64,000 nt of DNA from Verrucomicrobiales bacterium (GTDB lineage Bacteria; Verrucomicrobiota; Verrucomicrobiia; Limisphaerales; UBA11320), in contig JAEUHE010000167.1 in assembly GCA_016793885.1 (NCBI GenBank), forward strand, positions 1 through 64,000, given 5' to 3'. Shown here piece after piece: positions 1-64,000 of the stretch (the stretch's first letter is position 1; every line of letters begins with the position of its first letter). The notes below the pieces were generated by a model. It saw nothing but the letters and a program-made list of their open reading frames with translations. It was not told the origin of the DNA and searched no databases. A program made the translations under genes and the position numbers.

Positions 1-215
1 CGCAACCCGCGATGGGGTTGTGAGAAAACCACGACTAACCCAGGGTAGGCGCTCCTGCGTCGCGCCAACCCTGGGCTTTGAGCCGGAATCCCTTTGGGAT
101 TCTAACATTTGGTCGAAGAACTTGTGGGTAATGCTTAGAGCCCGCTGCCGCTTTGGTCCCCACGGCGGAGCCGGGATCCCCTTCCGGGGTCCTGAAAAGC
201 TGTAGAGGCCTCCCC
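1..215. repeat. Composite intergenic repeat block
   Basis: No credible gene is visible before fhs. The stretch is built from short inverted repeats: CAACCC (3-8) with GGGTTG (15-20), and CCCAGGGT (39-46) with ACCCTGGG (68-75). A later box around 190-210, reading roughly AGCTGTAGAGGCCTC, recurs almost unchanged near 11800. A 61-codon reading frame crosses the block but has no protein-like features. These look like the dispersed palindromic repeats common in verrucomicrobial intergenic DNA; that identification is by pattern only. Bases 216-292 should hold the fhs promoter, but no confident -35/-10 pair or strong ribosome binding site is visible. Confidence 0.6.
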
Positions 216-292
216 CTCCATTAGCATTCCCGAATCAATAGATTAGACGCAAAATCAGTTTCTATTTTTGTCCTGCTGTCTTTAATGGACAA

Positions 293-1915
293 ATGGCATC
301 AACGACGGACATCTCCGGTAAAGCTGAGGAATTGGGTCTTAACCCGGACCACCTGATTCCCTACGGAAAAGACAAGGCCAAGATTTCACTTCAAGCGCTC
401 GCCGGAAAGCCTCAGCGCGGAAAGCTCATCCTCGTTTCCGCGATCACACCGACACCCGCGGGCGAAGGTAAAACCACCGTCTCGATCGGATTGGCCCAAG
501 GACTGCGTAAGAACGGCCAATCGGCGGCGCTCGCCCTACGCCAGCCCAGCATGGGACCCGTTTTTGGTAGAAAGGGTGGCGCCACCGGAGGTGGACGAAG
601 CACGGTCCAGCCTGCAGAGTCCATCAACCTGCATTTCACCGGCGACTTTCATGCCATCACGGCCGCGCACAATCTCCTGTCCGCAGTCATGGACAACGCG
701 CTGCACCAAGGCAGCTGTCGACTAGACCCGTCCAAGCTCCTGTGGAAGCGAGTTTTGGATGTAAACGACCGAGCGCTGCGGCACATTCGCACGGGGCGAG
801 ATGCCGCTACCGAACGAGTCACGGGATTCGATATCACCGCCGCTTCCGAGATCATGGCCTCGCTGTGTCTCGCCGAATCCCTGACCGATCTGCGCGCACG
901 TATCGATCGTATTGTCGTCGGGTTCACGTCGTCGGGGGAGCCTGTTTTCGCGAAGGAGCTGCGGGTTACCGGCGCGCTAATGGCATTGTTGCGTGACGCC
1001 ATGATGCCCAATCTCGTCCAGTCGGCGGAAGGAGTGCCGGCCATTCTTCATGGAGGCCCTTTCGCCAATATCGCCCACGGCTGCAATTCGGTCATCGCCA
1101 CGCGCATGGCGCTCGCGCATGCGGACTATGCGGTCACGGAAGCCGGGTTCGCCTTCGATCTTGGCGGCGAAAAATTCATGAACATCAAGTGCCGACAGTC
1201 CGGACTCGCTCCGGATGCGATCGTGATTGTAGCGACCGTCCGCGCGTTGAAGATGCATGGAGGCGTGGCGCTCGCCGATCTTCAAAAGACAGACCTAGCG
1301 GCGCTGGAGCGTGGCTTGGACAACCTGGCAGCACATCTTGACAGCGCGGCACTGTTCAAGCGTCCCGTGGTGGTGGCGGTCAACCGCTTCACTGCCGATC
1401 ACGAGGACGAACTCGCGGCGGTCCATCGATTCTGTCGGTCCCGTGGGGTGGAAAGTGCCACCGCCGATGTGTTCGGTCAGGGCGGTGAAGGCGCTCGCCA
1501 ACTGGCCGAGTTAGTCGTGAAAGTATCCACCCAAGCCTCCCCGCCCTTGCCCTGGATCTATGACGCCAAGCACACGGCCGAGGAAAAGCTCCACCGCATC
1601 GCAACGCAGATTTACGGCGGAGATGGCGTCGAGCTCAGTACGCAGGCGCAGGAACGACTCGAGGTGCTGCGTCGATGCGGGTTCGGAAATCTTCCGATCT
1701 GCATGGCCAAGACCCAGAACTCCCTCTCCGACAACGGTGCGCTACTGGGGCGGCCCAAAGGGTTCAAAGTACAGGTTCGCGATTTCGAAATCGCCAACGG
1801 AGCGGGCTTCCTCGTCGCCTTGAGCGGAACGTTATTACGCATGCCCGCGCTACCCAAGGTCCCGGCCGCCGAACGAATCGACGTGGCTCCGGATGGCCGG
1901 ATTACCGGCATCTGA
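293..1915 (+). CDS. fhs: Formate-tetrahydrofolate ligase
   Basis: Catalyses ATP-dependent joining of formate to tetrahydrofolate, giving 10-formyl-THF for purine synthesis and one-carbon metabolism in the cytoplasm. At 540 residues it is close to the family's usual 555 or so. The nucleotide-binding loop TPAGEGKTT is at about residues 54-62. It is followed by the family segment QPSMGPVFGRKGGATGGG and, later, by a block containing FDLGGEKFMNIKCR. All the conserved blocks that can be recognised by eye are intact. The start ATG at 293 gives the family-typical N-terminus (SGKAEELGL); another ATG at 285 is out of frame. It appears monocistronic, with repeat DNA before it and a 256-base spacer after it. 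Identification is secure; its physiological role (assimilation or formate disposal) cannot be told from the window. Confidence 0.97.
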   Translation: MASTTDISGKAEELGLNPDHLIPYGKDKAKISLQALAGKPQRGKLILVSAITPTPAGEGKTTVSIGLAQGLRKNGQSAALALRQPSMGPVFGRKGGATGGGRSTVQPAESINLHFTGDFHAITAAHNLLSAVMDNALHQGSCRLDPSKLLWKRVLDVNDRALRHIRTGRDAATERVTGFDITAASEIMASLCLAESLTDLRARIDRIVVGFTSSGEPVFAKELRVTGALMALLRDAMMPNLVQSAEGVPAILHGGPFANIAHGCNSVIATRMALAHADYAVTEAGFAFDLGGEKFMNIKCRQSGLAPDAIVIVATVRALKMHGGVALADLQKTDLAALERGLDNLAAHLDSAALFKRPVVVAVNRFTADHEDELAAVHRFCRSRGVESATADVFGQGGEGARQLAELVVKVSTQASPPLPWIYDAKHTAEEKLHRIATQIYGGDGVELSTQAQERLEVLRRCGFGNLPICMAKTQNSLSDNGALLGRPKGFKVQVRDFEIANGAGFLVALSGTLLRMPALPKVPAAERIDVAPDGRITGI

Positions 1916-2171
1916 CGCGTTTTTTAGGGTGCTGAGGCGGCTCGAGTGTCTACGGTAGGAGTGCCCGCGGCGGACCGAGGCTACAACCAGGCAAGGCTGG
2001 GGTCGGACGACAACCGATCGCCTCCGCTCAAGGGCGTGCTCAGAGCGACGATACTCCCATCAGACGAGTCGGAACACGGGGATCGATTTTTCATTCAAAC
2101 TCCCTTGAATCCTTGGGAGGGAGGATGTTACCTTCTCTCACTGTTACCCGACAACCCAGCCACTTCTTAAT

Positions 2172-5100
2172 ATGTATAAGAACGATTCCTCGGATCGTCC
2201 TCCTCGCTCACCGGAGTTCGTCTTTCGTTGGTTCTCGCTGCTCGGCAAGAGTTTACTCCTAGCTCTAGGGCTCGCTTGCGGTGGGGGTTTGCCGGTCGCC
2301 CTCCAGGCGGCTGAGTCGGTCCTCATCTCCGAGTTCATGGCCAACAATTTTCGGACCTTGGCCGACGAGGACGGTGATTACCCGGATTGGATAGAGCTGT
2401 ACAATAATGAAACGAGCCCGGTGAACCTTCAGGGCTGGTATCTCACCGACAGCAAGACGAGCCTGAAAAAGTGGCGATTTCCGGCGGTCAGTATTCAGCC
2501 GAAGGGCTATCTGGTGGTTTTCGCGTCGGACAAGGATCGGACGTCAACGTTCGGGCCTCTGCACACGAACTTTAAGCTAGCGGCCGGAAGTGGTTACCTG
2601 GCTTTGGTAGCGTCCAACGGTGTCACGATCGTTTCGCAGTATTCGCCGTCCTATCCAGCGCAGGTTGCCAATGTGTCCTTTGGCTTCCCTGCCCAGGACA
2701 ACGTGGTCTCCCTGCTGTCGGCCGGGAGCCCGGCCAAGATTTTCGTCCCGAGCGATGAGAGTCTGGGTAAGGATTGGACCACCTTGGACTTTCAGGATAA
2801 CGCCTGGTCCGCGGCTACGAACGGGTTAGGCTACGACGCAGATCCCACCATCGTGATCACCCCGGTGGTGCTGGCGGATTCCTATCGGGAATTCACGGGA
2901 ACTCAGGGCCAAAGCAATTGGTTTTACGGCTACTGGGACCGCCGTAACGACCTGGATGGTGTCTATAAGCCCAGCGAGTTTCGGGCCTTCCCTCGCACCA
3001 CGGCAACCGTCTTTTCAGCGGATAACTTTTTCGCAAACAACACCTGGCGATGGTTTCCGTCAGCCGATGCTACTACGGAAATCACTCGCCTAGGGGGAAT
3101 CGCCTCCAGTGAGAACGGGATCACCGGGCGCGCCGATCATTGGACGGTTCGACGCTGGATCAGCGAGACCAACGGGCTGGTCCGGATCTATGGCATGCTG
3201 GCCGACGCCTCGCGCTGCGGGGATGGAGCTAGTGGTGATGGCATCATCGGCCGCATCTTCGTCGACGGGGTTGAGATCTTCGCGCAGAGCATCCAGGAAG
3301 GGGGCAACGGATATAGCGTCCAAGCCAACTTGACGGTCGGGGCGGCGGTGGATTTTGTGATCGACCCGGGTCCTGCCTTGCGCGACGACTGCGACAATGC
3401 CGCGTTCACGGCTCTGATCGCCACCGAATCGTCAACCTTCGAGGTGCTGGCGGACTCGGCGGCGGATTGGTCGGTGTCCGGGGATCAAGGCTCCCTCAAC
3501 TGGCACTATGGCTATTACGATCGCTCGAGCGACACGGTGGCGAATTATCAGACCAACGATTTCAAACCATTCACCGACAGCTTTTGGAACGGGACCGAGT
3601 GGATCTGGCCGGACGGCAATCCACCCAACGATCGGATTGGCCGTCGGATCATGCGTCCCAATTCCTCCAGCAATGGAGGGGAGCATTGGCCGATTCGACG
3701 ATGGATCAGCAAAGTCACTGGCAACCTCACGGTACATTGGCGGGTGGGCAAACTGGCCAACACTGGATCGGGACTTACCGCTCGCATCTTTCACAAAGGG
3801 GGAACCGCGAAGCTTTCGGCCCTGCTGACGAGCACTAATTTGTTGGGCACCAACAACACTCTCGTTTTGACCGGAGTCCAGGCCGGCGACCCGATTGACT
3901 TCGTGGTGGATCCCACGGGCAGCGCTGGCGCTTCGGACGACGTCGGCGACTTGGCTGAGTTCGACGTTCGCATTTTCGGAAACGCCAGCCTCACTCCCTA
4001 TGTGCTCTCGGACGTGAAGTCCAAGCTCCAGAATGTCAACAGCTCGGCGTACGTCCGGATTCCGTTCAATGTCGCGAACGCCGGGCTCTTTGAAAGCCTA
4101 TCACTGCAGGCTCGCTACGATGCGGGTTTCGTCGCTTACCTGAATGGAGTGGAAGTGTTGCGGCGGAACGCTCCGTCGGAACCGATTTGGAATTCGGCCG
4201 CGACGGCTGAGCGCAGCGATGCCGATGCTGGAGTCTTGAGCCGGTTTGACATCTCTGCCTTGAAAGGATTGCTGAGAAATGGGCAGAACGTGCTGGGCTT
4301 CCATGTCTTGAACAGTTCGCCAGCGGATTCGGACGCCCTGATCCAGGCCACTCTGGTTGGCTCCTATGTCACAACTGATTTTGCGAATCTGCGCTATTTT
4401 CCGAACCCGAGCCCCGGGACAGCGAACGGATTTGGAAACACCAACCTAGGTCCGTTGATCTTGGATGCCAAACATTCGCCCAAGCGTCCCCAGGCCGGCG
4501 AGCCCTTGCTGGTGACCGCGCGGGTGGAACCGAGCTTCAAGCCCGTCGGGCCGGTACAACTCGTCTACCGCATTCACTATGGAACGGAGACCAATGTCAC
4601 CATGCTCGATGACGGTCAGCATGGGGATGGCGCGGCGGGCGATGGAGTCTACGGGGGCACCATTCCTGGTACCGCCTATCAAGCCGGGAACATGGTGCGG
4701 TACTACATCAAGGCTACGGACACGGGAACCAATGCTTCGCGCGACCCTGTTTTCGTGAAGGGAAAGCAGATGCCGGAATATTGGGGAACCGTGGTTCACA
4801 ACCCGGCCCTTACCAATCCGCTTCCGGTGCTCCACTGGTTCTCTCAAACCGCCACCGCCGGCGATAGCGGTGGCACCGGTTCGATTTTCTACAACGACCA
4901 GTTCCTGGACAATGTGCGGTTCGGCATCCATGGCCAGTCCAGCTCCGGATTTCCCAAGCATAGTTTCAATGTAGATCTGAACGCCGGGTATAAACTGGTG
5001 TGGAAGGAAGGCGAGCCAGGCATCGACGACATTAACCTCCTAACGACCTACCCTGATAAATCCAAAATGCGGAATATGCTTTCCTACGGGGTCTTCCAGA

Positions 5101-8100
5101 ATGCTGGCACCGCGTATCATTTTGTCGTCCCGGTGCGAGTCCAATTTAATGGGCAATTCTGGGGTGACTGGCATTTCGTGGAGAACGGGGACGACAATTA
5201 TCTGAAGCGAGTCGGGCTGGATCCGAACGGAGCGCTTTACAAGATGTACACCACCTTCCCCGACGAAAACGGCAACGAGAAGAAGACTCGCCAGAACGAG
5301 GGCACGGGGGACCTGGCCGCCTTCAGCGCCGGCATGAATCGGTCGGGTGCCGCCAAAACAGCCTTCGTGATGGACAACATCAATATCCCAGAGGTCGTGA
5401 ATTACCTGGCTGCGATGACCATGACTGGCAACACCGATTGCTGCCACAAGAACTACTATTTTTATCGCGACACTGAAGGAACGGGCGAATGGTACATGCT
5501 GCCTTGGGATGTGGATTTGAGCTTCGGTCGGGTCTGGAGCGGAGGTCCGACGTACTGGGATGACACCATGTATCCCAACACCGCGCTGCGGATAGGCAGC
5601 GGAAACCGGGTTCCAGATGCTATTTTCAGCAACCCTAATCTCAATCAAATGTACTTGCGCCGGCTCCGGACGCTCATGGAGGAACAGCTCCAGCCCCCCG
5701 GCACTCCGACCCATCTTCTGAAGTTTGAGCGCTTCATCGATGAGTGGATACCTCAGCTGGCTCCGGATGGAGCGCTCGATCTGGCCAAGTGGGGGACTTT
5801 CAGCGGCAACTCCAGCAGTGGCAGTCCGGGCGACAATCGCAACCGCCAGACTGTCGCTGAAGCCGCCAATATCATTAAATACGAGTATCTGCCGGCTCGA
5901 AGAACCTACCTCTTCAACACCGTCACAGAAATCCCGAAGAGCCAGCCGGCGAACCCAGTCATCCTGATCGGCTCGATGGATTACAATCCCGCATCCGGAA
6001 ACCAGGACGAGGAATACTTCACGCTCATCAACACCAATAAAGTCTTCCTCGACATCTCGCATTGGTCCATCCGCGGTGCCGTGAACTTCACTTTCCAGGG
6101 GGGGACCGTGCTCCCCACCAACGGGACCCTCTATGTTTCTCCCAACGTCAATGCTTTCCGTGCCCGGACCACCGGACCGCGCGGGGGACAGGGGTTATTC
6201 GTGCAAGGTGGGTATCAGGGTCACTTGTCCGCCCGAGGTGAGAGCATCGAGCTGGTGGACAATCTGGGCAACGTTGTCGCCTCAACGAACTACGTCGGAG
6301 CGCCCAGCCCGACACAGAGCAGCTTGCGAATCACGGAGATCATGTATCGTCCCTCCCCCCCGGCTCAAGGAGTCTTGTTCGAGGCCGAGGACTTTGAATA
6401 TCTGGAGCTGAAGAACACCGGCACCACCACTCTGGATCTTAACGGGGTAAGGTTCGTCAGCGGCATTGAATTTAACTTCACTGGATCCAGCGTCACCAGC
6501 CTTCCCGCCGGGCAGAGCGTGCTGGTGGTCCATAGCTTGGCGGGATTTTCGAATCGTTACGGTGCGGGCAAGCCCGTCGCGGGTCAATACCTCGGAACCC
6601 TGTCCGACAGCGGCGAAAACCTCCGCCTGATCGATGCTTCGGGCGAAGTCATTCTCGACTTCAACTATAATGACACCTGGTACCCGGTCACGGACGGCCT
6701 CGGATCCTCGTTGGTGATCGTGGACCCGATGGCCGCCTGGGACACCTGGGGTTTGAAGCTCAGCTGGCGACCTAGCGCTTCCCCGCAAGGCTCCCCGGGG
6801 ATAGATGATCCCGCTCCCGAGACTGTCGTTCCTGTCATCATCAACGAAGTTCTCTCTCATTCTGAAACCGCCGCCCAAGACGCCGTAGAGTTGTTCAACC
6901 CGACGACCGTATCGGCCGCTGTTGGAAACTGGTATCTGAGTGATGACTTCCAGACACCCCGCAAGTATCGGATCCCGTCGGGGACTGTCATCGGCCCCGG
7001 AGCCTACCTCACCTTCACGGAGAGTCAGTTCAATGCCGGCGGGGGGGGAAGCTTTTCGCTGAGCGCGAACGGGGATGAGATCTATCTCTTCTCCGCCAAC
7101 GCGAATGGTGACCTGACGGGGTATGTAACCGGACACCAGTTTGGCGCCGCTCTCGACGGCGTGACGTTCGGCCCACATGTGACCAGCGAAGGAAAGATTC
7201 ACTTCACCGCCCTCGAATCGCCTAGCCTGGGTTCAACCAATACTCTTCCAAAGGTGGGACCCGTCGTGATCTCGGAGATCATGTATCATCCGGTTGAAGG
7301 CGCCGATGGCACCCAGAATCCAGACTTCGAATACGTGGAAGTGCGCAACCTCACGGAGGCCGCCGTTCCGCTGTTCGATCCGGCGTTCCCTACAAATCAG
7401 TGGCGGGTGACAGGTGGCATCTCCTACTCCTTCCCGTCGAACACGACCTTGGCCGCGCAAGGAGCGCTGGTGCTGGTCAACTTTGATCCGCTCACCAACC
7501 CCGCTGCCAAAGAGGCTTTCCTCGCCCGCTATAGTGCAGGCGCTCCGATCGGATTCTCGCCCCAACTCTTGGGACCTTGGTCCGGTCAGCTGAACAACTC
7601 AGCCGAAGCTCTCGCGCTCTATCGGCCCGATAGCCCCGACAGCACTTCCGGGGTCACTCCGTTCGTGCTCGTCGATTGGGTGGCCTATGCGGATGCCGCC
7701 CCGTGGCCTAGCTTGGCGGACGGGTTTGGCCCCGCCTTGATCCGGTCTCCGAGCAACGCCTACGGCAACGACCCAGCGAGTTGGATCGCAGCCAAACCCT
7801 CCCCGGGCTTCAGTGACGCCCCGGGGGCTGTTCCGGTCATCACTGGTCAGCCGGTCTCATCCAACCCGGTTTCCGGCACCGACGTCCCGCTGTCGGTGAC
7901 AGCAGCGGGCTCGTCAACTCTGGCCTATCAATGGCTGCACGATGGCCAGCCGATCGCGGACGCCATCTCGAGCGCTTATACCATTCCATCGGCGCGCATC
8001 CTGGACTGGGGCAACTACCAAGCTGTGGTCATGAACGGATCGGGAGCTTCACTCAGCTCCAATGCTCTCGTGATTGTCCGTCAGCCGGCAGTGATCGTGA

Positions 8101-9527
8101 AGCAACCGCTCGATCGAAGCGTGCTCGCCGGCACCAATGTGACCTTCAGCGTCACCGCACTCGGCCAAGGCAAACTAGCCTACCAATGGTATTACAACCA
8201 ACTCCCGATCACCGGAGCCACCACCAACGCCATTACGCTGAGGAATGTGACCCTGCAGAACGAGGGCCTCTATCACGTCACAGTCACCGACTCTGTAGGC
8301 TCGGTCACGAGTGAAGCTGCCGAACTGCTGATCTACGATCGACCGGCGTTCCTATCCTTGCCGCAAAGCGTGTCCGTCCTCGAGGGAGAGGATGTCACAT
8401 TTTACACCGCGATCGCGGGACGCGGCCCGTTCAATTACCGATGGCAACGCGCGGCAGCTCTGCGTACCAACGATTATGGCAACCGCAACTTTAGCATGTT
8501 CACGGTCAAGGGGGTCAGCACCGCCGTAACCGGGGAATATAGTGTGATCATAACCAACCCGATCGGGACCCGGATCACCTCCCCCAACGCCCGTCTCACT
8601 CTATTGGCTGATGTCGACCGCGACCGGATGGCGGACATCTGGGAACAGGCCAATGGTCTGAATCCAGCCAGCGCCACGGACGCCGAGCTGGATAGTGATG
8701 GCGATGGAGTCACCAACCTCCAAGAGTACCAGGCTGCCACCAACCCAAAAGATCCGCGGAGCTACTTGAAAATCGATGCGCTGCAGAATGATGACACCGG
8801 GACCGCGGTTGAATTCTTCGCGCAATCGAATCGGACCTACACGGTGGAATTCAAGGAGTCGGTTTCCTCGGGAGTGTGGCAAACGCTCACCAACGTCATG
8901 CTCGCCACCAATAGCCGCATTCAGGTCGTTTCGGATCCTTACCCGGTCTCCAAAGGACGCATCTACCGCCTGGCCACCCCTGCCCTCGTGTCGCGCCCGG
9001 CCAAGACTCCCGCCATCCTTGAGAGTCCTGAATCGTTACGCCCCCTGCTGGGGACGCCTCTGACGCTCTCGGTCCTTGCCACTGGTAAAGGCACCCTGGT
9101 CTACCAATGGAAGAAGGACGGCCAGGTCATCCCCGGAGCGACCTCTGCCTCCCTCTCGTTCGGGGCGGTGGCGTTGAACGACTCCGGTGAATACAGCGTC
9201 ACAGTGACCGACGACACAGGCACGGTCGATAGCCCTTCCGCAACACTCACCGTTCTGATTCCGCCGGTGATCCAGCAGAATCCGCAGGGCGCGGTCGCAG
9301 CTCCCGGTTCAAACGTGCAGTTGTCGATCGTTGCTACCGGAAACGCGCCGTTGCTCTACCGCTGGTTCCACGACGGTTCACCGATCGAGGGAGCTACCGG
9401 ACCCAGCTTGATTCTCAATCCGGTGTTGGTATCCGATGCCGGAGTCTACACCGTCATCGTCCGACACAACACCCCCAACGGCCTAGTCGCCATTGAGAGT
9501 GATCCGGTCGAACTTGAAGTGCGATAA
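2172..9527 (+). CDS. Giant secreted LTD/CotH/Ig-domain protein
   Basis: A 2451-residue exported protein. An N-terminal signal region (hydrophobic core about residues 25-45, likely cleavage after LQA) leads into a lamin-tail domain (about 50-140, ISEFMANN, DWIELYN). Paired repeats at about 240-420 and 430-610 share motifs such as NWFYGYWDRR and NWHYGYYDRS. A CotH-type kinase-like domain spans about 890-1150 and contains HGQSSSGFPKHSF and LPWDVDLSFGR. Three more lamin-tail domains follow (about 1380-1520, 1555-1670, 1697-1865), then Ig-like domains (about 1877-2146 and 2280-2450) separated by a DSDGDGVTNLQEY calcium-binding, thrombospondin-3-like segment at about 2150-2195. No sorting signal or membrane anchor is visible at the C-terminus. 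CotH domains phosphorylate spore-coat proteins in Bacillus; the substrate here is unknown. Probably cell-surface or extracellular. The domain calls are firm, the function is not. Confidence 0.85.
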   Translation: MYKNDSSDRPPRSPEFVFRWFSLLGKSLLLALGLACGGGLPVALQAAESVLISEFMANNFRTLADEDGDYPDWIELYNNETSPVNLQGWYLTDSKTSLKKWRFPAVSIQPKGYLVVFASDKDRTSTFGPLHTNFKLAAGSGYLALVASNGVTIVSQYSPSYPAQVANVSFGFPAQDNVVSLLSAGSPAKIFVPSDESLGKDWTTLDFQDNAWSAATNGLGYDADPTIVITPVVLADSYREFTGTQGQSNWFYGYWDRRNDLDGVYKPSEFRAFPRTTATVFSADNFFANNTWRWFPSADATTEITRLGGIASSENGITGRADHWTVRRWISETNGLVRIYGMLADASRCGDGASGDGIIGRIFVDGVEIFAQSIQEGGNGYSVQANLTVGAAVDFVIDPGPALRDDCDNAAFTALIATESSTFEVLADSAADWSVSGDQGSLNWHYGYYDRSSDTVANYQTNDFKPFTDSFWNGTEWIWPDGNPPNDRIGRRIMRPNSSSNGGEHWPIRRWISKVTGNLTVHWRVGKLANTGSGLTARIFHKGGTAKLSALLTSTNLLGTNNTLVLTGVQAGDPIDFVVDPTGSAGASDDVGDLAEFDVRIFGNASLTPYVLSDVKSKLQNVNSSAYVRIPFNVANAGLFESLSLQARYDAGFVAYLNGVEVLRRNAPSEPIWNSAATAERSDADAGVLSRFDISALKGLLRNGQNVLGFHVLNSSPADSDALIQATLVGSYVTTDFANLRYFPNPSPGTANGFGNTNLGPLILDAKHSPKRPQAGEPLLVTARVEPSFKPVGPVQLVYRIHYGTETNVTMLDDGQHGDGAAGDGVYGGTIPGTAYQAGNMVRYYIKATDTGTNASRDPVFVKGKQMPEYWGTVVHNPALTNPLPVLHWFSQTATAGDSGGTGSIFYNDQFLDNVRFGIHGQSSSGFPKHSFNVDLNAGYKLVWKEGEPGIDDINLLTTYPDKSKMRNMLSYGVFQNAGTAYHFVVPVRVQFNGQFWGDWHFVENGDDNYLKRVGLDPNGALYKMYTTFPDENGNEKKTRQNEGTGDLAAFSAGMNRSGAAKTAFVMDNINIPEVVNYLAAMTMTGNTDCCHKNYYFYRDTEGTGEWYMLPWDVDLSFGRVWSGGPTYWDDTMYPNTALRIGSGNRVPDAIFSNPNLNQMYLRRLRTLMEEQLQPPGTPTHLLKFERFIDEWIPQLAPDGALDLAKWGTFSGNSSSGSPGDNRNRQTVAEAANIIKYEYLPARRTYLFNTVTEIPKSQPANPVILIGSMDYNPASGNQDEEYFTLINTNKVFLDISHWSIRGAVNFTFQGGTVLPTNGTLYVSPNVNAFRARTTGPRGGQGLFVQGGYQGHLSARGESIELVDNLGNVVASTNYVGAPSPTQSSLRITEIMYRPSPPAQGVLFEAEDFEYLELKNTGTTTLDLNGVRFVSGIEFNFTGSSVTSLPAGQSVLVVHSLAGFSNRYGAGKPVAGQYLGTLSDSGENLRLIDASGEVILDFNYNDTWYPVTDGLGSSLVIVDPMAAWDTWGLKLSWRPSASPQGSPGIDDPAPETVVPVIINEVLSHSETAAQDAVELFNPTTVSAAVGNWYLSDDFQTPRKYRIPSGTVIGPGAYLTFTESQFNAGGGGSFSLSANGDEIYLFSANANGDLTGYVTGHQFGAALDGVTFGPHVTSEGKIHFTALESPSLGSTNTLPKVGPVVISEIMYHPVEGADGTQNPDFEYVEVRNLTEAAVPLFDPAFPTNQWRVTGGISYSFPSNTTLAAQGALVLVNFDPLTNPAAKEAFLARYSAGAPIGFSPQLLGPWSGQLNNSAEALALYRPDSPDSTSGVTPFVLVDWVAYADAAPWPSLADGFGPALIRSPSNAYGNDPASWIAAKPSPGFSDAPGAVPVITGQPVSSNPVSGTDVPLSVTAAGSSTLAYQWLHDGQPIADAISSAYTIPSARILDWGNYQAVVMNGSGASLSSNALVIVRQPAVIVKQPLDRSVLAGTNVTFSVTALGQGKLAYQWYYNQLPITGATTNAITLRNVTLQNEGLYHVTVTDSVGSVTSEAAELLIYDRPAFLSLPQSVSVLEGEDVTFYTAIAGRGPFNYRWQRAAALRTNDYGNRNFSMFTVKGVSTAVTGEYSVIITNPIGTRITSPNARLTLLADVDRDRMADIWEQANGLNPASATDAELDSDGDGVTNLQEYQAATNPKDPRSYLKIDALQNDDTGTAVEFFAQSNRTYTVEFKESVSSGVWQTLTNVMLATNSRIQVVSDPYPVSKGRIYRLATPALVSRPAKTPAILESPESLRPLLGTPLTLSVLATGKGTLVYQWKKDGQVIPGATSASLSFGAVALNDSGEYSVTVTDDTGTVDSPSATLTVLIPPVIQQNPQGAVAAPGSNVQLSIVATGNAPLLYRWFHDGSPIEGATGPSLILNPVLVSDAGVYTVIVRHNTPNGLVAIESDPVELEVR

Positions 9528-9536
9528 GGCTGGATC

Positions 9537-9558
9537 GGGGCGCGCAAGCGCGCGCCCC
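9537..9558 (+). terminator. GC-rich hairpin after the giant CDS
   Basis: A perfect 9-bp stem (GGGGCGCGC with GCGCGCCCC, loop AAGC) begins 9 bases after the stop codon. It lies between two convergent genes. The following bases are not T-rich, so it is a weak candidate for an intrinsic terminator and could instead be part of the intergenic repeat sequence that continues to about 9665. Confidence 0.45.
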
Positions 9559-9719
9559 GGCGGCCTCGTTTCCTACCGTCCGAATGTAGGAGCCGACGTC
9601 AGGCTTCCTGGCGGGCGTCAACCCCACTGGTTGAGTGGCGGGGAAAACGTCGCCACGGCAACTCGTGACCTTCCGCCTTCGTCGCAACTTAGGCGTGACG
9701 GGCGTTTTCTACAGCCCAA

Positions 9720-10667
9720 CTACTTCAGCGGACCGGACCCGTGTACTTTCAGCTTCCGACGGTAAATTCGATCCGCCGAGCAAACATAGAGATACTGCAG
9801 ACCGGGACCAGCGAAGGCCGCGCTCACGGTGCCCTTGGGTTGTGGACGCGCGATCACTCCGCTGAGTCGCCCAGTCCAATCAAACATCTGGATGCCCAGA
9901 GCGCTGGTCACATAGAACCGCCCGTCCGAGTCGACCGCCATGCCATCACCTTCACTCTTCGGTGAACCCACCGGGCTTCTAAGCTCCATATACCGATCAC
10001 CCGCACTCAGGGAGCCATCGGGATCGATGCGGAAGAGCCAGACATTGGTTCCCTGATATTCGGAGACCGCCAGCTGTCCATGGTCAGGGGTCAGCCCAAT
10101 ACCATTGGGGGCGTTGATCCCTTTAGCCACCGCTCTCACCTGACCGCTCTTGTCGATCAAGGTTACCTGTCCTTTGCCGGTCTCAGTGAAGTAGATGAAC
10201 CCCTTGCGAGTCACCACCAGATCGTTCGGCTGCACATCATCAGCTAGAACAGTCATCGCCCCGGACGGCACTTCGAATGCCACGATCTGCTTTTTCGGAG
10301 ATTGGGCGCAGGCGTAGAGTCGACCGTCTGGACCCCATTTCATCCCGCTTAGCCGTGGAGTTTTCTCAACCAACGCGGATCGCTTTCCATCTCGATCGAT
10401 CTTTTGAATGCTGTCGCCAGCGGCAACATCGGCGAAATAGAAGTTTCCCTCCGCATCGGAGCAGGCCGCGTCAGTGAACCGAAATCCCTCAGCCAAGAGT
10501 TGCCAGGATTCCCCCTCGATCAGGATCTTCGAAAGCGCCTCGTCCCCGGCCAGGTTCTGCGCGGAGGCAGTTGAGCCAAGCAGCAAACCACCGATGAGGA
10601 CCAGGCCGCACACAGAACGCCTCACAAACCCCGGGTCGGAATGCAGGTGGAAGATCAAAGCTTTCAT
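9720..10667 (-). CDS. Secreted SMP-30/gluconolactonase-like protein
   Basis: A 315-residue beta-propeller of the SMP-30/gluconolactonase/LRE family. The N-terminal hydrophobic stretch (VCGLVLIGGLLLGSTASAQ) is a signal peptide with an AQ cleavage site, so it should act in the periplasm. Repeated propeller strands are seen (FYFADVAAGD, MKWGPDGRLYAC, APNGIGLTPDHGQLAVSE, GDGMAVDSDGRFYVTS); the N- and D-containing turns resemble metal-ligand loops of the family. The ATG at 10667 is preferred; a TTG nine bases upstream in frame is possible. It lies 32 bases downstream of the esterase gene on the same strand, so the two are probably co-transcribed and may hydrolyse a sugar lactone or ester together. 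The substrate is unknown. Confidence 0.8.
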   Translation of the reverse strand: MKALIFHLHSDPGFVRRSVCGLVLIGGLLLGSTASAQNLAGDEALSKILIEGESWQLLAEGFRFTDAACSDAEGNFYFADVAAGDSIQKIDRDGKRSALVEKTPRLSGMKWGPDGRLYACAQSPKKQIVAFEVPSGAMTVLADDVQPNDLVVTRKGFIYFTETGKGQVTLIDKSGQVRAVAKGINAPNGIGLTPDHGQLAVSEYQGTNVWLFRIDPDGSLSAGDRYMELRSPVGSPKSEGDGMAVDSDGRFYVTSALGIQMFDWTGRLSGVIARPQPKGTVSAAFAGPGLQYLYVCSADRIYRRKLKVHGSGPLK

Positions 10668-10699
10668 AGAATTCAAAAGGATAGGTGGCGCGGAAGTGG

Positions 10700-11572
10700 T
10701 TATTGTTTAGGGTAATCACGCCAAAGCCATTTCAATGCTTCCGGTAGGATGACGCCTCCATGCTTTCCGTTGTGCCCGCCATCTCCGAACTCGAACTTGA
10801 AGTCGTAGCCCATGAACTTGAGTGCTGCGGCCATTTCTTGGTTGGCCAGCGGCCAGTTCCCGTGGAGATTGTCCAGATCTCCGGACCCATCCTGAAGATG
10901 AATACGAATCGGTTTTCGCTCGGTCTTGCGAATCAGCGCTGGATACACATGCCCGCCGCGAATGTTGGTAAAGCTGCCGACTTGGCTAATCACCTTACTG
11001 AACTGTTCCGGATGCTCCCAAGCCACTGTCCAAGCGCAGATCGCTCCCGAACTGATGCCACAGATGGCTCGGCCTGCGGGGTCGGAAGTGATGCGATAGG
11101 TCTTGCCGATCTCGGGAAGAAACTCGTCCAGCAAGAAACGGGAATACTGCCCGCCTAAGGAATCATACTCGAAGCTGCGATTGCTGCGGGGTTTTTGCCC
11201 CGCTTCGGCCGCGGGAACTTGCCCCGGGTTGATGAACACGGCGAGTGTCACCGGCATGTGGCCTTGGTGAATAAGGTTATCAAACACGATCGGCACACGG
11301 AATTGCCCGTTCGTGTCGACATACGACCGCCCATCCTGAAACACCATGAGGGCAGCCGGCTTCTCAGCCTTATACTGCTTCGGAACATAGACCCAATAAT
11401 CGCGAACGGTATCAGGGAAGACTTTACTGGTCCATTTACCAGAAACGATGTCGCCGTGCGGCACCCCATCCTGTGGTTTAGAGTCCGGGCCCAGCTTGTA
11501 ATCGTCGGCCGCAAACGCGGACCAAGAGATCAGCACGCCAAGCGCGATCGTCAGAGAGCGGAGGTTAGGCAT
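10700..11572 (-). CDS. Secreted alpha/beta-hydrolase esterase, enterochelin esterase/esterase D type
   Basis: A 290-residue exported hydrolase. A short signal peptide ([16 protein letters not shown]) is followed by an alpha/beta-hydrolase core. The nucleophile elbow GISSGA places the catalytic serine at Ser174; a C-terminal GGHNGKHGG segment carries the likely catalytic histidine. [15 protein letters not shown] and VFQDG are typical of the esterase D/enterochelin-esterase superfamily, which in verrucomicrobia and planctomycetes often includes carbohydrate esterases. It is the first gene of a leftward pair with the SMP-30-like gene. A siderophore role is not supported, since no siderophore genes are nearby; a carbohydrate or small-ester substrate is more likely, but this is inference. 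Confidence 0.82.
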
Positions 11573-12066
11573 GCCTGCATGCTGGCAACCTGGGGCTGGG
11601 TGTCAAAACCTAACCGAGGAGGGTTTGGAAAGGCTGTTTGAAGATCGATGTGGTCTGGGCAGAGCTCTCCTGCGGTGAAGGTAGCCTGGCGATGGAAAGA
11701 CCATACGCTCGAGGGCTGAAGATAGCAACACGCGAAATCTACGGTCTCCCAGATCGGGGATTTGCGGAGGCCAGGTCCCCGCTACGCCGGGGGGCGAGAA
11801 AGCGGTAGAGGCCTCTCCCCTTTACCTCCAAAAAAGCAGACTAGACAAGCTGGGCGACAGGGGAGTTTCTCACCTGAGCTGCAGGGGCCCGAACCCGCAG
11901 GGTTCACAGACATTAGACGGGGGTGCTCGCACCCCCGGAACTATTAAAAGTACGGATGAGGGAGGGCTACCGCACTCCAAAACGTCCGGCGCTCCGCTCT
12001 TACCAAACACGGTCGCTTACCCCCAAACCAGTTGCACGATTCCTCAATTCTCAGCACAATCGACCC
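11573..12066. repeat. Divergent intergenic region with repeat modules
   Basis: This 494-base space separates the leftward esterase from the rightward oxidoreductase operon and contains no credible gene. Bases 11760-11830 repeat the AGCGGTAGAGGCCTC box seen near base 200. Bases 11885-11955 form a 70-base unit with a CGGGGGTGCTCGCACCCCCGG hairpin, whose second copy is at 17988-18059. Bases 11966-11985 (GAGGGCTACCGCACTCC type) match one arm of the inverted repeat at 30950-31032. A 61-codon frame at 11762-11947 and a 48-codon upstream extension of the next gene lie inside these repeats and are not believed. The promoters of both flanking transcripts must be here but are not recognisable. Confidence 0.65.
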
Positions 12067-13200
12067 ATGTCCTCAGCCCCGACGAAGCCTCACGCGTTGC
12101 GCCTCGGCATCATTGGTTGCGGGAACGTCCTTTCCGCTTATCGAGCGTCACTGGATTCCCTGCGCAACCGGCATGAGGCCGAGGTTCGGATCGCTTGCGG
12201 CCGAGCCGCGCAACAGGACTACGCCTTAGCAGAACTTGGGCCGGTCGCCTTCGTCACCGATGCCCAGGCCGTTATTGAGTCACCAGATGTCGATCTGGTG
12301 CTCGTCTTGACGTCGATGGAACACCATGCAACCTGGGCGCGAGCCGCCCTTCAAGCCGGCAAGCATGTGGTGGTCGAAAAACCGATGGCGACCCGGATGG
12401 AGGACGCGAACCAGCTGATCGATCTCGCGCGAGCCTCCCAACGCCTGCTCGTCTGCGCTCCGTTCACGCCCTTGAGCCCCACCTACCAGATCCTGGCCCA
12501 ACGTGTCCGGCAGGGGGATATCGGCAAGCCCTGCTCGGCACGAGCGCGCTATGGCTGGGCTGGTCCATCTTGGAACGAATGGTTCTATCGCCCCGGAGGC
12601 GGTTGCCTCTTCGACCTCGGGGTGTATTGCCTCACGAGTCTCACGGGCCTGCTCGGCCCGGCACTCCGAGTGACCGCCATGGCCGGAATCGCGATTCCCG
12701 AACGCGAAGTCAAAGGCCGCACGATTCGAGTCGAGGCCGAGGACAACGCCCAAGTAATCCTTGATTTTGGCGGCGGCGCCTTTGCTTCCATAACCACCGG
12801 GTTTACCATCCAGCAATATCGAACCCCTGCCCTCGAGATCTACGGCACCAACGGAACGCTGCAGATGATGGGTGACGACTGGGACCCCGATGGCTATGAG
12901 CTGTGGCAAAACTCGATGGGTTCTTGGCAGATCTTCAAGGAAACCTCCCCCGACTGGTCATGGACGGACGGACTGCGCCATGCTGTCGAGTGCATCCGGA
13001 AGGGCCAAAGACCCATCATCACTCCCGAGCATAGCCGTCACGTCCTCGAGATCATGCTGAAGGCGCGTCAGGCGGCCTCAGAAGGGCGGACCCAGCCTCT
13101 CGAAACGACCTTCCCTCCGTTGAATTTGGAGCTGAACCCGCCGGCCGTCGCCACGGATGTCCATCTAGTGCATGATCGCACTCGGCCTCACCGCACATGA
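12067..13200 (+). CDS. Gfo/Idh/MocA-family NAD(P)-dependent oxidoreductase
   Basis: A 377-residue cytoplasmic dehydrogenase of the glucose-fructose oxidoreductase/inositol dehydrogenase family. The Rossmann motif GIIGCGNV lies at the N-terminus, and VVVEKPMA places the family's EKP motif at residues 104-106. The C-terminal half (WNEWFYRPGGGCLFDLGVY) matches the alpha/beta substrate domain. The reading frame extends 48 codons upstream to 11923, but that extension runs through repeat DNA, so the ATG at 12067 (MSSAPTKPHALRLGIIG) is chosen. It is the first gene of a six-gene rightward run and overlaps the next gene by four bases (ATGA). The substrate is probably a sugar or inositol derivative; the sequence does not say which. 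Confidence 0.88.
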   Translation: MSSAPTKPHALRLGIIGCGNVLSAYRASLDSLRNRHEAEVRIACGRAAQQDYALAELGPVAFVTDAQAVIESPDVDLVLVLTSMEHHATWARAALQAGKHVVVEKPMATRMEDANQLIDLARASQRLLVCAPFTPLSPTYQILAQRVRQGDIGKPCSARARYGWAGPSWNEWFYRPGGGCLFDLGVYCLTSLTGLLGPALRVTAMAGIAIPEREVKGRTIRVEAEDNAQVILDFGGGAFASITTGFTIQQYRTPALEIYGTNGTLQMMGDDWDPDGYELWQNSMGSWQIFKETSPDWSWTDGLRHAVECIRKGQRPIITPEHSRHVLEIMLKARQAASEGRTQPLETTFPPLNLELNPPAVATDVHLVHDRTRPHRT

Positions 13201-14108
13201 ACCCTTCCTCCCAGCCTGCTTGGAGGTCTGCCTGGTTCCTCTGGACCTTGCTGGCAGTCGTCTGCTGGGGCATCTGGGCGATTCTGTCCAAATTGCTTGG
13301 CGATGCCTTGTCGGCCGAGCAAAGCCAAGCCCTCAGCACTGGGGGAGCCATTCCCGTCCTGATAGCGCTGAGCCTGTCCAAACGTTTGACTCACCAGGGA
13401 AACCGCTGGCGCGGCATCGGCTGGGCTCTGTCGGCTGGAGTCCTTACCTGCTTGGGCAACACCGCGTACTATGGTTTGCTTCGCGATGGAGCCAAAGCAG
13501 CAACAGCAGTACCGCTGACTGCAATGTATCCGCTTATCACCCTCCTGCTGGCGGTCGGTTTTCTGCGCGAGCGGCTCAACCGGGTCCAACAGATGGGAAT
13601 TCTACTCTCCCTCGGCGCCATTTATCTCTTTAATGTACCGGGCGAAGCTGGGCTGATCTCCCCTGCGCTCGCGGCCGCGCTGGCGCCCATCGGACTGTGG
13701 GGCGTGGCCGGGCTCCTGCAGAAGATGTCCACCAATGAAGTGAGCGGAGAGCTCTCAGCCCTGGTGTTTTTGTCAGCTTTCGTCCCCATCGGAATCTATC
13801 TGATTTGGCAGCACCCGCTGACCGGGGCCAGCCTCACGTCACGAAGCTGGGTTTTGGTAACACTCGTTGGCCTGTGCTTCGCACTAGGCAATTTTGCCCT
13901 CCTGGAGGCGTTCGCCCGCGGAGGCAAGGCCTCGGTGATTGCGCCTCTTGCCGGTCTGTATCCGATGATCAGCGTGCCTATCGCTGTCCTAGTTCTCGGC
14001 GAAAAAATAAGCTGGCGGGAGCTGGGCGGCATCACGTTGGCTCTGCTCGCGGTGGCCGCGCTTTCCCTTGAATCTCGTAGGCCAGCCCTTAATCTACCGA
14101 ATCACTAG
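13197..14108 (+). CDS. EamA/DMT-superfamily transporter
   Basis: A 303-residue integral membrane protein with about ten hydrophobic segments, arranged as two EamA repeats of roughly 140 residues. The first begins WTLLAVVCWGIWAILSK; the second ends VPIAVLVLGEKISWRELGG. The proline-glutamate pair before the last helix of each repeat (FLRERLN in the first, GEKISW in the second) is typical of drug/metabolite exporters. It overlaps the oxidoreductase gene by four bases and is followed directly by the methyltransferase gene with no gap, so translation is probably coupled. It likely moves a small metabolite belonging to this operon across the inner membrane. Direction and substrate are unknown. Confidence 0.88.
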   Translation: MNPSSQPAWRSAWFLWTLLAVVCWGIWAILSKLLGDALSAEQSQALSTGGAIPVLIALSLSKRLTHQGNRWRGIGWALSAGVLTCLGNTAYYGLLRDGAKAATAVPLTAMYPLITLLLAVGFLRERLNRVQQMGILLSLGAIYLFNVPGEAGLISPALAAALAPIGLWGVAGLLQKMSTNEVSGELSALVFLSAFVPIGIYLIWQHPLTGASLTSRSWVLVTLVGLCFALGNFALLEAFARGGKASVIAPLAGLYPMISVPIAVLVLGEKISWRELGGITLALLAVAALSLESRRPALNLPNH

Positions 14109-15053
14109 ATGCAACCCATTACCACTCTCCTTAAAGACACCGTCGTCCTCGGCGACGGAGGCTATCTAATCGAACTCGAACGACGCGGCTATGTGGACAG
14201 TGGCTCCCGTCGGGAAAAGGTCGGCACGGGCAAGGGCAGCGGACAATTCACTCCCGAGGTTGCCATCGAGCAACCCGAGGCCCTCCGTCAGCTGCATCGC
14301 GAATTCCTGGGAGCTGGATCCCAGGTTCTTCAAGCGCTGACCTTCTTTGGGACACGCGAGAAACTGACCCGCGCGGGCTACGGGTCTCAGACGGAGTCGA
14401 TCAATCAAGCTGCGGTAAAGTTGGCGCGCGAGGTTGCCGGTGATCGCGCACTGGTGGCTGGCAGCGTCTCCCGGACCCAGCTGATCGAGCGCGAAGGCAT
14501 GGGAGCGATGGACAAGGCGCGCGACCATATCGCGGAACAAATCCGACTGTTGAAGGATGCGGGCGTGGACTTCCTGATCTTGGAAACGTTTTTTCACCTG
14601 GCCGAAATGAAAGTGGCCTTGCGCTGCGCCACGGAAGCAGGACTACCTGCGGTAGCCACCATGAGCTTTCGCCCCATGATCAGCGCCTGCACCGACGGAC
14701 ATACCCCGGCCGAATGCGCGAAAGTGCTCGCGGATCTCGGAGCCATCGCCGTCGGAGCCAACTGCGAGCAGGAGCCCACTCGAATGCTGCCGCTGCTGCG
14801 CGAGATGCGATCCGCTTGCCAGATCCCGATCGCCGCTCAACCCAGCGCGTTCCGCACGACCGACACATGCCACTGCTTCACTCGTCAGCCCGCCTTTCCC
14901 GACGATCTAGAGACGATTCAAGTCTCGCGCAAGGAGTTCGAAAACCTGGGCCAGATGGCACAGCGCGAAGGGGTCGGCTACCTGGGAGGATGCTGTGGCT
15001 GCAATGCCGCTTACATTCGCGCCTTGAGCGATGGGCTGGCGGCGGCGCAGTGA
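14109..15053 (+). CDS. Homocysteine S-methyltransferase family protein (BHMT type)
   Basis: A 314-residue zinc-dependent methyltransferase of the Pfam S-methyl_trans family, which transfers a methyl group to homocysteine or a related thiol. The three zinc-binding cysteines are present: Cys219 in GANCEQEP, and Cys295 and Cys296 in GGCCGC near the C-terminus. This matches the spacing in betaine-homocysteine methyltransferase. The N-terminus (VVLGDGGYLIELERRGY) fits the barrel's first strand and GDGG-type motif. It starts on the base after the transporter's stop. Its place inside an apparent sugar operon is odd; betaine, S-methylmethionine or another methyl donor could be involved. A thiol other than homocysteine cannot be excluded. 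Confidence 0.88.
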   Translation: MQPITTLLKDTVVLGDGGYLIELERRGYVDSGSRREKVGTGKGSGQFTPEVAIEQPEALRQLHREFLGAGSQVLQALTFFGTREKLTRAGYGSQTESINQAAVKLAREVAGDRALVAGSVSRTQLIEREGMGAMDKARDHIAEQIRLLKDAGVDFLILETFFHLAEMKVALRCATEAGLPAVATMSFRPMISACTDGHTPAECAKVLADLGAIAVGANCEQEPTRMLPLLREMRSACQIPIAAQPSAFRTTDTCHCFTRQPAFPDDLETIQVSRKEFENLGQMAQREGVGYLGGCCGCNAAYIRALSDGLAAAQ

Positions 15054-15069
15054 ACGCTTCGAACCGTTT

Positions 15070-15792
15070 ATGATTGTCTCCATCTACGAATCAACCACGA
15101 CGGCGAACGAGGTGGCGGCCGCCCATTTTGGACGTAGATTATCGCATCCCGCCACGCGCACTGTGATGGTCGCCGCAGGAAACACACCGTTGGACCTGTA
15201 CCAGCTCATCTCTGCCCAAGGGCTCAAGCTGCCGCATCTCAAGGTCTTTGCTCTGGACGAATATGTCGGTGTTCCACTGGAGGAACCGCGCAACTGCGCC
15301 AACCTGCTTCGGCACCATGTCGCCCAAGCCTGGGGCCTGAAGCCCGACCAGTTCCTCACCGTAAGTTCTGTGGCCGGCGAGGCGGAACGCAGTGTAAAGC
15401 AGCATGAGTCAGCCATCGAAGCGGCCGGGGGACTGGATCTGCTGGTGTTGGGATTGGGTCAGAACGGCCATCTGGGTTTCAACGAGCCCGGCAGCTCCCC
15501 GGACTCTGGCGCTCGCGTGTTGGCTCTCGACCCGATCTCAGTGGAAGCGAATCGAAAATGGTTCCATGGCCGCTTCGCGCCGGATCAAGGCGTTACCGTC
15601 GGGATGAAAACGATCCTGGGAGCTCGAGAGATATTCCTGCTCGCTTTCGGAGCACATAAGATACAGGCCGTCCGTGAAATGATCCGTGGCTCGGTGAGCG
15701 ATCGCTGCCCCGCGTCGTTCCTCCAAACCCATCCGCGGGTGAAAGTGTTTCTCGATACGACGGCCGCTGCTGATTTACTGACGGTCTCCTAA
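15070..15792 (+). CDS. NagB-like sugar-6-phosphate isomerase/deaminase
   Basis: A 240-residue protein of the glucosamine-6-phosphate deaminase/6-phosphogluconolactonase family, probably converting an amino-sugar phosphate to a ketose phosphate plus ammonia. ALDEYVG (residues 61-67) matches the NagB active-site strand, and GLGQNGHLGFNEPGS carries the catalytic His134 and Glu139. The residue two before that histidine is Asn132; from memory of E. coli NagB this position is the catalytic Asp141, so the enzyme may not be a classical NagB (a galactosamine-6-phosphate-type isomerase is one alternative). The ATG at 15070 is preferred because a start at 15031 would overlap the upstream gene and adds residues unlike the family. 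A ROK kinase follows nine bases later, which fits an amino-sugar pathway. Confidence 0.85.
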   Translation: MIVSIYESTTTANEVAAAHFGRRLSHPATRTVMVAAGNTPLDLYQLISAQGLKLPHLKVFALDEYVGVPLEEPRNCANLLRHHVAQAWGLKPDQFLTVSSVAGEAERSVKQHESAIEAAGGLDLLVLGLGQNGHLGFNEPGSSPDSGARVLALDPISVEANRKWFHGRFAPDQGVTVGMKTILGAREIFLLAFGAHKIQAVREMIRGSVSDRCPASFLQTHPRVKVFLDTTAAADLLTVS

Positions 15793-15801
15793 TGTCAGCC
15801 T

Positions 15802-16758
15802 ATGAGTTTTCCCGCTCAGCATACGGAGGTCCATAGCACCAAAATTCGTCACGCCATCGGCATCGATGTCGGGGGGACTAAAATTGCCGGAGGCCTGGTG
15901 CAGTTTCCGGAAGGGCGGGTGCTCGTTCAACGAAGCGAGCCGACCAAGCCTCAACGGGGCCCGGAGGCGGTCCTGGCGGACGTGGAGCATATGGCCCGCC
16001 AACTGCGCAACTCACTACCCGAGGGAACCGCATTGGACGCCCTAGGTGTGGGACTTTGCGAGCTCGTCGATCGGAATGGCCAGCCGGCGAGCGCGAATTG
16101 CATCGACTGGACTAAACTGCCCGTGCGCGAACGGCTGTCGGCAATCGCGCCCTGCGTGCTCGAAGCGGATGTCCGGGCGGCCGCGCTGGGTGAAGCCTAT
16201 TACGGCACTGGACGCGACTTTCGGCACTTTCTCTATGTGACCATCGGAACCGGAATCAGTTCCTGCCTCATGTGCGAGGGAAAACCGTTCCTTGGTGCCC
16301 GCGGAGCCACGGGGACGATGGCGAGCAGTCCCCTGCCCATCTCCGCCGAGAACGAAGAGGCAATCATGCCCACGCTGGAACAACTGGCTTCCGGCCCGGC
16401 TTTGGTCGAGCGTTTCGGCCGACTGGGTGGCAACGCCAACTCGGGTGAGGACGTGCTGGCTGCGGCATGCGCGGGCGACACTCGCGCCGTCGGGGTCGTT
16501 CGTTCCGGGGCTGAGGCGCTCGGAGCCGCCATAGGTTGGCTGGTGAATGTGCTCGATCCTGACGCAGTGGTGATCGGCGGAGGTCTGGGCCTCAGCGAGG
16601 GGCTTTTCCGCGATACCCTCTCCGCGTCAGCTCATCGTCACATCTGGTCCGATTTGCATCGGGACCTGCCCATCATGCCCGCCTCCCTGGGCACCCAAGC
16701 TGGGTTCATCGGAGCCGCTACCTACGCGTTGAACGCGTCCCGAATCACACAACGTTGA
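15802..16758 (+). CDS. ROK-family kinase-like protein lacking the zinc motif
   Basis: A 318-residue actin-fold protein of the ROK family (bacterial sugar kinases and repressors). The phosphate-1 loop IDVGGTKIAG is at residues 21-30, the likely catalytic aspartate is Asp123 in LEADVRAAALGE, and the phosphate-2 region is YVTIGTGIS. It has no helix-turn-helix domain, so a kinase role is likelier than a repressor. It is unusual in lacking the family's zinc site: where GEIGH and the CxCGxxGC cluster normally sit it has GATGTMAS, then a cysteine-free SAENEEAIMPTLEQLASG. It follows the NagB-like gene by nine bases and may phosphorylate that enzyme's substrate precursor. It could also be a non-canonical kinase of another sugar. 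Confidence 0.83.
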   Translation: MSFPAQHTEVHSTKIRHAIGIDVGGTKIAGGLVQFPEGRVLVQRSEPTKPQRGPEAVLADVEHMARQLRNSLPEGTALDALGVGLCELVDRNGQPASANCIDWTKLPVRERLSAIAPCVLEADVRAAALGEAYYGTGRDFRHFLYVTIGTGISSCLMCEGKPFLGARGATGTMASSPLPISAENEEAIMPTLEQLASGPALVERFGRLGGNANSGEDVLAAACAGDTRAVGVVRSGAEALGAAIGWLVNVLDPDAVVIGGGLGLSEGLFRDTLSASAHRHIWSDLHRDLPIMPASLGTQAGFIGAATYALNASRITQR

Positions 16759-16780
16759 CAGCCTCTCGCCGCCAGGCACC

Positions 16781-17944
16781 ATGGGAACTATGAAACCTAT
16801 CTCACGCCGGGGTTACATCGGTGGAAGCGTAGCCTTCATGGCCGCTGCCTTCAGCCAGAATCCGCTTTCCCTGTTTGGATTTCCGAATGATGAGTCCGGA
16901 GCTGAGGTGGTGCCTTTCCTTGACCCCCAACCCGTGGATCCGGGGCGACGCATGATCAAATGGGAGGATCTTCAAGAGTGGATCACGCCGGCCAACGATC
17001 TCTTCGCCGTGAACCATTATGGAGTGGTTTCCGAAGTGGATGCATCGAAGTGGACGTTGGATGTATCCGGCTTTGTCGGACGGCCCCAAAGATTCAGCCT
17101 GCAGGAGATTCAATCCCGGCGACGCCGGGAGATCACAGCCACCATTGAATGCTCAGGCAATGGTGCGGGGGTGGGTTTTATGGGGGCGGTAGGCAACGCC
17201 CGCTGGGCGGGGACACCTCTCGGGCCGCTGCTGAAGGAATGCTCGCTCCTGCCTCAATCCAGCGAGATTGTGTTCTTCGGACAAGACGAGAAAAAGGAGA
17301 AGATCCGGGATCAGGAATACCCTCAAAACTTCGCCCGCAGCCTCTCCACCGAAGAGGCCTTCAAGAAGGAAATCCTTCTGTGCTGGGAAATGAACGGCAA
17401 GCCTCTGACTCAGGGGCACGGGTTCCCGCTCCGCCTCGTGGTTCCTGGTTGGTATGGAATCGCCTGGGTCAAGTGGCTGAACCGGATTGAGGTTCATGAC
17501 CGACGTTACATGAGTAAGTTCATGGCGCGCGACTACGTCACGATTCGAGGAGAGGAAAGGGATGGCAAGACCATCTGGCGAGAGACCAGCGTCAGCCATA
17601 TGAACGTCAAATCGTTGCTAGGCCGGGTGAGCCGTCTGAAGGATGGATCCATCCGCATCACCGGGGCCGCCTGGACCGACGGCACTCCTCTGAAACGGGT
17701 GGAACTCCAGATCGATGAAGGCCCGTGGATCAAGGTGGAACTGGACCGCTCTCGTCAATCCCGCTACGCCTGGACGTTCTGGTCCTACGAGTGGAAAAAC
17801 CCACCTCCCGGCGAGCATACCCTAGTTTCCCGCGCCACCGATGCGAATGGCGTGGTTCAACCTTCGAAGGACGATCCCGCCATCAAGCTGAAGAAGACGT
17901 ACTGGGAGGCGAATCAACAGTATCCCCGCCGCATCAAGGTGTGA
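16781..17944 (+). CDS. Tat-exported sulfite-oxidase-type molybdopterin oxidoreductase
   Basis: A 387-residue molybdenum-cofactor enzyme of the sulfite oxidase superfamily. A twin-arginine signal (SRRGYIGG, residues 8-15) indicates folded export to the periplasm. The molybdenum-ligating cysteine is Cys124 in TIECSGNG, followed by RWAGTPLGPLL; the C-terminal part (about 270-380) is the Mo-co dimerisation domain, with ITGAAWTDGTPLKRVELQIDEG split across its strands. No haem or cytochrome b5 domain is fused, so electrons would go to a separate carrier. The gene begins 22 bases after the ROK gene and may be the last of the operon, although its function (sulfite or another oxoanion) has no obvious link to sugar use. 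A second ATG nine bases downstream is possible. Confidence 0.9.
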   Translation: MGTMKPISRRGYIGGSVAFMAAAFSQNPLSLFGFPNDESGAEVVPFLDPQPVDPGRRMIKWEDLQEWITPANDLFAVNHYGVVSEVDASKWTLDVSGFVGRPQRFSLQEIQSRRRREITATIECSGNGAGVGFMGAVGNARWAGTPLGPLLKECSLLPQSSEIVFFGQDEKKEKIRDQEYPQNFARSLSTEEAFKKEILLCWEMNGKPLTQGHGFPLRLVVPGWYGIAWVKWLNRIEVHDRRYMSKFMARDYVTIRGEERDGKTIWRETSVSHMNVKSLLGRVSRLKDGSIRITGAAWTDGTPLKRVELQIDEGPWIKVELDRSRQSRYAWTFWSYEWKNPPPGEHTLVSRATDANGVVQPSKDDPAIKLKKTYWEANQQYPRRIKV

Positions 17945-18362
17945 GCGGACGGGCTATGCTACCCCGGCGTTTCTAGCTTTTTCGGCATGGCCCGAACCCA
18001 TAGGGTTCAAAGAATGTAGCCGGGGGTGCTAGCATCCCCGGAATCGTTAGAAGTTACGGAACATTGCGCAGCGATGCCACCGGCTTCTGAGGCTTGGTCT
18101 TTCGTAGGTAGTTGATCGCACAGCGATCCGAGGAGATTTATAGTTCACTCGTCCGCCTTTAGGCGGTCCCCTGGTGCTTGGCGATCATGGAAACGCTAGA
18201 TCCTACCCTGGAGGGCCAATTTGCGCGCCCTTTCCGCCTGAAGGCGGAACTCCATACGCCCAGCAATCGTTGGGTCCGCCATTTGATAGTTACCCGCCTC
18301 ACCGGGCGATAATTGCACCCGTCTCTCCCTACCGCAGTGGTGACAATTGACAGGTCCACGTT
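17945..18362. repeat. Convergent intergenic region with repeat modules
   Basis: This 418-base space lies between convergent genes and carries no credible gene. Bases 17988-18059 are a second copy of the unit at 11885-11955: both read GCCCGAACCC, AGGGTTCA, then a CGGGGGTGCT...CCCCGG hairpin and end AAGT(T)ACGG. Further on, CCGCCTTTAGGCGG (about 18151) and CCGCCTGAAGGCGG (about 18235) are two near-identical 14-bp palindromes about 84 bases apart. A 66-codon frame on the minus strand covers these palindromes and is rejected as coding. The region may also provide transcription termination for both neighbours. Confidence 0.6.
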
Positions 18363-21300
18363 TCAGGGGATTGAGAGCTTGAAGAACCGGGGGACGCTTC
18401 CTGAATCGCCTGAGACCGAGGTGACCGCAGGGCCAGTTCGCTGCAAGACATCGCCGGACGTCATTACCTTCCAGGCTGCCGGCACCAAAGAGTCGCTCGT
18501 GTACAAGGTAAATCCCAGCCCTGCCCGCCCAGGGAACCGGAACATCAGGTCCCCGGAGGAAGTTCGCTCTACGGTGAGTTGAAACGGAGCAGGCTCATTC
18601 GATTCGCCGGGTGAGCCGCCCGGGAAGACGCTGGGTTTCCAGTTGGCACCCGAACTTAGATCCCCCGCTGCATCCACAACCACCAGCGACGGCCCCTTGC
18701 CATCCGGGCTATTGGGCCAGGGCGAACGCGTGCCATAGAGGAATTCGATCACGGTTTGGCCGGTGCCATCCACGGCGACGATCCGTTCACCCGCGTTATC
18801 CAACTTTCCACCGTATTCACCAGCTATCGAACCGGTTGATCCGTATCTCGCGGCGAAAGCTGAGCGATTCTTCACGAGAAGCACGTAGCCGCCGGCTGGC
18901 AAGCGAACCACACTGGAGGTGGCGAAGCCGAATTGGATACCGGTGGTGAAGCGGATCCCTCTCAAGTCGTAACTCGTCGCTCCCGGGTTGTGAAGTTCGA
19001 GATACTCAAAGCTGTCCGCATCGGTAAAACCTGCGTCCAACTCCGCTCGGGTCAGAGCGGCTGGATGATAGTGGACCTCGCTGACATGCAACTTCGGGGT
19101 GCCCACAACGAAAGTGGCGTCGTGTAAGGCGCTCCATTCCGAACCATTGAGCACGCGAGTCCGAAGCGTCGTTAAGTCCCCCAGCTGGATCGGACCCGAG
19201 TAGCGGAGCGCCGTGGTCGGTATCTTCCGAGGATCTGTCCCGTTGGTAGTGTAATAAATAATCCCCGCGCGACTGCTCAAGCTAACGGTTGCGCCGGTGG
19301 CGAGGGTGCCGCCGCGGGGCGATATCGAGGGAGGATCGGTTCTGGGGTAAAGCCCAGCCCTCCGGAACTGCTCGATCACTCGCGCCGAGCGCAGCGGAAA
19401 ATAAGAGTTGAGCAGGGAGTCTCGCTCCGGCTGCCAATGTTCATCGCGCGTAAACGGCGAAGCGACCAGCTGATCGCCCCAGCGTGCCGACTCTCCCACA
19501 ATCCCACTGCGTACTTTCGCCGCCAGGGAGGCAAAGCGAGCCGCCGGCCGGTTGTTCTCGGGGTGAATCGGATCCCACCGCGCGCTGTTGGTGCTCACAT
19601 AGAGAGGTCCACCATTGAAAAAGTGTTTGAATACATGATCGGCAAAACTCATGCGAAAATCAGCGTTAACGCGCAGTGCCCCGAAAGGCCGCGCCACTGC
19701 GGAGTTGACTCCCGTGACATCGACGTCAATGGAGTTGAAGTCGAGAGTCGTCTCGGTGTCCCACGGACGAAACTGAAAGCCAACAAATCCTTCCCGACTC
19801 CGGCCCGCCCACCAATTCCGTCCCGGCCAGTCGGTATTGCCCATGTAGAAATTCAGAATCATGTAGTCGATGAGATTCTCGACATCGATCAACTTCTCGA
19901 ACGCCAGATTGCGAGTGCCATCCGGGTGGTTACCTTGAACCCGCTGGTAGTTCTCGGTCCGAGTGAGATCCTGATTTAAAGCATTCAACATCCGATTCCA
20001 GGCGTCATAATTCCCATCCGGAGCGGAATCCTGGTTGATGGAATCCCAAAGATCTCGGTCCCCACCCACGTAGCTGGATGCGAAGGCGGCATCGGGTCGT
20101 TCCACCGGGTTATACAGTCCCCAATACTGGCCATTGATGTAGAGATGCATGAACTCGGAATGGGACGCCGGAATTCCGAATTCCCGGGCTGTCGCCATCG
20201 CGAACGCGTCGCGCACATAAACAGCTTTTCCTCCACCGTACGGCCAGGCGTCGTTGCTGTTCGCTCGAAGCACGAAGTTATCAAACTCGGCCGCCGCATC
20301 GGGACCGAACAGTGGAAAACGCAATTTGGAGGCGCCATACCGCTCTTGAAACACCACTCGAAAAGACTTTTTGAGCGAGAGATCAAACCGACGGAACGCA
20401 CCACCCTGAATGCGAATTCCCGCGTTCTCCTGGAAGCCTGGTCGATGGTCGGGATACAGTAGTTCCAGAGAGATCGCCCTTTCCCAGGCGGAACCGCGGC
20501 TTTCAGGGTTGGCGTAGATTCCTTGCGGACCGAAGAGGTCGGCGATGGGGGCGACCACGCTCAAGGTCGGGAGCGATTCCAAGTCGGCCGTGAGAGATCG
20601 GGTGTATTTCCCGCCAAACCGGTCCGTGCCATTCAGGCCCACCACTCTCGGATCAAGGCCGTAGTCGGCCGCCTGTCCCACCCAGGTCGCCGGGAATCCT
20701 TGCGCTATGGCCCCGGTCCGGCTCTGGGTGATCACATCGTTCAAGAACAGATAGGTGTGAGTCACCACGCGCGGGGAATGCCAACCCTCCCGCACGGCGA
20801 TCGCTCGCACGCAAGTCGTTCGACGAATGGAAATGGGGCCGGCCGAGACTAGACCATGGGTTGCGTTCGGCTCGCTGCCATCGGTCGTGTAGCGGATGAC
20901 GGCGCCTGGGGTTGAGCATTCGAGAAGCAGATCGAACGGGCTCTGGTGAAACCCTCGGCTGACGCTGAAAGCAACCTCATCGACCAAGCCCTGGTGAAGC
21001 AGGGAATTCTCTGTTCTCGGCGTCGAACTGACCAAATAGCCAGACGCTCCGAAAGCCACTTGGGACTGCTCCAACTCGGCTTCCAGCAGGAAATCCCGGC
21101 TGTCGATCCGCGAGTTGAGCCCTTGGATGGCAAGGACATTACTGCCAGTTCGCAGCAAAGGGATGCGGTCACTGATATTGAATAGTGCCTGTGACCCGGA
21201 GGCAAATCGCGAACGGTTGGTCACCGCTCTTGCATTAAAGTCCAGAGCCTGCGGCGCGTTGGCCCGGGCTACTTCGACGCCGTTAAGCCATGCGACGAAT

Positions 21301-22568
21301 CCGTCCTCGTAACGGAGGTAGAGCGCGAGTCGGCCAACATCGGGAACATCACTCCCTAGGAAAGGAAACCGGAGGTAAGCGCTGGTACTGCGATTGTAGA
21401 GCCGGCTTTCGATGTTGGTTCGGATCAGCGAACCAAACTCAGGTGGCGGGCCGCCTGGCCAACCGAGCAATTCCACCTCGGCGATTTGAACCGCCACGGC
21501 GGACGCTGCGTCGCGAACGGTGGGAAACAGCAGCCGAAAGTGTTTCCAGGCCTGCGTGTTGGTGAATGTGACCGACACGGGCATGAATCGCGCTGTGAAG
21601 GTCGGCACCGTTCCGGTCGCGATGAGGCTAAAGTTGGCCCCATCGTGGGAGCCGGAGAGGGTAAAGCGCGTCGGGTCCCGCTCAGGAGCGTCGTTCGCGG
21701 AGGTCAGCCGTAGCCCCGTCACCACCACCTCACCGCTCGAGGGAGTCACGGTAAGTCCCGCATTCAACTTATCGAAGTTCAAATACTTCGTTTGCGAGTT
21801 GTTATCGATCGCATTGATTACGGTTTCGTTGGATGGCGAATTCGGCGAGGTCGCCGTGATAAAATCTCCGGGCTGAGAGACATCTGACGCGGGAGCTACG
21901 GGCTCGACCGGTTCAGGACTGCTGGCCTGCGGACGGTCATAACCCACTCCCGAAACGATCGGAATCCAACCGGAGGCCACAAACTCGGGCAGCATCCAAT
22001 TTAAACCCTGCGAACTGTCGGTCGGAACCCACAACAGTCCGCTAGCATCCGAAGGTAGCAACTTTTTGACGTCGCTGGTCATCGACAATCCATAGGAAAC
22101 GTCCCTGACCTGACGCGGAAAAACACCAGCCAAGCCGGAGGCCAGTGTGGTTCCATCGGGTTGCACCAAGGCCAAAAACTCACCGTTGGCATCCAGTTGG
22201 AAATTGGCATGCAGTTCACCCACAGCAGGACGTCGATCCTTTCCGGAGGCGAATATGATGAGAAAGCCCTGAGCCGGGATGGAGACCGGGGGGAACTGCC
22301 ATTTTTGGAGACGAGACGCATCATCCGTGAGGGACCATCCGGCCAGCGAGGCGGAAGTCTGGCCGGGATTGTAGATTTCAATCCAATCACTGAACTCTTT
22401 GTCGACATCCGCCAATCCCGTGGCATTGGCAGCCATGATTTCAGTGATGACGAAGTTGGGTGTAGCACATGGGCTAGAGAACGGTGTTGCTAGGATCCAG
22501 AAAATGAAAACGAGGAAGCCAACCGATGGAATGGTTACAACGGAGTGAATAGAAAATAGGTACCCCAT
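18363..22568 (-). CDS. Secreted LTD/CotH protein with discoidin-like domain
   Basis: A 1401-residue exported protein. The start chosen, ATG at 22568 (MGYLFSIHS), gives a normal signal peptide; a longer frame reaches 22643. Domains in order: lamin-tail (about 37-130, ITEIMAANATG, DWIEIYNP); an F5/8-type carbohydrate-binding or discoidin-like domain (about 235-370, DPTRFTLSGSHDG); a chitobiase/hexosaminidase C-terminal-type domain (about 543-610, IRYTTDGSEPN); CotH (about 716-945, GIRIQGGAFRRFDLSLKKSF, FRPWDTETTLDF); a second chitobiase-type domain (about 1082-1150, IYYTTNGTDPR); and a final lamin-tail domain (about 1162-1310). It shares its LTD-CotH core with the protein at 2172-9527 but is otherwise different. 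Probably extracellular, possibly binding polysaccharide. The substrate of the kinase-like domain is unknown. Confidence 0.85.
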   Translation of the reverse strand: MGYLFSIHSVVTIPSVGFLVFIFWILATPFSSPCATPNFVITEIMAANATGLADVDKEFSDWIEIYNPGQTSASLAGWSLTDDASRLQKWQFPPVSIPAQGFLIIFASGKDRRPAVGELHANFQLDANGEFLALVQPDGTTLASGLAGVFPRQVRDVSYGLSMTSDVKKLLPSDASGLLWVPTDSSQGLNWMLPEFVASGWIPIVSGVGYDRPQASSPEPVEPVAPASDVSQPGDFITATSPNSPSNETVINAIDNNSQTKYLNFDKLNAGLTVTPSSGEVVVTGLRLTSANDAPERDPTRFTLSGSHDGANFSLIATGTVPTFTARFMPVSVTFTNTQAWKHFRLLFPTVRDAASAVAVQIAEVELLGWPGGPPPEFGSLIRTNIESRLYNRSTSAYLRFPFLGSDVPDVGRLALYLRYEDGFVAWLNGVEVARANAPQALDFNARAVTNRSRFASGSQALFNISDRIPLLRTGSNVLAIQGLNSRIDSRDFLLEAELEQSQVAFGASGYLVSSTPRTENSLLHQGLVDEVAFSVSRGFHQSPFDLLLECSTPGAVIRYTTDGSEPNATHGLVSAGPISIRRTTCVRAIAVREGWHSPRVVTHTYLFLNDVITQSRTGAIAQGFPATWVGQAADYGLDPRVVGLNGTDRFGGKYTRSLTADLESLPTLSVVAPIADLFGPQGIYANPESRGSAWERAISLELLYPDHRPGFQENAGIRIQGGAFRRFDLSLKKSFRVVFQERYGASKLRFPLFGPDAAAEFDNFVLRANSNDAWPYGGGKAVYVRDAFAMATAREFGIPASHSEFMHLYINGQYWGLYNPVERPDAAFASSYVGGDRDLWDSINQDSAPDGNYDAWNRMLNALNQDLTRTENYQRVQGNHPDGTRNLAFEKLIDVENLIDYMILNFYMGNTDWPGRNWWAGRSREGFVGFQFRPWDTETTLDFNSIDVDVTGVNSAVARPFGALRVNADFRMSFADHVFKHFFNGGPLYVSTNSARWDPIHPENNRPAARFASLAAKVRSGIVGESARWGDQLVASPFTRDEHWQPERDSLLNSYFPLRSARVIEQFRRAGLYPRTDPPSISPRGGTLATGATVSLSSRAGIIYYTTNGTDPRKIPTTALRYSGPIQLGDLTTLRTRVLNGSEWSALHDATFVVGTPKLHVSEVHYHPAALTRAELDAGFTDADSFEYLELHNPGATSYDLRGIRFTTGIQFGFATSSVVRLPAGGYVLLVKNRSAFAARYGSTGSIAGEYGGKLDNAGERIVAVDGTGQTVIEFLYGTRSPWPNSPDGKGPSLVVVDAAGDLSSGANWKPSVFPGGSPGESNEPAPFQLTVERTSSGDLMFRFPGRAGLGFTLYTSDSLVPAAWKVMTSGDVLQRTGPAVTSVSGDSGSVPRFFKLSIP

Positions 22569-22664
22569 CTTGCACGCAAAAGCAATGCTACTCCTCTCTG
22601 TAGGTGTGATTGGGAGTGGGAGAGAGAGGTGGTGAAGTCGCAACGGACTCGGCGGTCTTATGCC

Positions 22665-22757
22665 GGGCTTTCAGCGGGCCACAGGCCCAGCACCATCCCA
22701 GCCTGGGGTGACAACCCCAGGTCCCCTCACCCCACACATGCTGAGGGCTGAAAGCCC
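22665..22757. repeat. Nested palindromic element
   Basis: A 93-base element bounded by a 10-bp inverted repeat, GGGCTTTCAG (22665-22674) and CTGAAAGCCC (22748-22757). Inside are two further hairpins: GGCC/GGCC around 22677-22687, and a perfect 8-bp stem CCTGGGGT (22702-22709) with ACCCCAGG (22714-22721) around a GACA loop. This cloverleaf-like design suggests a small non-autonomous repeat or a structured RNA element. It sits between the divergent LTD/CotH and lexA genes; a tRNA was considered and rejected because no acceptor, anticodon or T-loop sequences fit. Confidence 0.6.
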
Positions 22758-22879
22758 GCACCATCACAGGGGGTTACCCGCTGATTTCAACCTGAACCTC
22801 CCCCGGATCTAATCACCCCCCCCGGTGAATAACTTTCCCAACTTCCCCATTGCCTTCCCTGCCCCCAAATACTATTCAT

Positions 22880-22891
22880 ATGACTAGTCAT
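22880..22891. promoter_or_regulatory. Candidate LexA-paralogue operator
   Basis: ATGACTAGTCAT is a perfect 12-bp palindrome ending 38 bases before the lexA start codon. A possible -10 box, TATTAT (22915-22920), lies downstream, so the palindrome would overlap or adjoin the -35 region, a usual place for a repressor site. It differs from the verrucomicrobial LexA motif I recall (TGTTC-N4-GAACA), which I do not find here. That it is bound by the adjacent gene product is inference. Confidence 0.4.
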
Positions 22892-22929
22892 TTAATCGAA
22901 TCGAACTGCAACCGTATTATCAGCTCCAC

Positions 22930-23565
22930 ATGAACTCGCTTACCGCTCGGCAGCAGGAAATTTTTGATTTCATCCATCAAATGCAGCAGCAGCAGGGGGT
23001 CACGCCCAGCTTGCGAGAGATTGCTGCGCATTTTGGCTTTCGCAGCATGAAGGCGGCAGCGGATCATGTCACAGCTCTACGCCGTAAGGGAGCGTTGGAG
23101 GGCCCCGCCCGACGAGCTCGAGCATTGCGCCCTATCCATCCGCTTCAAACGCTTCGCAAAGCCATCCTCCATATCCCGTTGCTCGGAAGCATCCCCGCTG
23201 GTTTCTCGCAAGACCGCGTTCAGGAAGCTGACGGATGCATTTCGGTTGATGTAGAAAGCCTGGGGCTTCGACCTACCGCGCGCACCTTTGCACTCAAGGT
23301 GCGGGGAGATTCGATGATCGGCCGTCACATTGTCGATGGCGATGTGGTCGTTCTCGAGCATGGTCAAACACCCCGCCCGGGCGATGTGGTTGCCGCGTTG
23401 ATTGACAACGAGAACACGTTGAAAACGTTTTCGGTTCAACGGGGAAAACCCTTTCTGCGCGCGGAGAATCCGAAGTATCCCGATCTGATCCCCGCCCAAG
23501 AACTCGTCATTCAAGGCGTGATGGTGGCGCTCATCCGCAAGGTCAGGACCCGGGAAAGCTCCTAA
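22930..23565 (+). CDS. lexA: LexA-type self-cleaving SOS repressor
   Basis: A 211-residue repressor with the full LexA plan. The N-terminal winged helix-turn-helix covers residues 1-65 (LTARQQEIFDFIHQ, TPSLREIAAHFGF). The autocleavage site is the Ala90-Gly91 bond in LLGSIPAG, and the S24 protease dyad is Ser128 (RGDSMIGRHIVDGD) and Lys165 (ENTLKTFS). All residues needed for RecA-stimulated self-cleavage are present, so this is a true LexA rather than a UmuD-like protein without a DNA-binding domain. It is followed six bases later by the polymerase fusion gene, in the position that lexA2 holds in lexA2-imuA-imuB-dnaE2 mutagenesis cassettes. It probably represses its own operon through the palindrome at 22880. 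Whether the genome has a second, global LexA cannot be seen here. Confidence 0.92.
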   Translation: MNSLTARQQEIFDFIHQMQQQQGVTPSLREIAAHFGFRSMKAAADHVTALRRKGALEGPARRARALRPIHPLQTLRKAILHIPLLGSIPAGFSQDRVQEADGCISVDVESLGLRPTARTFALKVRGDSMIGRHIVDGDVVVLEHGQTPRPGDVVAALIDNENTLKTFSVQRGKPFLRAENPKYPDLIPAQELVIQGVMVALIRKVRTRESS

Positions 23566-23571
23566 TGCCCC

Positions 23572-26500
23572 ATGCGGTTTGTTGTCCATCTCGATGCGGA
23601 TGCGTTCTTTGCTTCCGTGGAACAGGCGGCCGACCCTCGCCTGCGGGGGAAAGCCATTGCGGTAGGCGGCGAGCAGCGCGGAATTATTGCCTCCGCCTCC
23701 TACGAGGCGCGGCGCATGGGAATCTACACTCCCATGCCCACCAGCCGCGCCCGCAAGCTGTGTCCCAAACTCATTATTCTACCGGGCGATTATGAGAAGT
23801 ACGAGCGCTTTTCCCAGTGGATGTTCAGCTATGCCTACGACTTCACGCCGGATGTGGAGGTCACGTCCATTGATGAAGGCTATCTCGATCTCACTCCCAC
23901 GCATAAAGATCCGGTGAGCATCGCGCGCACGTTGCGTCAGGCGATCCATCAATCGCTCAAGATTAGTGTGAGTGAAGGCATTGGCTCCAACAAGCTCGTC
24001 AGTCAAATCGCCTCCAAGCTCAACAAGCCCGCGGCCTTTTTTCAGATTCCCTCCGGCACGGAAACCAACTTCCTTCATCCCTTGCCCAACCGCTGGCTTC
24101 CCGGGGTGGGCCCCGTCACTTCCAGTCGATTGAACGCTGCCGGACTGTCCCGCATCGGTCAGATTGCCGCGACGCCGACTGATCTGCTGGAAATGCTGGT
24201 CGGATCTGGAGCCCCTACTCTGCGTCAGTTCGCCCAGGGAAAGGATGATCGTCCCATCATCCCGGCCCGCCCTTCCGCCAAATCCTATGGTCAGCAGGAG
24301 ACCTTCAACCAGGACCAGACGGATGAGGCATTTCTCGAAGCTACGCTGCGACGCATGGCCGATCACCTCATGGCCAAGGTGCGAAGCGATGGCAAAAGCG
24401 TCCGCACCCTCACCGTCAAAGTGCGCTACAACGACATGGATGAGGATCAGTGCAGCGAAAGCCTGGCTGAACCCACCGATCTCGAGACGGATATTTACAG
24501 CCGACTCCCCATTCTGCTGCGCAATGCCTGGCGACGACGGGTCAGCTTGCGGCTGGTCTCGCTGAAGTTGAGTCAAGTTTACGAAGGCATTTTCCGCCTG
24601 GAGCTGGCGCTGGATCGCGCCTCACAGCAATCCGATGCCCAGCGACGTCTCTCGAAGGCCGTCGATGAATTGCGCCAAGCCCGAGGGCACCGAGTGATCC
24701 TGCGGGGACACGATTTCATTTTGCGGGAAGCTCCCCCCGCTCTTGCACCAGCCACCTCTGCGGTCGCCCTTCCGACTGTTTCTCGAGCGATCTCCGCACC
24801 TATGGCTGTGCCCCGCACTTCGCCGTCCACACATCCCCTCCCTGCACTCCGGCTTCCTTCGTCGGTCCGCTATACCATTCCACGCGCCACTCCCGCCATT
24901 GCTCCCATCCCGTTGCGCGTGCGCAGCCATTACTCGTTTCTCAACTCCACGCTGTCTCCGGAAGCCATCGTCGAGCTCGCTGAGAAACATCAGCATGGCT
25001 CCATCGCCCTCTGCGATCTGGGAAACCTCCATGGAGCCGTCGAGCTGGCGCAGGCGGCCAAGTCGGCAGGCATCCGTCCCCTGTTTGGCGCGGAGGTGCG
25101 TATCGACGGTCAGGCGCTTTGCCTCTACGTCGAAAATGCCATCGGCTACGCCAATCTGTGCCGTTTGCTTTCCCAAACCGTATCCTCCGCCGAGCGGCCA
25201 GGAACTCTCGCAGCCTCAGCGCTGGAAACCGAACGATGCGCTGGGCTGATTGGAGTTTCGCCTCATCCCGACCTAGCCCGCCATTTCCCGAAGCGCTTTT
25301 ACCTGGGAGTGCGTTCGGATAAAGAATGGCAGCGACACGCGGCCGCTGGATCCTTTCCATCGGTCGCCATGTCCGCCGTGCACTATGAGTCTCCCGACGA
25401 CCGCTGGAAATACGACATCCTTCAATCGATCCGCACTCTTACCTTGTTGCGTCAGCCCCATCCTTTGAAGGTGATGCCCGCCTCGTTCCATCACCGCCCC
25501 GCTCGCGAAATCCAGGAACGATTCCGTGAATTGCCATCCGCCCTCTCCCACACTCACGAAATCGCTGAGCGCTGTTCTGGATTCACCTTCCCCCTGGGGC
25601 CTCCCCAATTCCCGGCATATCTTCCGCCCAACGGAGAGTCTGCTCGTGAGTTTTTACGTCGACTGGTCTTTGATGGTGCCCGACGGCGCTATCCCGGAAA
25701 CCGCTGGCAAACTGTCTGTCCGCAGCTGGAAACCGAGCTGCAGATCATCCATGAAGTCGGTTACGAGGAATACTTTTTGGTCGTCTGGGATCTGCTTCAA
25801 GAGTGCCGACATCAGGGAATCTCCTGGATCACCCGCGGTTCAGCGGCCGATTCCTTGGTCTGCTATTGCCTGGAGATCAGCGGGGTCTGTCCCATTCGCT
25901 TCGATCTCTATTTCCGTCGCTTTCTCAATCGGGAACGAATGGCGCTGCAGAAGCTGCCCGACATCGATGTCGATTTCCCTCACGACCGTAAGGACGATGT
26001 CGTGGATCTGCTCTTTGCCAAGTATGGACCCGCTCATTGCGCCGTCGTGGGCGGTTTCTCGACCTTTCAAGCCCGCAGTGCTGTGGGCGAAGTCGCCAAA
26101 GTGCTGGGAGTTTCCGAGCATCAAGTGCGCCGTTTCACCGAGCACTTTCCCTGGAGCTTTGGCGGCGGCTGGGGACACGCTTCTTCTTCCGAAGGATCGT
26201 TGATCGAGCGGCTCAAAGCGATGCCCGAATGCCAAGATTTACCACTGGATGAGGAACCCTATCGCAGCGCCTTAGTCATGGGCGAGTTTTTGGATGGCGT
26301 CCCACGCTATCCCAAGATGCATCCCTGCGGGGTGGTGCTTTCGCGTCAGCCCATTCATGAACTGACACCCACCTTCGTTTCTGGAAAGGGCTATGTCACC
26401 ACCCACTATGACATGGACGGAGTGGAGGCCATCGGATTGGTCAAAATGGACATTCTCGCCCAGGGCGGATTAGCCGTCATGCGCGATGTCGAAGGCATGC

Positions 26501-28044
26501 TGAACCGTCAAGGGATCCAGATCGATCTGGAATCCTGCACTCTCCGTTCCATAGCATCTCCTTCGCCCCCCCCAGCGATTGCTGATTCCACCGTTCCGAT
26601 CGCAGCATCGCCCTCCTGGTCCGATCCTTTGATTTGGGAGATGATTGCTTCAGGGGGCGCTCGGGCGGTGCATCATATTGAGTCGCCTGCCATGACCACC
26701 CTGTGCCGCATGTGCCAAGTGCAGGACATCGATGGTTTAATCGCAATTGTCAGCGTCATTCGTCCCGGGGCGGCCAACGAGCACAAGAAAGTGCGCTTCA
26801 CGCGCCGTTATCAAGGCCTGGAAGCTCCGACCTATCCGCATCCTTCCTTGGAACCCTGCCTGCGCAGCACCTTTGGCCTGGTGGTCTACGAGGAGCATAT
26901 CCTGCAGATCTGCGAGGCCTTCGCTGGATTAAGCGGCGGTCGGGCCGATGTGTTGCGTCGCGCCCTGGTGAAGCAGCAGCTCAAGAATGTAGAAATCATC
27001 GGCCAGGAATTCGCCACCAGCGCACTCGCGCGTGGTCATTCTCCCGAGTTGATTCGTGAGGTGTGGGAGTTGGTCACGGGTTTCAACGGCTACGCCTTCT
27101 GCAAAGCCCACAGCACCGCCTACGGCGTGGAAGCCTATCAATCGGCCTGGCTCAAGCTGAACTTCCCCGCCGAGTTCATGGCCGCGGTGCTGACTCAGGG
27201 AAAGGGATTCTACAGTCCGCTGGTCTATATTCTGGAATGTCACCGCCTCGGCATCGCAGTCCTGCCTCCCTGGATCAACGAGCCCGGACCCGATTTCCGA
27301 GTGCCTTCACCGGCTTTTTCCAAAAGCCCAGCCATTCGTATTCCCGTCTCCTACGTCAAACACTTGCGCGAAATCACGCTGGAACGCCTGTTCCACGAAC
27401 ACCAGCGCTGCCCCTTTGAAAACGTCCGCGACTTCTATCTGCGGGTGCGTCCCAATCAGGAAGAGATCGAAGCCCTGCTCAAGGTGGGAGCATTCGATGG
27501 TTTTTCAAAGCCTCGCACCACGCTCTTCTGGGAACTGCAGCAAGTGCACCACACTTTTGGCAGCCTTCAGGATCCAGACCAAGGCTGGCTGCTGCCTCCC
27601 CCCGGATTGGAATCGCTGCCGGAGGTTCCGTTGACTGAGCCCACCCGATTGCAGCGGCTGCAATGGGAAACAGAACTGCTTGGATTTACGGCTAGCGGCC
27701 ATCCTTTGGAGCTGTATCCGCAGATTGCCTGGAACACTTATTGCCCTGTGAACCGGCTGGGAGAGTATACCGGACAGGAAATTGTCACCTGCGGACTGAT
27801 CATCGAGCAACGGCTGCATCATCAAGCCACCGGCGAGCCGATGAAATTTTTGACGCTTTGCGATGGCACTGGAATGGTAGAGACCGAACTCTTCGCCGCC
27901 ACCTATCGGAGCTATGGATTAACGACCGTGCGCTATCCGGTGCTGGAAATCACTGCGCGCGTCGAGCCTTTCGAGAACGGCCGCGGTCACACCTTGCGCG
28001 TGATGCGCGCTGGAAAGCCGCGGGAAAACTCCGAAGGATGCTAG
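23572..28044 (+). CDS. Fused Y-family (DinB-like) and C-family (DnaE-type) DNA polymerase
   Basis: A 1490-residue protein that joins two polymerases in one frame. Residues 1-384 are a Y-family polymerase with its catalytic acids (Asp8 in HLDADAFFASVEQ; Asp101 and Glu102 in SIDEGYLD), a steric-gate phenylalanine at 13 and a helix-hairpin-helix (LPGVGPVTSSRLNAAGL). A Pro/Ala/Ser-rich linker of about 60 residues follows. From about 449 there is a PHP domain (RVRSHYSFLN), then the DnaE palm with Asp797/Asp799/Asp801 in LPDIDVDF and Asp960 in LVKMDIL, a helix-hairpin-helix and tandem regions, and a C-terminal OB-fold near 1395-1475. The PHP motif that normally reads TDH is CDL (Leu483), so PHP metal binding looks lost. 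Probable role: damage-induced, error-prone translesion synthesis. No stop codon or frameshift separates the halves, and no clear clamp-binding motif was found. Confidence 0.92.
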   Translation: MRFVVHLDADAFFASVEQAADPRLRGKAIAVGGEQRGIIASASYEARRMGIYTPMPTSRARKLCPKLIILPGDYEKYERFSQWMFSYAYDFTPDVEVTSIDEGYLDLTPTHKDPVSIARTLRQAIHQSLKISVSEGIGSNKLVSQIASKLNKPAAFFQIPSGTETNFLHPLPNRWLPGVGPVTSSRLNAAGLSRIGQIAATPTDLLEMLVGSGAPTLRQFAQGKDDRPIIPARPSAKSYGQQETFNQDQTDEAFLEATLRRMADHLMAKVRSDGKSVRTLTVKVRYNDMDEDQCSESLAEPTDLETDIYSRLPILLRNAWRRRVSLRLVSLKLSQVYEGIFRLELALDRASQQSDAQRRLSKAVDELRQARGHRVILRGHDFILREAPPALAPATSAVALPTVSRAISAPMAVPRTSPSTHPLPALRLPSSVRYTIPRATPAIAPIPLRVRSHYSFLNSTLSPEAIVELAEKHQHGSIALCDLGNLHGAVELAQAAKSAGIRPLFGAEVRIDGQALCLYVENAIGYANLCRLLSQTVSSAERPGTLAASALETERCAGLIGVSPHPDLARHFPKRFYLGVRSDKEWQRHAAAGSFPSVAMSAVHYESPDDRWKYDILQSIRTLTLLRQPHPLKVMPASFHHRPAREIQERFRELPSALSHTHEIAERCSGFTFPLGPPQFPAYLPPNGESAREFLRRLVFDGARRRYPGNRWQTVCPQLETELQIIHEVGYEEYFLVVWDLLQECRHQGISWITRGSAADSLVCYCLEISGVCPIRFDLYFRRFLNRERMALQKLPDIDVDFPHDRKDDVVDLLFAKYGPAHCAVVGGFSTFQARSAVGEVAKVLGVSEHQVRRFTEHFPWSFGGGWGHASSSEGSLIERLKAMPECQDLPLDEEPYRSALVMGEFLDGVPRYPKMHPCGVVLSRQPIHELTPTFVSGKGYVTTHYDMDGVEAIGLVKMDILAQGGLAVMRDVEGMLNRQGIQIDLESCTLRSIASPSPPPAIADSTVPIAASPSWSDPLIWEMIASGGARAVHHIESPAMTTLCRMCQVQDIDGLIAIVSVIRPGAANEHKKVRFTRRYQGLEAPTYPHPSLEPCLRSTFGLVVYEEHILQICEAFAGLSGGRADVLRRALVKQQLKNVEIIGQEFATSALARGHSPELIREVWELVTGFNGYAFCKAHSTAYGVEAYQSAWLKLNFPAEFMAAVLTQGKGFYSPLVYILECHRLGIAVLPPWINEPGPDFRVPSPAFSKSPAIRIPVSYVKHLREITLERLFHEHQRCPFENVRDFYLRVRPNQEEIEALLKVGAFDGFSKPRTTLFWELQQVHHTFGSLQDPDQGWLLPPPGLESLPEVPLTEPTRLQRLQWETELLGFTASGHPLELYPQIAWNTYCPVNRLGEYTGQEIVTCGLIIEQRLHHQATGEPMKFLTLCDGTGMVETELFAATYRSYGLTTVRYPVLEITARVEPFENGRGHTLRVMRAGKPRENSEGC

Positions 28045-28133
28045 GGGCCAACCGCTCGATACCAAAGGACGGCGTTTAAGGAGGATGGATTCAATCCTAA
28101 AAACGGCAGACGTGTCTCCGCACTCCATAGCGT

Positions 28134-28260
28134 CAAACACCGCGCGAAGCGTTTGGAGTGCTGTAGCCCTCTACAGCTTTTCGTCCCCCCCCCGGAGGGG
28201 GATCCCAGCTCCGCTGTGGGTGCCAAAGCGGCAGAGGGCTGCCGCACTCCATAGCAGCTA
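28134..28260. repeat. Inverted-repeat element, GCACTCC/GGAGTGC family
   Basis: The convergent space after the polymerase gene holds two arms: TTTGGAGTGCTGTAGCCCTCTACAGCTTTT-like sequence at about 28152-28181, and AAAGCGGCAGAGGGCTGCCGCACTCCA-like sequence at about 28225-28251. They are inverted relative to each other and match the arms of the element at 30950-31032, but in the opposite order. A degenerate third arm lies at about 28101-28128. No gene is present from 28045 to 28313. The family is dispersed in at least four intergenic regions of the window. Confidence 0.65.
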
Positions 28261-28313
28261 ACCCCTCGCGAAGCGGTACGACGAGGTTTATAGTTCCATA
28301 GTCGTGTAGCCCG

Positions 28314-29330
28314 CTACAACTGCTGTGGGAACCGGCGCGACGGCAGTCTGTGATACCCCTGCTCGGTCTTAATCAACACCAGCGAACTGAGCTTCCGATC
28401 GCGGTCGATCATCCGCTGACCTTCCTTGGCCCCTAATATACAGACCGCGGTCGCCAAGGCATCGCTGCGAGTCGCATTCTCAGCGATCACGGTTGCCTGC
28501 ATTCGGTTAGTTAAGCCCAGTCCGGTGCGCGGATCCACAATATGTGAATAACGCACACCTTGAATCTCCACAAACTGTTCGGTGTCGCCTGAGGTGGAAA
28601 CCCCGGCGTTCCTCAGCAACAATACTTGTCCCAAGGTATTGGTCCGTCCGGACGGGTCGCCGACCCGCACCCGCCACCCTCGCTGACCCGGCGGCGCATC
28701 GCCAATGGCCAAATCTCCACTCGCTGCCACCAAGGCTGATCGGATGCCTCGATCTCGCAGGACTTGCAAGGCAGCATCCGCTGCAAAGCCCTTGGCGATT
28801 CCCCCGAGGTCGAGGCGCATCCCCGGAATCCTCAATCGACCCGAGGAATCACGCCGCCGCAATGCCACATTCGTCCAACCAAACACCGCCGTCGCTGCTT
28901 GCCTCCGCTGCAACTCTGGAAACTCCCGCTGGCGTCGAGCACGACGCCAAACCTGAACCAGCGGGCCCACCGTTGGATCGAAGACCCCCTGAGTCTGATG
29001 CACGATCCGACCCGATACTTCCAAAATACGAAAGAGGTCGGAACTTAGGCTATGCCATTGACCGGGCTCCGCCGCACAAAACCGTAGCAGCTCACTCTCC
29101 GGATCGTAGTCGGTCATGGCACGTTCCAGTGCATCGATCCGCTCGAACGCCTGGCGCACCGCTCCCGTCGGTGCCGAGGCTGCGTCGGCGTAACAGGTGA
29201 TAGTCCACACCGTTCCCATATGAGCCTCCGAGAACTCATACCGCTTCGCTTCGGCGGCGGCGGCAGGAAGCGAGACGACCCTGCAGCAGAGAACGAGCAG
29301 CCACAGGCGATGGCAAAGAAGGTATCTCAT
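28314..29330 (-). CDS. apbE: FAD:protein FMN transferase (ApbE)
   Basis: A 338-residue exported flavin transferase that attaches FMN covalently to a threonine of target proteins such as Nqr/Rnf subunits, using FAD and magnesium. The signal peptide ends near LPAAAAEA, so it acts in the periplasm. Family motifs are clear: AHMGTVWTITCY near the N-terminus, LDLGGIAKGFAAD in the middle, then STSGDTEQF, YSHIVDPRTG and the metal-binding ATRSDALATA near the C-terminus. Length is normal for the family. It lies on the minus strand downstream of the Tat-exported oxidoreductase but is separated from it by a good hairpin, so it may have its own promoter. No target (nqr, rnf or urocanate-reductase gene) is in the window. 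Confidence 0.93.
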   Translation of the reverse strand: MRYLLCHRLWLLVLCCRVVSLPAAAAEAKRYEFSEAHMGTVWTITCYADAASAPTGAVRQAFERIDALERAMTDYDPESELLRFCAAEPGQWHSLSSDLFRILEVSGRIVHQTQGVFDPTVGPLVQVWRRARRQREFPELQRRQAATAVFGWTNVALRRRDSSGRLRIPGMRLDLGGIAKGFAADAALQVLRDRGIRSALVAASGDLAIGDAPPGQRGWRVRVGDPSGRTNTLGQVLLLRNAGVSTSGDTEQFVEIQGVRYSHIVDPRTGLGLTNRMQATVIAENATRSDALATAVCILGAKEGQRMIDRDRKLSSLVLIKTEQGYHRLPSRRFPQQL

Positions 29331-29339
29331 AAAAGTAAG

Positions 29340-29371
29340 GAACCCCTCGCTCGCATCGCGAGGAGGGGTTC
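29340..29371 (-). terminator. Intrinsic terminator between Gfo/Idh gene and apbE
   Basis: On the minus strand a stem GAACCCCTC/GAGGGGTTC (9 bp, with further pairing of CGC/GCG inside) is followed by CTTACTTTTATG. It begins 26 bases after the stop of the oxidoreductase gene and ends 9 bases before the apbE start. The short T-run makes it a moderate-quality intrinsic terminator. Confidence 0.65.
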
Positions 29372-29397
29372 TTGTCGAATTTCAATGGTGGAGAGGA

Positions 29398-30741
29398 TCA
29401 AACGGCCACCGTTTTGCCGGGAATCGCGCGCGGATACATCCCATCCGGCCCCGGACGAATACCAGGATCGGCGTCCCAATCGAGGTTCTTCGGCATAGTG
29501 TCGATGGTGGAGTTCAGGGCTGCCTCCCAATCAATCACTTTCCCGGAGTAGGTGGCCATCCGGCCCATCACGGCAGTCAGAGAGCTCTTCGCGCCGTTCT
29601 CGGCCTCGTTGTAGGGACGGTCATTGCGGATCGCATCGAACAGATCATCGTGTTCCTGCTGATAGGGATCCTTCTTTTTCTCGTCCTTGAATCGCCAGGC
29701 ATTGGTGCCACGGATGATATGGCTGCTGACGTCGCAGCTGCCTTTAGTGCCGACCGCGTGCTCGCTAACGCTATTCCAGCAATTGAGGATGTGACGGCAT
29801 TGGCTGGAGAGACGGGAGCCATCGGCATACTCATACTCCACGGCGTGATGGTCGAAGATTTCGCCGTAGTCCTTGCCTTTTCGCACTTCGCAACCGCCCA
29901 TGCCATTGCAACGGACAGGATAGCTATTCTTGACCCAGTTGATGACGTCCAGGTTGTGAATGTGCTGTTCGCAAATATGGTCACCACAGGTCCAAACAAA
30001 GTAGTACCAATTTTGCATCTGGTACTCCATTTCGGTCAACGGGCGACCGAACTTCGCCTCGAGATCCTTGCGGGGCTTGACCCAAGGCGTGCTGCCATTC
30101 CAGTAGGCGCGCATGGCGACGATGTCACCAATCTCACCGCCGTGGAGGCGCTTGATCGTTTCGATGTAACCAGCTTGGTGATGGCGTTGCAGCCCCACTC
30201 CGACTTTCAGATTCTTTTTCTTGGCTTCTTCGGCGGCGGCCAGAACACGACGAACGCCCGGCCCGTCGACCGCGACCGGCTTTTCCATGAACACATGCTT
30301 ACCCTGCCGAATGGCCTCCTCAAACATCATGGGCCGGAATCCCGGAGGAGTGGCCAAGATGACGACGTCAGCCAAGCTGATGGCCTGCTTGTAGGCTTCA
30401 AAGCCGATGAATTTGTTCTCCTCGGGAACCTCAACCTTCTCCTTATGCGACTCCTTGAGGCTACGCAGGCTCGACTCCATGCGATCTTTGAAGACATCCG
30501 CGACAGCGACTAGTTTGGTGCCACCCTGGGTGCTCAACGCCTGGTTGGCAGCCCCCGAACCACGACCGCCACAGCCCACGAGCGCTAGCTTCAGGGTGTC
30601 TCCCGGCGACGCTCCCAGGGCAAAGCGATCCGGCGTCAGCGCACTCATCAAAGCGCTGCCTGCGACAACCGTTGAAGTGGACTTAAGAAAGCCGCGGCGC
30701 GTGACCGGCACCACGATTTGAGAGGATCGGGAGTCATTCAT
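29398..30741 (-). CDS. Tat-exported Gfo/Idh/MocA oxidoreductase
   Basis: A 447-residue oxidoreductase with a twin-arginine signal (TRRGFLKSTSTVVAGSALM, residues 14-32), so it is exported folded to the periplasm. The Rossmann motif is ALVGCGGRGSG, the EKP motif lies in HVFMEKPVAVDGPG, and a long C-terminal block (NWYYFVWTCGDHICEQHIHN) is typical of the planctomycete/verrucomicrobial branch of the family. Export with a tightly bound cofactor is known for glucose-fructose oxidoreductase, the founding member. It is distinct in length and localisation from the cytoplasmic relative at 12067-13200. Its substrate is unknown. It appears to be transcribed alone, with repeat DNA upstream and a terminator downstream. 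Confidence 0.88.
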   Translation of the reverse strand: MNDSRSSQIVVPVTRRGFLKSTSTVVAGSALMSALTPDRFALGASPGDTLKLALVGCGGRGSGAANQALSTQGGTKLVAVADVFKDRMESSLRSLKESHKEKVEVPEENKFIGFEAYKQAISLADVVILATPPGFRPMMFEEAIRQGKHVFMEKPVAVDGPGVRRVLAAAEEAKKKNLKVGVGLQRHHQAGYIETIKRLHGGEIGDIVAMRAYWNGSTPWVKPRKDLEAKFGRPLTEMEYQMQNWYYFVWTCGDHICEQHIHNLDVINWVKNSYPVRCNGMGGCEVRKGKDYGEIFDHHAVEYEYADGSRLSSQCRHILNCWNSVSEHAVGTKGSCDVSSHIIRGTNAWRFKDEKKKDPYQQEHDDLFDAIRNDRPYNEAENGAKSSLTAVMGRMATYSGKVIDWEAALNSTIDTMPKNLDWDADPGIRPGPDGMYPRAIPGKTVAV

Positions 30742-31093
30742 AGTATCAGATTCGTTTAACGATACGCATTCGACGACACGTCGACAGCGCGATATTCACC
30801 GAAAAGTACTGACTGGACAGCACGTTGCGATGGAATGGATCGGACCATAGACAGCCTTCGCACAGAATTCAAGAGACAGTTAAGAGGGGCATGGGAGGGT
30901 GTGGCTAAATCCGGGGGAGAACAAAGGCTCCCGACTGCGTCGGGTCCTGAAAAGCGGCAGAGGGCTACCGCACTCCAAGACGCTTCGCGAGGCGCTTGAC
31001 GTTATGGAGTGCTGTAGCCCTCTACAGCTTTTGCCCCCCGACGGAGTCGGGATCCGTTATTCTCACCAGGAGGTAATCAACTCCGAGGCCTGG
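30742..31093. repeat. Intergenic region with a long near-perfect inverted repeat
   Basis: This 352-base space between two leftward genes contains the best copy of the inverted-repeat family. Arm 1 (30950-30981, AAAAGCGGCAGAGGGCTACC...) and arm 2 (31001-31032, ...GTAGCCCTCTACAGCTTTT) pair with only a few mismatches over about 32 bases. Outside them sit two mini-palindromes, CCCGACTGCGTCGGG at about 30930 and CCCGACGGAGTCGGG at about 31036. The central loop contains GCTTCGCGAGGCGC. The rest of the gap (30742-30898) should hold the promoter of the Tat oxidoreductase gene; I recognise no clear boxes. The frame that starts at 30899 and runs antisense to the helicase is not regarded as a gene. Confidence 0.7.
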
Positions 31094-34000
31094 TCAGTCC
31101 TCCGAGAACAGGTACTCGAGATCGTCCTTAGACAAACTCCGAGCGAAGCCTTCCTCCCCCAAGACATCCGAGATCGTCTGGGCCTTGCGCTGCTGCAGTT
31201 CCCAGATCTTTTCCTCGACCGTTCCGGGCGCGATCAGGCGGTAAGCGTGCACGGTTCGAGTCTGACCGATTCGATGCGACCGATCGATGGCCTGAGCCTC
31301 CACGGCCGGATTCCACCACGGATCGTAGAGGATCACGTAACTGGCGGTGGTGAGATTCAAACCCGTGCCCGCTGCGCGCAAACTCAACAAAAACACACCC
31401 GGTCGCGGATCGTTCTGGAAAGCTTGGACAATCTCCTGGCGCTCCTTCGATTCCCCCGTGAGGATATGCGTCGGGATCTTCAGATTGGCACACTCGGTCT
31501 CCATCAGCTTCAGCATCTGGACGAATTGACTGAAGACGAGAACCTTTTGTCCCTCCTCCAGCAGCGGCTCGAGCAATTCCATCAGCGTTTCGGTCTTGCC
31601 CGAAGCAGTGTCGCTTCCCACCAAGCGGGGATGACAGCAGATCTGCCGCAAACGGGTAAGAGCCGCCAGGACATGGATCTTGCTCTTCATGAGGCCTTTC
31701 TCGGCCACCGCCTGCATGATCTGGTCGCGGCTGCGACGCAACTCCGCCAGATACAACTTGCGCTGTTCATCGCCCAATTCGCAGTCGCGACGAACCTCGA
31801 TTCGTTCCGGCAAATCTTTCGCGACCTGACGCTTAAGCCGCCGCAACATAAGCGGACGGAGTTTCGAGGACAGCCGGCGACGCGCGATGCGCTGGGCGGC
31901 TTCCCCTTCCTCGCCCTCTCCACGAACATCGTAGGTCTGGGAAAAGTGTTCCTGGGATCCCAGGTAGGTCGGCTGCACGAAATCGGTGATACTCCAGAGA
32001 TCGAGGAGCCGATTTTCCAGCGGCGTCCCGGTCAACGCCAGCCTCTGGTCCGCCTTCAATTGCTTGACCGACTGAGTGACTTGAGCGGTCGGGTTCTTGA
32101 TGAACTGAGCTTCATCCAGAATCAGGGCACCGAAGGAAAACTTCTGCAGAGCCTCGAGATCTCGACGCAGCAGCGCGTAGTTGGTCACGATGAGATCGTG
32201 CTGGGGAATCTGTTTGCGCAGGTTGTGCCGAGCCGAGCCACTCTCCAGCACCAACACGCGCAGATGGGGCGCGAACCGATTGGACTCACGCCGCCAGTTG
32301 TGCAGCACCGAGGCCGGACAAATGACCAGCGCCGGTTTTGGGTTCTTCGAATTTCGCTCGTGCAACCAGGTCAGCCACGTGAGCGTCTGGAGCGTTTTTC
32401 CGAGCCCCATGTCGTCCGCCAGAATGCCTCCGAGATGCATCTGCGTCAGATGGCACAGGAACGAGAAACCTTCCTTCTGATACGGACGCAACTCGGCATC
32501 CACGCCCTTGGGCAGCTTCACCTCAGGAATCCCCTCAAAGTCGGAAAGACGCTTGCGGAGGAGCTTGGCTTCGCTGCTGTCGCCGAAGCGCTTCAAAGCT
32601 TCTTCGTCAAGATGAGCTGCCTGCTCCATGGGCACCTTCTGCGGGCTTGCGCTCAGATTCTCCAAACCGAGGTCCGCCATGGCCTCATGCGCTTGAGATA
32701 CCGCCCGAATGTCGAGTTCGACCCAACCGGCATCCGGAAGCTTCACGAAGCGGCCCGTGGCCGACTGCAGGCGATGCAGATCCGCTGGGGTGAGCTTCAT
32801 GCCCTCCTGCTCCCACTCCGCCGAAACCGTAAACCAGTCGATACCACTTCCCTTGACAATGAGTGTCGGACGCAGCTGGCGGGGCGAGAGGAACAGCCGT
32901 TGGAAGGCTTGGTTACCCAAATAGTCCGCTTCCTTTGGTCGGTTCGGCCAAATCGCGGCCAGCACGCCCAAGAAATTCTCGTTCGCATCCCCGACCCATA
33001 CGCCGGGTTCGGGTGTAAACCAGTCCAACCGACGCAACCAGGCAACCGCCGCCTCCAGGCGAGCGTCCTCCAGCACTTCAGCCTTGTCGAGCGAGGCCAC
33101 ATACGGAGGATCGACCTGCCAGTCTTGTCCCGTCCAGTGCCAAACGCTCTTGTTGCGCTCGCTGCGCGCCAGCAGTCGAAGCCGTACGGTGTCCTCCGCG
33201 AGCTCGAACACAAACTGAGGGATGGCGGTGTGGGACACGCACAGCGAGTCCCAGTCAGCCCCGGATCCTGCCTGGCTTCGACGCAGATGGGTTCGCAACC
33301 GAATGCTCAGCTTGCCCACCGGGACGGAGGGCCGCTCCGCCCAGAACTGCACCAACTCGGCCGGCGGAGCGTTCCGCACGACATAAACGGTTTGGTCAAC
33401 CAATGCCAAGGCCGGCTCGCCATCAAAGAATCGTGCCTCGGTCAAAGATCGAGGCTGCCCGCTCGGCAAGGTGATCCGATGAACAAAATCCAGTCCCTGG
33501 GCGTTTTGAATCAATTCGGGAACCAACTGGATCACCTGCCCCTCAAACAGCAGAGGTTTCTTAGCTAACTCTAGCCGACCCGATGAGCCCCAGCGGCACA
33601 ACCATCTGAGCAGATCAACCCCGGACAAAGTAAGGGATTCGCTCTTGGGCGGATGGTCTCGATAGAACGACGTCGCCCATTGGATCAGTTCCCAGTCGGC
33701 CGGTGGAAACAGCTCCTGCTCATGCGCAGCCCGAGTCAGCAGGTCCACCAGATCCGCGATAGATCGGGCCTTTTCACCCGTGCGGGGACGCGAAAGAATG
33801 ATCCGCAGCTCGAGCGCATGCAGATGCGGCCGATCCGCCAACGGCTTGAGTTCGCACACCACCCGCACACTGGCCCGCGGTGAATCCAAGTGAGTCGGTG
33901 CCGGGGGGAACATCCAATTCTCCAGCAGCAGCAAATTCCGGTGCTCCGCCTCCGCCTCCTCGATCTCAGCGAACCGAGCAGCATTGGCGAATGGCTGCAG

Positions 34001-34360
34001 CTCCGTGGGCAGCGAACGCTGCGCTCGAAGAAAGAGCATCGCCACCTCCTCAACGCGATCCTTACCCTGCGCCGCCATGATCCGCGGCCACCAATCCTGA
34101 CCGCCAAAGTCTTTTCGAGAGAGCGAGAGACGCTCGAAATAATCCTCCAATAAAAGCCAGGCACGCTGTGAGTCCGCGCACTCTGCAAAGAGCTTCAAGA
34201 GCTCCTCGCGTTCGGAGACCCGGGTCTTGGGCTCCGCGAGTTCGCGCCGCAAATCCGCCAGGGCACCGTAGGTCTTTGACAAGACCGTGTGGTGCGCATC
34301 GTACTTTGTGCTGGCGGAGTAACGCGATGAACGTCCGTTTTTACTCGATACTTTGGCCAT
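31094..34360 (-). CDS. SNF2/SWI2-family DEAD/H helicase-like ATPase
   Basis: A 1088-residue ATPase of the SNF2 branch of superfamily 2, which translocates on double-stranded DNA and remodels protein-DNA complexes. The C-terminal half holds the motor: motif I MGLGKT (residues 651-656), motif II DEAQ (749-752), LALTGTPLENRLLD (motif III), and motifs V-VI in RAAGTGLNL and IDRSHRIGQTRTV. Motif II reads DEAQ, as in many bacterial members. The N-terminal half of about 600 residues has no domain I can name; bacterial members often carry SWIM or SNF2-associated N-terminal regions, but no zinc-binding cysteine cluster is seen. A three-half-site palindrome lies upstream of the start. A role in transcription recycling or repair is possible, not shown. 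Confidence 0.92.
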   Translation of the reverse strand: MAKVSSKNGRSSRYSASTKYDAHHTVLSKTYGALADLRRELAEPKTRVSEREELLKLFAECADSQRAWLLLEDYFERLSLSRKDFGGQDWWPRIMAAQGKDRVEEVAMLFLRAQRSLPTELQPFANAARFAEIEEAEAEHRNLLLLENWMFPPAPTHLDSPRASVRVVCELKPLADRPHLHALELRIILSRPRTGEKARSIADLVDLLTRAAHEQELFPPADWELIQWATSFYRDHPPKSESLTLSGVDLLRWLCRWGSSGRLELAKKPLLFEGQVIQLVPELIQNAQGLDFVHRITLPSGQPRSLTEARFFDGEPALALVDQTVYVVRNAPPAELVQFWAERPSVPVGKLSIRLRTHLRRSQAGSGADWDSLCVSHTAIPQFVFELAEDTVRLRLLARSERNKSVWHWTGQDWQVDPPYVASLDKAEVLEDARLEAAVAWLRRLDWFTPEPGVWVGDANENFLGVLAAIWPNRPKEADYLGNQAFQRLFLSPRQLRPTLIVKGSGIDWFTVSAEWEQEGMKLTPADLHRLQSATGRFVKLPDAGWVELDIRAVSQAHEAMADLGLENLSASPQKVPMEQAAHLDEEALKRFGDSSEAKLLRKRLSDFEGIPEVKLPKGVDAELRPYQKEGFSFLCHLTQMHLGGILADDMGLGKTLQTLTWLTWLHERNSKNPKPALVICPASVLHNWRRESNRFAPHLRVLVLESGSARHNLRKQIPQHDLIVTNYALLRRDLEALQKFSFGALILDEAQFIKNPTAQVTQSVKQLKADQRLALTGTPLENRLLDLWSITDFVQPTYLGSQEHFSQTYDVRGEGEEGEAAQRIARRRLSSKLRPLMLRRLKRQVAKDLPERIEVRRDCELGDEQRKLYLAELRRSRDQIMQAVAEKGLMKSKIHVLAALTRLRQICCHPRLVGSDTASGKTETLMELLEPLLEEGQKVLVFSQFVQMLKLMETECANLKIPTHILTGESKERQEIVQAFQNDPRPGVFLLSLRAAGTGLNLTTASYVILYDPWWNPAVEAQAIDRSHRIGQTRTVHAYRLIAPGTVEEKIWELQQRKAQTISDVLGEEGFARSLSKDDLEYLFSED

Positions 34361-34392
34361 GAGTCGTGTCCAAAAAAATCCAAGGAAAGTGA

Positions 34393-34408
34393 GTCATGAT
34401 GACGTCAT
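34393..34408. promoter_or_regulatory. Overlapping palindromes upstream of the SNF2 gene
   Basis: GTCATGATGACGTCAT contains the perfect 10-bp palindrome ATGACGTCAT (34399-34408) and a preceding GTCAT half-site that forms a second palindrome, GTCAT-G-ATGAC. It lies 33-48 bases upstream of the helicase start on the minus strand. The half-sites ATGAC/GTCAT are the same as in the palindrome upstream of lexA, with different spacing. A regulatory role is conjecture from position and symmetry. Confidence 0.3.
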
Positions 34409-34537
34409 AGACCGGCACTTGCGGTCAATCAGAAATCGCTCACGTGTTAAAAAAGATTCGATCCACCCCTTTTTACAACCTGAAGCAGCTTGGTGAATAC
34501 ACTTCATTAGACTGAGCCGAATCGCTCCGACCCGAGC

Positions 34538-34909
34538 TCAAAACTCCCGCACCCGATCTCCCGCCTGACACTCGCCCCGAAGCACATCAGCGACAGTGTA
34601 GGTATCACGGTGGGGCCCCGTGACCTTGACCTGTCCTACCTTGATGTTGTCCCGATACACCGCCAGGGAGGTGCCGGGCGCAGGCATCACACCCACGGCG
34701 AAACGCATCACCACAAATTGCCCCTTGAGATTCACGGAGGTAATCTCTCCCGTCAGGTCGGACCCGAGCGAAACCGAATGACTCTGGTTGGTTCCCGCCG
34801 CGGCAGCAGCTTGTAGTGGCACCGACTTGTCCGTTCGCACACTGCTCCCACAGCCATTCGCGAGAAGGGCTAACAGTGCTCCAAAGAAAACTCGGCAGAC
34901 CAGGTTCAT
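34538..34909 (-). CDS. Small putative lipoprotein, function unknown
   Basis: A 123-residue protein starting at the ATG at 34909 (MNLVCRVFFGALLALLANGC). The hydrophobic N-terminus ending in LANGC resembles a lipoprotein signal, though asparagine at -2 is not ideal for a lipobox. The mature part (about residues 45-123) is a small beta-rich domain with GEITSVNLKGQFVVMRF, SLAVYRDN and a C-terminal GECQAGDRVREF. A longer frame to 35089 would overlap alr and adds unlikely residues. It lies 95 bases downstream of alr and is probably the last gene of the sfp-alr transcript. I do not recognise a named family; similar small beta-domain lipoproteins seem common in verrucomicrobia. Confidence 0.65.
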   Translation of the reverse strand: MNLVCRVFFGALLALLANGCGSSVRTDKSVPLQAAAAAGTNQSHSVSLGSDLTGEITSVNLKGQFVVMRFAVGVMPAPGTSLAVYRDNIKVGQVKVTGPHRDTYTVADVLRGECQAGDRVREF

Positions 34910-35004
34910 GAGCTTGACTCCAACCAATAGCGACCCGTTCGCTAGCAAACCAGGAAAATCTTTGACCAGGCCGCTCGCTCGCCTCGCCTCGAGGACACGC
35001 TCGA

Positions 35005-36159
35005 CTAGCTGGCCTGGCCGCCGCGATACACGCGGGGGACGCGATAGGTGATGCTGGTCAGCACCTCCCACGGGACCGTACCCATCCACCCCGCGACATC
35101 CGAGGCCCCGATGCAGCCCGGTCCCTGTTGCCCGATGAGTACGGCTTCCTCCCCCGGATTCACCGATTCCAGCCGAGTCACGTCGACCAGTATCTGATCC
35201 ATGGTGATCCGCCCGACCACCGGACAGCGCCGCCCCTGGATCAACACCTCAGCACGGCCGCTGCCCGACCGAAGATAGCCATCGCCGTAGCCCACTGTGA
35301 CCGTCGCAATCCGGCTGGACCGCTTAACGACATAGGTCCCACCGTAGCTGAGTCGGCTTCCCGCCTTCACTTCCTTCACATAGCTCACCCGCGCCTTCCA
35401 GGAAAGCGCGGGTTGGAAGCGATCGATCTTGATTCGACTTCCCAACCGACTTCCGGGCGGGATCACACCATACACGAGCAATCCAGGGCGCACGGCGTTG
35501 CACCCGTCCGGCAGCTCGAGCAGGATCCCAGCGCTGTTCGCGCTATGAACCCATTCCGGGTCGCCGCCGGCGGCACGCACCGCCTCCCGAACCTTGCGAA
35601 AGCTCTGTCGCTGGTTTTGGGTGAACGCCGCCTCCTCCTCCACGCTCGCATAGTGCGTGTAAAGACCGGCCAGCTTAATGCCAGGCGTCGAACGCGCCTC
35701 CGCCGCCAACGCTGGGGCGAATTCTGGCGCCACGCCCAAACGGCCCATTCCGGTATCCACCTTCAAATGAATCGAGGCCACCACTCCGAGCTTCTGAGCT
35801 ACCTTGGCGACCTGATGCAGCTGCTCCGCACTGGAAAGGGTGAGCATGACCCCATCTCGAATGGCATACTCAATCTCGTCGGGCAGCGCTGCTCCCAACA
35901 GCAAGACCGGCCAGCCTTTGCCCACGCTCCGAATCGAGTCCGCCTCGCTCAAGCTGGCGACTCCAAAAACGTCCGTTCCACTTTGCATGAGCAGGGCCGC
36001 GATCGACTTCAGTCCGTGCCCATAGGCGTCAGCCTTCACCACCGTCATCACACGGACCCCAGGCCCGACCCGGTGCTTGATCCAAGCAAGGTTCGCACGG
36101 AGAGCATCCAAGTCTACTTCAACCCAGCAACGGCGGTTGGTCAGCCCGTTCGACGTCAT
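35005..36159 (-). CDS. alr: Alanine racemase
   Basis: A 384-residue PLP enzyme that interconverts L- and D-alanine for peptidoglycan synthesis. The PLP-binding lysine is in VVKADAYGHG near the N-terminus; SYGGTY contains the second catalytic tyrosine on the C-terminal beta domain; HLKVDTGMGRLG is the family's barrel motif, and GRITMDQILVDVT is also typical. The ATG at 36159 (MTSNGLTNRRCWVEVDLDAL) is chosen because it begins five bases after the sfp stop and matches the family's N-terminus; the longer frame to 36450 would overlap sfp. Translational coupling with the phosphopantetheinyl transferase is likely. Length and motifs are normal. Confidence 0.94.
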   Translation of the reverse strand: MTSNGLTNRRCWVEVDLDALRANLAWIKHRVGPGVRVMTVVKADAYGHGLKSIAALLMQSGTDVFGVASLSEADSIRSVGKGWPVLLLGAALPDEIEYAIRDGVMLTLSSAEQLHQVAKVAQKLGVVASIHLKVDTGMGRLGVAPEFAPALAAEARSTPGIKLAGLYTHYASVEEEAAFTQNQRQSFRKVREAVRAAGGDPEWVHSANSAGILLELPDGCNAVRPGLLVYGVIPPGSRLGSRIKIDRFQPALSWKARVSYVKEVKAGSRLSYGGTYVVKRSSRIATVTVGYGDGYLRSGSGRAEVLIQGRRCPVVGRITMDQILVDVTRLESVNPGEEAVLIGQQGPGCIGASDVAGWMGTVPWEVLTSITYRVPRVYRGGQAS

Positions 36160-36164
36160 TCCGG

Positions 36165-36977
36165 TCAGTGTGTTGCAGAACCTGCCCCGCTGACAAGTTG
36201 TGGTTTGATGACCCCGGTCAGGTCGAACTCCCGACACCGTGCGGCCCCGGCCGGCCCTACCAGGCACCCTGCATAGCCGGTGGGCACCGAGAGGTTCCAT
36301 ACCCTCCAGCGAGACGACACCCCCGGATCGTCGTGACACCACCGCAGTACTGCCGGTTCCTGGGCACGAAGGGACACCGCAAAGCTGCTCAACGAGCGCG
36401 AAAGGCCATCCCCGCGCGCCTTGATGTAGGCTTCCTTGCGGGTCCAACACGCGAAAAAGCCAGGTAGTTGGTCCTCGGGAGGAAGGCTCGCCAACTCCTG
36501 GGCTTCTTGGGGGGCGAAGAAACGGTCAGCGAGCTTTTCGCGAAGGACCTCTTCGCGATACTTTTCGATATCCACCCCCAGCTCTCCTTCGCGCGTGAAC
36601 CCGAGCACCGCATAGCCGCCCGAATGAGACAAGTTGAATCCAATGGGGGCGACCGATCCAGGATTCCCCCCGGCGTCCGAGAGCGAAGGCTTGCCATAAC
36701 TGTTGTAGCGGAAGGTCAAGGCCGCCGGCTCCACCTTCACATAGTGGCCCAACAGCACGCGCAGAAATCCGCGACCCATGGTGTAGCGCTCCCGCCCGCC
36801 TGCAATCTTGAATCGCGCGGCCCGATCTCGCTCCTCGACACAAAGAACCTCATCCATCGCCAGGAAATCGGATGCGTCCACTTCGAGAGGCACCAACCAA
36901 ACATGGGCTTCCCCCGCCAGCAGCGGTGGGGGTCCTGAAGGTATCCATCGGGCCAATCTGGGGTCGCATAGAGCCAC
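36165..36977 (-). CDS. sfp: Sfp-type 4'-phosphopantetheinyl transferase
   Basis: A 270-residue enzyme that moves the phosphopantetheine arm of coenzyme A onto a serine of carrier proteins. The core motifs are FNLSHSGGYAVLGF, ELGVDIEKYR (magnesium-binding Asp and the following acidic residue) and FFACWTRKEAYIKARGDGL, all in the correct order for the Sfp/Gsp/HetI branch. The size fits Sfp (about 225 residues) with an N-terminal extension. The start codon is GTG. It is the first gene of a leftward sfp-alr-lipoprotein run. No NRPS or PKS genes are in the window, so the partner carrier protein could be fatty-acid ACP or a distant cluster. Confidence 0.92.
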   Translation of the reverse strand: MALCDPRLARWIPSGPPPLLAGEAHVWLVPLEVDASDFLAMDEVLCVEERDRAARFKIAGGRERYTMGRGFLRVLLGHYVKVEPAALTFRYNSYGKPSLSDAGGNPGSVAPIGFNLSHSGGYAVLGFTREGELGVDIEKYREEVLREKLADRFFAPQEAQELASLPPEDQLPGFFACWTRKEAYIKARGDGLSRSLSSFAVSLRAQEPAVLRWCHDDPGVSSRWRVWNLSVPTGYAGCLVGPAGAARCREFDLTGVIKPQLVSGAGSATH

Positions 36978-37052
36978 GCGACAACCCTAGCGATGCCAGC
37001 TTCTGAACCGCCAGCGAAAACAAGCAGCCGCCAGGCTCCGGGGAACAATGTT

Positions 37053-37080
37053 GAGGGGGTGGCCTCTCGGCCACCCCCTC
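37053..37080. terminator. Perfect 12-bp hairpin between metalloprotease and sfp genes
   Basis: GAGGGGGTGGCC and GGCCACCCCCTC pair perfectly around a TCTC loop. It lies just beyond the stop codon of the leftward metalloprotease gene (53 bases) and upstream of the sfp start. No T-run follows on either strand, so it may end transcription only weakly or act as an RNA stabiliser. Confidence 0.55.
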
Positions 37081-37133
37081 GGTCTCTCACCACCGTTTCA
37101 CTGCTCGTCCCTCAGGCTCGACCAGGGCGTGCG

Positions 37134-40100
37134 CTACCACCACCCGTATGCATGATAGCGATGGTTGTGAATCCACTTCGGATAGATGGCTTCGAGTTGA
37201 AAGCGGTTCGAGTAGCTTCGCAGCATCCCAAACCAGTTTTTGTTGAAGACGAACAGGTCGTCCCACCCGGCTGCTCCCCGAAAATCCGCCACGTGGAAGT
37301 CATCGCCGGCCCCCAGGTTCCAGGATCCGATCCAGTCTGCCTGCCACGTGCCCGTCAGGGTCCCGTCTCCCGCCGAACGCAACACACCCAAGTACTGGGT
37401 TGACCAGTTCTCGCCATTGTAAACCACCAGGTCCTGCAGACCGTCTCCGTTGACATCCGAGACGTAGAAACGATCGCGACGGCGCATGTCCCACCCGGGC
37501 ACCGACCCGTCATAGCGCTGACGGAAGCGAAGCTTGCCCTCCACCATGGCGAAAAGCCCCAGATACTCAGGAGACCAATCCCGACCATTGAATACGACGA
37601 GGTCGGAAGTCTTGTCGCCGTTAAAATTCGGCAGGAACAGTTCGTCCTGACGACGCATGGTCCAATAGAGGCGATTGTCGATACGGATTTCGCCATAGTA
37701 CCGATCGGTCAGCGCCAGCGCTGTCGAGACCGACCGGAAGACCATCAGATGAACTTGATTCCAATCCTGCGTGTTCTGGCTGATCAAGTCCTGCCGACGA
37801 TCACCGTCGAAATCCCCCACCTGAAACTTCTCGTGCCTTCCCATTTCCCAGCCGGGAAGGAAGCGGTCGTAACGATGCACATAGGCCAGGTTGTCTCCCG
37901 TCGACCGGAGCATCAGGAAATACGGCATCGACCAATCCTGCCCGTTGAAGACCATGAGATCCGAACGCCCGTCCCCATTGAAGTCGCCGGCGTAGAACTG
38001 GTCGCCCGCGCGTAGTTCTCCCCAGCCGGGCAACACACCATCGAACCGTCGAACCGGCACGAACCCTTTTCCGGTGGACTTCAACATGACCACATAGCCC
38101 TGATTCCAAGCCACGAGGTTGATGACATACAGGTCGGTCAGTCCGTCGTGATCGAAATCCGCGGGAATGATCACGTCGGAGCCGCGGAACTCCCACGACT
38201 TGTTTCGAAGGACGTTGAACAGAATGTCGGTATGGTACCAGGCCGGCTCCAGCACTCCGGTGACCGCCCGGAGCGGCGCCCCGGTGACGGGGTCGTTCGC
38301 ACCCGTATCCCGATCCTGGGCGAGGTAGAGAGACAGTTGCCGGTCATCGAGAATCACCAGATCGGTACGTCCGTCCCCGTTAAAGTCGCCCGAGACACTC
38401 TTGCGGAAGTCTCCATCCTGCCGAGCCCGCGCGTTATCTCGCATGGCGGTATATCCCACCGGGTTGTGAGTGGGGCTGTTGTTGTTCATCCGCCCTCGCC
38501 AGGAGGGACGATAGATCCCATTCCACCATTGCCCACTGCCCATGGTGGCACCGGGGAACAATCCGACATCCTGGGTCTGATCGGCCACGTTCGCCAACCC
38601 GGTCGGCACGGGCCGTGAAGCCGGAATCCAATCGTTCCATTCAATCAGGCTGCGCGAAGTGACCTTGGTCAAGTTCTTAGCTTCGGGTTCAGCCCCGCTG
38701 TAAGAGCCGCAGCCAGCCGCGCCCTGGTTGCATTGGTATTCATCCCCAAGCTTCCCGAAGAAGTGCCCGAACTCGTGAGCGAACACGCTCCAGTCCACCC
38801 CCCTGGTCACCGCAAAGTGGTGCCCGCGTGAGCAACCACCGAAGGACGGGGTGTTCAGGACGATGGCTTTGACATCCGCCTCCGGAATCAGCGTGTTCAC
38901 AATAGAGTCGATGGCCGCGACGGTGCCAGGACCGGGCTCCATCCAGCATCGGTTCCAATCACCGCTGAATCGGTAGCCCAAAGCGGTGTCCTTGGAGGTG
39001 GTCACCTGCCCATTCGCATTCACCTGAGTCACCCCCGATTGTTTGGAATAGGTATTGATCCGGAAAATGTTGATCGCATTCAGAATCTCCGGATGCACAT
39101 CACGCTCCAAAAGATCCTTCATCACCACATCCCGAATGTAATTGTCGAACGCTGCCTGGTCGGCAGCGGTGTCCGCAAAACCCTCCCCAATGATGACCAT
39201 GTTGAACTTCTTGGCCCTGGATCCACTGTTATGCAATTGGGTCAGTGTGGCAGCGCGGGTGACGCCAGCCAATTCGACGTCCTGAAGCGCGGGAACACCC
39301 CGGGTCGAGCTGGCCACCAGCTTGTTGAGCTCGCTCCCCGATACCGACCCCAGGAGCTTGAAGTTTCGCTGCAGCTTGGTGAAGACTTCCGGCGTGAGCA
39401 CTCCGATCGCCGCCGGACGCACGTAGCGATAGATTTCCACCTGCAAACCTTCCAGATCCTGATCGCGATCCAGAATGGGAATCGACAGTCGAACCGACTC
39501 TTCAGCCAGATCCACGTGGCTATGGGAGCCCCGAAACGGCGGCTGATAGACGCGCGCTTGGAAAGGGTCTGACTCAGCTCCGATAAAATAGATGCCACCC
39601 TCCTGGTTGGCCGCCTGTTTCGGAGAGCGAACGACATACACGAGCGCCCCCAAGGGCGGGTTCTTCGGCAGGCTGTCCTCGGTCAGGATTTCCTTGGATG
39701 GCAAAGGCGACCCTCGCAAACTATAGGCTGCTGTTCCCTTCAGCCCCCCGTCGAGCGCCAGCTGGAAACTGAAGCGGAGGTGTCGGCCGGCTTCAATGAG
39801 ACGGGGATTCGCTTGCTGAAGCACCTCCCTGGACTCCTCGATTTCGATTTTGAGCCCCTTGTCATTGTTGGGGCTGGGCGGCAAGTCGCGGCGCGAAAGA
39901 ATGGGTTCCTCCAGTCCGGGCAACCCCTTGAATCCCTCGTCAATCTTCCCTTCACCGACATCCCCAACCGGATCAGGCAGGCCTTTCACCTGTCGCGCGA
40001 TGGGTAGCGCCAGTCGTTTGGCGAATGCCAGATCATCCCGAGCCGGCCCAAGAGTCCACAAATGCAGACCTGCGTTGCTGAACGCATCCTCGAGCGTAGC

Positions 40101-40610
40101 CCCATTGGCTTTGAAAGGCGCCAGCAGATTGACATGACTGCTTTCGTTGGTACCAAAGATCGCTTGCCCGGTTTTGGCGGAAATGGTCTGAAAGAGGAGA
40201 TTGGCCGGGACCTCGGATCCGCTCGCAATCCGAACGCCAGCCCCGTCGTCCTCCACGTCGATGCCGAACGTTTCGACCCGGAAGCGGAAAAACCGATGCG
40301 GGACCGGCGTGGTTCCATCAGAAAAGGAGGTCGGAACGCTGAAGGTGATCGGCTTCTCGCTCGACACGAGCGTAGGCGCCGAATAGTCCTTCCAGTCGTC
40401 CCCCCCGACCTCGCTCTTGAACTGCAAGGTGACTTGGGAATGGACGGGAGCTGATACGGTCAGGTCCACCAGACCGCCGGACCCAAACTCATCCACAAAG
40501 GGTTTAACTGAAATGAAGGCGGGTTCAATGCCATGCAGGGAGCCGCCCAGAAAGGTCAAGGCCGCGAGGGTTGCCGCGCGCGGCCGGAGGACAGAATAAC
40601 GTGAGGACAT
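37134..40610 (-). CDS. Secreted M64-type metallopeptidase with FG-GAP propeller
   Basis: A 1158-residue exported protein (start ATG at 40610, MSSRYSVLRPRAATLAAL, a signal peptide). The middle (about residues 466-737) matches IgA-peptidase M64: MVIIGEGFADTAADQ, NAINIFRINTYSKQSG, then the zinc site FAHEFGHFFGKLGDEY with the first histidine at residue 612. From about 741 to 1120 there are six or seven FG-GAP/VCBS repeats (DFNGDGRTDLVI, DFDHDGLTDLYV, DFNGDGRSDLMV, DVNGDGLQDLVV), each with the DxNxDGxxD calcium loop, predicting an integrin-like beta-propeller. The N-terminal 400 residues have no named domain. Probably an extracellular protease with an adhesive or protein-binding propeller. Immunoglobulin is not a likely target in a free-living organism; the substrate is unknown. 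Confidence 0.88.
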   Translation of the reverse strand: MSSRYSVLRPRAATLAALTFLGGSLHGIEPAFISVKPFVDEFGSGGLVDLTVSAPVHSQVTLQFKSEVGGDDWKDYSAPTLVSSEKPITFSVPTSFSDGTTPVPHRFFRFRVETFGIDVEDDGAGVRIASGSEVPANLLFQTISAKTGQAIFGTNESSHVNLLAPFKANGATLEDAFSNAGLHLWTLGPARDDLAFAKRLALPIARQVKGLPDPVGDVGEGKIDEGFKGLPGLEEPILSRRDLPPSPNNDKGLKIEIEESREVLQQANPRLIEAGRHLRFSFQLALDGGLKGTAAYSLRGSPLPSKEILTEDSLPKNPPLGALVYVVRSPKQAANQEGGIYFIGAESDPFQARVYQPPFRGSHSHVDLAEESVRLSIPILDRDQDLEGLQVEIYRYVRPAAIGVLTPEVFTKLQRNFKLLGSVSGSELNKLVASSTRGVPALQDVELAGVTRAATLTQLHNSGSRAKKFNMVIIGEGFADTAADQAAFDNYIRDVVMKDLLERDVHPEILNAINIFRINTYSKQSGVTQVNANGQVTTSKDTALGYRFSGDWNRCWMEPGPGTVAAIDSIVNTLIPEADVKAIVLNTPSFGGCSRGHHFAVTRGVDWSVFAHEFGHFFGKLGDEYQCNQGAAGCGSYSGAEPEAKNLTKVTSRSLIEWNDWIPASRPVPTGLANVADQTQDVGLFPGATMGSGQWWNGIYRPSWRGRMNNNSPTHNPVGYTAMRDNARARQDGDFRKSVSGDFNGDGRTDLVILDDRQLSLYLAQDRDTGANDPVTGAPLRAVTGVLEPAWYHTDILFNVLRNKSWEFRGSDVIIPADFDHDGLTDLYVINLVAWNQGYVVMLKSTGKGFVPVRRFDGVLPGWGELRAGDQFYAGDFNGDGRSDLMVFNGQDWSMPYFLMLRSTGDNLAYVHRYDRFLPGWEMGRHEKFQVGDFDGDRRQDLISQNTQDWNQVHLMVFRSVSTALALTDRYYGEIRIDNRLYWTMRRQDELFLPNFNGDKTSDLVVFNGRDWSPEYLGLFAMVEGKLRFRQRYDGSVPGWDMRRRDRFYVSDVNGDGLQDLVVYNGENWSTQYLGVLRSAGDGTLTGTWQADWIGSWNLGAGDDFHVADFRGAAGWDDLFVFNKNWFGMLRSYSNRFQLEAIYPKWIHNHRYHAYGWW

Positions 40611-40802
40611 GGGGTTGTTGGTTTGGAATACGGAGGACCTCACACCGCCTCGTGGCAGGCGGGAGAGCGACGACGCCGGAAGCAATCCCGGTGGCGTTCA
40701 CTCAAGAGCGATCATCCACATCTTCCAATACTACGCAGTAACCCGATGAAATCTTTCAGAACAAGCTCGCGGGCGCCGCCCATGGCCCAGGCACCGTCCT
40801 TG

Positions 40803-42974
40803 CTAGGGTGCCATCGTCGAGCTGCGGCTGCTTCGCGGCGAAGAACGTCCGGCGGCCCAGCGCATGAGAGTGGCCTCCAGCTCCCGCGGCCGCAGGGGCT
40901 TGCTCAAATAGTCATCCATGCCGGCGTGCAGACAGAGGTCCCGATCGCCCTGAACGGCGTTGGCCGTGAGGGCTACGATAATCGGGCGCTCGCGCTCCGG
41001 CCAGCGCTTACGGATCTCAGCCGCAGCCTCATAGCCATCCATCACAGGCATCTGAACATCCATCAGCACTAGGTCGTAGCTCGACCGTGCCAACTCGTCG
41101 AGGGCCTCTTGACCGTTGCCGGCCACCGCGGGCGCATATCCCATTCGACGTAACATCGTCGAGGTTACCCGCTGGTTCACGATGCTATCATCAACCAGGA
41201 GGATCCGCAGCGGCGAGGCCTCTGCGACTCCGCGGTTGATCTCAGCGGATTTGGGTGGGCACTTAGTCTCGGCATCTAGTCCGAAGGCTCGGCACAGCCC
41301 CTCCAACAGCTGTCGACGGCGCAGCGGCTTGAAGACGGACGCCTTGATGCCCAGGGCGCGATGCTCGGAATCCTCGCCACGCAGGCGCGAGCGGCTGAGG
41401 AGCACCACCGGGATGGACTCCCACCCAGGCAATCGTCGGAACGACTCGACCAACTTGACCCCCGGCAACTCGGCCAGGTGCTGGTCAACCAGCACCAGGT
41501 CAAATGGGGTCTTCTGAATCATGGCGTTCAAGGCTTCGCTACTGCTGCCCACCACCGTGGGAACCGCATGGAACTCGCGACAATACATTTCCAGGATGCG
41601 GCGGTTGGTGGCGTTCTGCTCCACGATCAGCAGTCGACGCCCCTCCAGACCGGCCGTCACCTTCTCGACCGTCTCGGGCGCGGAATCGGCCTTCAAGGAA
41701 ATGGTAAAGTGGAATACCGAACCCCGGTTGACTTCGCTCTCCACCCACATCCTTCCATGCATCAGCTCGGTGAGCTTCCAACTGATCATCAACCCGAGTC
41801 CGGTACCCCCGTATTCGCGCGTCGTGGAACAATCAACCTGACTGAAGGGCTGAAAGAGTCGGTCCATTCGGTCGCTTGGAATGCCGATGCCAGTGTCCCG
41901 AACCGAAAAGTGGAGAACTTGCCGGTCCGCCCCTTCGGCTGACCCGACGCCTGTCGAGGCCTCAACCTCGACAATCACCTCGCCCGAAGAGGTGAACTTA
42001 ACCGCGTTGCTTAGCAAGTTGAGGAGAATCTGCCTCACCCTCGTGACATCCCCCAACACTTTTCCTGGCACGGCGGGGTCAACCCACTGGGCCAGTGTCA
42101 GGCCCTTTTCAGCAGCCTTCGGAGCCACGAGTTCAAGGGATTCTTCCAGGCAGGCCCGCAGGTCAAACGCGCGCTCCTCCAGCTGCATGCGACCCGCTTC
42201 AATTTTGGAAAAGTCCAAAATGTCATTGATGATCGCGAGCAGAGCCTCGGCGCTATTCCGCACAGTCTCGACGAAGTCTCTCTGTTCGGAATCAAGGGAT
42301 GTATCCATGAGCAGCGTGCTCATGCCAATGATTCCATTCATCGGGGTTCTGATTTCATGGCTCATGTTCGCCAGGAACTCCGATTTCGCTCGGGTCGCCT
42401 CCGCGAGCCGCTGATTCAGCATGTTGAGATTCGTGTTCGCCACCACGAGCTGGTGTTGGCTGTCACGCAGGGCAGCGAAGGCCGCGTCTCGTTGCCTTTG
42501 AGCCTGATGCACTCGAGCGTGGTACCGGACTCGAGCCACCAGTTCGAGACGATCGGGCAACTTCACCAGATAGTCATTAGCCCCCGCCGAGAAGGCGTCT
42601 TTCTTGGTGACGGAATCCTCCCGTACGGATAGGACGATCACGGGCGTGTCCCGTAATTTGGGAGAGCCACGGTAGTCTCGCACCAGGGAAAGGCCATCGA
42701 TGCCCGGCATAACCAGATCCTGCAGGATCACCGCTGGGTGCAGCTCCTCGGCTAGGCGCAAGGCTTCCGTCGGCTCGGCGCAGTAATGAAAAATGATGCC
42801 AGCCTCGCCCATGAACATCCGGCGGACCGACTCGCCCACCAGGGCCTGATCGTCCACGAGCAGCACCATCAGCTGTTCCGTCGAGCTATTGACCCAGGCG
42901 GCATCGCCCGATGTGCCGGGCGCCGAAGTGTTCATTGCCTGGTTCGGTCCGCTATAGTTCTTTGAGTCTAACAT
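40803..42974 (-). CDS. WspR-like receiver fused to a hybrid histidine kinase
   Basis: A 723-residue signalling protein with the order receiver, HisKA, HATPase, receiver, receiver. The first receiver (about 36-155; acceptor Asp86 in [13 protein letters not shown]) and the coiled linker after it closely resemble the receiver of WspR ([29 protein letters not shown]). In WspR this leads into a GGDEF domain; here it leads into HisKA with His206 in SHEIRTP, and a full HATPase with N (NLLSNAVKF), G1 (DTGIGIP) and G2 (GGTGLGL) boxes. Receiver 2 (about 450-570) has LVDQHL; receiver 3 (about 597-715) has the acceptor in [11 protein letters not shown]. No membrane segment. It lies 84 bases downstream of the CheA gene and is probably its phosphorylation target. 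No cyclic-di-GMP enzyme domain is present. An alternative start is 42935. Confidence 0.9.
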
Positions 42975-43023
42975 TGTCTTCCCTCTCCACGGCGTGGCTC
43001 ACCCACCCCGGCACGAGTTCGAG

Positions 43024-43040
43024 GGGTGCCCTCAGCACCC
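43024..43040 (-). promoter_or_regulatory. Small hairpin between cheA-like and hybrid-kinase genes
   Basis: GGGTGC and GCACCC pair around a five-base loop in the 84-base space between the two genes; short flanking GAGG/CCTC-type pairing may extend it. It could attenuate read-through from the chemosensory operon into the kinase gene. There is no T-run. Weak evidence. Confidence 0.25.
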
Positions 43041-43058
43041 ACCTCGCTTGCCTCACCC

Positions 43059-45392
43059 TCAGGCAGCTGGTCCGATAAGGTCCCCCACGGCCCTAATTAA
43101 GGTATCGTCATGAAAGCTCCCCTTCGAAAGGTAGTAATCTGCACCAGCTTCCAATCCTCGGAGCCGATCTTCCTCGCGATCCTTATACGAGACGATCATC
43201 GCGGGGACCGAACGCAGCTTCCGATCACGCTTGACCATCGAGATGAGCTCAATCCCATCCATTCGTGGCATGTCGATGTCGCTGATCAACAGCTGGAAAT
43301 CTCGGTCTCTGAGGGCGTTCCATCCGTCCATCCCATCCACCGCCACCTCCACCTCATAGCCGCGCGCAGTGAGAATCTTTCGCTGCAGTTCTCGAACGGT
43401 GAGGGAATCATCGACCACCAGGATCCGCTTGCCTCTGCGCTTCGCGTCGCCTCCCCCCTGCCCTTCGAGCCGATGCAGTGATCGGCTGTTGGCGAGCTTC
43501 TCAATGCTTCGGATCAAATCCTCGGAATCGACGATGAGGATGGGGGAGCCATCTTCCATGATGGAGCCCGAGCTGATGTCCTTGATTTTGCCCAATCGTG
43601 CATCGAGCGGCTGCACCACCAACTCCCGCTCACCCAAAAACCGATCCACGGATAGTCCGTAGCGCTGGTTGGTCTCCCCCAGAACCACAATGCAGAGGGA
43701 TCCTGACTGGGTGGCAGGCTCAGGATGCCCGAATATCTGATGACTCGAAACCAGTCCGACCCGTTTGCCCTCGAGGCGAAAATGCTGGATGCCTTCGAGC
43801 GATTCGACAGCTTCGCGGGGCAATTTGACGGTTCGAAGCACGTGAGCCAAAGGGAAGGCATAAGGCTGACCGGCGATCTCCACCAGCAGGGTCCGGAGCA
43901 CGGAGAGGGTCAGGGGAAGCTGCAGCTGAAACCGAGTTCCTTTGCCGCGTTCAGAAGTCACCCGGATGGTGCCTCGGACACTCTTGACCACGCTCTGAAC
44001 AACATCCAAGCCCACTCCGCGTCCCGAGATTTCCGTCACTTCCTCCCGCACGCTGAACCCCGGCAAGAACAGGAACTCCAGCAACTCGGCCTCGCTAAGC
44101 ACGGCGGCGGTTTCGGCCGTGGTGAGCGATCGCTTAACCACCGTCCGACGCACCCGCTCGATTTCGATGCCTCTCCCGTCGTCGCTCACCGTAATCACCA
44201 GCCGCCCGGCGCTGTGGCGCGCCTCGATTCGAACCGTCCCCTCCGCTGGCTTGCCAACAGCCTCGCGGTCGGCGGTAGACTCCAGACCATGGTCAATCGC
44301 ATTGCGGACCAGATGCGCGAGAGGAGCCTCAAGCTTTTCCAAGATGTCACGATCCACTTGAGTGCCCTCACCGACGAGGACCAGCCGCACCTCCTTGCCC
44401 AAACGTCGGCCCACATCTCGCACCATTCTTGGGAACCCGTTCAAGCCGTCGGCAAAGGGCCGCATCCGGCAGGCTAGAGCCTCGTGGTAAAGCCGGTATG
44501 AAAGATTCGCGGATCGTCGATCGAACATGTCCAGCTCGGTGAACCGGTTGGCCAGCAGCTCTTGACAGTCCTGCAGACACTTTCTGGAGGCGTTCCAAGC
44601 CGTTTCCGTCCGCTCGTCGATGAACAGGCCGCTCAGGGACTCGCGCAGAACAGCCATGGACCGCTCCATGTCCGAGTGAAGCGACTTCAGGCGTAGCAAG
44701 GACTCCCCAAAGGGACGAAGCCAGCGCGACTCCACCAGGGACTCACCCGCGAGCCCAAGCATGCGATTGACATGCTCCGCTTTGACGCGCAGGACACGAT
44801 CCATGCGCCCCGACTCAATCGGCGACGAACTCGCTCCGGCGGCCGGCGGAGGGGCTGGAGGAGATGGCGGCGGGGGCGCGGGTTGTTCCGGCTGAGTAGG
44901 CGGGTTCGACACCGCCGGGCCTATCGGGGTTGCGACCGCGGCAGCTGGGGCGGCGGATAGTGGCCTCGCGGTCTCCACAGGCTCGCCCTTGAGCACGGAG
45001 GCTAATTTGTCGAGGTGCGCTTCGACCTCGGGCTTTCCCTCCGTTTCCCATTTCCCCAAATCGGGTTCCGGTGTCTGTGAGATCCTGGCCAGGAGGTCGA
45101 CGGAAGCCAGCAGGATGTCGACCTGCTCGCGCTGGAGCTGGAGCACGCCCTTCTGGACCGCCACCATGCAGTCCTCCATCGCGTGAGCCACTTTCACCAC
45201 CGACCCCAGATTAACGATCCTGGCGGCCCCCTTCATCGAGTGGGCGGCCCGCATCATTTCCTCCAGCTGAGCGCGCACCGATGGGTCCTTCTCCAACGCG
45301 AGCAGCCCATTGGTTAGCAGGGACAGCTGGGTCTCGGCCTCCGTGCGGAACAGCTCCATCAGTGAGCATTGGCTCAGATCTTTGTCGCTCAT
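43059..45392 (-). CDS. wspE: CheA-type histidine kinase with C-terminal receiver (WspE-like)
   Basis: A 777-residue cytoplasmic kinase of a chemosensory array. The HPt domain carries the phosphorylated histidine at His51 (RAAHSMKGAARI). A Pro/Ala-rich linker (about 150-195) leads to the dimerisation region, then the HATPase core (LAHLVRNAIDHGLES, VSDDGRGIEIERV, GRGVGLDVV), a CheW-like regulatory domain (about 500-635), and a receiver (about 656-777) with acceptor Asp705 in LLISDIDMPRMDG. No CheY/CheB-binding P2 domain is evident. The CheA-receiver fusion is the hallmark of WspE and other alternative-function systems. The start overlaps the upstream CheW stop by four bases (ATGA). It should phosphorylate the WspR-like receiver of the following gene. 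Confidence 0.93.
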   Translation of the reverse strand: MSDKDLSQCSLMELFRTEAETQLSLLTNGLLALEKDPSVRAQLEEMMRAAHSMKGAARIVNLGSVVKVAHAMEDCMVAVQKGVLQLQREQVDILLASVDLLARISQTPEPDLGKWETEGKPEVEAHLDKLASVLKGEPVETARPLSAAPAAAVATPIGPAVSNPPTQPEQPAPPPPSPPAPPPAAGASSSPIESGRMDRVLRVKAEHVNRMLGLAGESLVESRWLRPFGESLLRLKSLHSDMERSMAVLRESLSGLFIDERTETAWNASRKCLQDCQELLANRFTELDMFDRRSANLSYRLYHEALACRMRPFADGLNGFPRMVRDVGRRLGKEVRLVLVGEGTQVDRDILEKLEAPLAHLVRNAIDHGLESTADREAVGKPAEGTVRIEARHSAGRLVITVSDDGRGIEIERVRRTVVKRSLTTAETAAVLSEAELLEFLFLPGFSVREEVTEISGRGVGLDVVQSVVKSVRGTIRVTSERGKGTRFQLQLPLTLSVLRTLLVEIAGQPYAFPLAHVLRTVKLPREAVESLEGIQHFRLEGKRVGLVSSHQIFGHPEPATQSGSLCIVVLGETNQRYGLSVDRFLGERELVVQPLDARLGKIKDISSGSIMEDGSPILIVDSEDLIRSIEKLANSRSLHRLEGQGGGDAKRRGKRILVVDDSLTVRELQRKILTARGYEVEVAVDGMDGWNALRDRDFQLLISDIDMPRMDGIELISMVKRDRKLRSVPAMIVSYKDREEDRLRGLEAGADYYLSKGSFHDDTLIRAVGDLIGPAA

Positions 45393-46096
45393 GCTAGACT
45401 CCGGTTGAGAAGATCAAAAAGACGGCCTTCCTCGAGCAGCCCGATCGACTTGCCCTGCCAACTCAGAACGCCGCTCACACATCTCGATGGGTTGTGGCCA
45501 ACCGTGGCGGGGAGATCCTGCAGCTCACCCGGACGGAGGCGCAGTATCCCATGGATTTCATCAACCGGAAATGCGAAGCGATCCCGGTCATGGTCCGCGA
45601 TAAGCAGCCTCATCTGACCATGGCTGCCAGGTCGGTCCGGAGTCACGGGCAGCGGCTCCAACCCCAGGGCAGCCGTCAGAGACACGCAGATGACCAACTG
45701 CCCCCGAACGTTGACCACCCCTTTCACCACGCCCTGGCGACGGTGGGGGATAGGACGGAGCACCTTGAGGTATCCCACCTCCTGAAGGGCCTTCATCTGG
45801 ATGGCAAAGCACTCCTGCCCAAGGCGGAAAGCGAGCACGGATTGAGTGCTGAGCGCGACATCGGCTTTCTTCTGACCGAAATGATCCGCCCACTGGTCCC
45901 GGTAGCTGGGAGGCATCTCTCGGTCCAGGAGTTCTGCGGCTGCGGCTGAGAACACGGGGCAGTTGTGACAGTGAACATGCTGGCGCAGCGCCTCGCAGCG
46001 CCCATTCCCCCAAATTCCAACCTGCTTCCAGCAAGGCGTTGCGTGGACGGTAGCCGCGGTAGGCGCTTCGGGCGTTAGGGATGTGTTGTCGCTCAT
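45389..46096 (-). CDS. wspD: CheW adaptor with cysteine-containing N-terminus (WspD-like)
   Basis: A 235-residue CheW protein that couples the receptor to the CheA-type kinase. The first 75 or so residues form an extension with CWKQVGIWGNGRC and HVHCHNCPVF, a cysteine arrangement that matches WspD from memory of the family. The CheW domain follows (about 85-235), with VLAFRLGQECFAIQ, VVKGVVNVRGQLVICVSL and a conserved C-terminal part. The cysteines could bind metal, but this is not established. It overlaps the methyltransferase gene by four bases upstream and the CheA gene by four bases downstream, so all three are translationally coupled. Confidence 0.9.
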   Translation of the reverse strand: MSDNTSLTPEAPTAATVHATPCWKQVGIWGNGRCEALRQHVHCHNCPVFSAAAAELLDREMPPSYRDQWADHFGQKKADVALSTQSVLAFRLGQECFAIQMKALQEVGYLKVLRPIPHRRQGVVKGVVNVRGQLVICVSLTAALGLEPLPVTPDRPGSHGQMRLLIADHDRDRFAFPVDEIHGILRLRPGELQDLPATVGHNPSRCVSGVLSWQGKSIGLLEEGRLFDLLNRSLA

Positions 46097-47352
46097 GGCA
46101 ATCGTTTGAAGTCCACCTGAACTCTTCGCGCTCGCGCGCGCAGCGTGCTAGCCTCCTCCTGGTCTCCCAGCCGTTCGCGCAGCAAGGCGAGATGAACCAG
46201 TGATTCGTAGTGGTGGGGATCGAGATAAACCGCCTTCCGGTACAGTTGCACCGCCTCCTCCATGCGGCCCTCGGCCTCGCGAATCAGGGCCAAAAGGCTC
46301 AAGGCTTCCACGCAATCCATACCCTCCTTGAGGATGGATTCGCAGATGGCAGCGCTTTCGGCTGCCAATCCTTCATTGGCCAGCCGGCGGGCACGGATCA
46401 GATCTCGGTTTGGAGTTCTTGCCTGAGTGTGGGTATCGACCACCGGGGCTGGAGTTCCCGTCGTTGGTTCCGGGTGTGAGAGCAGGCTGAGTGCCCGGCC
46501 ACGGGAGGCAGGTCCGCCCGCGGGCGCAGACATTCGGTCCACTCGACAAGCGTAAGTCGAGCCCAACTTCTCCAGACGAAAGGGGCCTCGTCCAAAGCAA
46601 CGATACTCGCTGGCTCCGCAGAACAGAAAACCGTCCGGTCGCATGAGGCGAACCAGATGCTCCATCGGACGCCGGCGAGTCTCGGGTCGGAAATAGATAA
46701 AGAGGTTCCGGCAGAAGAGGAAATCGACCGGCTCGGTGCCAGCCAGGAAGAGCGAGGATAGGAGGTTGTCGTGATGGAACGTCACCTGCGAGCGAACCCC
46801 TTCCTGAAGCTGATAGCCTTCTCCACATGCCTCAAAATATCGGCTGCGAAAGCCGAGGTTTCCACCTCGAAAGGAGGCCTCCGCGTACAATCCTTTCTCG
46901 GCGCGCCGCAGCGACCGTCGGCTGACGTCCGCCGCGAGAACCACAAACTCGCCAGGGCTGAGGCCGGCGTCCAGCAGCGCCATCACCAAGGAGTACGGCT
47001 CCTCTCCTCCGGAACATGGAACGCTCAGAATGCGAAGGGGAAAGCGGCGCTTGGCGGACCGACGGGCTTGCCGGGCCAGCGACACCATCATGTCGATGGC
47101 TTCAGGCTCGCGATGGAACCAGGTCTCCGGAACGACCACCTCATCGATCAGGTTCTGCAGTTCTTCGGGATCCGAGTCCAGCAACGAAAGGTAGTCCGCG
47201 GGATCTGAGAGTCCCAGGGCCTCCCGCCGGGTCTGCAAGGCGCGCTGCATGGACCGGGTCGTCAAGGTTCCGAGGTCCAGACCAATCAGCTCCTGAATCC
47301 GCCTGGCTGCGAGCTGGACCCCTGAACTCTTGGTTGAGATCGGTTGCGTCAT
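46093..47352 (-). CDS. wspC: CheR methyltransferase with TPR tail (WspC-like)
   Basis: A 419-residue SAM-dependent methyltransferase that methylates receptor glutamates. The catalytic domain (about 10-270) contains VPETWFHREPEAI, the SAM-binding ILSVPCSGGEEPYSL, and CRNLFIYF before the last strands. A linker rich in Pro and Thr follows, then tetratricopeptide repeats (about 330-410, ALIREAEGRMEEAVQLYRKA, YLDPHHYESLVHLALL). The CheR-TPR layout is that of WspC. It starts 24 bases after the first CheW gene and overlaps the second by four bases. No CheB methylesterase gene accompanies it, so receptor demethylation must come from elsewhere or be absent. Confidence 0.92.
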   Translation of the reverse strand: MTQPISTKSSGVQLAARRIQELIGLDLGTLTTRSMQRALQTRREALGLSDPADYLSLLDSDPEELQNLIDEVVVPETWFHREPEAIDMMVSLARQARRSAKRRFPLRILSVPCSGGEEPYSLVMALLDAGLSPGEFVVLAADVSRRSLRRAEKGLYAEASFRGGNLGFRSRYFEACGEGYQLQEGVRSQVTFHHDNLLSSLFLAGTEPVDFLFCRNLFIYFRPETRRRPMEHLVRLMRPDGFLFCGASEYRCFGRGPFRLEKLGSTYACRVDRMSAPAGGPASRGRALSLLSHPEPTTGTPAPVVDTHTQARTPNRDLIRARRLANEGLAAESAAICESILKEGMDCVEALSLLALIREAEGRMEEAVQLYRKAVYLDPHHYESLVHLALLRERLGDQEEASTLRARARRVQVDFKRLP

Positions 47353-47376
47353 CGGATGGCGATCAGGGGTTGTCAG

Positions 47377-47829
47377 TTAAGCGGCCGCAGGCAGAGCCTC
47401 CGCGCCGAGGAACGAGGAGAGACCATCCACCTCCACACGCCGCACCACCCCTCGAAAGTCCCATGCCACCGGGCCGAGGTAGGGTGCCAGGCTCATCCTC
47501 TCGCTGGTCGCCTCGAAGCTACCGGCCGGAAGCGAAATCATTTCGGTGGCTTTACCCGAGATCAACGCCAGCGGACGAGCGGCGCCCCCGGGAGGCTGAA
47601 CGTTCAGGAGCACCAAGCGCGTGCTGAGCCGGGAGGGAGCCGGTTGGCTTCCCACCAACAAGCCAAAATCCACGACGAGCACTGAAGTTCCGTGATAGTG
47701 CAACAGGCCGGCAACCGCAGGGCGAAGCTGGGGCAGCCGATTGATCGTCACCAACGGCAGAACTTCGATGATGCGGTTTGCCGGAATGGCATACCTTTCG
47801 GCACCGACTTGTGACAGAAGGAACAACAT
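47377..47829 (-). CDS. wspB: CheW adaptor (WspB-like)
   Basis: A CheW-type scaffold protein of about 150 residues linking the receptor to the kinase. The domain begins almost at once (MLFLLSQVGAERYAIPANRI) and includes IIEVLPLVTINRLPQL and GLLHYHGTSVLVVDFGLL. The ATG at 47829 is chosen because it lies just after the receptor stop at 47840 and matches the short N-terminus of WspB; an in-frame ATG at 47865 and a longer frame to 47934 would overlap the receptor gene. It lies second in the operon. It may serve a different face of the array from the larger CheW protein at 45389-46096. Confidence 0.85.
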   Translation of the reverse strand: MLFLLSQVGAERYAIPANRIIEVLPLVTINRLPQLRPAVAGLLHYHGTSVLVVDFGLLVGSQPAPSRLSTRLVLLNVQPPGGAARPLALISGKATEMISLPAGSFEATSERMSLAPYLGPVAWDFRGVVRRVEVDGLSSFLGAEALPAAA

Positions 47830-47839
47830 ACCCGCAGGC

Positions 47840-49582
47840 TCAGCTGTCCACCTTTCGCCCCTCATCGACGGGCCGATCGGAATTGCGGCGCAATTCCAGC
47901 GACGCGATCCCTCGCGGGCGCTCCGGCACACCAACCGCCGTCTGCAGCTTGAACTGACTCACGGCGTTGCGAAGCATTCGCGTCGCCTCATTCAAACGTT
48001 CAATGGTCTGATTGGATTGCTTCAGCGAGTGGACGGTCTGCTGCGTGGATTCACCCAGCTGAACGAGCGCCGAGCTAATCTGCGACGCGCCAACCGCATG
48101 CATCTGCATCCCTTCGTTCACCGTCTCGAATCGCGGCGTTAAAGCCTGGACGTGACCGATAATCTCGTTCAGTTGAGCCCCCACCTGGTTCACCTCCTGC
48201 ACGCCGCGGCGCACCTCCTCAGAGAACTTGTCAACGCTCATCACCCCGGCGCTCACGGCAGCCTGCATCTCCTTTACCGTCTGTTCGATGTCATGGCTCG
48301 CGACCGCCGTCTGATCCGCCAATCGACGAATCTCTGTGGCGACCACGGAGAACCCGCGCCCGTACTCTCCAGCTTTCTCGGCTTCAATCGCAGCGTTCAG
48401 TGAGAGCAGGTTGGTTTGGTCCGCGACCTTGGCGATCGTGGTCACTACTTGGCTGATGCTCCCGGCCTTCTCGTTCAAAACCGTCAGCTTGCCACTGATC
48501 CCGCTGGCCGCCCCCATGACCTGCACCATGGTCTCCTGCATGCGCAGCAGCCCGCTCTGGCCATTTCCCGCCATGGTAGTGGTTTGCTCGGCGACTTGGG
48601 CCACCTCTTTGACCGTTTTGACCAACTCCTGTGAAGTGACGGAGATCTCCTTGGCGGTAGCCCCGATCTCCACGGTGGTGGAAGCAGTCTGCTGAGCTCC
48701 GCTCTCGTGTTGCCGCACGGCGCTGGCAAGGTTCGATGCAGAGCTGTTGACCACGATGCCCGACTCCTGCACTTGGCTGACGAGCGCGCTGAGGCTGTCA
48801 GCCATATGATTGTACCCATCGGCTAGGTCGCCAAACTCATCCCTTTGGCCCGCTTCCAAACGCCCAGTGAAATCACCCTCGCGCATGCGCTCCATGGCCT
48901 CAGTGAGCCTCGTGAGCGGCTGGTTGATGGCTCGGACCAAAAAGTATCCGCTAAAGAACACAATCAAGATGGAGGCGCAGATCCCCGCCAATATGCCGGC
49001 CTCCGCGTTGAGCACGGCACTTTGGATCTTGTTCCCAGCCAACTCACCGGCCGACTGCTGACGCTGTTCCGTCAGCGTCACCACATTGAGAAAGGCCTTG
49101 TAGGATGGTTCAACCTCCGAGATGACGCGCTGCAGCTTCTCGTTCACCTGGCGAGGATCCATGGTGGCCACCGCGACACAGGCATCCAGATACCGTTTCA
49201 GAGCAGAGTTCACCGGCTGAGCCTTAGCGCGATCTTCAGCACTGACGGCTCCGAGTTCGTAATCCGCCGCCATGGTCTTGATCGTGTTCAGCTCGGACTC
49301 CAGTTCGCTGAGGGCACGCTGACTCGCGGCCGGATCGGACAGGACGGTGTGCTTGTGGATCAAGCCGAATAGCTTACTCGCTTGGGAATCAAGCCGGTGG
49401 ATTAAAGAGAGCCCTGATAAGGAATCGCGGCTGAGCCGATGAGCGTCATCCTTGATGACCACAAGTCTCGTCAGGGCATAGCCCCCGAGTAGCACCGTGA
49501 TCAGAATCTCAATCCCATAACCCAGGATGAGTCGATTACGAACCGTCCAAAACCTCCGCGTATCGTTAAGCCCTTTTGCCAT
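47840..49582 (-). CDS. wspA: Methyl-accepting chemoreceptor (WspA-like)
   Basis: A 580-residue membrane receptor and first gene of the operon. Transmembrane helices lie at about 17-37 and 190-215. Between them is a helical sensor region of about 150 residues that fits a four-helix bundle. A HAMP domain (about 216-268, INQPLTRLTEAMERMREGDF) leads to the cytoplasmic coiled coil. The signalling tip reads DQTNLLSLNAAIEAEKAGEY and continues GRGFSVVATEIRRLADQTAVA, which matches WspA-type receptors closely. No C-terminal CheR/CheB-docking pentapeptide is seen. In pseudomonads WspA senses surface contact or envelope stress; the stimulus here is unknown. Confidence 0.92.
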   Translation of the reverse strand: MAKGLNDTRRFWTVRNRLILGYGIEILITVLLGGYALTRLVVIKDDAHRLSRDSLSGLSLIHRLDSQASKLFGLIHKHTVLSDPAASQRALSELESELNTIKTMAADYELGAVSAEDRAKAQPVNSALKRYLDACVAVATMDPRQVNEKLQRVISEVEPSYKAFLNVVTLTEQRQQSAGELAGNKIQSAVLNAEAGILAGICASILIVFFSGYFLVRAINQPLTRLTEAMERMREGDFTGRLEAGQRDEFGDLADGYNHMADSLSALVSQVQESGIVVNSSASNLASAVRQHESGAQQTASTTVEIGATAKEISVTSQELVKTVKEVAQVAEQTTTMAGNGQSGLLRMQETMVQVMGAASGISGKLTVLNEKAGSISQVVTTIAKVADQTNLLSLNAAIEAEKAGEYGRGFSVVATEIRRLADQTAVASHDIEQTVKEMQAAVSAGVMSVDKFSEEVRRGVQEVNQVGAQLNEIIGHVQALTPRFETVNEGMQMHAVGASQISSALVQLGESTQQTVHSLKQSNQTIERLNEATRMLRNAVSQFKLQTAVGVPERPRGIASLELRRNSDRPVDEGRKVDS

Positions 49583-49725
49583 ATGGAGTTACATGATTCC
49601 ACTGAAACTCGGATGGAACCGGAGTGCTGGCTGGAACCGAAACTCGCCCAAGAGATCGCCTGCCGTGGCCAAACTGGCTCATCCAGGCTTAGATATCGGC
49701 CGCGTACAGAATTCTTAAGCAATGA

Positions 49726-51486
49726 TCAAGGAGAGGATGGCGGAGGAGTAGCCACGGAATCGGCTTGGAGGTGAGAAAGCCCGGACCAGGGGACCCGCAG
49801 CGCGCCGAAGAGCGAGTCGGAAATCGCGAGTCCGGTGGAATCGATCCGCAGCTTCTCCACAAAAAAACGAGAACCATCGGCCAGAGTCAGATTCCATTTC
49901 CGCGCGCGCGCGATTGGGGCGCGGATGAGAATGGCAAGCACCCGGTCTCGATCGACGACGTGATTTCCGAACAGAATGGAACCAAGGCGCACTTGCTTGG
50001 CATCCATGCCGAGAAAGTCCCCCTCCAAGAAATCTCCGTTGTGAAGCCAGGCGCCAGTGCGGTTCGGATCGAATTTCGCAACCACATCCTGCGGGACATC
50101 AGCCAAGTGGATGCGGCTGATGGAGGCCACGGGCACTTTCGTGATCACGCCACCCGGGACGAAAGTGACCTCGGAAGCGGACGCGGTGAGCGGGGCTCGG
50201 GAGAACATCGAACCATCGTTAAACCAGATACCCGCCGCAGCGGGGATCGACGCGGTCGGACTTCCTTCAGCTCCGTCTAGGGGCACCGGCACTGACCGAT
50301 CGGGTGCGGCCGATGGACGCAACCCGTCAGCGAAGATCGGCGCGTCGCCAAACGCCTCGCGATAAAAATTCAGCTTCACTTTTGCGCGGCTGACTTCATT
50401 GAAAAAGTCGAGGCGCAGCGAATGGGGGCGACCTGCTTCGACCAACAATGGGGCGGTGCCAATGGAATAGGTCTGCTCAGGCCGATCCTCCCACTGCTCA
50501 TAGATGATACTGCCATCGAGAAACAGCCGCGTCCCGCCCTCCGCCTCGATGGCGAAGCGATACTCGCCAGTCTTGGGCACCGACAATGATCCGGTCCAAG
50601 TCACGCTGAACCGAGTTCCGATTCCCGCTTCGGATGCTGGCGAGGCGGCTCGCCAGTTAAAGTCGATCGCCCGATCCACCCGCGTCAATCGCGGATGACT
50701 GAAATCGGGGTTGGCGTAATAGGTGGCGAGCAAGCCCCGCAGGATGTCGTTGGATCCGGTGATGGAGGGCCGGATCACGACCCGTTCGTTCGGAATCGCG
50801 CTCCTTGGTAGGCTCGCGGCTGACCATTCCAGCTGAAGCGAGCCGGACGGAGGCTGCCGGTGAAGCTGGAGAGTGACCGGGTATCGGCGTTCGGCGACCA
50901 AGGCCACCTCACCGATCGATTCCCGCAATCCATTGGTGGAATCGACTGAACTCACCAATTGGGAATGGATCCAGAAACTGGCCCGCCCAGAACTCCTCAA
51001 CGCAAATTGGTGCACGCCGGTCACGAGCGGCACCAGCGAACCCTGCCAAAATGCGCTGGCAGGGGCCCGATTGCTGGCAGCGGCTAGTTGGGAATTCCAT
51101 TCAAATCGCAGTTGGGCATCGGTGCGGACCGTGGCGGGCCCCTCGAAATTCTCGGCGGCAAAATACTGCCCCCGCCATCCGCGCTCTTCCGCCGGCTGAA
51201 GCTCCACCCGCGGGATCTCGAGTCGCTGAAAACGCAGGGAGACCACCTGGTCCAGTCGCACCTCCTGCTCCTTGCCGTCCCTCGGGATGACCTTCAACCC
51301 GCCGGTGATCGGATGAATATCCCCGCTCCAGGTAACACCCTGCGTGGTCTCCACCACTCCGGAGTCGGCCATCCCACGGCCCGTCCACAGCTCAAGGCCG
51401 GCCAAAGCGAGGAAGACTCGCCAGACAACAGGTGCCCAAAACCCCAGCGAGGCTTTCAAGACCTTAGACTTCAAGGCAGCGGACAT
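49726..51486 (-). CDS. Secreted PA14-domain protein
   Basis: A protein of 586 residues from the ATG at 51486 (a longer frame reaches 51525). The N-terminus has a hydrophobic signal segment (VVWRVFLALAGLELW). Two PA14-like beta-sandwich domains are visible, in numbering from the upstream ATG at 51525: about 115-235 (WRGQYFAAENFEGPA, VPLVTGVHQFALRSSGRASF) and 263-395 (GLLATYYANPDFSHP, TGEYRFAIEAEGGTRLFLDG). A C-terminal part of about 200 residues carries short beta repeats (WLHNGDFLEGDFLGMDAKQV) like those in other verrucomicrobial surface proteins. PA14 domains usually bind carbohydrate. It is transcribed leftward, divergent from the ABC transporter, with 156 bases between them. It may share a regulator or substrate with that transporter, but nothing shows this. 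Confidence 0.8.
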   Translation of the reverse strand: MSAALKSKVLKASLGFWAPVVWRVFLALAGLELWTGRGMADSGVVETTQGVTWSGDIHPITGGLKVIPRDGKEQEVRLDQVVSLRFQRLEIPRVELQPAEERGWRGQYFAAENFEGPATVRTDAQLRFEWNSQLAAASNRAPASAFWQGSLVPLVTGVHQFALRSSGRASFWIHSQLVSSVDSTNGLRESIGEVALVAERRYPVTLQLHRQPPSGSLQLEWSAASLPRSAIPNERVVIRPSITGSNDILRGLLATYYANPDFSHPRLTRVDRAIDFNWRAASPASEAGIGTRFSVTWTGSLSVPKTGEYRFAIEAEGGTRLFLDGSIIYEQWEDRPEQTYSIGTAPLLVEAGRPHSLRLDFFNEVSRAKVKLNFYREAFGDAPIFADGLRPSAAPDRSVPVPLDGAEGSPTASIPAAAGIWFNDGSMFSRAPLTASASEVTFVPGGVITKVPVASISRIHLADVPQDVVAKFDPNRTGAWLHNGDFLEGDFLGMDAKQVRLGSILFGNHVVDRDRVLAILIRAPIARARKWNLTLADGSRFFVEKLRIDSTGLAISDSLFGALRVPWSGLSHLQADSVATPPPSSP

Positions 51487-51642
51487 GCAGATGGCTAAAA
51501 TGGGGTGCCCTCGATTCACGATCAACTTCCAATTGAAAGATTCATGTCATGCGCCAGCCACGCCTGCCGATGTTTTCTCTGGTCAAGACTCGGGAAGCTT
51601 TGACATCTTGAGACGAACGACGCATCGGCATCGAAAGAGTGC

Positions 51643-52608
51643 ATGTGGACATATACCGCCAAACGCCTGTTTCATCTGATCCCCATCCTGATCGGGGTCT
51701 CGTTGATCACTTTCGCGTTGATGTCGCTCACCCCGGGTGACTATTTCACCGAGCTCGAGCAGAACCCCCAAATCTCACAGCAGAAAATCGCCGAGCTGCG
51801 CGCCCGCGCCCACTTGGACAAGCCGTGGTACATCCGCTACGGCTACTGGCTGGCGAACGCCGTTCGGCTGGACTTCGGCTATAGCATCGCCTACAAGATT
51901 CCTGCCTCGGAACTGATTTTCGGCCGACTCTGGAACACCTTTCTTCTGTCCTTTTTCGCATCGATCGCTGCCTGGGCAATCGCCGTTCCGCTCGGAATCT
52001 GGGCCGCAGTGCATAAAAACTCCCTCGCGGACCGGGCCTGCTCCATGATCGCCTTCTTTGGCCTGTCCATCCCCGAGGTGCTGTTGGCCTTGCTGGCGCT
52101 GATGTTTGCCGCTGGCACGGGCTGGTTCCCGGTAGGAGGGGCGCAAAGCTCGTACTACGATCTCATGAGCCCGTCCGAGCAGTTCTGGAATCGCGCCCAC
52201 CACCTGATACTGCCCGTGCTCGTTCTGGCGGCCAGCGAGATGGCCGGCATCATGCGCCAAATGAGGTCCAACCTGCTGGATACATTGCGTGCCGAGTTTG
52301 TCACGACAGCCCGGGCCAAGGGTCAGGCGGAAGGGTGGGTCATCTACCGCCACGCAGTCCGCAATGCGATTAATCCGCTGCTCACCATGTTCGGCTATTC
52401 CCTCGCCGGACTGCTCAGCGGAGCCTTCATCGTGGAGAATGTGATGGCTTGGCCGGGCTTGGGACGCCTGACGATGGAGTCCTTGCAGAAGAAGGACTAC
52501 GAATTGGTGGTGGCCTCCGTCGTCATGGCCACCGCGCTCCTCGTCATTGGCAACTTTATTGCCGACCTGCTGCTTGCGTGGAGCGACCCTCGAATTCGTC
52601 TCAAATGA
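51643..52608 (+). CDS. oppB: Peptide-type ABC transporter permease (OppB/DppB family)
   Basis: A 321-residue inner-membrane permease with six predicted helices. The N-terminus RLFHLIPILIGVSLITFALM is the family's first helix, followed by a periplasmic loop and the binding-protein-dependent transport domain. The cytoplasmic EAA loop is EFVTTARAKGQAEGWVIYRH, followed by NAINPLLTMFG. Length is normal. It is the first gene of a four-gene transporter operon and overlaps the second permease gene by four bases (ATGA). The substrate could be oligopeptides, dipeptides, nickel or another OppA-class ligand; family assignment is firm, substrate is not. Confidence 0.93.
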   Translation: MWTYTAKRLFHLIPILIGVSLITFALMSLTPGDYFTELEQNPQISQQKIAELRARAHLDKPWYIRYGYWLANAVRLDFGYSIAYKIPASELIFGRLWNTFLLSFFASIAAWAIAVPLGIWAAVHKNSLADRACSMIAFFGLSIPEVLLALLALMFAAGTGWFPVGGAQSSYYDLMSPSEQFWNRAHHLILPVLVLAASEMAGIMRQMRSNLLDTLRAEFVTTARAKGQAEGWVIYRHAVRNAINPLLTMFGYSLAGLLSGAFIVENVMAWPGLGRLTMESLQKKDYELVVASVVMATALLVIGNFIADLLLAWSDPRIRLK

Positions 52609-53702
52609 GCGCTGCCACTTCACCCGCAACACCGGGAGCGGGGGCTTCCGGCCAGACCGCCTCCCCCAGCCAGCTCTTCTGGCGTCGACTGCGCAGTCAC
52701 CGGACCGCGATGGCCGGGGGCATCGTGTTGGTCGCATTGTATACCCTGTCGCTCTTCGCCGGCTTCTTCGCTCCCTACCGCTACGACTTATTGGACAAGG
52801 AACGGTCCTTCCATCCGCCGACCCGCTTGGTCCTCGACGGCGTTCGCCCCGCGGTGCAGGTCTATCGAAAGGTGACCGAGCCGGCCACCTATGAGGCCGT
52901 CCCGGGCTCCAAAGCCGCTCTGAGGTTCTTCATCACCGGTGAGCCGTATAAGCTGTTCGGTTTCCTGCCCTGCACCACGCACCTGTTCGGAACCGGAAAT
53001 CCGGCCGCTCCGTGCTTCCTCCTGGGAGCCGACCAGTTTGGTCGCGATGTCTTCTCCCGGCTTCTCTATGGTTCCCAGATCTCGCTCTCGATTGGCCTCA
53101 TCGGCATCTCATTGTCACTCTCCTTGGGAATGTTGGTCGGCGGCTTCTCCGGCTACCTGGGGGGCATGACCGACGCGGTGACCATGCGAATTTGCGAGCT
53201 GATCATGTCCATTCCGGGGCTCTACCTCATCATGGCCCTGCGCTCCGTGTTCCCCCCCTCGCTGAGCTCCACCTGGGTCTACCTGTTGATCATCATCATC
53301 CTTAGCTTTATTAGGTGGGCAAGTTCGGCGCGTGTCATTCGCGGAATGGCGCTCTCCCTGCGCGAGCGCCAATACGTGCTCGCCGCTCAGGCTCTCGGCC
53401 AGACCAAGTTCAATATCGTGGTTCGCCACATCCTGCCCGGGACCTTCTCCTATGTGATCGTCGCCGCCACCCTCAGCGTTCCTTACTACATCCTGGGCGA
53501 AGTGGTGATGAGCTACCTCAATGTGGGCATCCAGGAACCCGAGGCCAGTTGGGGTTTGATGCTCAATGCGGCGCAAAACTCCCAGTACCTGCAGGACTAT
53601 CCCTGGCTCCTGGCCCCCGGAGGAGCAATTTTTCTTACTGTTCTCGCTTTCAACTTCCTCGGCGATGGTCTAAGAGACGCCGCTGATGCTAAGGGCAACT
53701 GA
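52605..53702 (+). CDS. oppC: Peptide-type ABC transporter permease with long periplasmic insert (OppC/DppC family)
   Basis: A 365-residue permease. The cytoplasmic N-terminus and first helix (GGIVLVALYTLSLFAGFFAPY) are followed by an unusually long segment of about 95 residues (YDLLDKERSFHPPTR to CTTHLFGTGNPAAP) before the conserved LGADQFGRDVFSRLLYGSQ. That makes it some 60 residues longer than typical OppC or DppC and closer to YejE-like proteins. The EAA loop is QYVLAAQALGQTKFNIVVRH. The start at 52605 overlaps the upstream stop by four bases; the longer frame to 52449 lies inside oppB. The insert contains two cysteines and may contact a binding protein or substrate. Confidence 0.92.
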   Translation: MSAATSPATPGAGASGQTASPSQLFWRRLRSHRTAMAGGIVLVALYTLSLFAGFFAPYRYDLLDKERSFHPPTRLVLDGVRPAVQVYRKVTEPATYEAVPGSKAALRFFITGEPYKLFGFLPCTTHLFGTGNPAAPCFLLGADQFGRDVFSRLLYGSQISLSIGLIGISLSLSLGMLVGGFSGYLGGMTDAVTMRICELIMSIPGLYLIMALRSVFPPSLSSTWVYLLIIIILSFIRWASSARVIRGMALSLRERQYVLAAQALGQTKFNIVVRHILPGTFSYVIVAATLSVPYYILGEVVMSYLNVGIQEPEASWGLMLNAAQNSQYLQDYPWLLAPGGAIFLTVLAFNFLGDGLRDAADAKGN

Positions 53703-53738
53703 CCGCTCAGAGGCCTCGCGACGCGACATCAACTCGGA

Positions 53739-54737
53739 ATGCAATCGAACCAAAGCCAGTCTGCACAATCAGGAGCACCCAAGCTGCTGGAAATCCGAAA
53801 TCTCGAACTCGACTTCCTCAAGGATGGCCGAGCCTTGAGGGCGGTGGATGGGGTCTCTCTCAGCCTGGAAGCCGGCGAGACGCTTTGTTTAGTGGGGGAG
53901 AGCGGCTGTGGCAAGAGCGTCACCGCGCTCTCGATCGCGCGCCTGGTGCCCTCGCCTCCCGCCAGGTACACCGCCGGTGAGATTTGGCTGAACGGGCAGG
54001 ATGTGCTGAAGATGTTGCCCAGCCAGCTCCGTCAGATTCGCGGGGGAATTGTTAGTTACATTTTTCAAGAACCAGGCAGCTCGCTGAACCCTGTCTTCCG
54101 GGTCGGCAACCAGATTCTTGAGTCGCTGAAGCTGCATCGGCCGGAGGCCGCCAATGAGGAGGAGCTGGTGCGTCTGCTCAAGCTGGTGGGAATTCCAGCA
54201 CCGGAGTCGAGATTGCGAGACTACCCGCATCAGCTCTCGGGCGGAATGCAGCAGCGCATCATGATCGCCATGGCCCTCGCAAGCCATCCTCGACTCCTGA
54301 TCGCCGACGAGCCCACCACCGCCCTGGATGTCACCATCCAGGCGCAGATCATCGAACTGCTCAAGGATCTCAAGCGGCAGATCGGAATGAGCATGGTGCT
54401 TATTACCCACAATCTGGGCATTGTGGGCGATCTGGCCGATCGGGTGGCGGTGATGTATGCCGGGCAGGTCGTCGAACTGGCGGACGCCCAAGACCTGCTT
54501 CAGCGCCCACTTCACCCCTATACCAGGGCTCTGATGAACTCGATCCCGAAGCTGCAAGGCCAACAAACCCGCCTCCAGGCCATTCCGGGTAACGTGCCCA
54601 ATCTGGGCAACTTCCCCTCCGGCTGCCGCTTTCATCCCCGCTGCCCGCTGGCGGCCAAAGAGTGCGCCGCCCACGCCCAGCCGCTGATCGAGGTTGAACC
54701 GCGTCACTGGGTGCGCTGCCCCTATACCAAACCATGA
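53739..54737 (+). CDS. oppD: Peptide-type ABC transporter ATPase (OppD/DppD family)
   Basis: A 332-residue ATP-binding subunit. Walker A is [13 protein letters not shown], the signature is [15 protein letters not shown], Walker B is [14 protein letters not shown], and the H-loop is LITHNLG. The C-terminal oligopeptide-transporter domain ends with the cysteine pattern [14 protein letters not shown] and a final RCPY, seen in OppD/DppD proteins, some of which bind an iron-sulfur cluster there. It follows the permease gene by 36 bases and overlaps oppF by four bases. It would pair with OppF to power the importer. Confidence 0.95.
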
Positions 54738-55699
54738 GCCTACTCGACGTCCGAGACCTCAAAGTCCATTTCCCGGTTCGCCAAGGGCTGTTCAGCCGAG
54801 TGAAAAGTTTCGTTCGCGCCGTGGACGGAGTTAGCTTCGAGGTTCAGCCGGGAGAAACCGTGGGGTTGGTTGGGGAAAGCGGCTGTGGAAAAACGACCCT
54901 CGGTCGCGCCATCATCCGGCTGATCGAGCCCACCGCGGGCCAGGTGCTGTTCGACGGCCAAGACCTAACCCAGCTTCGGGGGGAACCGCTCCGGCAAAAG
55001 CGGCGCCACATCCAGATGATCTTTCAAGATCCGTATGGATCACTGAATCCGCGCATGACCGTCGGGGAAATCGTGGGCGAAGCCCTCGATGTGCATCGCC
55101 TCACGAAGTCCGCGAGCGAGCGCCGTCTGAGAATCGAGGAGCTGCTGCAACAGGTCGGGCTTGATCGGGCACACGTCACGCGCTACCCACACGAGTTCAG
55201 CGGAGGCCAACGACAACGGATCGGCATCGCACGCGCTCTGGCTGTGGAGCCGCGGCTCATCGTGTGCGATGAACCCGTCAGTGCCCTTGATGTGTCGGTT
55301 CAAGCGCAGGTGATCAACCTGCTCCAAGATCTGCAGCGTCAGCTGGGGGTCGCTTATCTGTTCGTGGCCCACGACCTCGCAGTGGTGGAGCACATCAGCC
55401 AGCGAATTCTGGTGATGTATCTGGGGCGCGTGGTGGAGTCGGCGCCCTCCCGCAGGTTGATCAGCACACCTCTGCACCCCTACACCCAGGCGCTCATCTC
55501 GGCGGTCCCCGAAGTGAATCCCTCCCATAAGCAGCAGCGCATCATTCTCACCGGGGACGTTCCGTCACCCATCAATCCGCCGCCAGGATGCCCCTTTCAC
55601 CCGCGCTGCCCCGTCGCCGAGGCCCGCTGCCGCACCGAAGTTCCCGCCCTCCGCGAACTCTCGCCCGGCCACTGGGCCGCTTGCCATTTGGCCAAATAA
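54734..55699 (+). CDS. oppF: Peptide-type ABC transporter ATPase (OppF/DppF family)
   Basis: A 321-residue ATP-binding subunit, partner of OppD. Walker A is [14 protein letters not shown], the signature is [15 protein letters not shown], Walker B is [14 protein letters not shown] and the H-loop is LFVAHDLA. The C-terminal domain carries [14 protein letters not shown] and a final cysteine in WAACHLAK. It is the last gene of the transporter operon. No periplasmic binding protein (OppA/DppA) gene is found within the window on either side, so the importer must use one encoded elsewhere. Confidence 0.95.
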
Positions 55700-55770
55700 T
55701 CGCCCTCCCGCGCAGCCTCCCGCAACAATGGGGTTGAGAATTCGCCGGCCGTGCGGTATGCAATAGGCAG

Positions 55771-57090
55771 GTGGCAAAATCAAAGATAGCCCGCCCCTCC
55801 CGTCCTCTGCGCGAGCGGCTGTTTCTTCGAGGGCGCCTGACGCCCGCAGGCTCCACCCTGCTGGCTGCCATTCTCTTTACGGGCATCATTGCCTTCGATA
55901 CTGAAAGCTCCCTCTCCTACCAGACGTTTGCCTTCCTGGCCTGTCTGCTCCTGTTCGCTCTGCTAGGCAGTCTCTTTTTTAAGGATCAGTTCCAGATCGA
56001 GCGCAGTCTGCCCCGGTTCGGGACCGTGGGCGAGCCGCTGCGTTACACCCTCGATATCCATAACCAATCCAGCAGAGTTCAATCGGGATTGACCCTGCTC
56101 GAGACCTTAAAAGAGTCGATCCTGCCCATCCCGAGTGCAGGCGCCCGCCCTCGCCGAAACCTACGATCGTTCCGGCTCGCCGCCCCCCGCCGGAAAACTC
56201 CGCCGGCGCTCGTGCCCGAAACCGCGCTACCTCCCCTGCTTCCGCGCGATTCCGCTCAGGTCTCCCTTCAGCTAATACCTCTTCGCCGGGGCCCCATCCA
56301 ATTCGGGACGACCCGCATCAGCCGGACGGATCCGTTTGGTCTTATTCGCGCCTTCGTTGCTCTAGAGAGGCCACAGCGCTTGCTCATCCTGCCCAAGCGA
56401 TATCCCGTCCCGAACCTGCACCTTCCGGGCAAGGAGGAATATCAGCCAGGCGGAGTGACCCAGGCATCGGCCGTGGGGCAATCGGAGGAGTTTGTCTCCC
56501 TGCGCGACTACCGCCGGGGGGATCCGCTCAGACACATTCATTGGAGGAGCTGGGCGAAGACCGGCGAGCCCATCGTCAAGGAGTTTGAGGACGAATATTT
56601 CGTTCGGCATGGCCTCATTCTCGACACCTTCGATGATCACGACGATTCCGACATCTTCGAGGAAGCCGTCGCGCTCGCCGCGTCCTTTGCCTGCAACCTC
56701 CGGACCCAGGAGTCGCTGCTCGACCTGATGTTCGTGGGCGTCCAGGCCTTTTGCTTCAGCGTTGGACGAGGCGTTGGGCACAATGAACAATTGCTAGAAA
56801 TTCTGGCCTGCGCCGAGCCGTCGGAAGAGAAGGAGTTCCAGCAACTGCATGACCTGACGATGAACCACGCCGGCCAGCTGGCCGCCTGCGTCTGCATCTT
56901 CCTCAAATGGGATGCGCGTCGTCACGAACTGGTGCGACAGCTGCTCAGCCTGAGCCTGCCCATCCAGGTGTTTATCCTCAGCCATACCGACCGCAAGCGG
57001 CCCATCGAGCCCGGCCCGCTCGCCGCTCATCCCGAATGCTTTCACGTGCTGGAGGTAGGGCGAATCGCGGAGGGACTTGCCCGGCTGTAG
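55771..57090 (+). CDS. DUF58-domain membrane protein
   Basis: A 439-residue protein starting with GTG. Two hydrophobic segments near the N-terminus (LTPAGSTLLAAILFTGIIAF and YQTFAFLACLLLFALLGSLFF) anchor it in the inner membrane. The DUF58 signature SLRDYRRGDPLRHIHWRSWAK (split here: SLRDYRRGD, then RHIHWRSWAK) lies near residue 250, followed by a von Willebrand A-like fold (HGLILDTFDDHDD). An unusual basic stretch rich in Pro and Arg (about 125-150) interrupts the first half. The transglutaminase gene starts 14 bases downstream; this pair usually travels with a MoxR ATPase, which is not seen here (the upstream gene is oppF). The family's molecular role is unknown. Confidence 0.9.
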   Translation: MAKSKIARPSRPLRERLFLRGRLTPAGSTLLAAILFTGIIAFDTESSLSYQTFAFLACLLLFALLGSLFFKDQFQIERSLPRFGTVGEPLRYTLDIHNQSSRVQSGLTLLETLKESILPIPSAGARPRRNLRSFRLAAPRRKTPPALVPETALPPLLPRDSAQVSLQLIPLRRGPIQFGTTRISRTDPFGLIRAFVALERPQRLLILPKRYPVPNLHLPGKEEYQPGGVTQASAVGQSEEFVSLRDYRRGDPLRHIHWRSWAKTGEPIVKEFEDEYFVRHGLILDTFDDHDDSDIFEEAVALAASFACNLRTQESLLDLMFVGVQAFCFSVGRGVGHNEQLLEILACAEPSEEKEFQQLHDLTMNHAGQLAACVCIFLKWDARRHELVRQLLSLSLPIQVFILSHTDRKRPIEPGPLAAHPECFHVLEVGRIAEGLARL

Positions 57091-57104
57091 CGGGTCTATT
57101 GTGT

Positions 57105-59204
57105 ATGGGTGCCATTCCTAAAGGCCTGCTGGGTGCCGTGATCCTGTTCTGGGGATATCAGACCCGATTGCTCCCGCTGGCCATCCCCCTCGCCTTGCTG
57201 CTGGAAGTCGCAAACTTCTCAAGAATCCGCTGGGATTTCACCACCTCAGACTTTCAACGTCTCTGGAATGGGTGCCTCGTGCTGCTGCTCAGCGCGGTGG
57301 TCTTCTCCGTGGGGTACAGCCGCACACTGCTGGAGGCCTCCGCCGGCTCCACCCCAGCCGATCGGACATGGAATGAGACCATGCCGCTGGCTACCCGCTG
57401 GGCGTTGCTGTTCTTCCAGTGGCAGCCCCTCGTGTTCGCCCCGTTTGTGCTAGCGGTCGCATACGGCCGCCAGGCTTCGATCCCTTCCACCGTGTTCGCC
57501 TGGCTGACGCGACGCCAGACCCGCCTTCCCGCCGCCAGCCGATTGCCCGAGCCTCCCCGCCAGATCGCGGTGGCTCCGCTCTATTTCGCGCTGGTGCTGG
57601 TGGCGGCCAGCACGACCAATCGTCGCGGCTGGGTATTCTTCAGTGGCATTGTCGTCCTGACCGCTTGGGCGCTCTGGAGCCTGCGATCACAGCGCCTTTC
57701 AAGACCAGCCTGGATCGCAGTCTTCGGGCTCGCCACGCTCCTGGGCTTCGGAGGACACCTCGGGCTTAACGCGCTCCAGCGAATGCTGGTTGGCTTGGAA
57801 GCCAACTGGCTACAGCGCTTCGCCCAGAGCCGGGTGGATGCCTTGGAGTCACGCACCTCGATTGGGTCCATCGGACGCCTGAAACTGTCCGGGAAGATTG
57901 TGCTGCGGGTTAACGCGACCAATGACATGCCGCCAGACCTGCTCCGAGAGGCCAGCTATGACACCTTCAACTACTCCAGCTGGACCGTGGGCGGATCGAA
58001 TCGCAAAGCCAGCCTGGATTGGAAACCCGTGTCAGCCGAGCAATCCATGAGTGCCTGGCGTGTCGTGCCCGAAGGATCCGTCTCCGAGCGAGCCAATGTC
58101 CGGATCGCCCGGTTCCTGCGCGGCGGTTCGGGCCTCCTGCCCCTGCCGCTGGGCACGACCCGAATCGAAAACCTGCCCGCCGGCATGCTCTCCAAGAACA
58201 ACTTCGGCGGCATTCAAGTCAAGGATGCGTCTTCCCTCATCAGTTTTAACGCTTACTACGCCCTGCAATCCACTTCCGACCGCGCGGCCGATGATGATCG
58301 GGACCTGGCCATTCCGGCCAACGAACGTGCGATCATCGAGCAGCTAGCGGCTCAGCTTCGGTTGGCCGAGAAGGCTCAGGAGCAGCCCAAGGAAGCCATG
58401 CGGGCGGTCTATTCCTACTTTCGAAACCGGTTCCGCTACACCACCTACCAGGAGGCCGCACCATCGAAGCTTCCCGAGATGACGCCCTTGGGAAACTTCC
58501 TGACCGTCACACGCGCCGGACATTGTGAATACTTTGCCACGGCCACAACCCTGCTGCTCCGCGCCGCTGGTCTCAAAACTCGTTACGCCGTGGGTTACTC
58601 CGTGCAGGAGTCGGCTGGAAACGGCAACTACCTGGTCCGGGAGCGGCATGCCCACGCTTGGTGCATGGTATGGCTGAAGGACTCACAGAGTTGGACCGAC
58701 TTTGACACGACGCCCCCAAGCTGGAACCAACTGGAGGCGGACAACGCCTCGTCGTGGGAACCGATGACCGATTTCGGATCCCGATTGTGGTTCGAGTATG
58801 CGCAATGGAAAGCCGGGCGGTCGGAGCTTTCCAAATATGCTGTCTATGGGCTGAGCGGCCTCTTCGGTGTGTTCGTGCTTCGCGTTTTCTCCAAAACAAA
58901 ACGAGGCATCAAGGATCGGAGCACCAAGGCGGCCCATCTCCGCGTTCAACGCCTGGGCGAGGATTCCGAGTTCTTCCTGATCGAAAAGCTGCTGCAGCGA
59001 CGTGGATTGGTCCGATCGCGGGACGAGACGGCTCAAGCCTGGATTGAGCGAATTCTCCCTCACTTGGGTAGCCAAGCGCAGTCCTTGCCCAGCATTTTGC
59101 GACTCCACTACCGTCTTCGCTTCGATCCGAATGGACTGACCGAGAGCGAACGAAGAGCGTTAAAGGAACAGGTCGAAGCGTGGCTCAAGCCAACGCGGAT
59201 GTGA
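57105..59204 (+). CDS. Membrane-anchored transglutaminase-like protein
   Basis: A 699-residue protein with a cluster of transmembrane helices in the first 230 or so residues (KGLLGAVILFWGY, LWNGCLVLLLSAVVFSVGY, ALLFFQWQPLVFAPFVLAV, AVFGLATLLGFGGHL), an extracytoplasmic region, then the transglutaminase core with the catalytic triad Cys (AGHCEYFATA), His (ERHAHAWCMVW) and Asp (WTDFDTTP). A last helix (YAVYGLSGLFGVFVLRVF) is followed by a DUF4129-like tail. The ATG at 57105 is preferred to 56907, which would overlap the DUF58 gene by 184 bases. Homologues act as cysteine proteases or transamidases of unknown substrate, usually with DUF58 proteins, as here. Confidence 0.9.
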   Translation: MGAIPKGLLGAVILFWGYQTRLLPLAIPLALLLEVANFSRIRWDFTTSDFQRLWNGCLVLLLSAVVFSVGYSRTLLEASAGSTPADRTWNETMPLATRWALLFFQWQPLVFAPFVLAVAYGRQASIPSTVFAWLTRRQTRLPAASRLPEPPRQIAVAPLYFALVLVAASTTNRRGWVFFSGIVVLTAWALWSLRSQRLSRPAWIAVFGLATLLGFGGHLGLNALQRMLVGLEANWLQRFAQSRVDALESRTSIGSIGRLKLSGKIVLRVNATNDMPPDLLREASYDTFNYSSWTVGGSNRKASLDWKPVSAEQSMSAWRVVPEGSVSERANVRIARFLRGGSGLLPLPLGTTRIENLPAGMLSKNNFGGIQVKDASSLISFNAYYALQSTSDRAADDDRDLAIPANERAIIEQLAAQLRLAEKAQEQPKEAMRAVYSYFRNRFRYTTYQEAAPSKLPEMTPLGNFLTVTRAGHCEYFATATTLLLRAAGLKTRYAVGYSVQESAGNGNYLVRERHAHAWCMVWLKDSQSWTDFDTTPPSWNQLEADNASSWEPMTDFGSRLWFEYAQWKAGRSELSKYAVYGLSGLFGVFVLRVFSKTKRGIKDRSTKAAHLRVQRLGEDSEFFLIEKLLQRRGLVRSRDETAQAWIERILPHLGSQAQSLPSILRLHYRLRFDPNGLTESERRALKEQVEAWLKPTRM

Positions 59205-59341
59205 AGAGAAGTAGGTGAGGCTTGAAAGCGAATCCTCACCAAGGCCGGGAGAAACTCATTCACCTGACGCCGAAGTCTATCTCCAGTCTTGCACAACTCC
59301 TTCCCCCTGGCGTAAGACGGGAGGCGAGATTCCTGTACGAC

Positions 59342-62300
59342 ATGCAAACCATCACTCTACCTGGGACCCCGTTGAAGGTGCTGAAGCTCCAACGCCACTG
59401 GCTCGTGTTGCTTCCCCTCGTGTGCCTCTATCTGCTCAACTCGGGTCTGAAGGCGCAAAACGCCATCGCTCCGCTCGAACTCAAGGATGGAGATCGAGTC
59501 GCTTTCGTTGGCGATACGCTCATCGAACGCGAGGGCACCGTCGGGTTGCTTGAGCATCGGCTGACCACGGCCTTCCCCAACCGCAATGTCCTCTTCAGGA
59601 ACCTGGGCTGGAGCGCCGATTTGCCCAGCGGCAGGTCACGCGCGAGTTTTGACTGGCATCGCGGGGAGGAGCATTGGTTCACCAATCTTCTAGGGCAGAT
59701 CGCAGCCGTCAAACCCACCGTGGTGTTCTTGGGATACGGAATGGCGGCATCGTTTGATGGTCCGAGCGGCATTGACGCATTCTCTAAAAACATGCGTCGC
59801 CTGGTCCAAAGCATTCAAAAGCAAGCGCAGCCCGCGCAGGTGCGCTTCGCCATTGCCAGTCCCATCCGCCACGAAGACTTGGGCAGCCCACTCCCCGACC
59901 CCAACCAGCACAACCAGTCCTTGACCTTGTACCGCGACGCCCTGCGCTCGCTGGCCAACGAAGTGGGAGCAACGTTTGTGGATTGGTTTGCCGATACGGC
60001 CCCGACCAGCGGCCCCAAGGAGTCCCCCGCTCTGACCGATAACGGCATCCACCTGAATGAGCAGGGTTACCGTCGCCTCGCCGAATCGCTCGGACGACAC
60101 TTCCCCTGCCCCCCGCCCGCCTGGCAGCTCTCGCTGTCGCGCGACGGCAAGACCTCGGCTGATCACCGCGGGGTCGCCATCAACGACTTTCAACGCTCTC
60201 GCGGCAGCCTCCGGTTTCAAGTGACCCCCAATCAGGTGCTCATGCCCGGGGCCGCCGGATCAGACTTACCAGCCCAACCGTCGGCCAGCCACGCGCTGGT
60301 TCAGGTGAAAGGACTCAGATCGGGCAACTACGTGCTCAAGATCGATGGCCGCGAGGTGCTCGCTGGATCCCACGCCGCCTGGGAGAAGGGTCTCGCTCTG
60401 GATCGGGGTCCGCTACTCGAGGCGGCACATGAACTGCATCAGACCATCTTGAAAAAGAACGAGCTGTTCTTCCATCGCTGGCGACCGCAGAACAGCACTT
60501 ACTTGTTCCTGTTCCGCAAGGGCGAGCAGGGGCGCAACGCGGGGGAGATCCCCCAGTTCGATCCCCTGATCGCGGAGCAGGAAGCCCGCATCGCCAAGCT
60601 GCGCCAGCCCGGCACTCACCTCTTCGAGCTGCTGCCCGTGGCCAAGGATCATGTCGTCGGCAAACCTGCCGCGCCGGCACCCACCAAGACCGGCCATCCA
60701 GAGACATTCAGCCAGCCGACCCCCACCTTCGAGGTAGCTCCCGGTTACGAGGTCAACCTCTATGCGGAGAATCCGAAACTCTTCAAGCCGATCCACATGA
60801 ACTTCGACTCCCGAGGGCGGCTGTGGGTGGCCAGCTCCTCGGTGTATCCTCAGATCAAGCCCGGCCAGACCGCCGACGACGCGATCATCGTGCTGGAAGA
60901 CACCAACGGGGACGGCAAGGCCGAAACTTCCAGCGTCTTCGCAGATGGTCTCCTCATCCCCACCGGCGTCGAGCCGGGGGACGGAGGAGTGTATGTGGGG
61001 CAGAGCACCGAGCTGTTGCACTTCAAGGACACCAATGGGGACGGAAAGGCCGATGTCCGTCGCACCATCCTGTCCGGGTTCGGAACCGAGGACACCCACC
61101 ACATCATCCACACTCTCCACTGGGGCATGGACGGTCAGATGTACATGAATCAGTCGATCTACATCCACACCCACACCGAAACGCCCAACGGGGTGGTTCG
61201 ATTGAACAGCGGCGGCATCTTGAACCTCCGTCCGTCCACGCTGGAGCTGGGCATCCACATGAAGGGTTTGGTGAACACTTGGGGCCATCAGTTTGACATG
61301 TTCGGACAATCGTTTGCCACCGACGGAGCCGGCGGAGAAGGCATCAACTACATTGTCCCTCAGGCAATGTACGTGACGTATGCCGGGGCACGACGGATCC
61401 TGGGCAGCGTCAGCCCGGGCACGTATCCCAAGTTCTGTGGTCTGGAGGTCCTCTACAGCCCGTTGTTTCCCGAAGACTGGCAGGGCAGCATGATCACCTG
61501 CGATTTCCGGGCCCATCGCGTCGTGCGCTTTAGCATGCGCGAGCAAGGTTCAGCCTATGTCACCCAGGAAATGCCGGAGATCCTCCGCAGCCAGGATGCC
61601 CACTTCCGTCCGATCGATGTGAAGATGGGGCCGGATGGCGCTCTCTACATCGCCGACTGGTCGAACCCGATTATTCAGCACGGAGAGGTCGACTTTCGTG
61701 ATCCCCGCCGGGACAAGGAGCATGGGCGCATCTGGCGCGTGACTCCGAAGGGGAAAACCCCAATGCCTATTCAAGATCTGACCCGAGTCTCCACGGAACA
61801 GTTGCTGGGCAATCTGTTGAGTCCCTCCGGATACCACCGGGAAAAGTCGCGCCGGGTGCTGACGGAGCGGGGCGTGGCAGTTCAGGGAGCGCTCAACGCC
61901 TGGACCAGCCGTCAGACCGACGAGCGCGCGCTGCTCGAATCACTTTGGCTGCATCAGGCGCTGGATGTGGTGAACGCTCCGTTGCTGCAACGGTTGCTCA
62001 GCGCTACCGACGGCAGGGTCCGCGCCGCCGCCGTGCGGGTGTTGAGCTTCTGGCGTCATCGAATCAACTCGGAGACGCTGGTGGCGGAAAACCGTCGGCA
62101 GCGCTTTGCGACGCCGGGCGAGTTGACCCCGGCGCAAGCGGAGCCGGTCCTCAAGGCGTTGGCAGCGCGGGTCCAGGACGAGCATCCTCGAGTGCGCCTG
62201 GAGGCGCTGCGAGCCCTGGCGAAGTTTCCCACCGCCCAAGCCGCCGAACTGGCTCTGTCGGTGCTCAACAAACCGATGGATCCTCACCTGGAGTACACAC

Positions 62301-64000
62301 TCTGGCTCACGATCAACGATCTCGCTGAACCGTTTTTGGCCGCCTTAAAAGCCGGCCAATGGCAGGTGGCCGGCCGTGAGAAACAGCTCGAGTTCGCCCT
62401 CAAATCCATCGAGCCTGCTCAGGCCGGCGCGGTGTTGAGCCAGATTTTGGAACAACAGCCGCTCGACCGGGAAGGCTCAGGCAACTGGATCGAAATCCTC
62501 GGCCAGGCGGCCCGACCGAATGAGCTGCGTAAACTCTATAACCAAGTGTTGTCGGGGGGATTCACCGACGCTGCCGCGACGAGGGCGATCGCTTCATTGG
62601 ATCAAGCCGCCCGGCTCAGAAACACGCGCCCCTCAGGCGATCTTTCCTCCCTGCCCGACCTTTTTCATCATGCGCATGAACCCCTTCAAGTGGCTGCGGT
62701 TCGCTTGGCCGGCGCTTGGAAGAGTCTAGGCCAGCGCACACGGGAACTTTCCAAGCTCGCAACCGCGCCCACCAGCAGCCCGGCGCTCCGCAACGCGGTG
62801 TTCGAGACGCTTCGCAACATCGGCGGACAGCCCGCAGTGGAGGCGTTGCTCCCGCTGAGCAAGCCGGAGATCGCTCTGGATGTGCGACGCGCAGCAGTGG
62901 TCGCCCTCGCGGCGGTGGATCTCAAGGCCGCTGCCGACCCCGCGGTTCAGACAGCGCTCCAGCTCACCGCGGAGCCGGAGTCGCTCGCCTTCTGGCGTGC
63001 CTTGCTCAACATCAAAGGCTCCGCTCCGATTCTCACGCGAACCCTGCCCAAGAGCGGCATCCCCGCCGTAGTCGCGAAGGCCGGCCTGCGGGCCGCCCGC
63101 GAAAGCGGACGCAATGAACCGGACCTGATCCTGGCCCTCACCCGCGGTGCAGACTTGGCCGAGGGGGAAATCGCGCTCTCCGAATCGGAACTGAAGGCGA
63201 TGGCGGCCGAGGTCCTGAAAAAGGGAGACCCGCGGCGCGGCGAGGAAGTTTATCGACGCCCCATGCTGGGCTGCGTGAGTTGCCACGCCATTGGTGGCGC
63301 CGGCGGCAAGGTCGGGCCCGACATGACCAGCATCGGTGCCAGCGCGCCCGTCGACTATCTCATCGAGTCCATTTGGTTCCCCAACCGCAAGGTGAAGGAA
63401 GGGTTCCACTCCCTCGTCCTCGAGACCAAGGACGGAGAGGAACTCAGCGGTATCCTGGTGCGTGAGGATGGGGAGCGGCTCGTGATCCGCGACACGACCG
63501 GCAACGAGGTGACGGTGGCGAAAAACAATGTAGAAAAGCGCACCACGGGTGGATCCATCATGCCCGCCGGGCTCATCGATGGCATCCAACCGGAGGAGCG
63601 CTTGGATCTCTTCCGCTTCCTGTCTGAGCTCGGCAAACCGGGACCTTACGACGCCTCCAAAGCCAACGTAGCTCGGGGATGGAAACTCCGACCGGGCACT
63701 CACTCCGACGAGCAGTTTGGTGTGGAGAAGATGGTTTCACTCCCGCTCACTGCCGGAGGGTGGACGGCCAGCTGGTCGCACGTGGACGGCAAGCTGACGC
63801 GCTCCGAGGTGCAGCAGGCGACTTCCGTGCAGAAGTGGGTCGGTTTGATCGCGGTGTATGGCGGAACCAAACTTCAGGTTCCCAAGGCCGGTCCCGTTCG
63901 CTTAGAACTCGAGGGCCTTGAAAACGCCAACGTCTGGGTGGCCGGGAAACCAGTTCCCGCCGGGAAACAAACCACCGTCGATCTCCCCGCCGGAACCCAC
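59342..64000 (+). CDS. PVC-type haem-binding protein with SGNH, propeller, HEAT and CxxCH domains (partial)
   Basis: An open frame runs from the ATG at 59342 to the window edge (over 1550 residues, no stop). A signal peptide (HWLVLLPLVCLYLLNSGLKAQ) is followed by an SGNH/GDSL-like domain (about 48-260) with FVGDTLIER (Thr in place of the usual nucleophile Ser), FLGYGMAASF and NGIHLNEQGY. Next comes a propeller of the membrane-bound-dehydrogenase type (about 460-800; APGYEVNLYAENP, DTNGDGKAE, HGRIWRVTPKG), then HEAT-like repeats (about 830-1250), then a cytochrome c-type segment with C1311-V-S-C1314-H1315 and a downstream candidate Met. This is the layout of planctomycete/verrucomicrobial haem-binding proteins, thought to oxidise sugars in the periplasm. 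The C-terminus lies outside the window. Confidence 0.9.
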   Translation, partial: MQTITLPGTPLKVLKLQRHWLVLLPLVCLYLLNSGLKAQNAIAPLELKDGDRVAFVGDTLIEREGTVGLLEHRLTTAFPNRNVLFRNLGWSADLPSGRSRASFDWHRGEEHWFTNLLGQIAAVKPTVVFLGYGMAASFDGPSGIDAFSKNMRRLVQSIQKQAQPAQVRFAIASPIRHEDLGSPLPDPNQHNQSLTLYRDALRSLANEVGATFVDWFADTAPTSGPKESPALTDNGIHLNEQGYRRLAESLGRHFPCPPPAWQLSLSRDGKTSADHRGVAINDFQRSRGSLRFQVTPNQVLMPGAAGSDLPAQPSASHALVQVKGLRSGNYVLKIDGREVLAGSHAAWEKGLALDRGPLLEAAHELHQTILKKNELFFHRWRPQNSTYLFLFRKGEQGRNAGEIPQFDPLIAEQEARIAKLRQPGTHLFELLPVAKDHVVGKPAAPAPTKTGHPETFSQPTPTFEVAPGYEVNLYAENPKLFKPIHMNFDSRGRLWVASSSVYPQIKPGQTADDAIIVLEDTNGDGKAETSSVFADGLLIPTGVEPGDGGVYVGQSTELLHFKDTNGDGKADVRRTILSGFGTEDTHHIIHTLHWGMDGQMYMNQSIYIHTHTETPNGVVRLNSGGILNLRPSTLELGIHMKGLVNTWGHQFDMFGQSFATDGAGGEGINYIVPQAMYVTYAGARRILGSVSPGTYPKFCGLEVLYSPLFPEDWQGSMITCDFRAHRVVRFSMREQGSAYVTQEMPEILRSQDAHFRPIDVKMGPDGALYIADWSNPIIQHGEVDFRDPRRDKEHGRIWRVTPKGKTPMPIQDLTRVSTEQLLGNLLSPSGYHREKSRRVLTERGVAVQGALNAWTSRQTDERALLESLWLHQALDVVNAPLLQRLLSATDGRVRAAAVRVLSFWRHRINSETLVAENRRQRFATPGELTPAQAEPVLKALAARVQDEHPRVRLEALRALAKFPTAQAAELALSVLNKPMDPHLEYTLWLTINDLAEPFLAALKAGQWQVAGREKQLEFALKSIEPAQAGAVLSQILEQQPLDREGSGNWIEILGQAARPNELRKLYNQVLSGGFTDAAATRAIASLDQAARLRNTRPSGDLSSLPDLFHHAHEPLQVAAVRLAGAWKSLGQRTRELSKLATAPTSSPALRNAVFETLRNIGGQPAVEALLPLSKPEIALDVRRAAVVALAAVDLKAAADPAVQTALQLTAEPESLAFWRALLNIKGSAPILTRTLPKSGIPAVVAKAGLRAARESGRNEPDLILALTRGADLAEGEIALSESELKAMAAEVLKKGDPRRGEEVYRRPMLGCVSCHAIGGAGGKVGPDMTSIGASAPVDYLIESIWFPNRKVKEGFHSLVLETKDGEELSGILVREDGERLVIRDTTGNEVTVAKNNVEKRTTGGSIMPAGLIDGIQPEERLDLFRFLSELGKPGPYDASKANVARGWKLRPGTHSDEQFGVEKMVSLPLTAGGWTASWSHVDGKLTRSEVQQATSVQKWVGLIAVYGGTKLQVPKAGPVRLELEGLENANVWVAGKPVPAGKQTTVDLPAGTH

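Follow-up and report, generated by a model that had tools for sequence, protein, structure and literature searches.

A verrucomicrobial Wsp-type chemosensory cluster without WspF, with a WspR-derived hybrid kinase in the output position

The minus strand of a 64,000-nucleotide stretch of verrucomicrobial DNA (hereafter the window) carries a Wsp-like chemosensory cluster in which a CheR-type receptor methyltransferase is accompanied by no CheB-type methylesterase (WspF), raising the question of what becomes of receptor adaptation once its reverse step is missing at the locus.

Gene content and output of the cluster

The genes between 43059 and 49582 were identified as wspA-B-C-D-E by order and sequence (Table 1), with identities of 36-52% to the Wsp proteins of P. 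aeruginosa PA7 (L101). Chance was ruled out because of the E-values and the identical order in about 100 other loci, and by gene order and orthology of all five genes the cluster is a Wsp system. The order proposed in the initial annotation, including the CheW with a cysteine N-terminus and the CheA-receiver, was thus confirmed by Pfam and PA7 identity. For wspB, the ATG at 47829, which agrees with the homologues, was preferred to the listed open reading frame starting from 47934.

The next gene after wspE occupies the wspR position and bears the WspR receiver, with HisKA-HATPase-REC-REC in place of GGDEF and no GGDEF diguanylate cyclase domain detected in it by Pfam. The kinase placed after the CheA gene in the initial annotation is part of the Wsp system rather than an unrelated kinase. 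In the window, its REC2 has lost one acidic residue (EQ). Kinase-output Wsp systems were found across verrucomicrobia, and the outputs joined to verrucomicrobial Wsp front ends comprised the hybrid kinase, a PP2C phosphatase, a HisKA_3 kinase, and a bare receiver.

Table 1. Features of the Wsp-type locus in the window
Feature	Position	Strand	Evidence or remark
wspA-like chemoreceptor (MCP), 580 aa	47840..49582	-	Pfam: 4HB, HAMP, MCP signalling domain; 45% to PA7 WspA over 548 aligned positions
WspA first methylation-type helix region, residues 277-312	48647..48754	-	Altered in the WspF-less genus
WspA second methylation-type helix region, residues 481-534	47981..48142	-	Q-to-H change in 5/5 genus members read
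WspA C-terminal tail, 34 residues past the conserved end	47843..47944	-	33-34 aa in 5/5 genus members read
wspB-like CheW	47377..47829	-	Pfam; 36% to PA7 WspB
wspC-like CheR with TPR	46093..47352	-	Pfam; 39% to PA7 WspC; catalytic motifs retained (conserved columns)
wspD-like CheW, N-terminal cysteine motif	45389..46096	-	Pfam; 38% to PA7 WspD; Cys-rich N-terminus
wspE-like CheA (Hpt, HATPase, CheW) with C-terminal receiver	43059..45392	-	Pfam; 52% to PA7 WspE over 786 aligned positions; phospho-site motifs intact
84-bp gap at the wspF position of relatives	42975..43058	-	No CheB coding remains
WspR-derived hybrid kinase, REC-HisKA-HATPase-REC-REC, 723 aa	40803..42974	-	Pfam; REC and stalk 59% to PA7 WspR over 152 aa; phospho-sites
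WspR-type receiver and stalk of the hybrid kinase, residues 35-186	42417..42872	-	Asp and Lys conserved in 25/25 hybrid-kinase rows

Distribution of WspF and of other CheB genes

Neither wspF nor a CheB fragment was found in the 84 bp between the wspE stop and the ATG of the next gene, in agreement with the earlier observation that wspF is absent between the CheA gene and the kinase while the methyltransferase is kept. An assembly gap was rejected, since wspF is missing from four different draft genomes whose flanks are intact; every genus member read is a draft. Of the distinct Wsp loci, 107 could be read beyond wspE; a WspF match was present in 103 of them and absent in four. All four come from the window's genus and group as a single clade (support 1.0), whose nearest neighbours in the tree are verrucomicrobial kinase-output systems with WspF. 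By this phylogeny, the absence of WspF is a derived trait that arose once, within one genus, rather than being phylum-wide, and the kinase output predates it. The synteny comparison suggested in the initial annotation thus extends the absence to the window's genus, whereas other verrucomicrobia retain WspF. Complete losses were seen only within the kinase-output type.

Several loci were set aside: three duplicates (L036, L037, and L051; of the 80 genome-contig loci, only 11 were checked for duplication, against the 18 relatives), L152, which at 32-34% identity is not a Wsp locus, and L151 for a contig that stops within wspE. One of the 103 WspF matches is a 78-residue remnant; at L162, the output gene was searched for at the locus and not found, and at two G180 loci (L164 and L165) the upstream genes were not assignable as wspA, wspB or wspC.

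A whole-genome search revealed six CheB copies in the window's genome, all on other contigs and none a WspF orthologue (only 30-38% identity to WspF). That one of them is a relocated WspF was rejected, as the WspF of relatives reach about 40-67% with the same query. By sequence, no CheB dedicated to the Wsp cluster was recognized elsewhere in the window's genome or in that of the relative G004.

Receptor and methyltransferase in the WspF-less genus

Two regions of WspA, delimited only after inspection, are taken to be methylation-type regions on the basis of the known consensus. They hold 19 of the 101 conserved WspA columns and 6 of the 10 deviating ones (post hoc enrichment, P = 0.003), and their motifs are altered in the WspF-less genus. 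In the relatives L141 and L149, in which wspC is lost, most of the methylation-type motif is still present, so that loss of the branch is not simply followed by decay of the motif, which counts against the reading favoured below. In addition, the WspA tail measures 33-34 aa in all five genus members read versus 0-4 aa in 78 of the 83 others scored, after 7 WspA rows had been dropped because the frame was incomplete or no C-terminal motif could be scored. WspA also ends without the aromatic residue found at the C-terminus of many other receptors, including all three non-Wsp receptors of G004.

Relative to WspE, the rates in the WspF-less clade were 1.84 for WspC and 1.75 for WspB, compared with 0.84-1.33 and 0.55-1.44, respectively, in 19 control clades, whereas WspA (1.17) and WspD (0.99) were not accelerated; this shift comes from a single clade of three genomes, G002 being excluded for its cut WspD. 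Moreover, the WspC/WspE distance ratio was 2.64-2.70 in the three WspF-less pairs versus a maximum of 2.28 in 3617 others (rows below 75% of the median length dropped). The catalytic residues and motifs of WspC are retained in conserved columns of the clade, so that a dead enzyme was rejected and methylation may still matter. WspC of the clade departs from 2-5 of 47 conserved columns, no more than is seen at the most divergent loci outside it (up to 7). This and the acceleration of WspB, which has no obvious tie to methylation, count against a reading centred on the methylation branch.

Fate of adaptation and comparison with known systems

The anatomy, orthology, output swap, single loss, and correlated changes are shown by the sequence comparisons. 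We consider the chances about even that the cluster is a Wsp-descended phosphorelay whose methylation branch has been dismantled, re-tuned or left vestigial, rather than a system simply locked on. WspA, coupled via WspB and WspD, would control WspE, and phospho-WspE would probably pass its phosphoryl group to the hybrid kinase at its WspR-type receiver; the kinase may in turn pass phosphate through its own receivers to an Hpt or response regulator, making the predicted output a phosphorelay rather than direct c-di-GMP synthesis. WspF was lost once, in the genus ancestor and later than the gain of the kinase output, and WspC, lacking a local esterase, could do no more than adjust methylation in one direction. 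The receptor would have been adjusted through altered methylation-type motifs and a gained 34-residue C-terminal tail, with WspC and WspB evolving faster and WspA overall, WspD, and WspE not. Methylation-based adaptation would thereby be lost, and signals would presumably be terminated by other means, e.g., WspE's own receiver. A more specific joint reading, tentative and with somewhat less than even confidence, is that reversible adaptation has ceased to depend on receptor methylation in this natural Wsp lineage, with WspC acting one-way or at a different site and with the changed helices and length-conserved tail compensating, while the verrucomicrobial Wsp front end serves as an interchangeable module joined to several outputs; as part of it, the tail is predicted to be a possible dock for the WspC TPR.

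Reversal of WspA methylation in trans by another CheB seems unlikely. The best candidate would be the CheB of the CheR-CheD-HDOD-CheB module of the genus, favoured by a C42-type CheB in all five genomes, which in G004 lies inside this separate module as the sole CheB, by the retained WspC catalytic motifs, and by a gained tail that, at 33-34 residues, is possibly long enough to tether an enzyme. However, the module owns a CheR and a CheD, a CheA that belongs to a different type (C45-like in G004) is located away from it, and it is also present in G001, where the wsp cluster is broken; the aromatic end shared by the non-Wsp G004 receptors is missing from WspA, and the six CheB of the window's genome are distant from WspF. 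Decay of the cluster in the genus, with wspF the first to go and the remainder following, is improbable, considering the open frames and the intact WspE, HisKA, REC1, and REC3 phospho-sites in the four WspF-less members read and the ordinary rates of WspE, WspD, and WspA. It would nevertheless account for the accelerated WspC and WspB, the altered REC2 of the window, and the G001 cluster, which has lost wspD, wspE, and the kinase core and retains wspA, wspB, and a piece of WspC that runs in frame into two receivers.

The locked-on state suggested by the initial annotation, with WspA irreversibly methylated by WspC and the kinase output constitutively active, is improbable as well. WspC is intact, WspF is absent, and wspF mutations switch the Pseudomonas system on (PMC8552884); yet the ordinary rates of WspA and WspD are not expected for a permanently active sensor, and the change in the methylation-type motif coincides exactly with the WspF-less clade. 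The suggestion was carried over from Pseudomonas, whereas the output here is a hybrid kinase and not a diguanylate cyclase. As the output, receptor motifs, WspA C-terminus, and WspC and WspB rates have all shifted, the Pseudomonas phenotype cannot be assumed.

A survey of 794 clusters restricted Wsp to beta- and gammaproteobacteria and its kinase-output (H) type to Burkholderia, and predicted WspA methylation to be less important in H-type systems (PMC8552884). Because that survey demanded wspA-wspF synteny, clusters like the window's would be excluded from it. The occurrence of kinase-output Wsp across verrucomicrobia, with the only complete WspF losses seen being of this type, makes the H-type prediction testable, and a lineage without WspF but with WspC shows the fate of the receptor and methyltransferase. 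Since Wsp genes of Planctomycetes are already annotated in print (PMC6461901), Wsp outside proteobacteria is not itself new; our literature search found no publication on systems lacking CheB.

Like the window, CheR-TPR clusters of the ACF class have a CheR-TPR adjoining a receiver-histidine kinase fusion, and about 40% of such multidomain response regulators bear a kinase module (PMC3447774). WspF is not mentioned in the main text of that paper, and none of its CheB passages seen deals with loss of CheB, whereas the window is the WspF-less case. The Burkholderia H-type system (WspH) likewise combines a WspR-type receiver with a histidine kinase and no GGDEF (PMC8552884). The WspH sequences, obtained from a plasmid collection, differ in that those of B. 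cenocepacia and B. multivorans are 377 aa long, lie upstream of wspA, and have no two C-terminal receivers, that their kinase core shares only about 26% identity with the window's, and that WspF is present at the WspH loci L218 and L219. Equating the verrucomicrobial hybrid kinase with WspH was rejected on size, position, missing receivers, and kinase core, and the window-type kinase looks like an independent swap. In the genus around locus L094, WspH was not found, WspR-type loci and unrelated kinases occurring instead.

The surface-sensing Wsp system of Pseudomonas (wspABCDEF-R) shares with the window the order A to E, five orthologues, and the WspR receiver and stalk as output receiver, whereas the window has no WspF, HisKA-HATPase-REC-REC replaces GGDEF, and the WspA tail and methylation-type motifs are changed. 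Helicobacter pylori-type chemotaxis, which has no methylation adaptation, signals without CheB and also without CheR; the window resembles it in lacking a local CheB but has kept its CheR-TPR.

Composition of the operon and its output gene

The six genes on the minus strand of the window encode an MCP, a CheW protein, a CheR-TPR protein, a second CheW protein, a CheA-receiver protein and a hybrid kinase. Comparison with the wsp locus of Pseudomonas aeruginosa PA7 revealed identities of 45% (WspA), 36% (WspB), 39% (WspC), 38% (WspD) and 52% (WspE), by which the first five genes are identified as wspA to wspE, in the order proposed in the initial annotation. That annotation had treated the kinase as a neighbour beyond the operon, which did not hold, as residues 35-186 of the sixth product are 59% identical over 152 aa to residues 37-188 of WspR (receiver and stalk), followed by HisKA, HATPase and two further receivers. 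Judged by sequence, this gene occupies the place of wspR with a different output. The gap between wspE and the kinase gene is only 84 bp, and wspF is absent there, as annotated. The phosphorelay residues are intact in WspE and in REC1, HisKA and REC3 of the kinase, and REC2 of the window's kinase carries EQ where an ED pair is usual. In addition, an N-terminal cysteine motif (C-x10-12-C-x7-9-C-x2-C), which could bind a metal, was present in 86 of the 106 WspD sequences read.

Locations of features in the window, its genome and a related genome
Feature	Location	Remark
wsp operon, wspA to wspE	window 43059-49582	minus strand
Hybrid kinase gene	window 40803-42974	REC-HisKA-HATPase-REC-REC
WspD cysteine motif	window 45959-46033	
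Methylation-type regions of WspA	residues 277-312 and 481-534	first and second region
Broken wsp cluster of G001	L221, about 600-4545	
Orphan CheR-TPR gene, window genome	L032:9469-10656	31% identical to window WspC
CheB in full che clusters, three	contigs C20, C149, C150	
CheB-CheR fusion	contig C61	
CheB near CheW and MCP	contig C93	
CheB in CheR-CheD-HDOD-CheB module	contig C42	domains named from G001 and G003 counterparts and the HDOD gene itself

Distribution and phylogeny of WspF loss

Scanning genome_contigs with the window WspE as query kept 80 loci, to which 18 loci from relatives (58 genomes) and 13 from the class (141 genomes) were added; together with the window this gave 112 loci, or 107 after removal of three duplicates, L152 (no Wsp locus) and L151 (ending inside wspE). 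WspF was matched by tblastn in 103 of the 107 and not found in four (the window, L135, L136 and L137), which represent four genomes of one genus, so that among related verrucomicrobia WspF is kept elsewhere and missing only in the window's genus. In the WspE tree, the four WspF-less loci formed one clade (support 1.0), joined at 0.9 by a sister group (L158, L157, L045 and L046) in which all members have WspF and a hybrid kinase. Given this nesting, the tree identifies the absence of WspF as a derived state that arose after the kinase output was in place.

The partner of the receiver in the wspR position was GGDEF in 64 of the 107 loci and a hybrid kinase in 27; seven verrucomicrobial loci (L154, L155, L159, L160, L163, L164 and L147) had a SpoIIE-type (PP2C) phosphatase instead, assigned by Pfam on four, the other three being 85-97% identical to those scanned. 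Six loci were other or cut, among them L161, with the output PAS-HisKA_3-HATPase, and L041 and L148, in which the receiver alone was seen; three were without any output shown. Complete WspF loss occurred in 4/27 hybrid-kinase systems versus 0/64 GGDEF systems, these being locus counts in which the four losses are one event.

Other incomplete clusters were also observed. L141 (genome G014), counted among the 103, retains a 78-residue in-frame remnant with the start and end of WspF only and has no wspC, and L149 (G012) has WspF and no wspC; these are two verrucomicrobial Wsp clusters having lost wspC. G001, the fifth genome of the genus, harbors a broken cluster that has wspA and wspB but neither wspD, wspE nor the kinase core. 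Its WspC catalytic domain runs in frame into the two receivers that end the hybrid kinase, with no N at the junction, in a draft assembly 81% complete. The record of a genus member, L037, is titled Akkermansia muciniphila and looks like a mislabelled assembly.

State of the methylation branch

The initial annotation suggested that a system lacking wspF may be locked on, one of three rival readings. The absence of wspF and the retained SAM-site and catalytic motifs of WspC favor it, and the altered receptor speaks against it. Two putative methylation-type regions of WspA were assigned from the consensus, and in the five genus members read a nearly invariant T in the first is replaced by G or S and a nearly invariant Q in the second by H. 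WspA of the WspF-less loci showed 10 deviations among 101 columns conserved in other loci, six of them within these regions, which span 19 of the 101 columns (hypergeometric 0.003, for regions delimited post hoc). Past its conserved end, WspA carries a tail of 33-34 residues in 5/5 genus members (two counted by eye) versus 0-4 in 78 of the 83 others scored; a published survey, PMC8552884, describes the conserved C-terminus as the likely docking site for WspC and WspF. With the tree of 84 taxa (three WspF-less) kept fixed, the ratio of the WspF-less clade to the rest in branch length relative to WspE was 1.84 for WspC, 1.75 for WspB, 1.17 for WspA and 0.99 for WspD, compared with 0.84-1.33 (WspC) and 0.55-1.44 (WspB) in 19 partly nested control clades of 3-6 tips. 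Pairwise ratios were consistent with this for WspC, at 2.64-2.70 in the WspF-less loci against a maximum of 2.28 across 3617 other pairs; for WspB, the WspF-less values were reached by 0.8-2.4% of other pairs.

Demethylation of WspA in trans by a distant CheB is possible but not indicated. The whole-genome search proposed at the outset found six CheB in the window genome, none at WspF-like identity (30-38% to PA7 WspF; about 40-67% for WspF of relatives). The C42-type CheB occurs in 5/5 genus genomes and is the sole CheB of G004, which has four receptors. In enteric receptors, an aromatic C-terminal end tethers CheR and CheB; such a residue terminates each of the three non-Wsp receptors encoded by G004, as well as seven from the window genome (several ending FKDF or FRDF). 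In the window genome another four receptors lack it, as does the WspA of both genomes. Most likely, signals would pass from WspA through WspE to the kinase phosphorelay, with the methylation branch re-tuned or vestigial.

CheR-CheD-CheB modules without an adjoining CheA recur in the genus (L167 in G001, L172 in G003 and L034 in G000); those of G003 and G000 also include an HDOD gene. Around the orphan CheR-TPR gene, blastp with the window's Wsp proteins detected no chemosensory neighbours.

Comparison with known Wsp systems

In a literature set covering a minority of subscription journals, and judged by listings and selected passages, no report of a natural Wsp system without WspF was found. 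PMC8552884, whose search required wspA-wspF synteny, reports Wsp from beta- and gammaproteobacteria only, confines the H type to Burkholderia and predicts a smaller role of methylation for H systems. CheR-TPR clusters with receiver-kinase regulators are on record (PMC3447774), and Wsp genes are listed for Planctomycetes (PMC6461901). WspH of Burkholderia cenocepacia and B. multivorans (L218, L219) differs in being a 377-aa receiver-kinase whose gene precedes wspA, and its kinase core shares only about 26% identity with that of the window; on these grounds, the verrucomicrobial kinase output looks independent of WspH.
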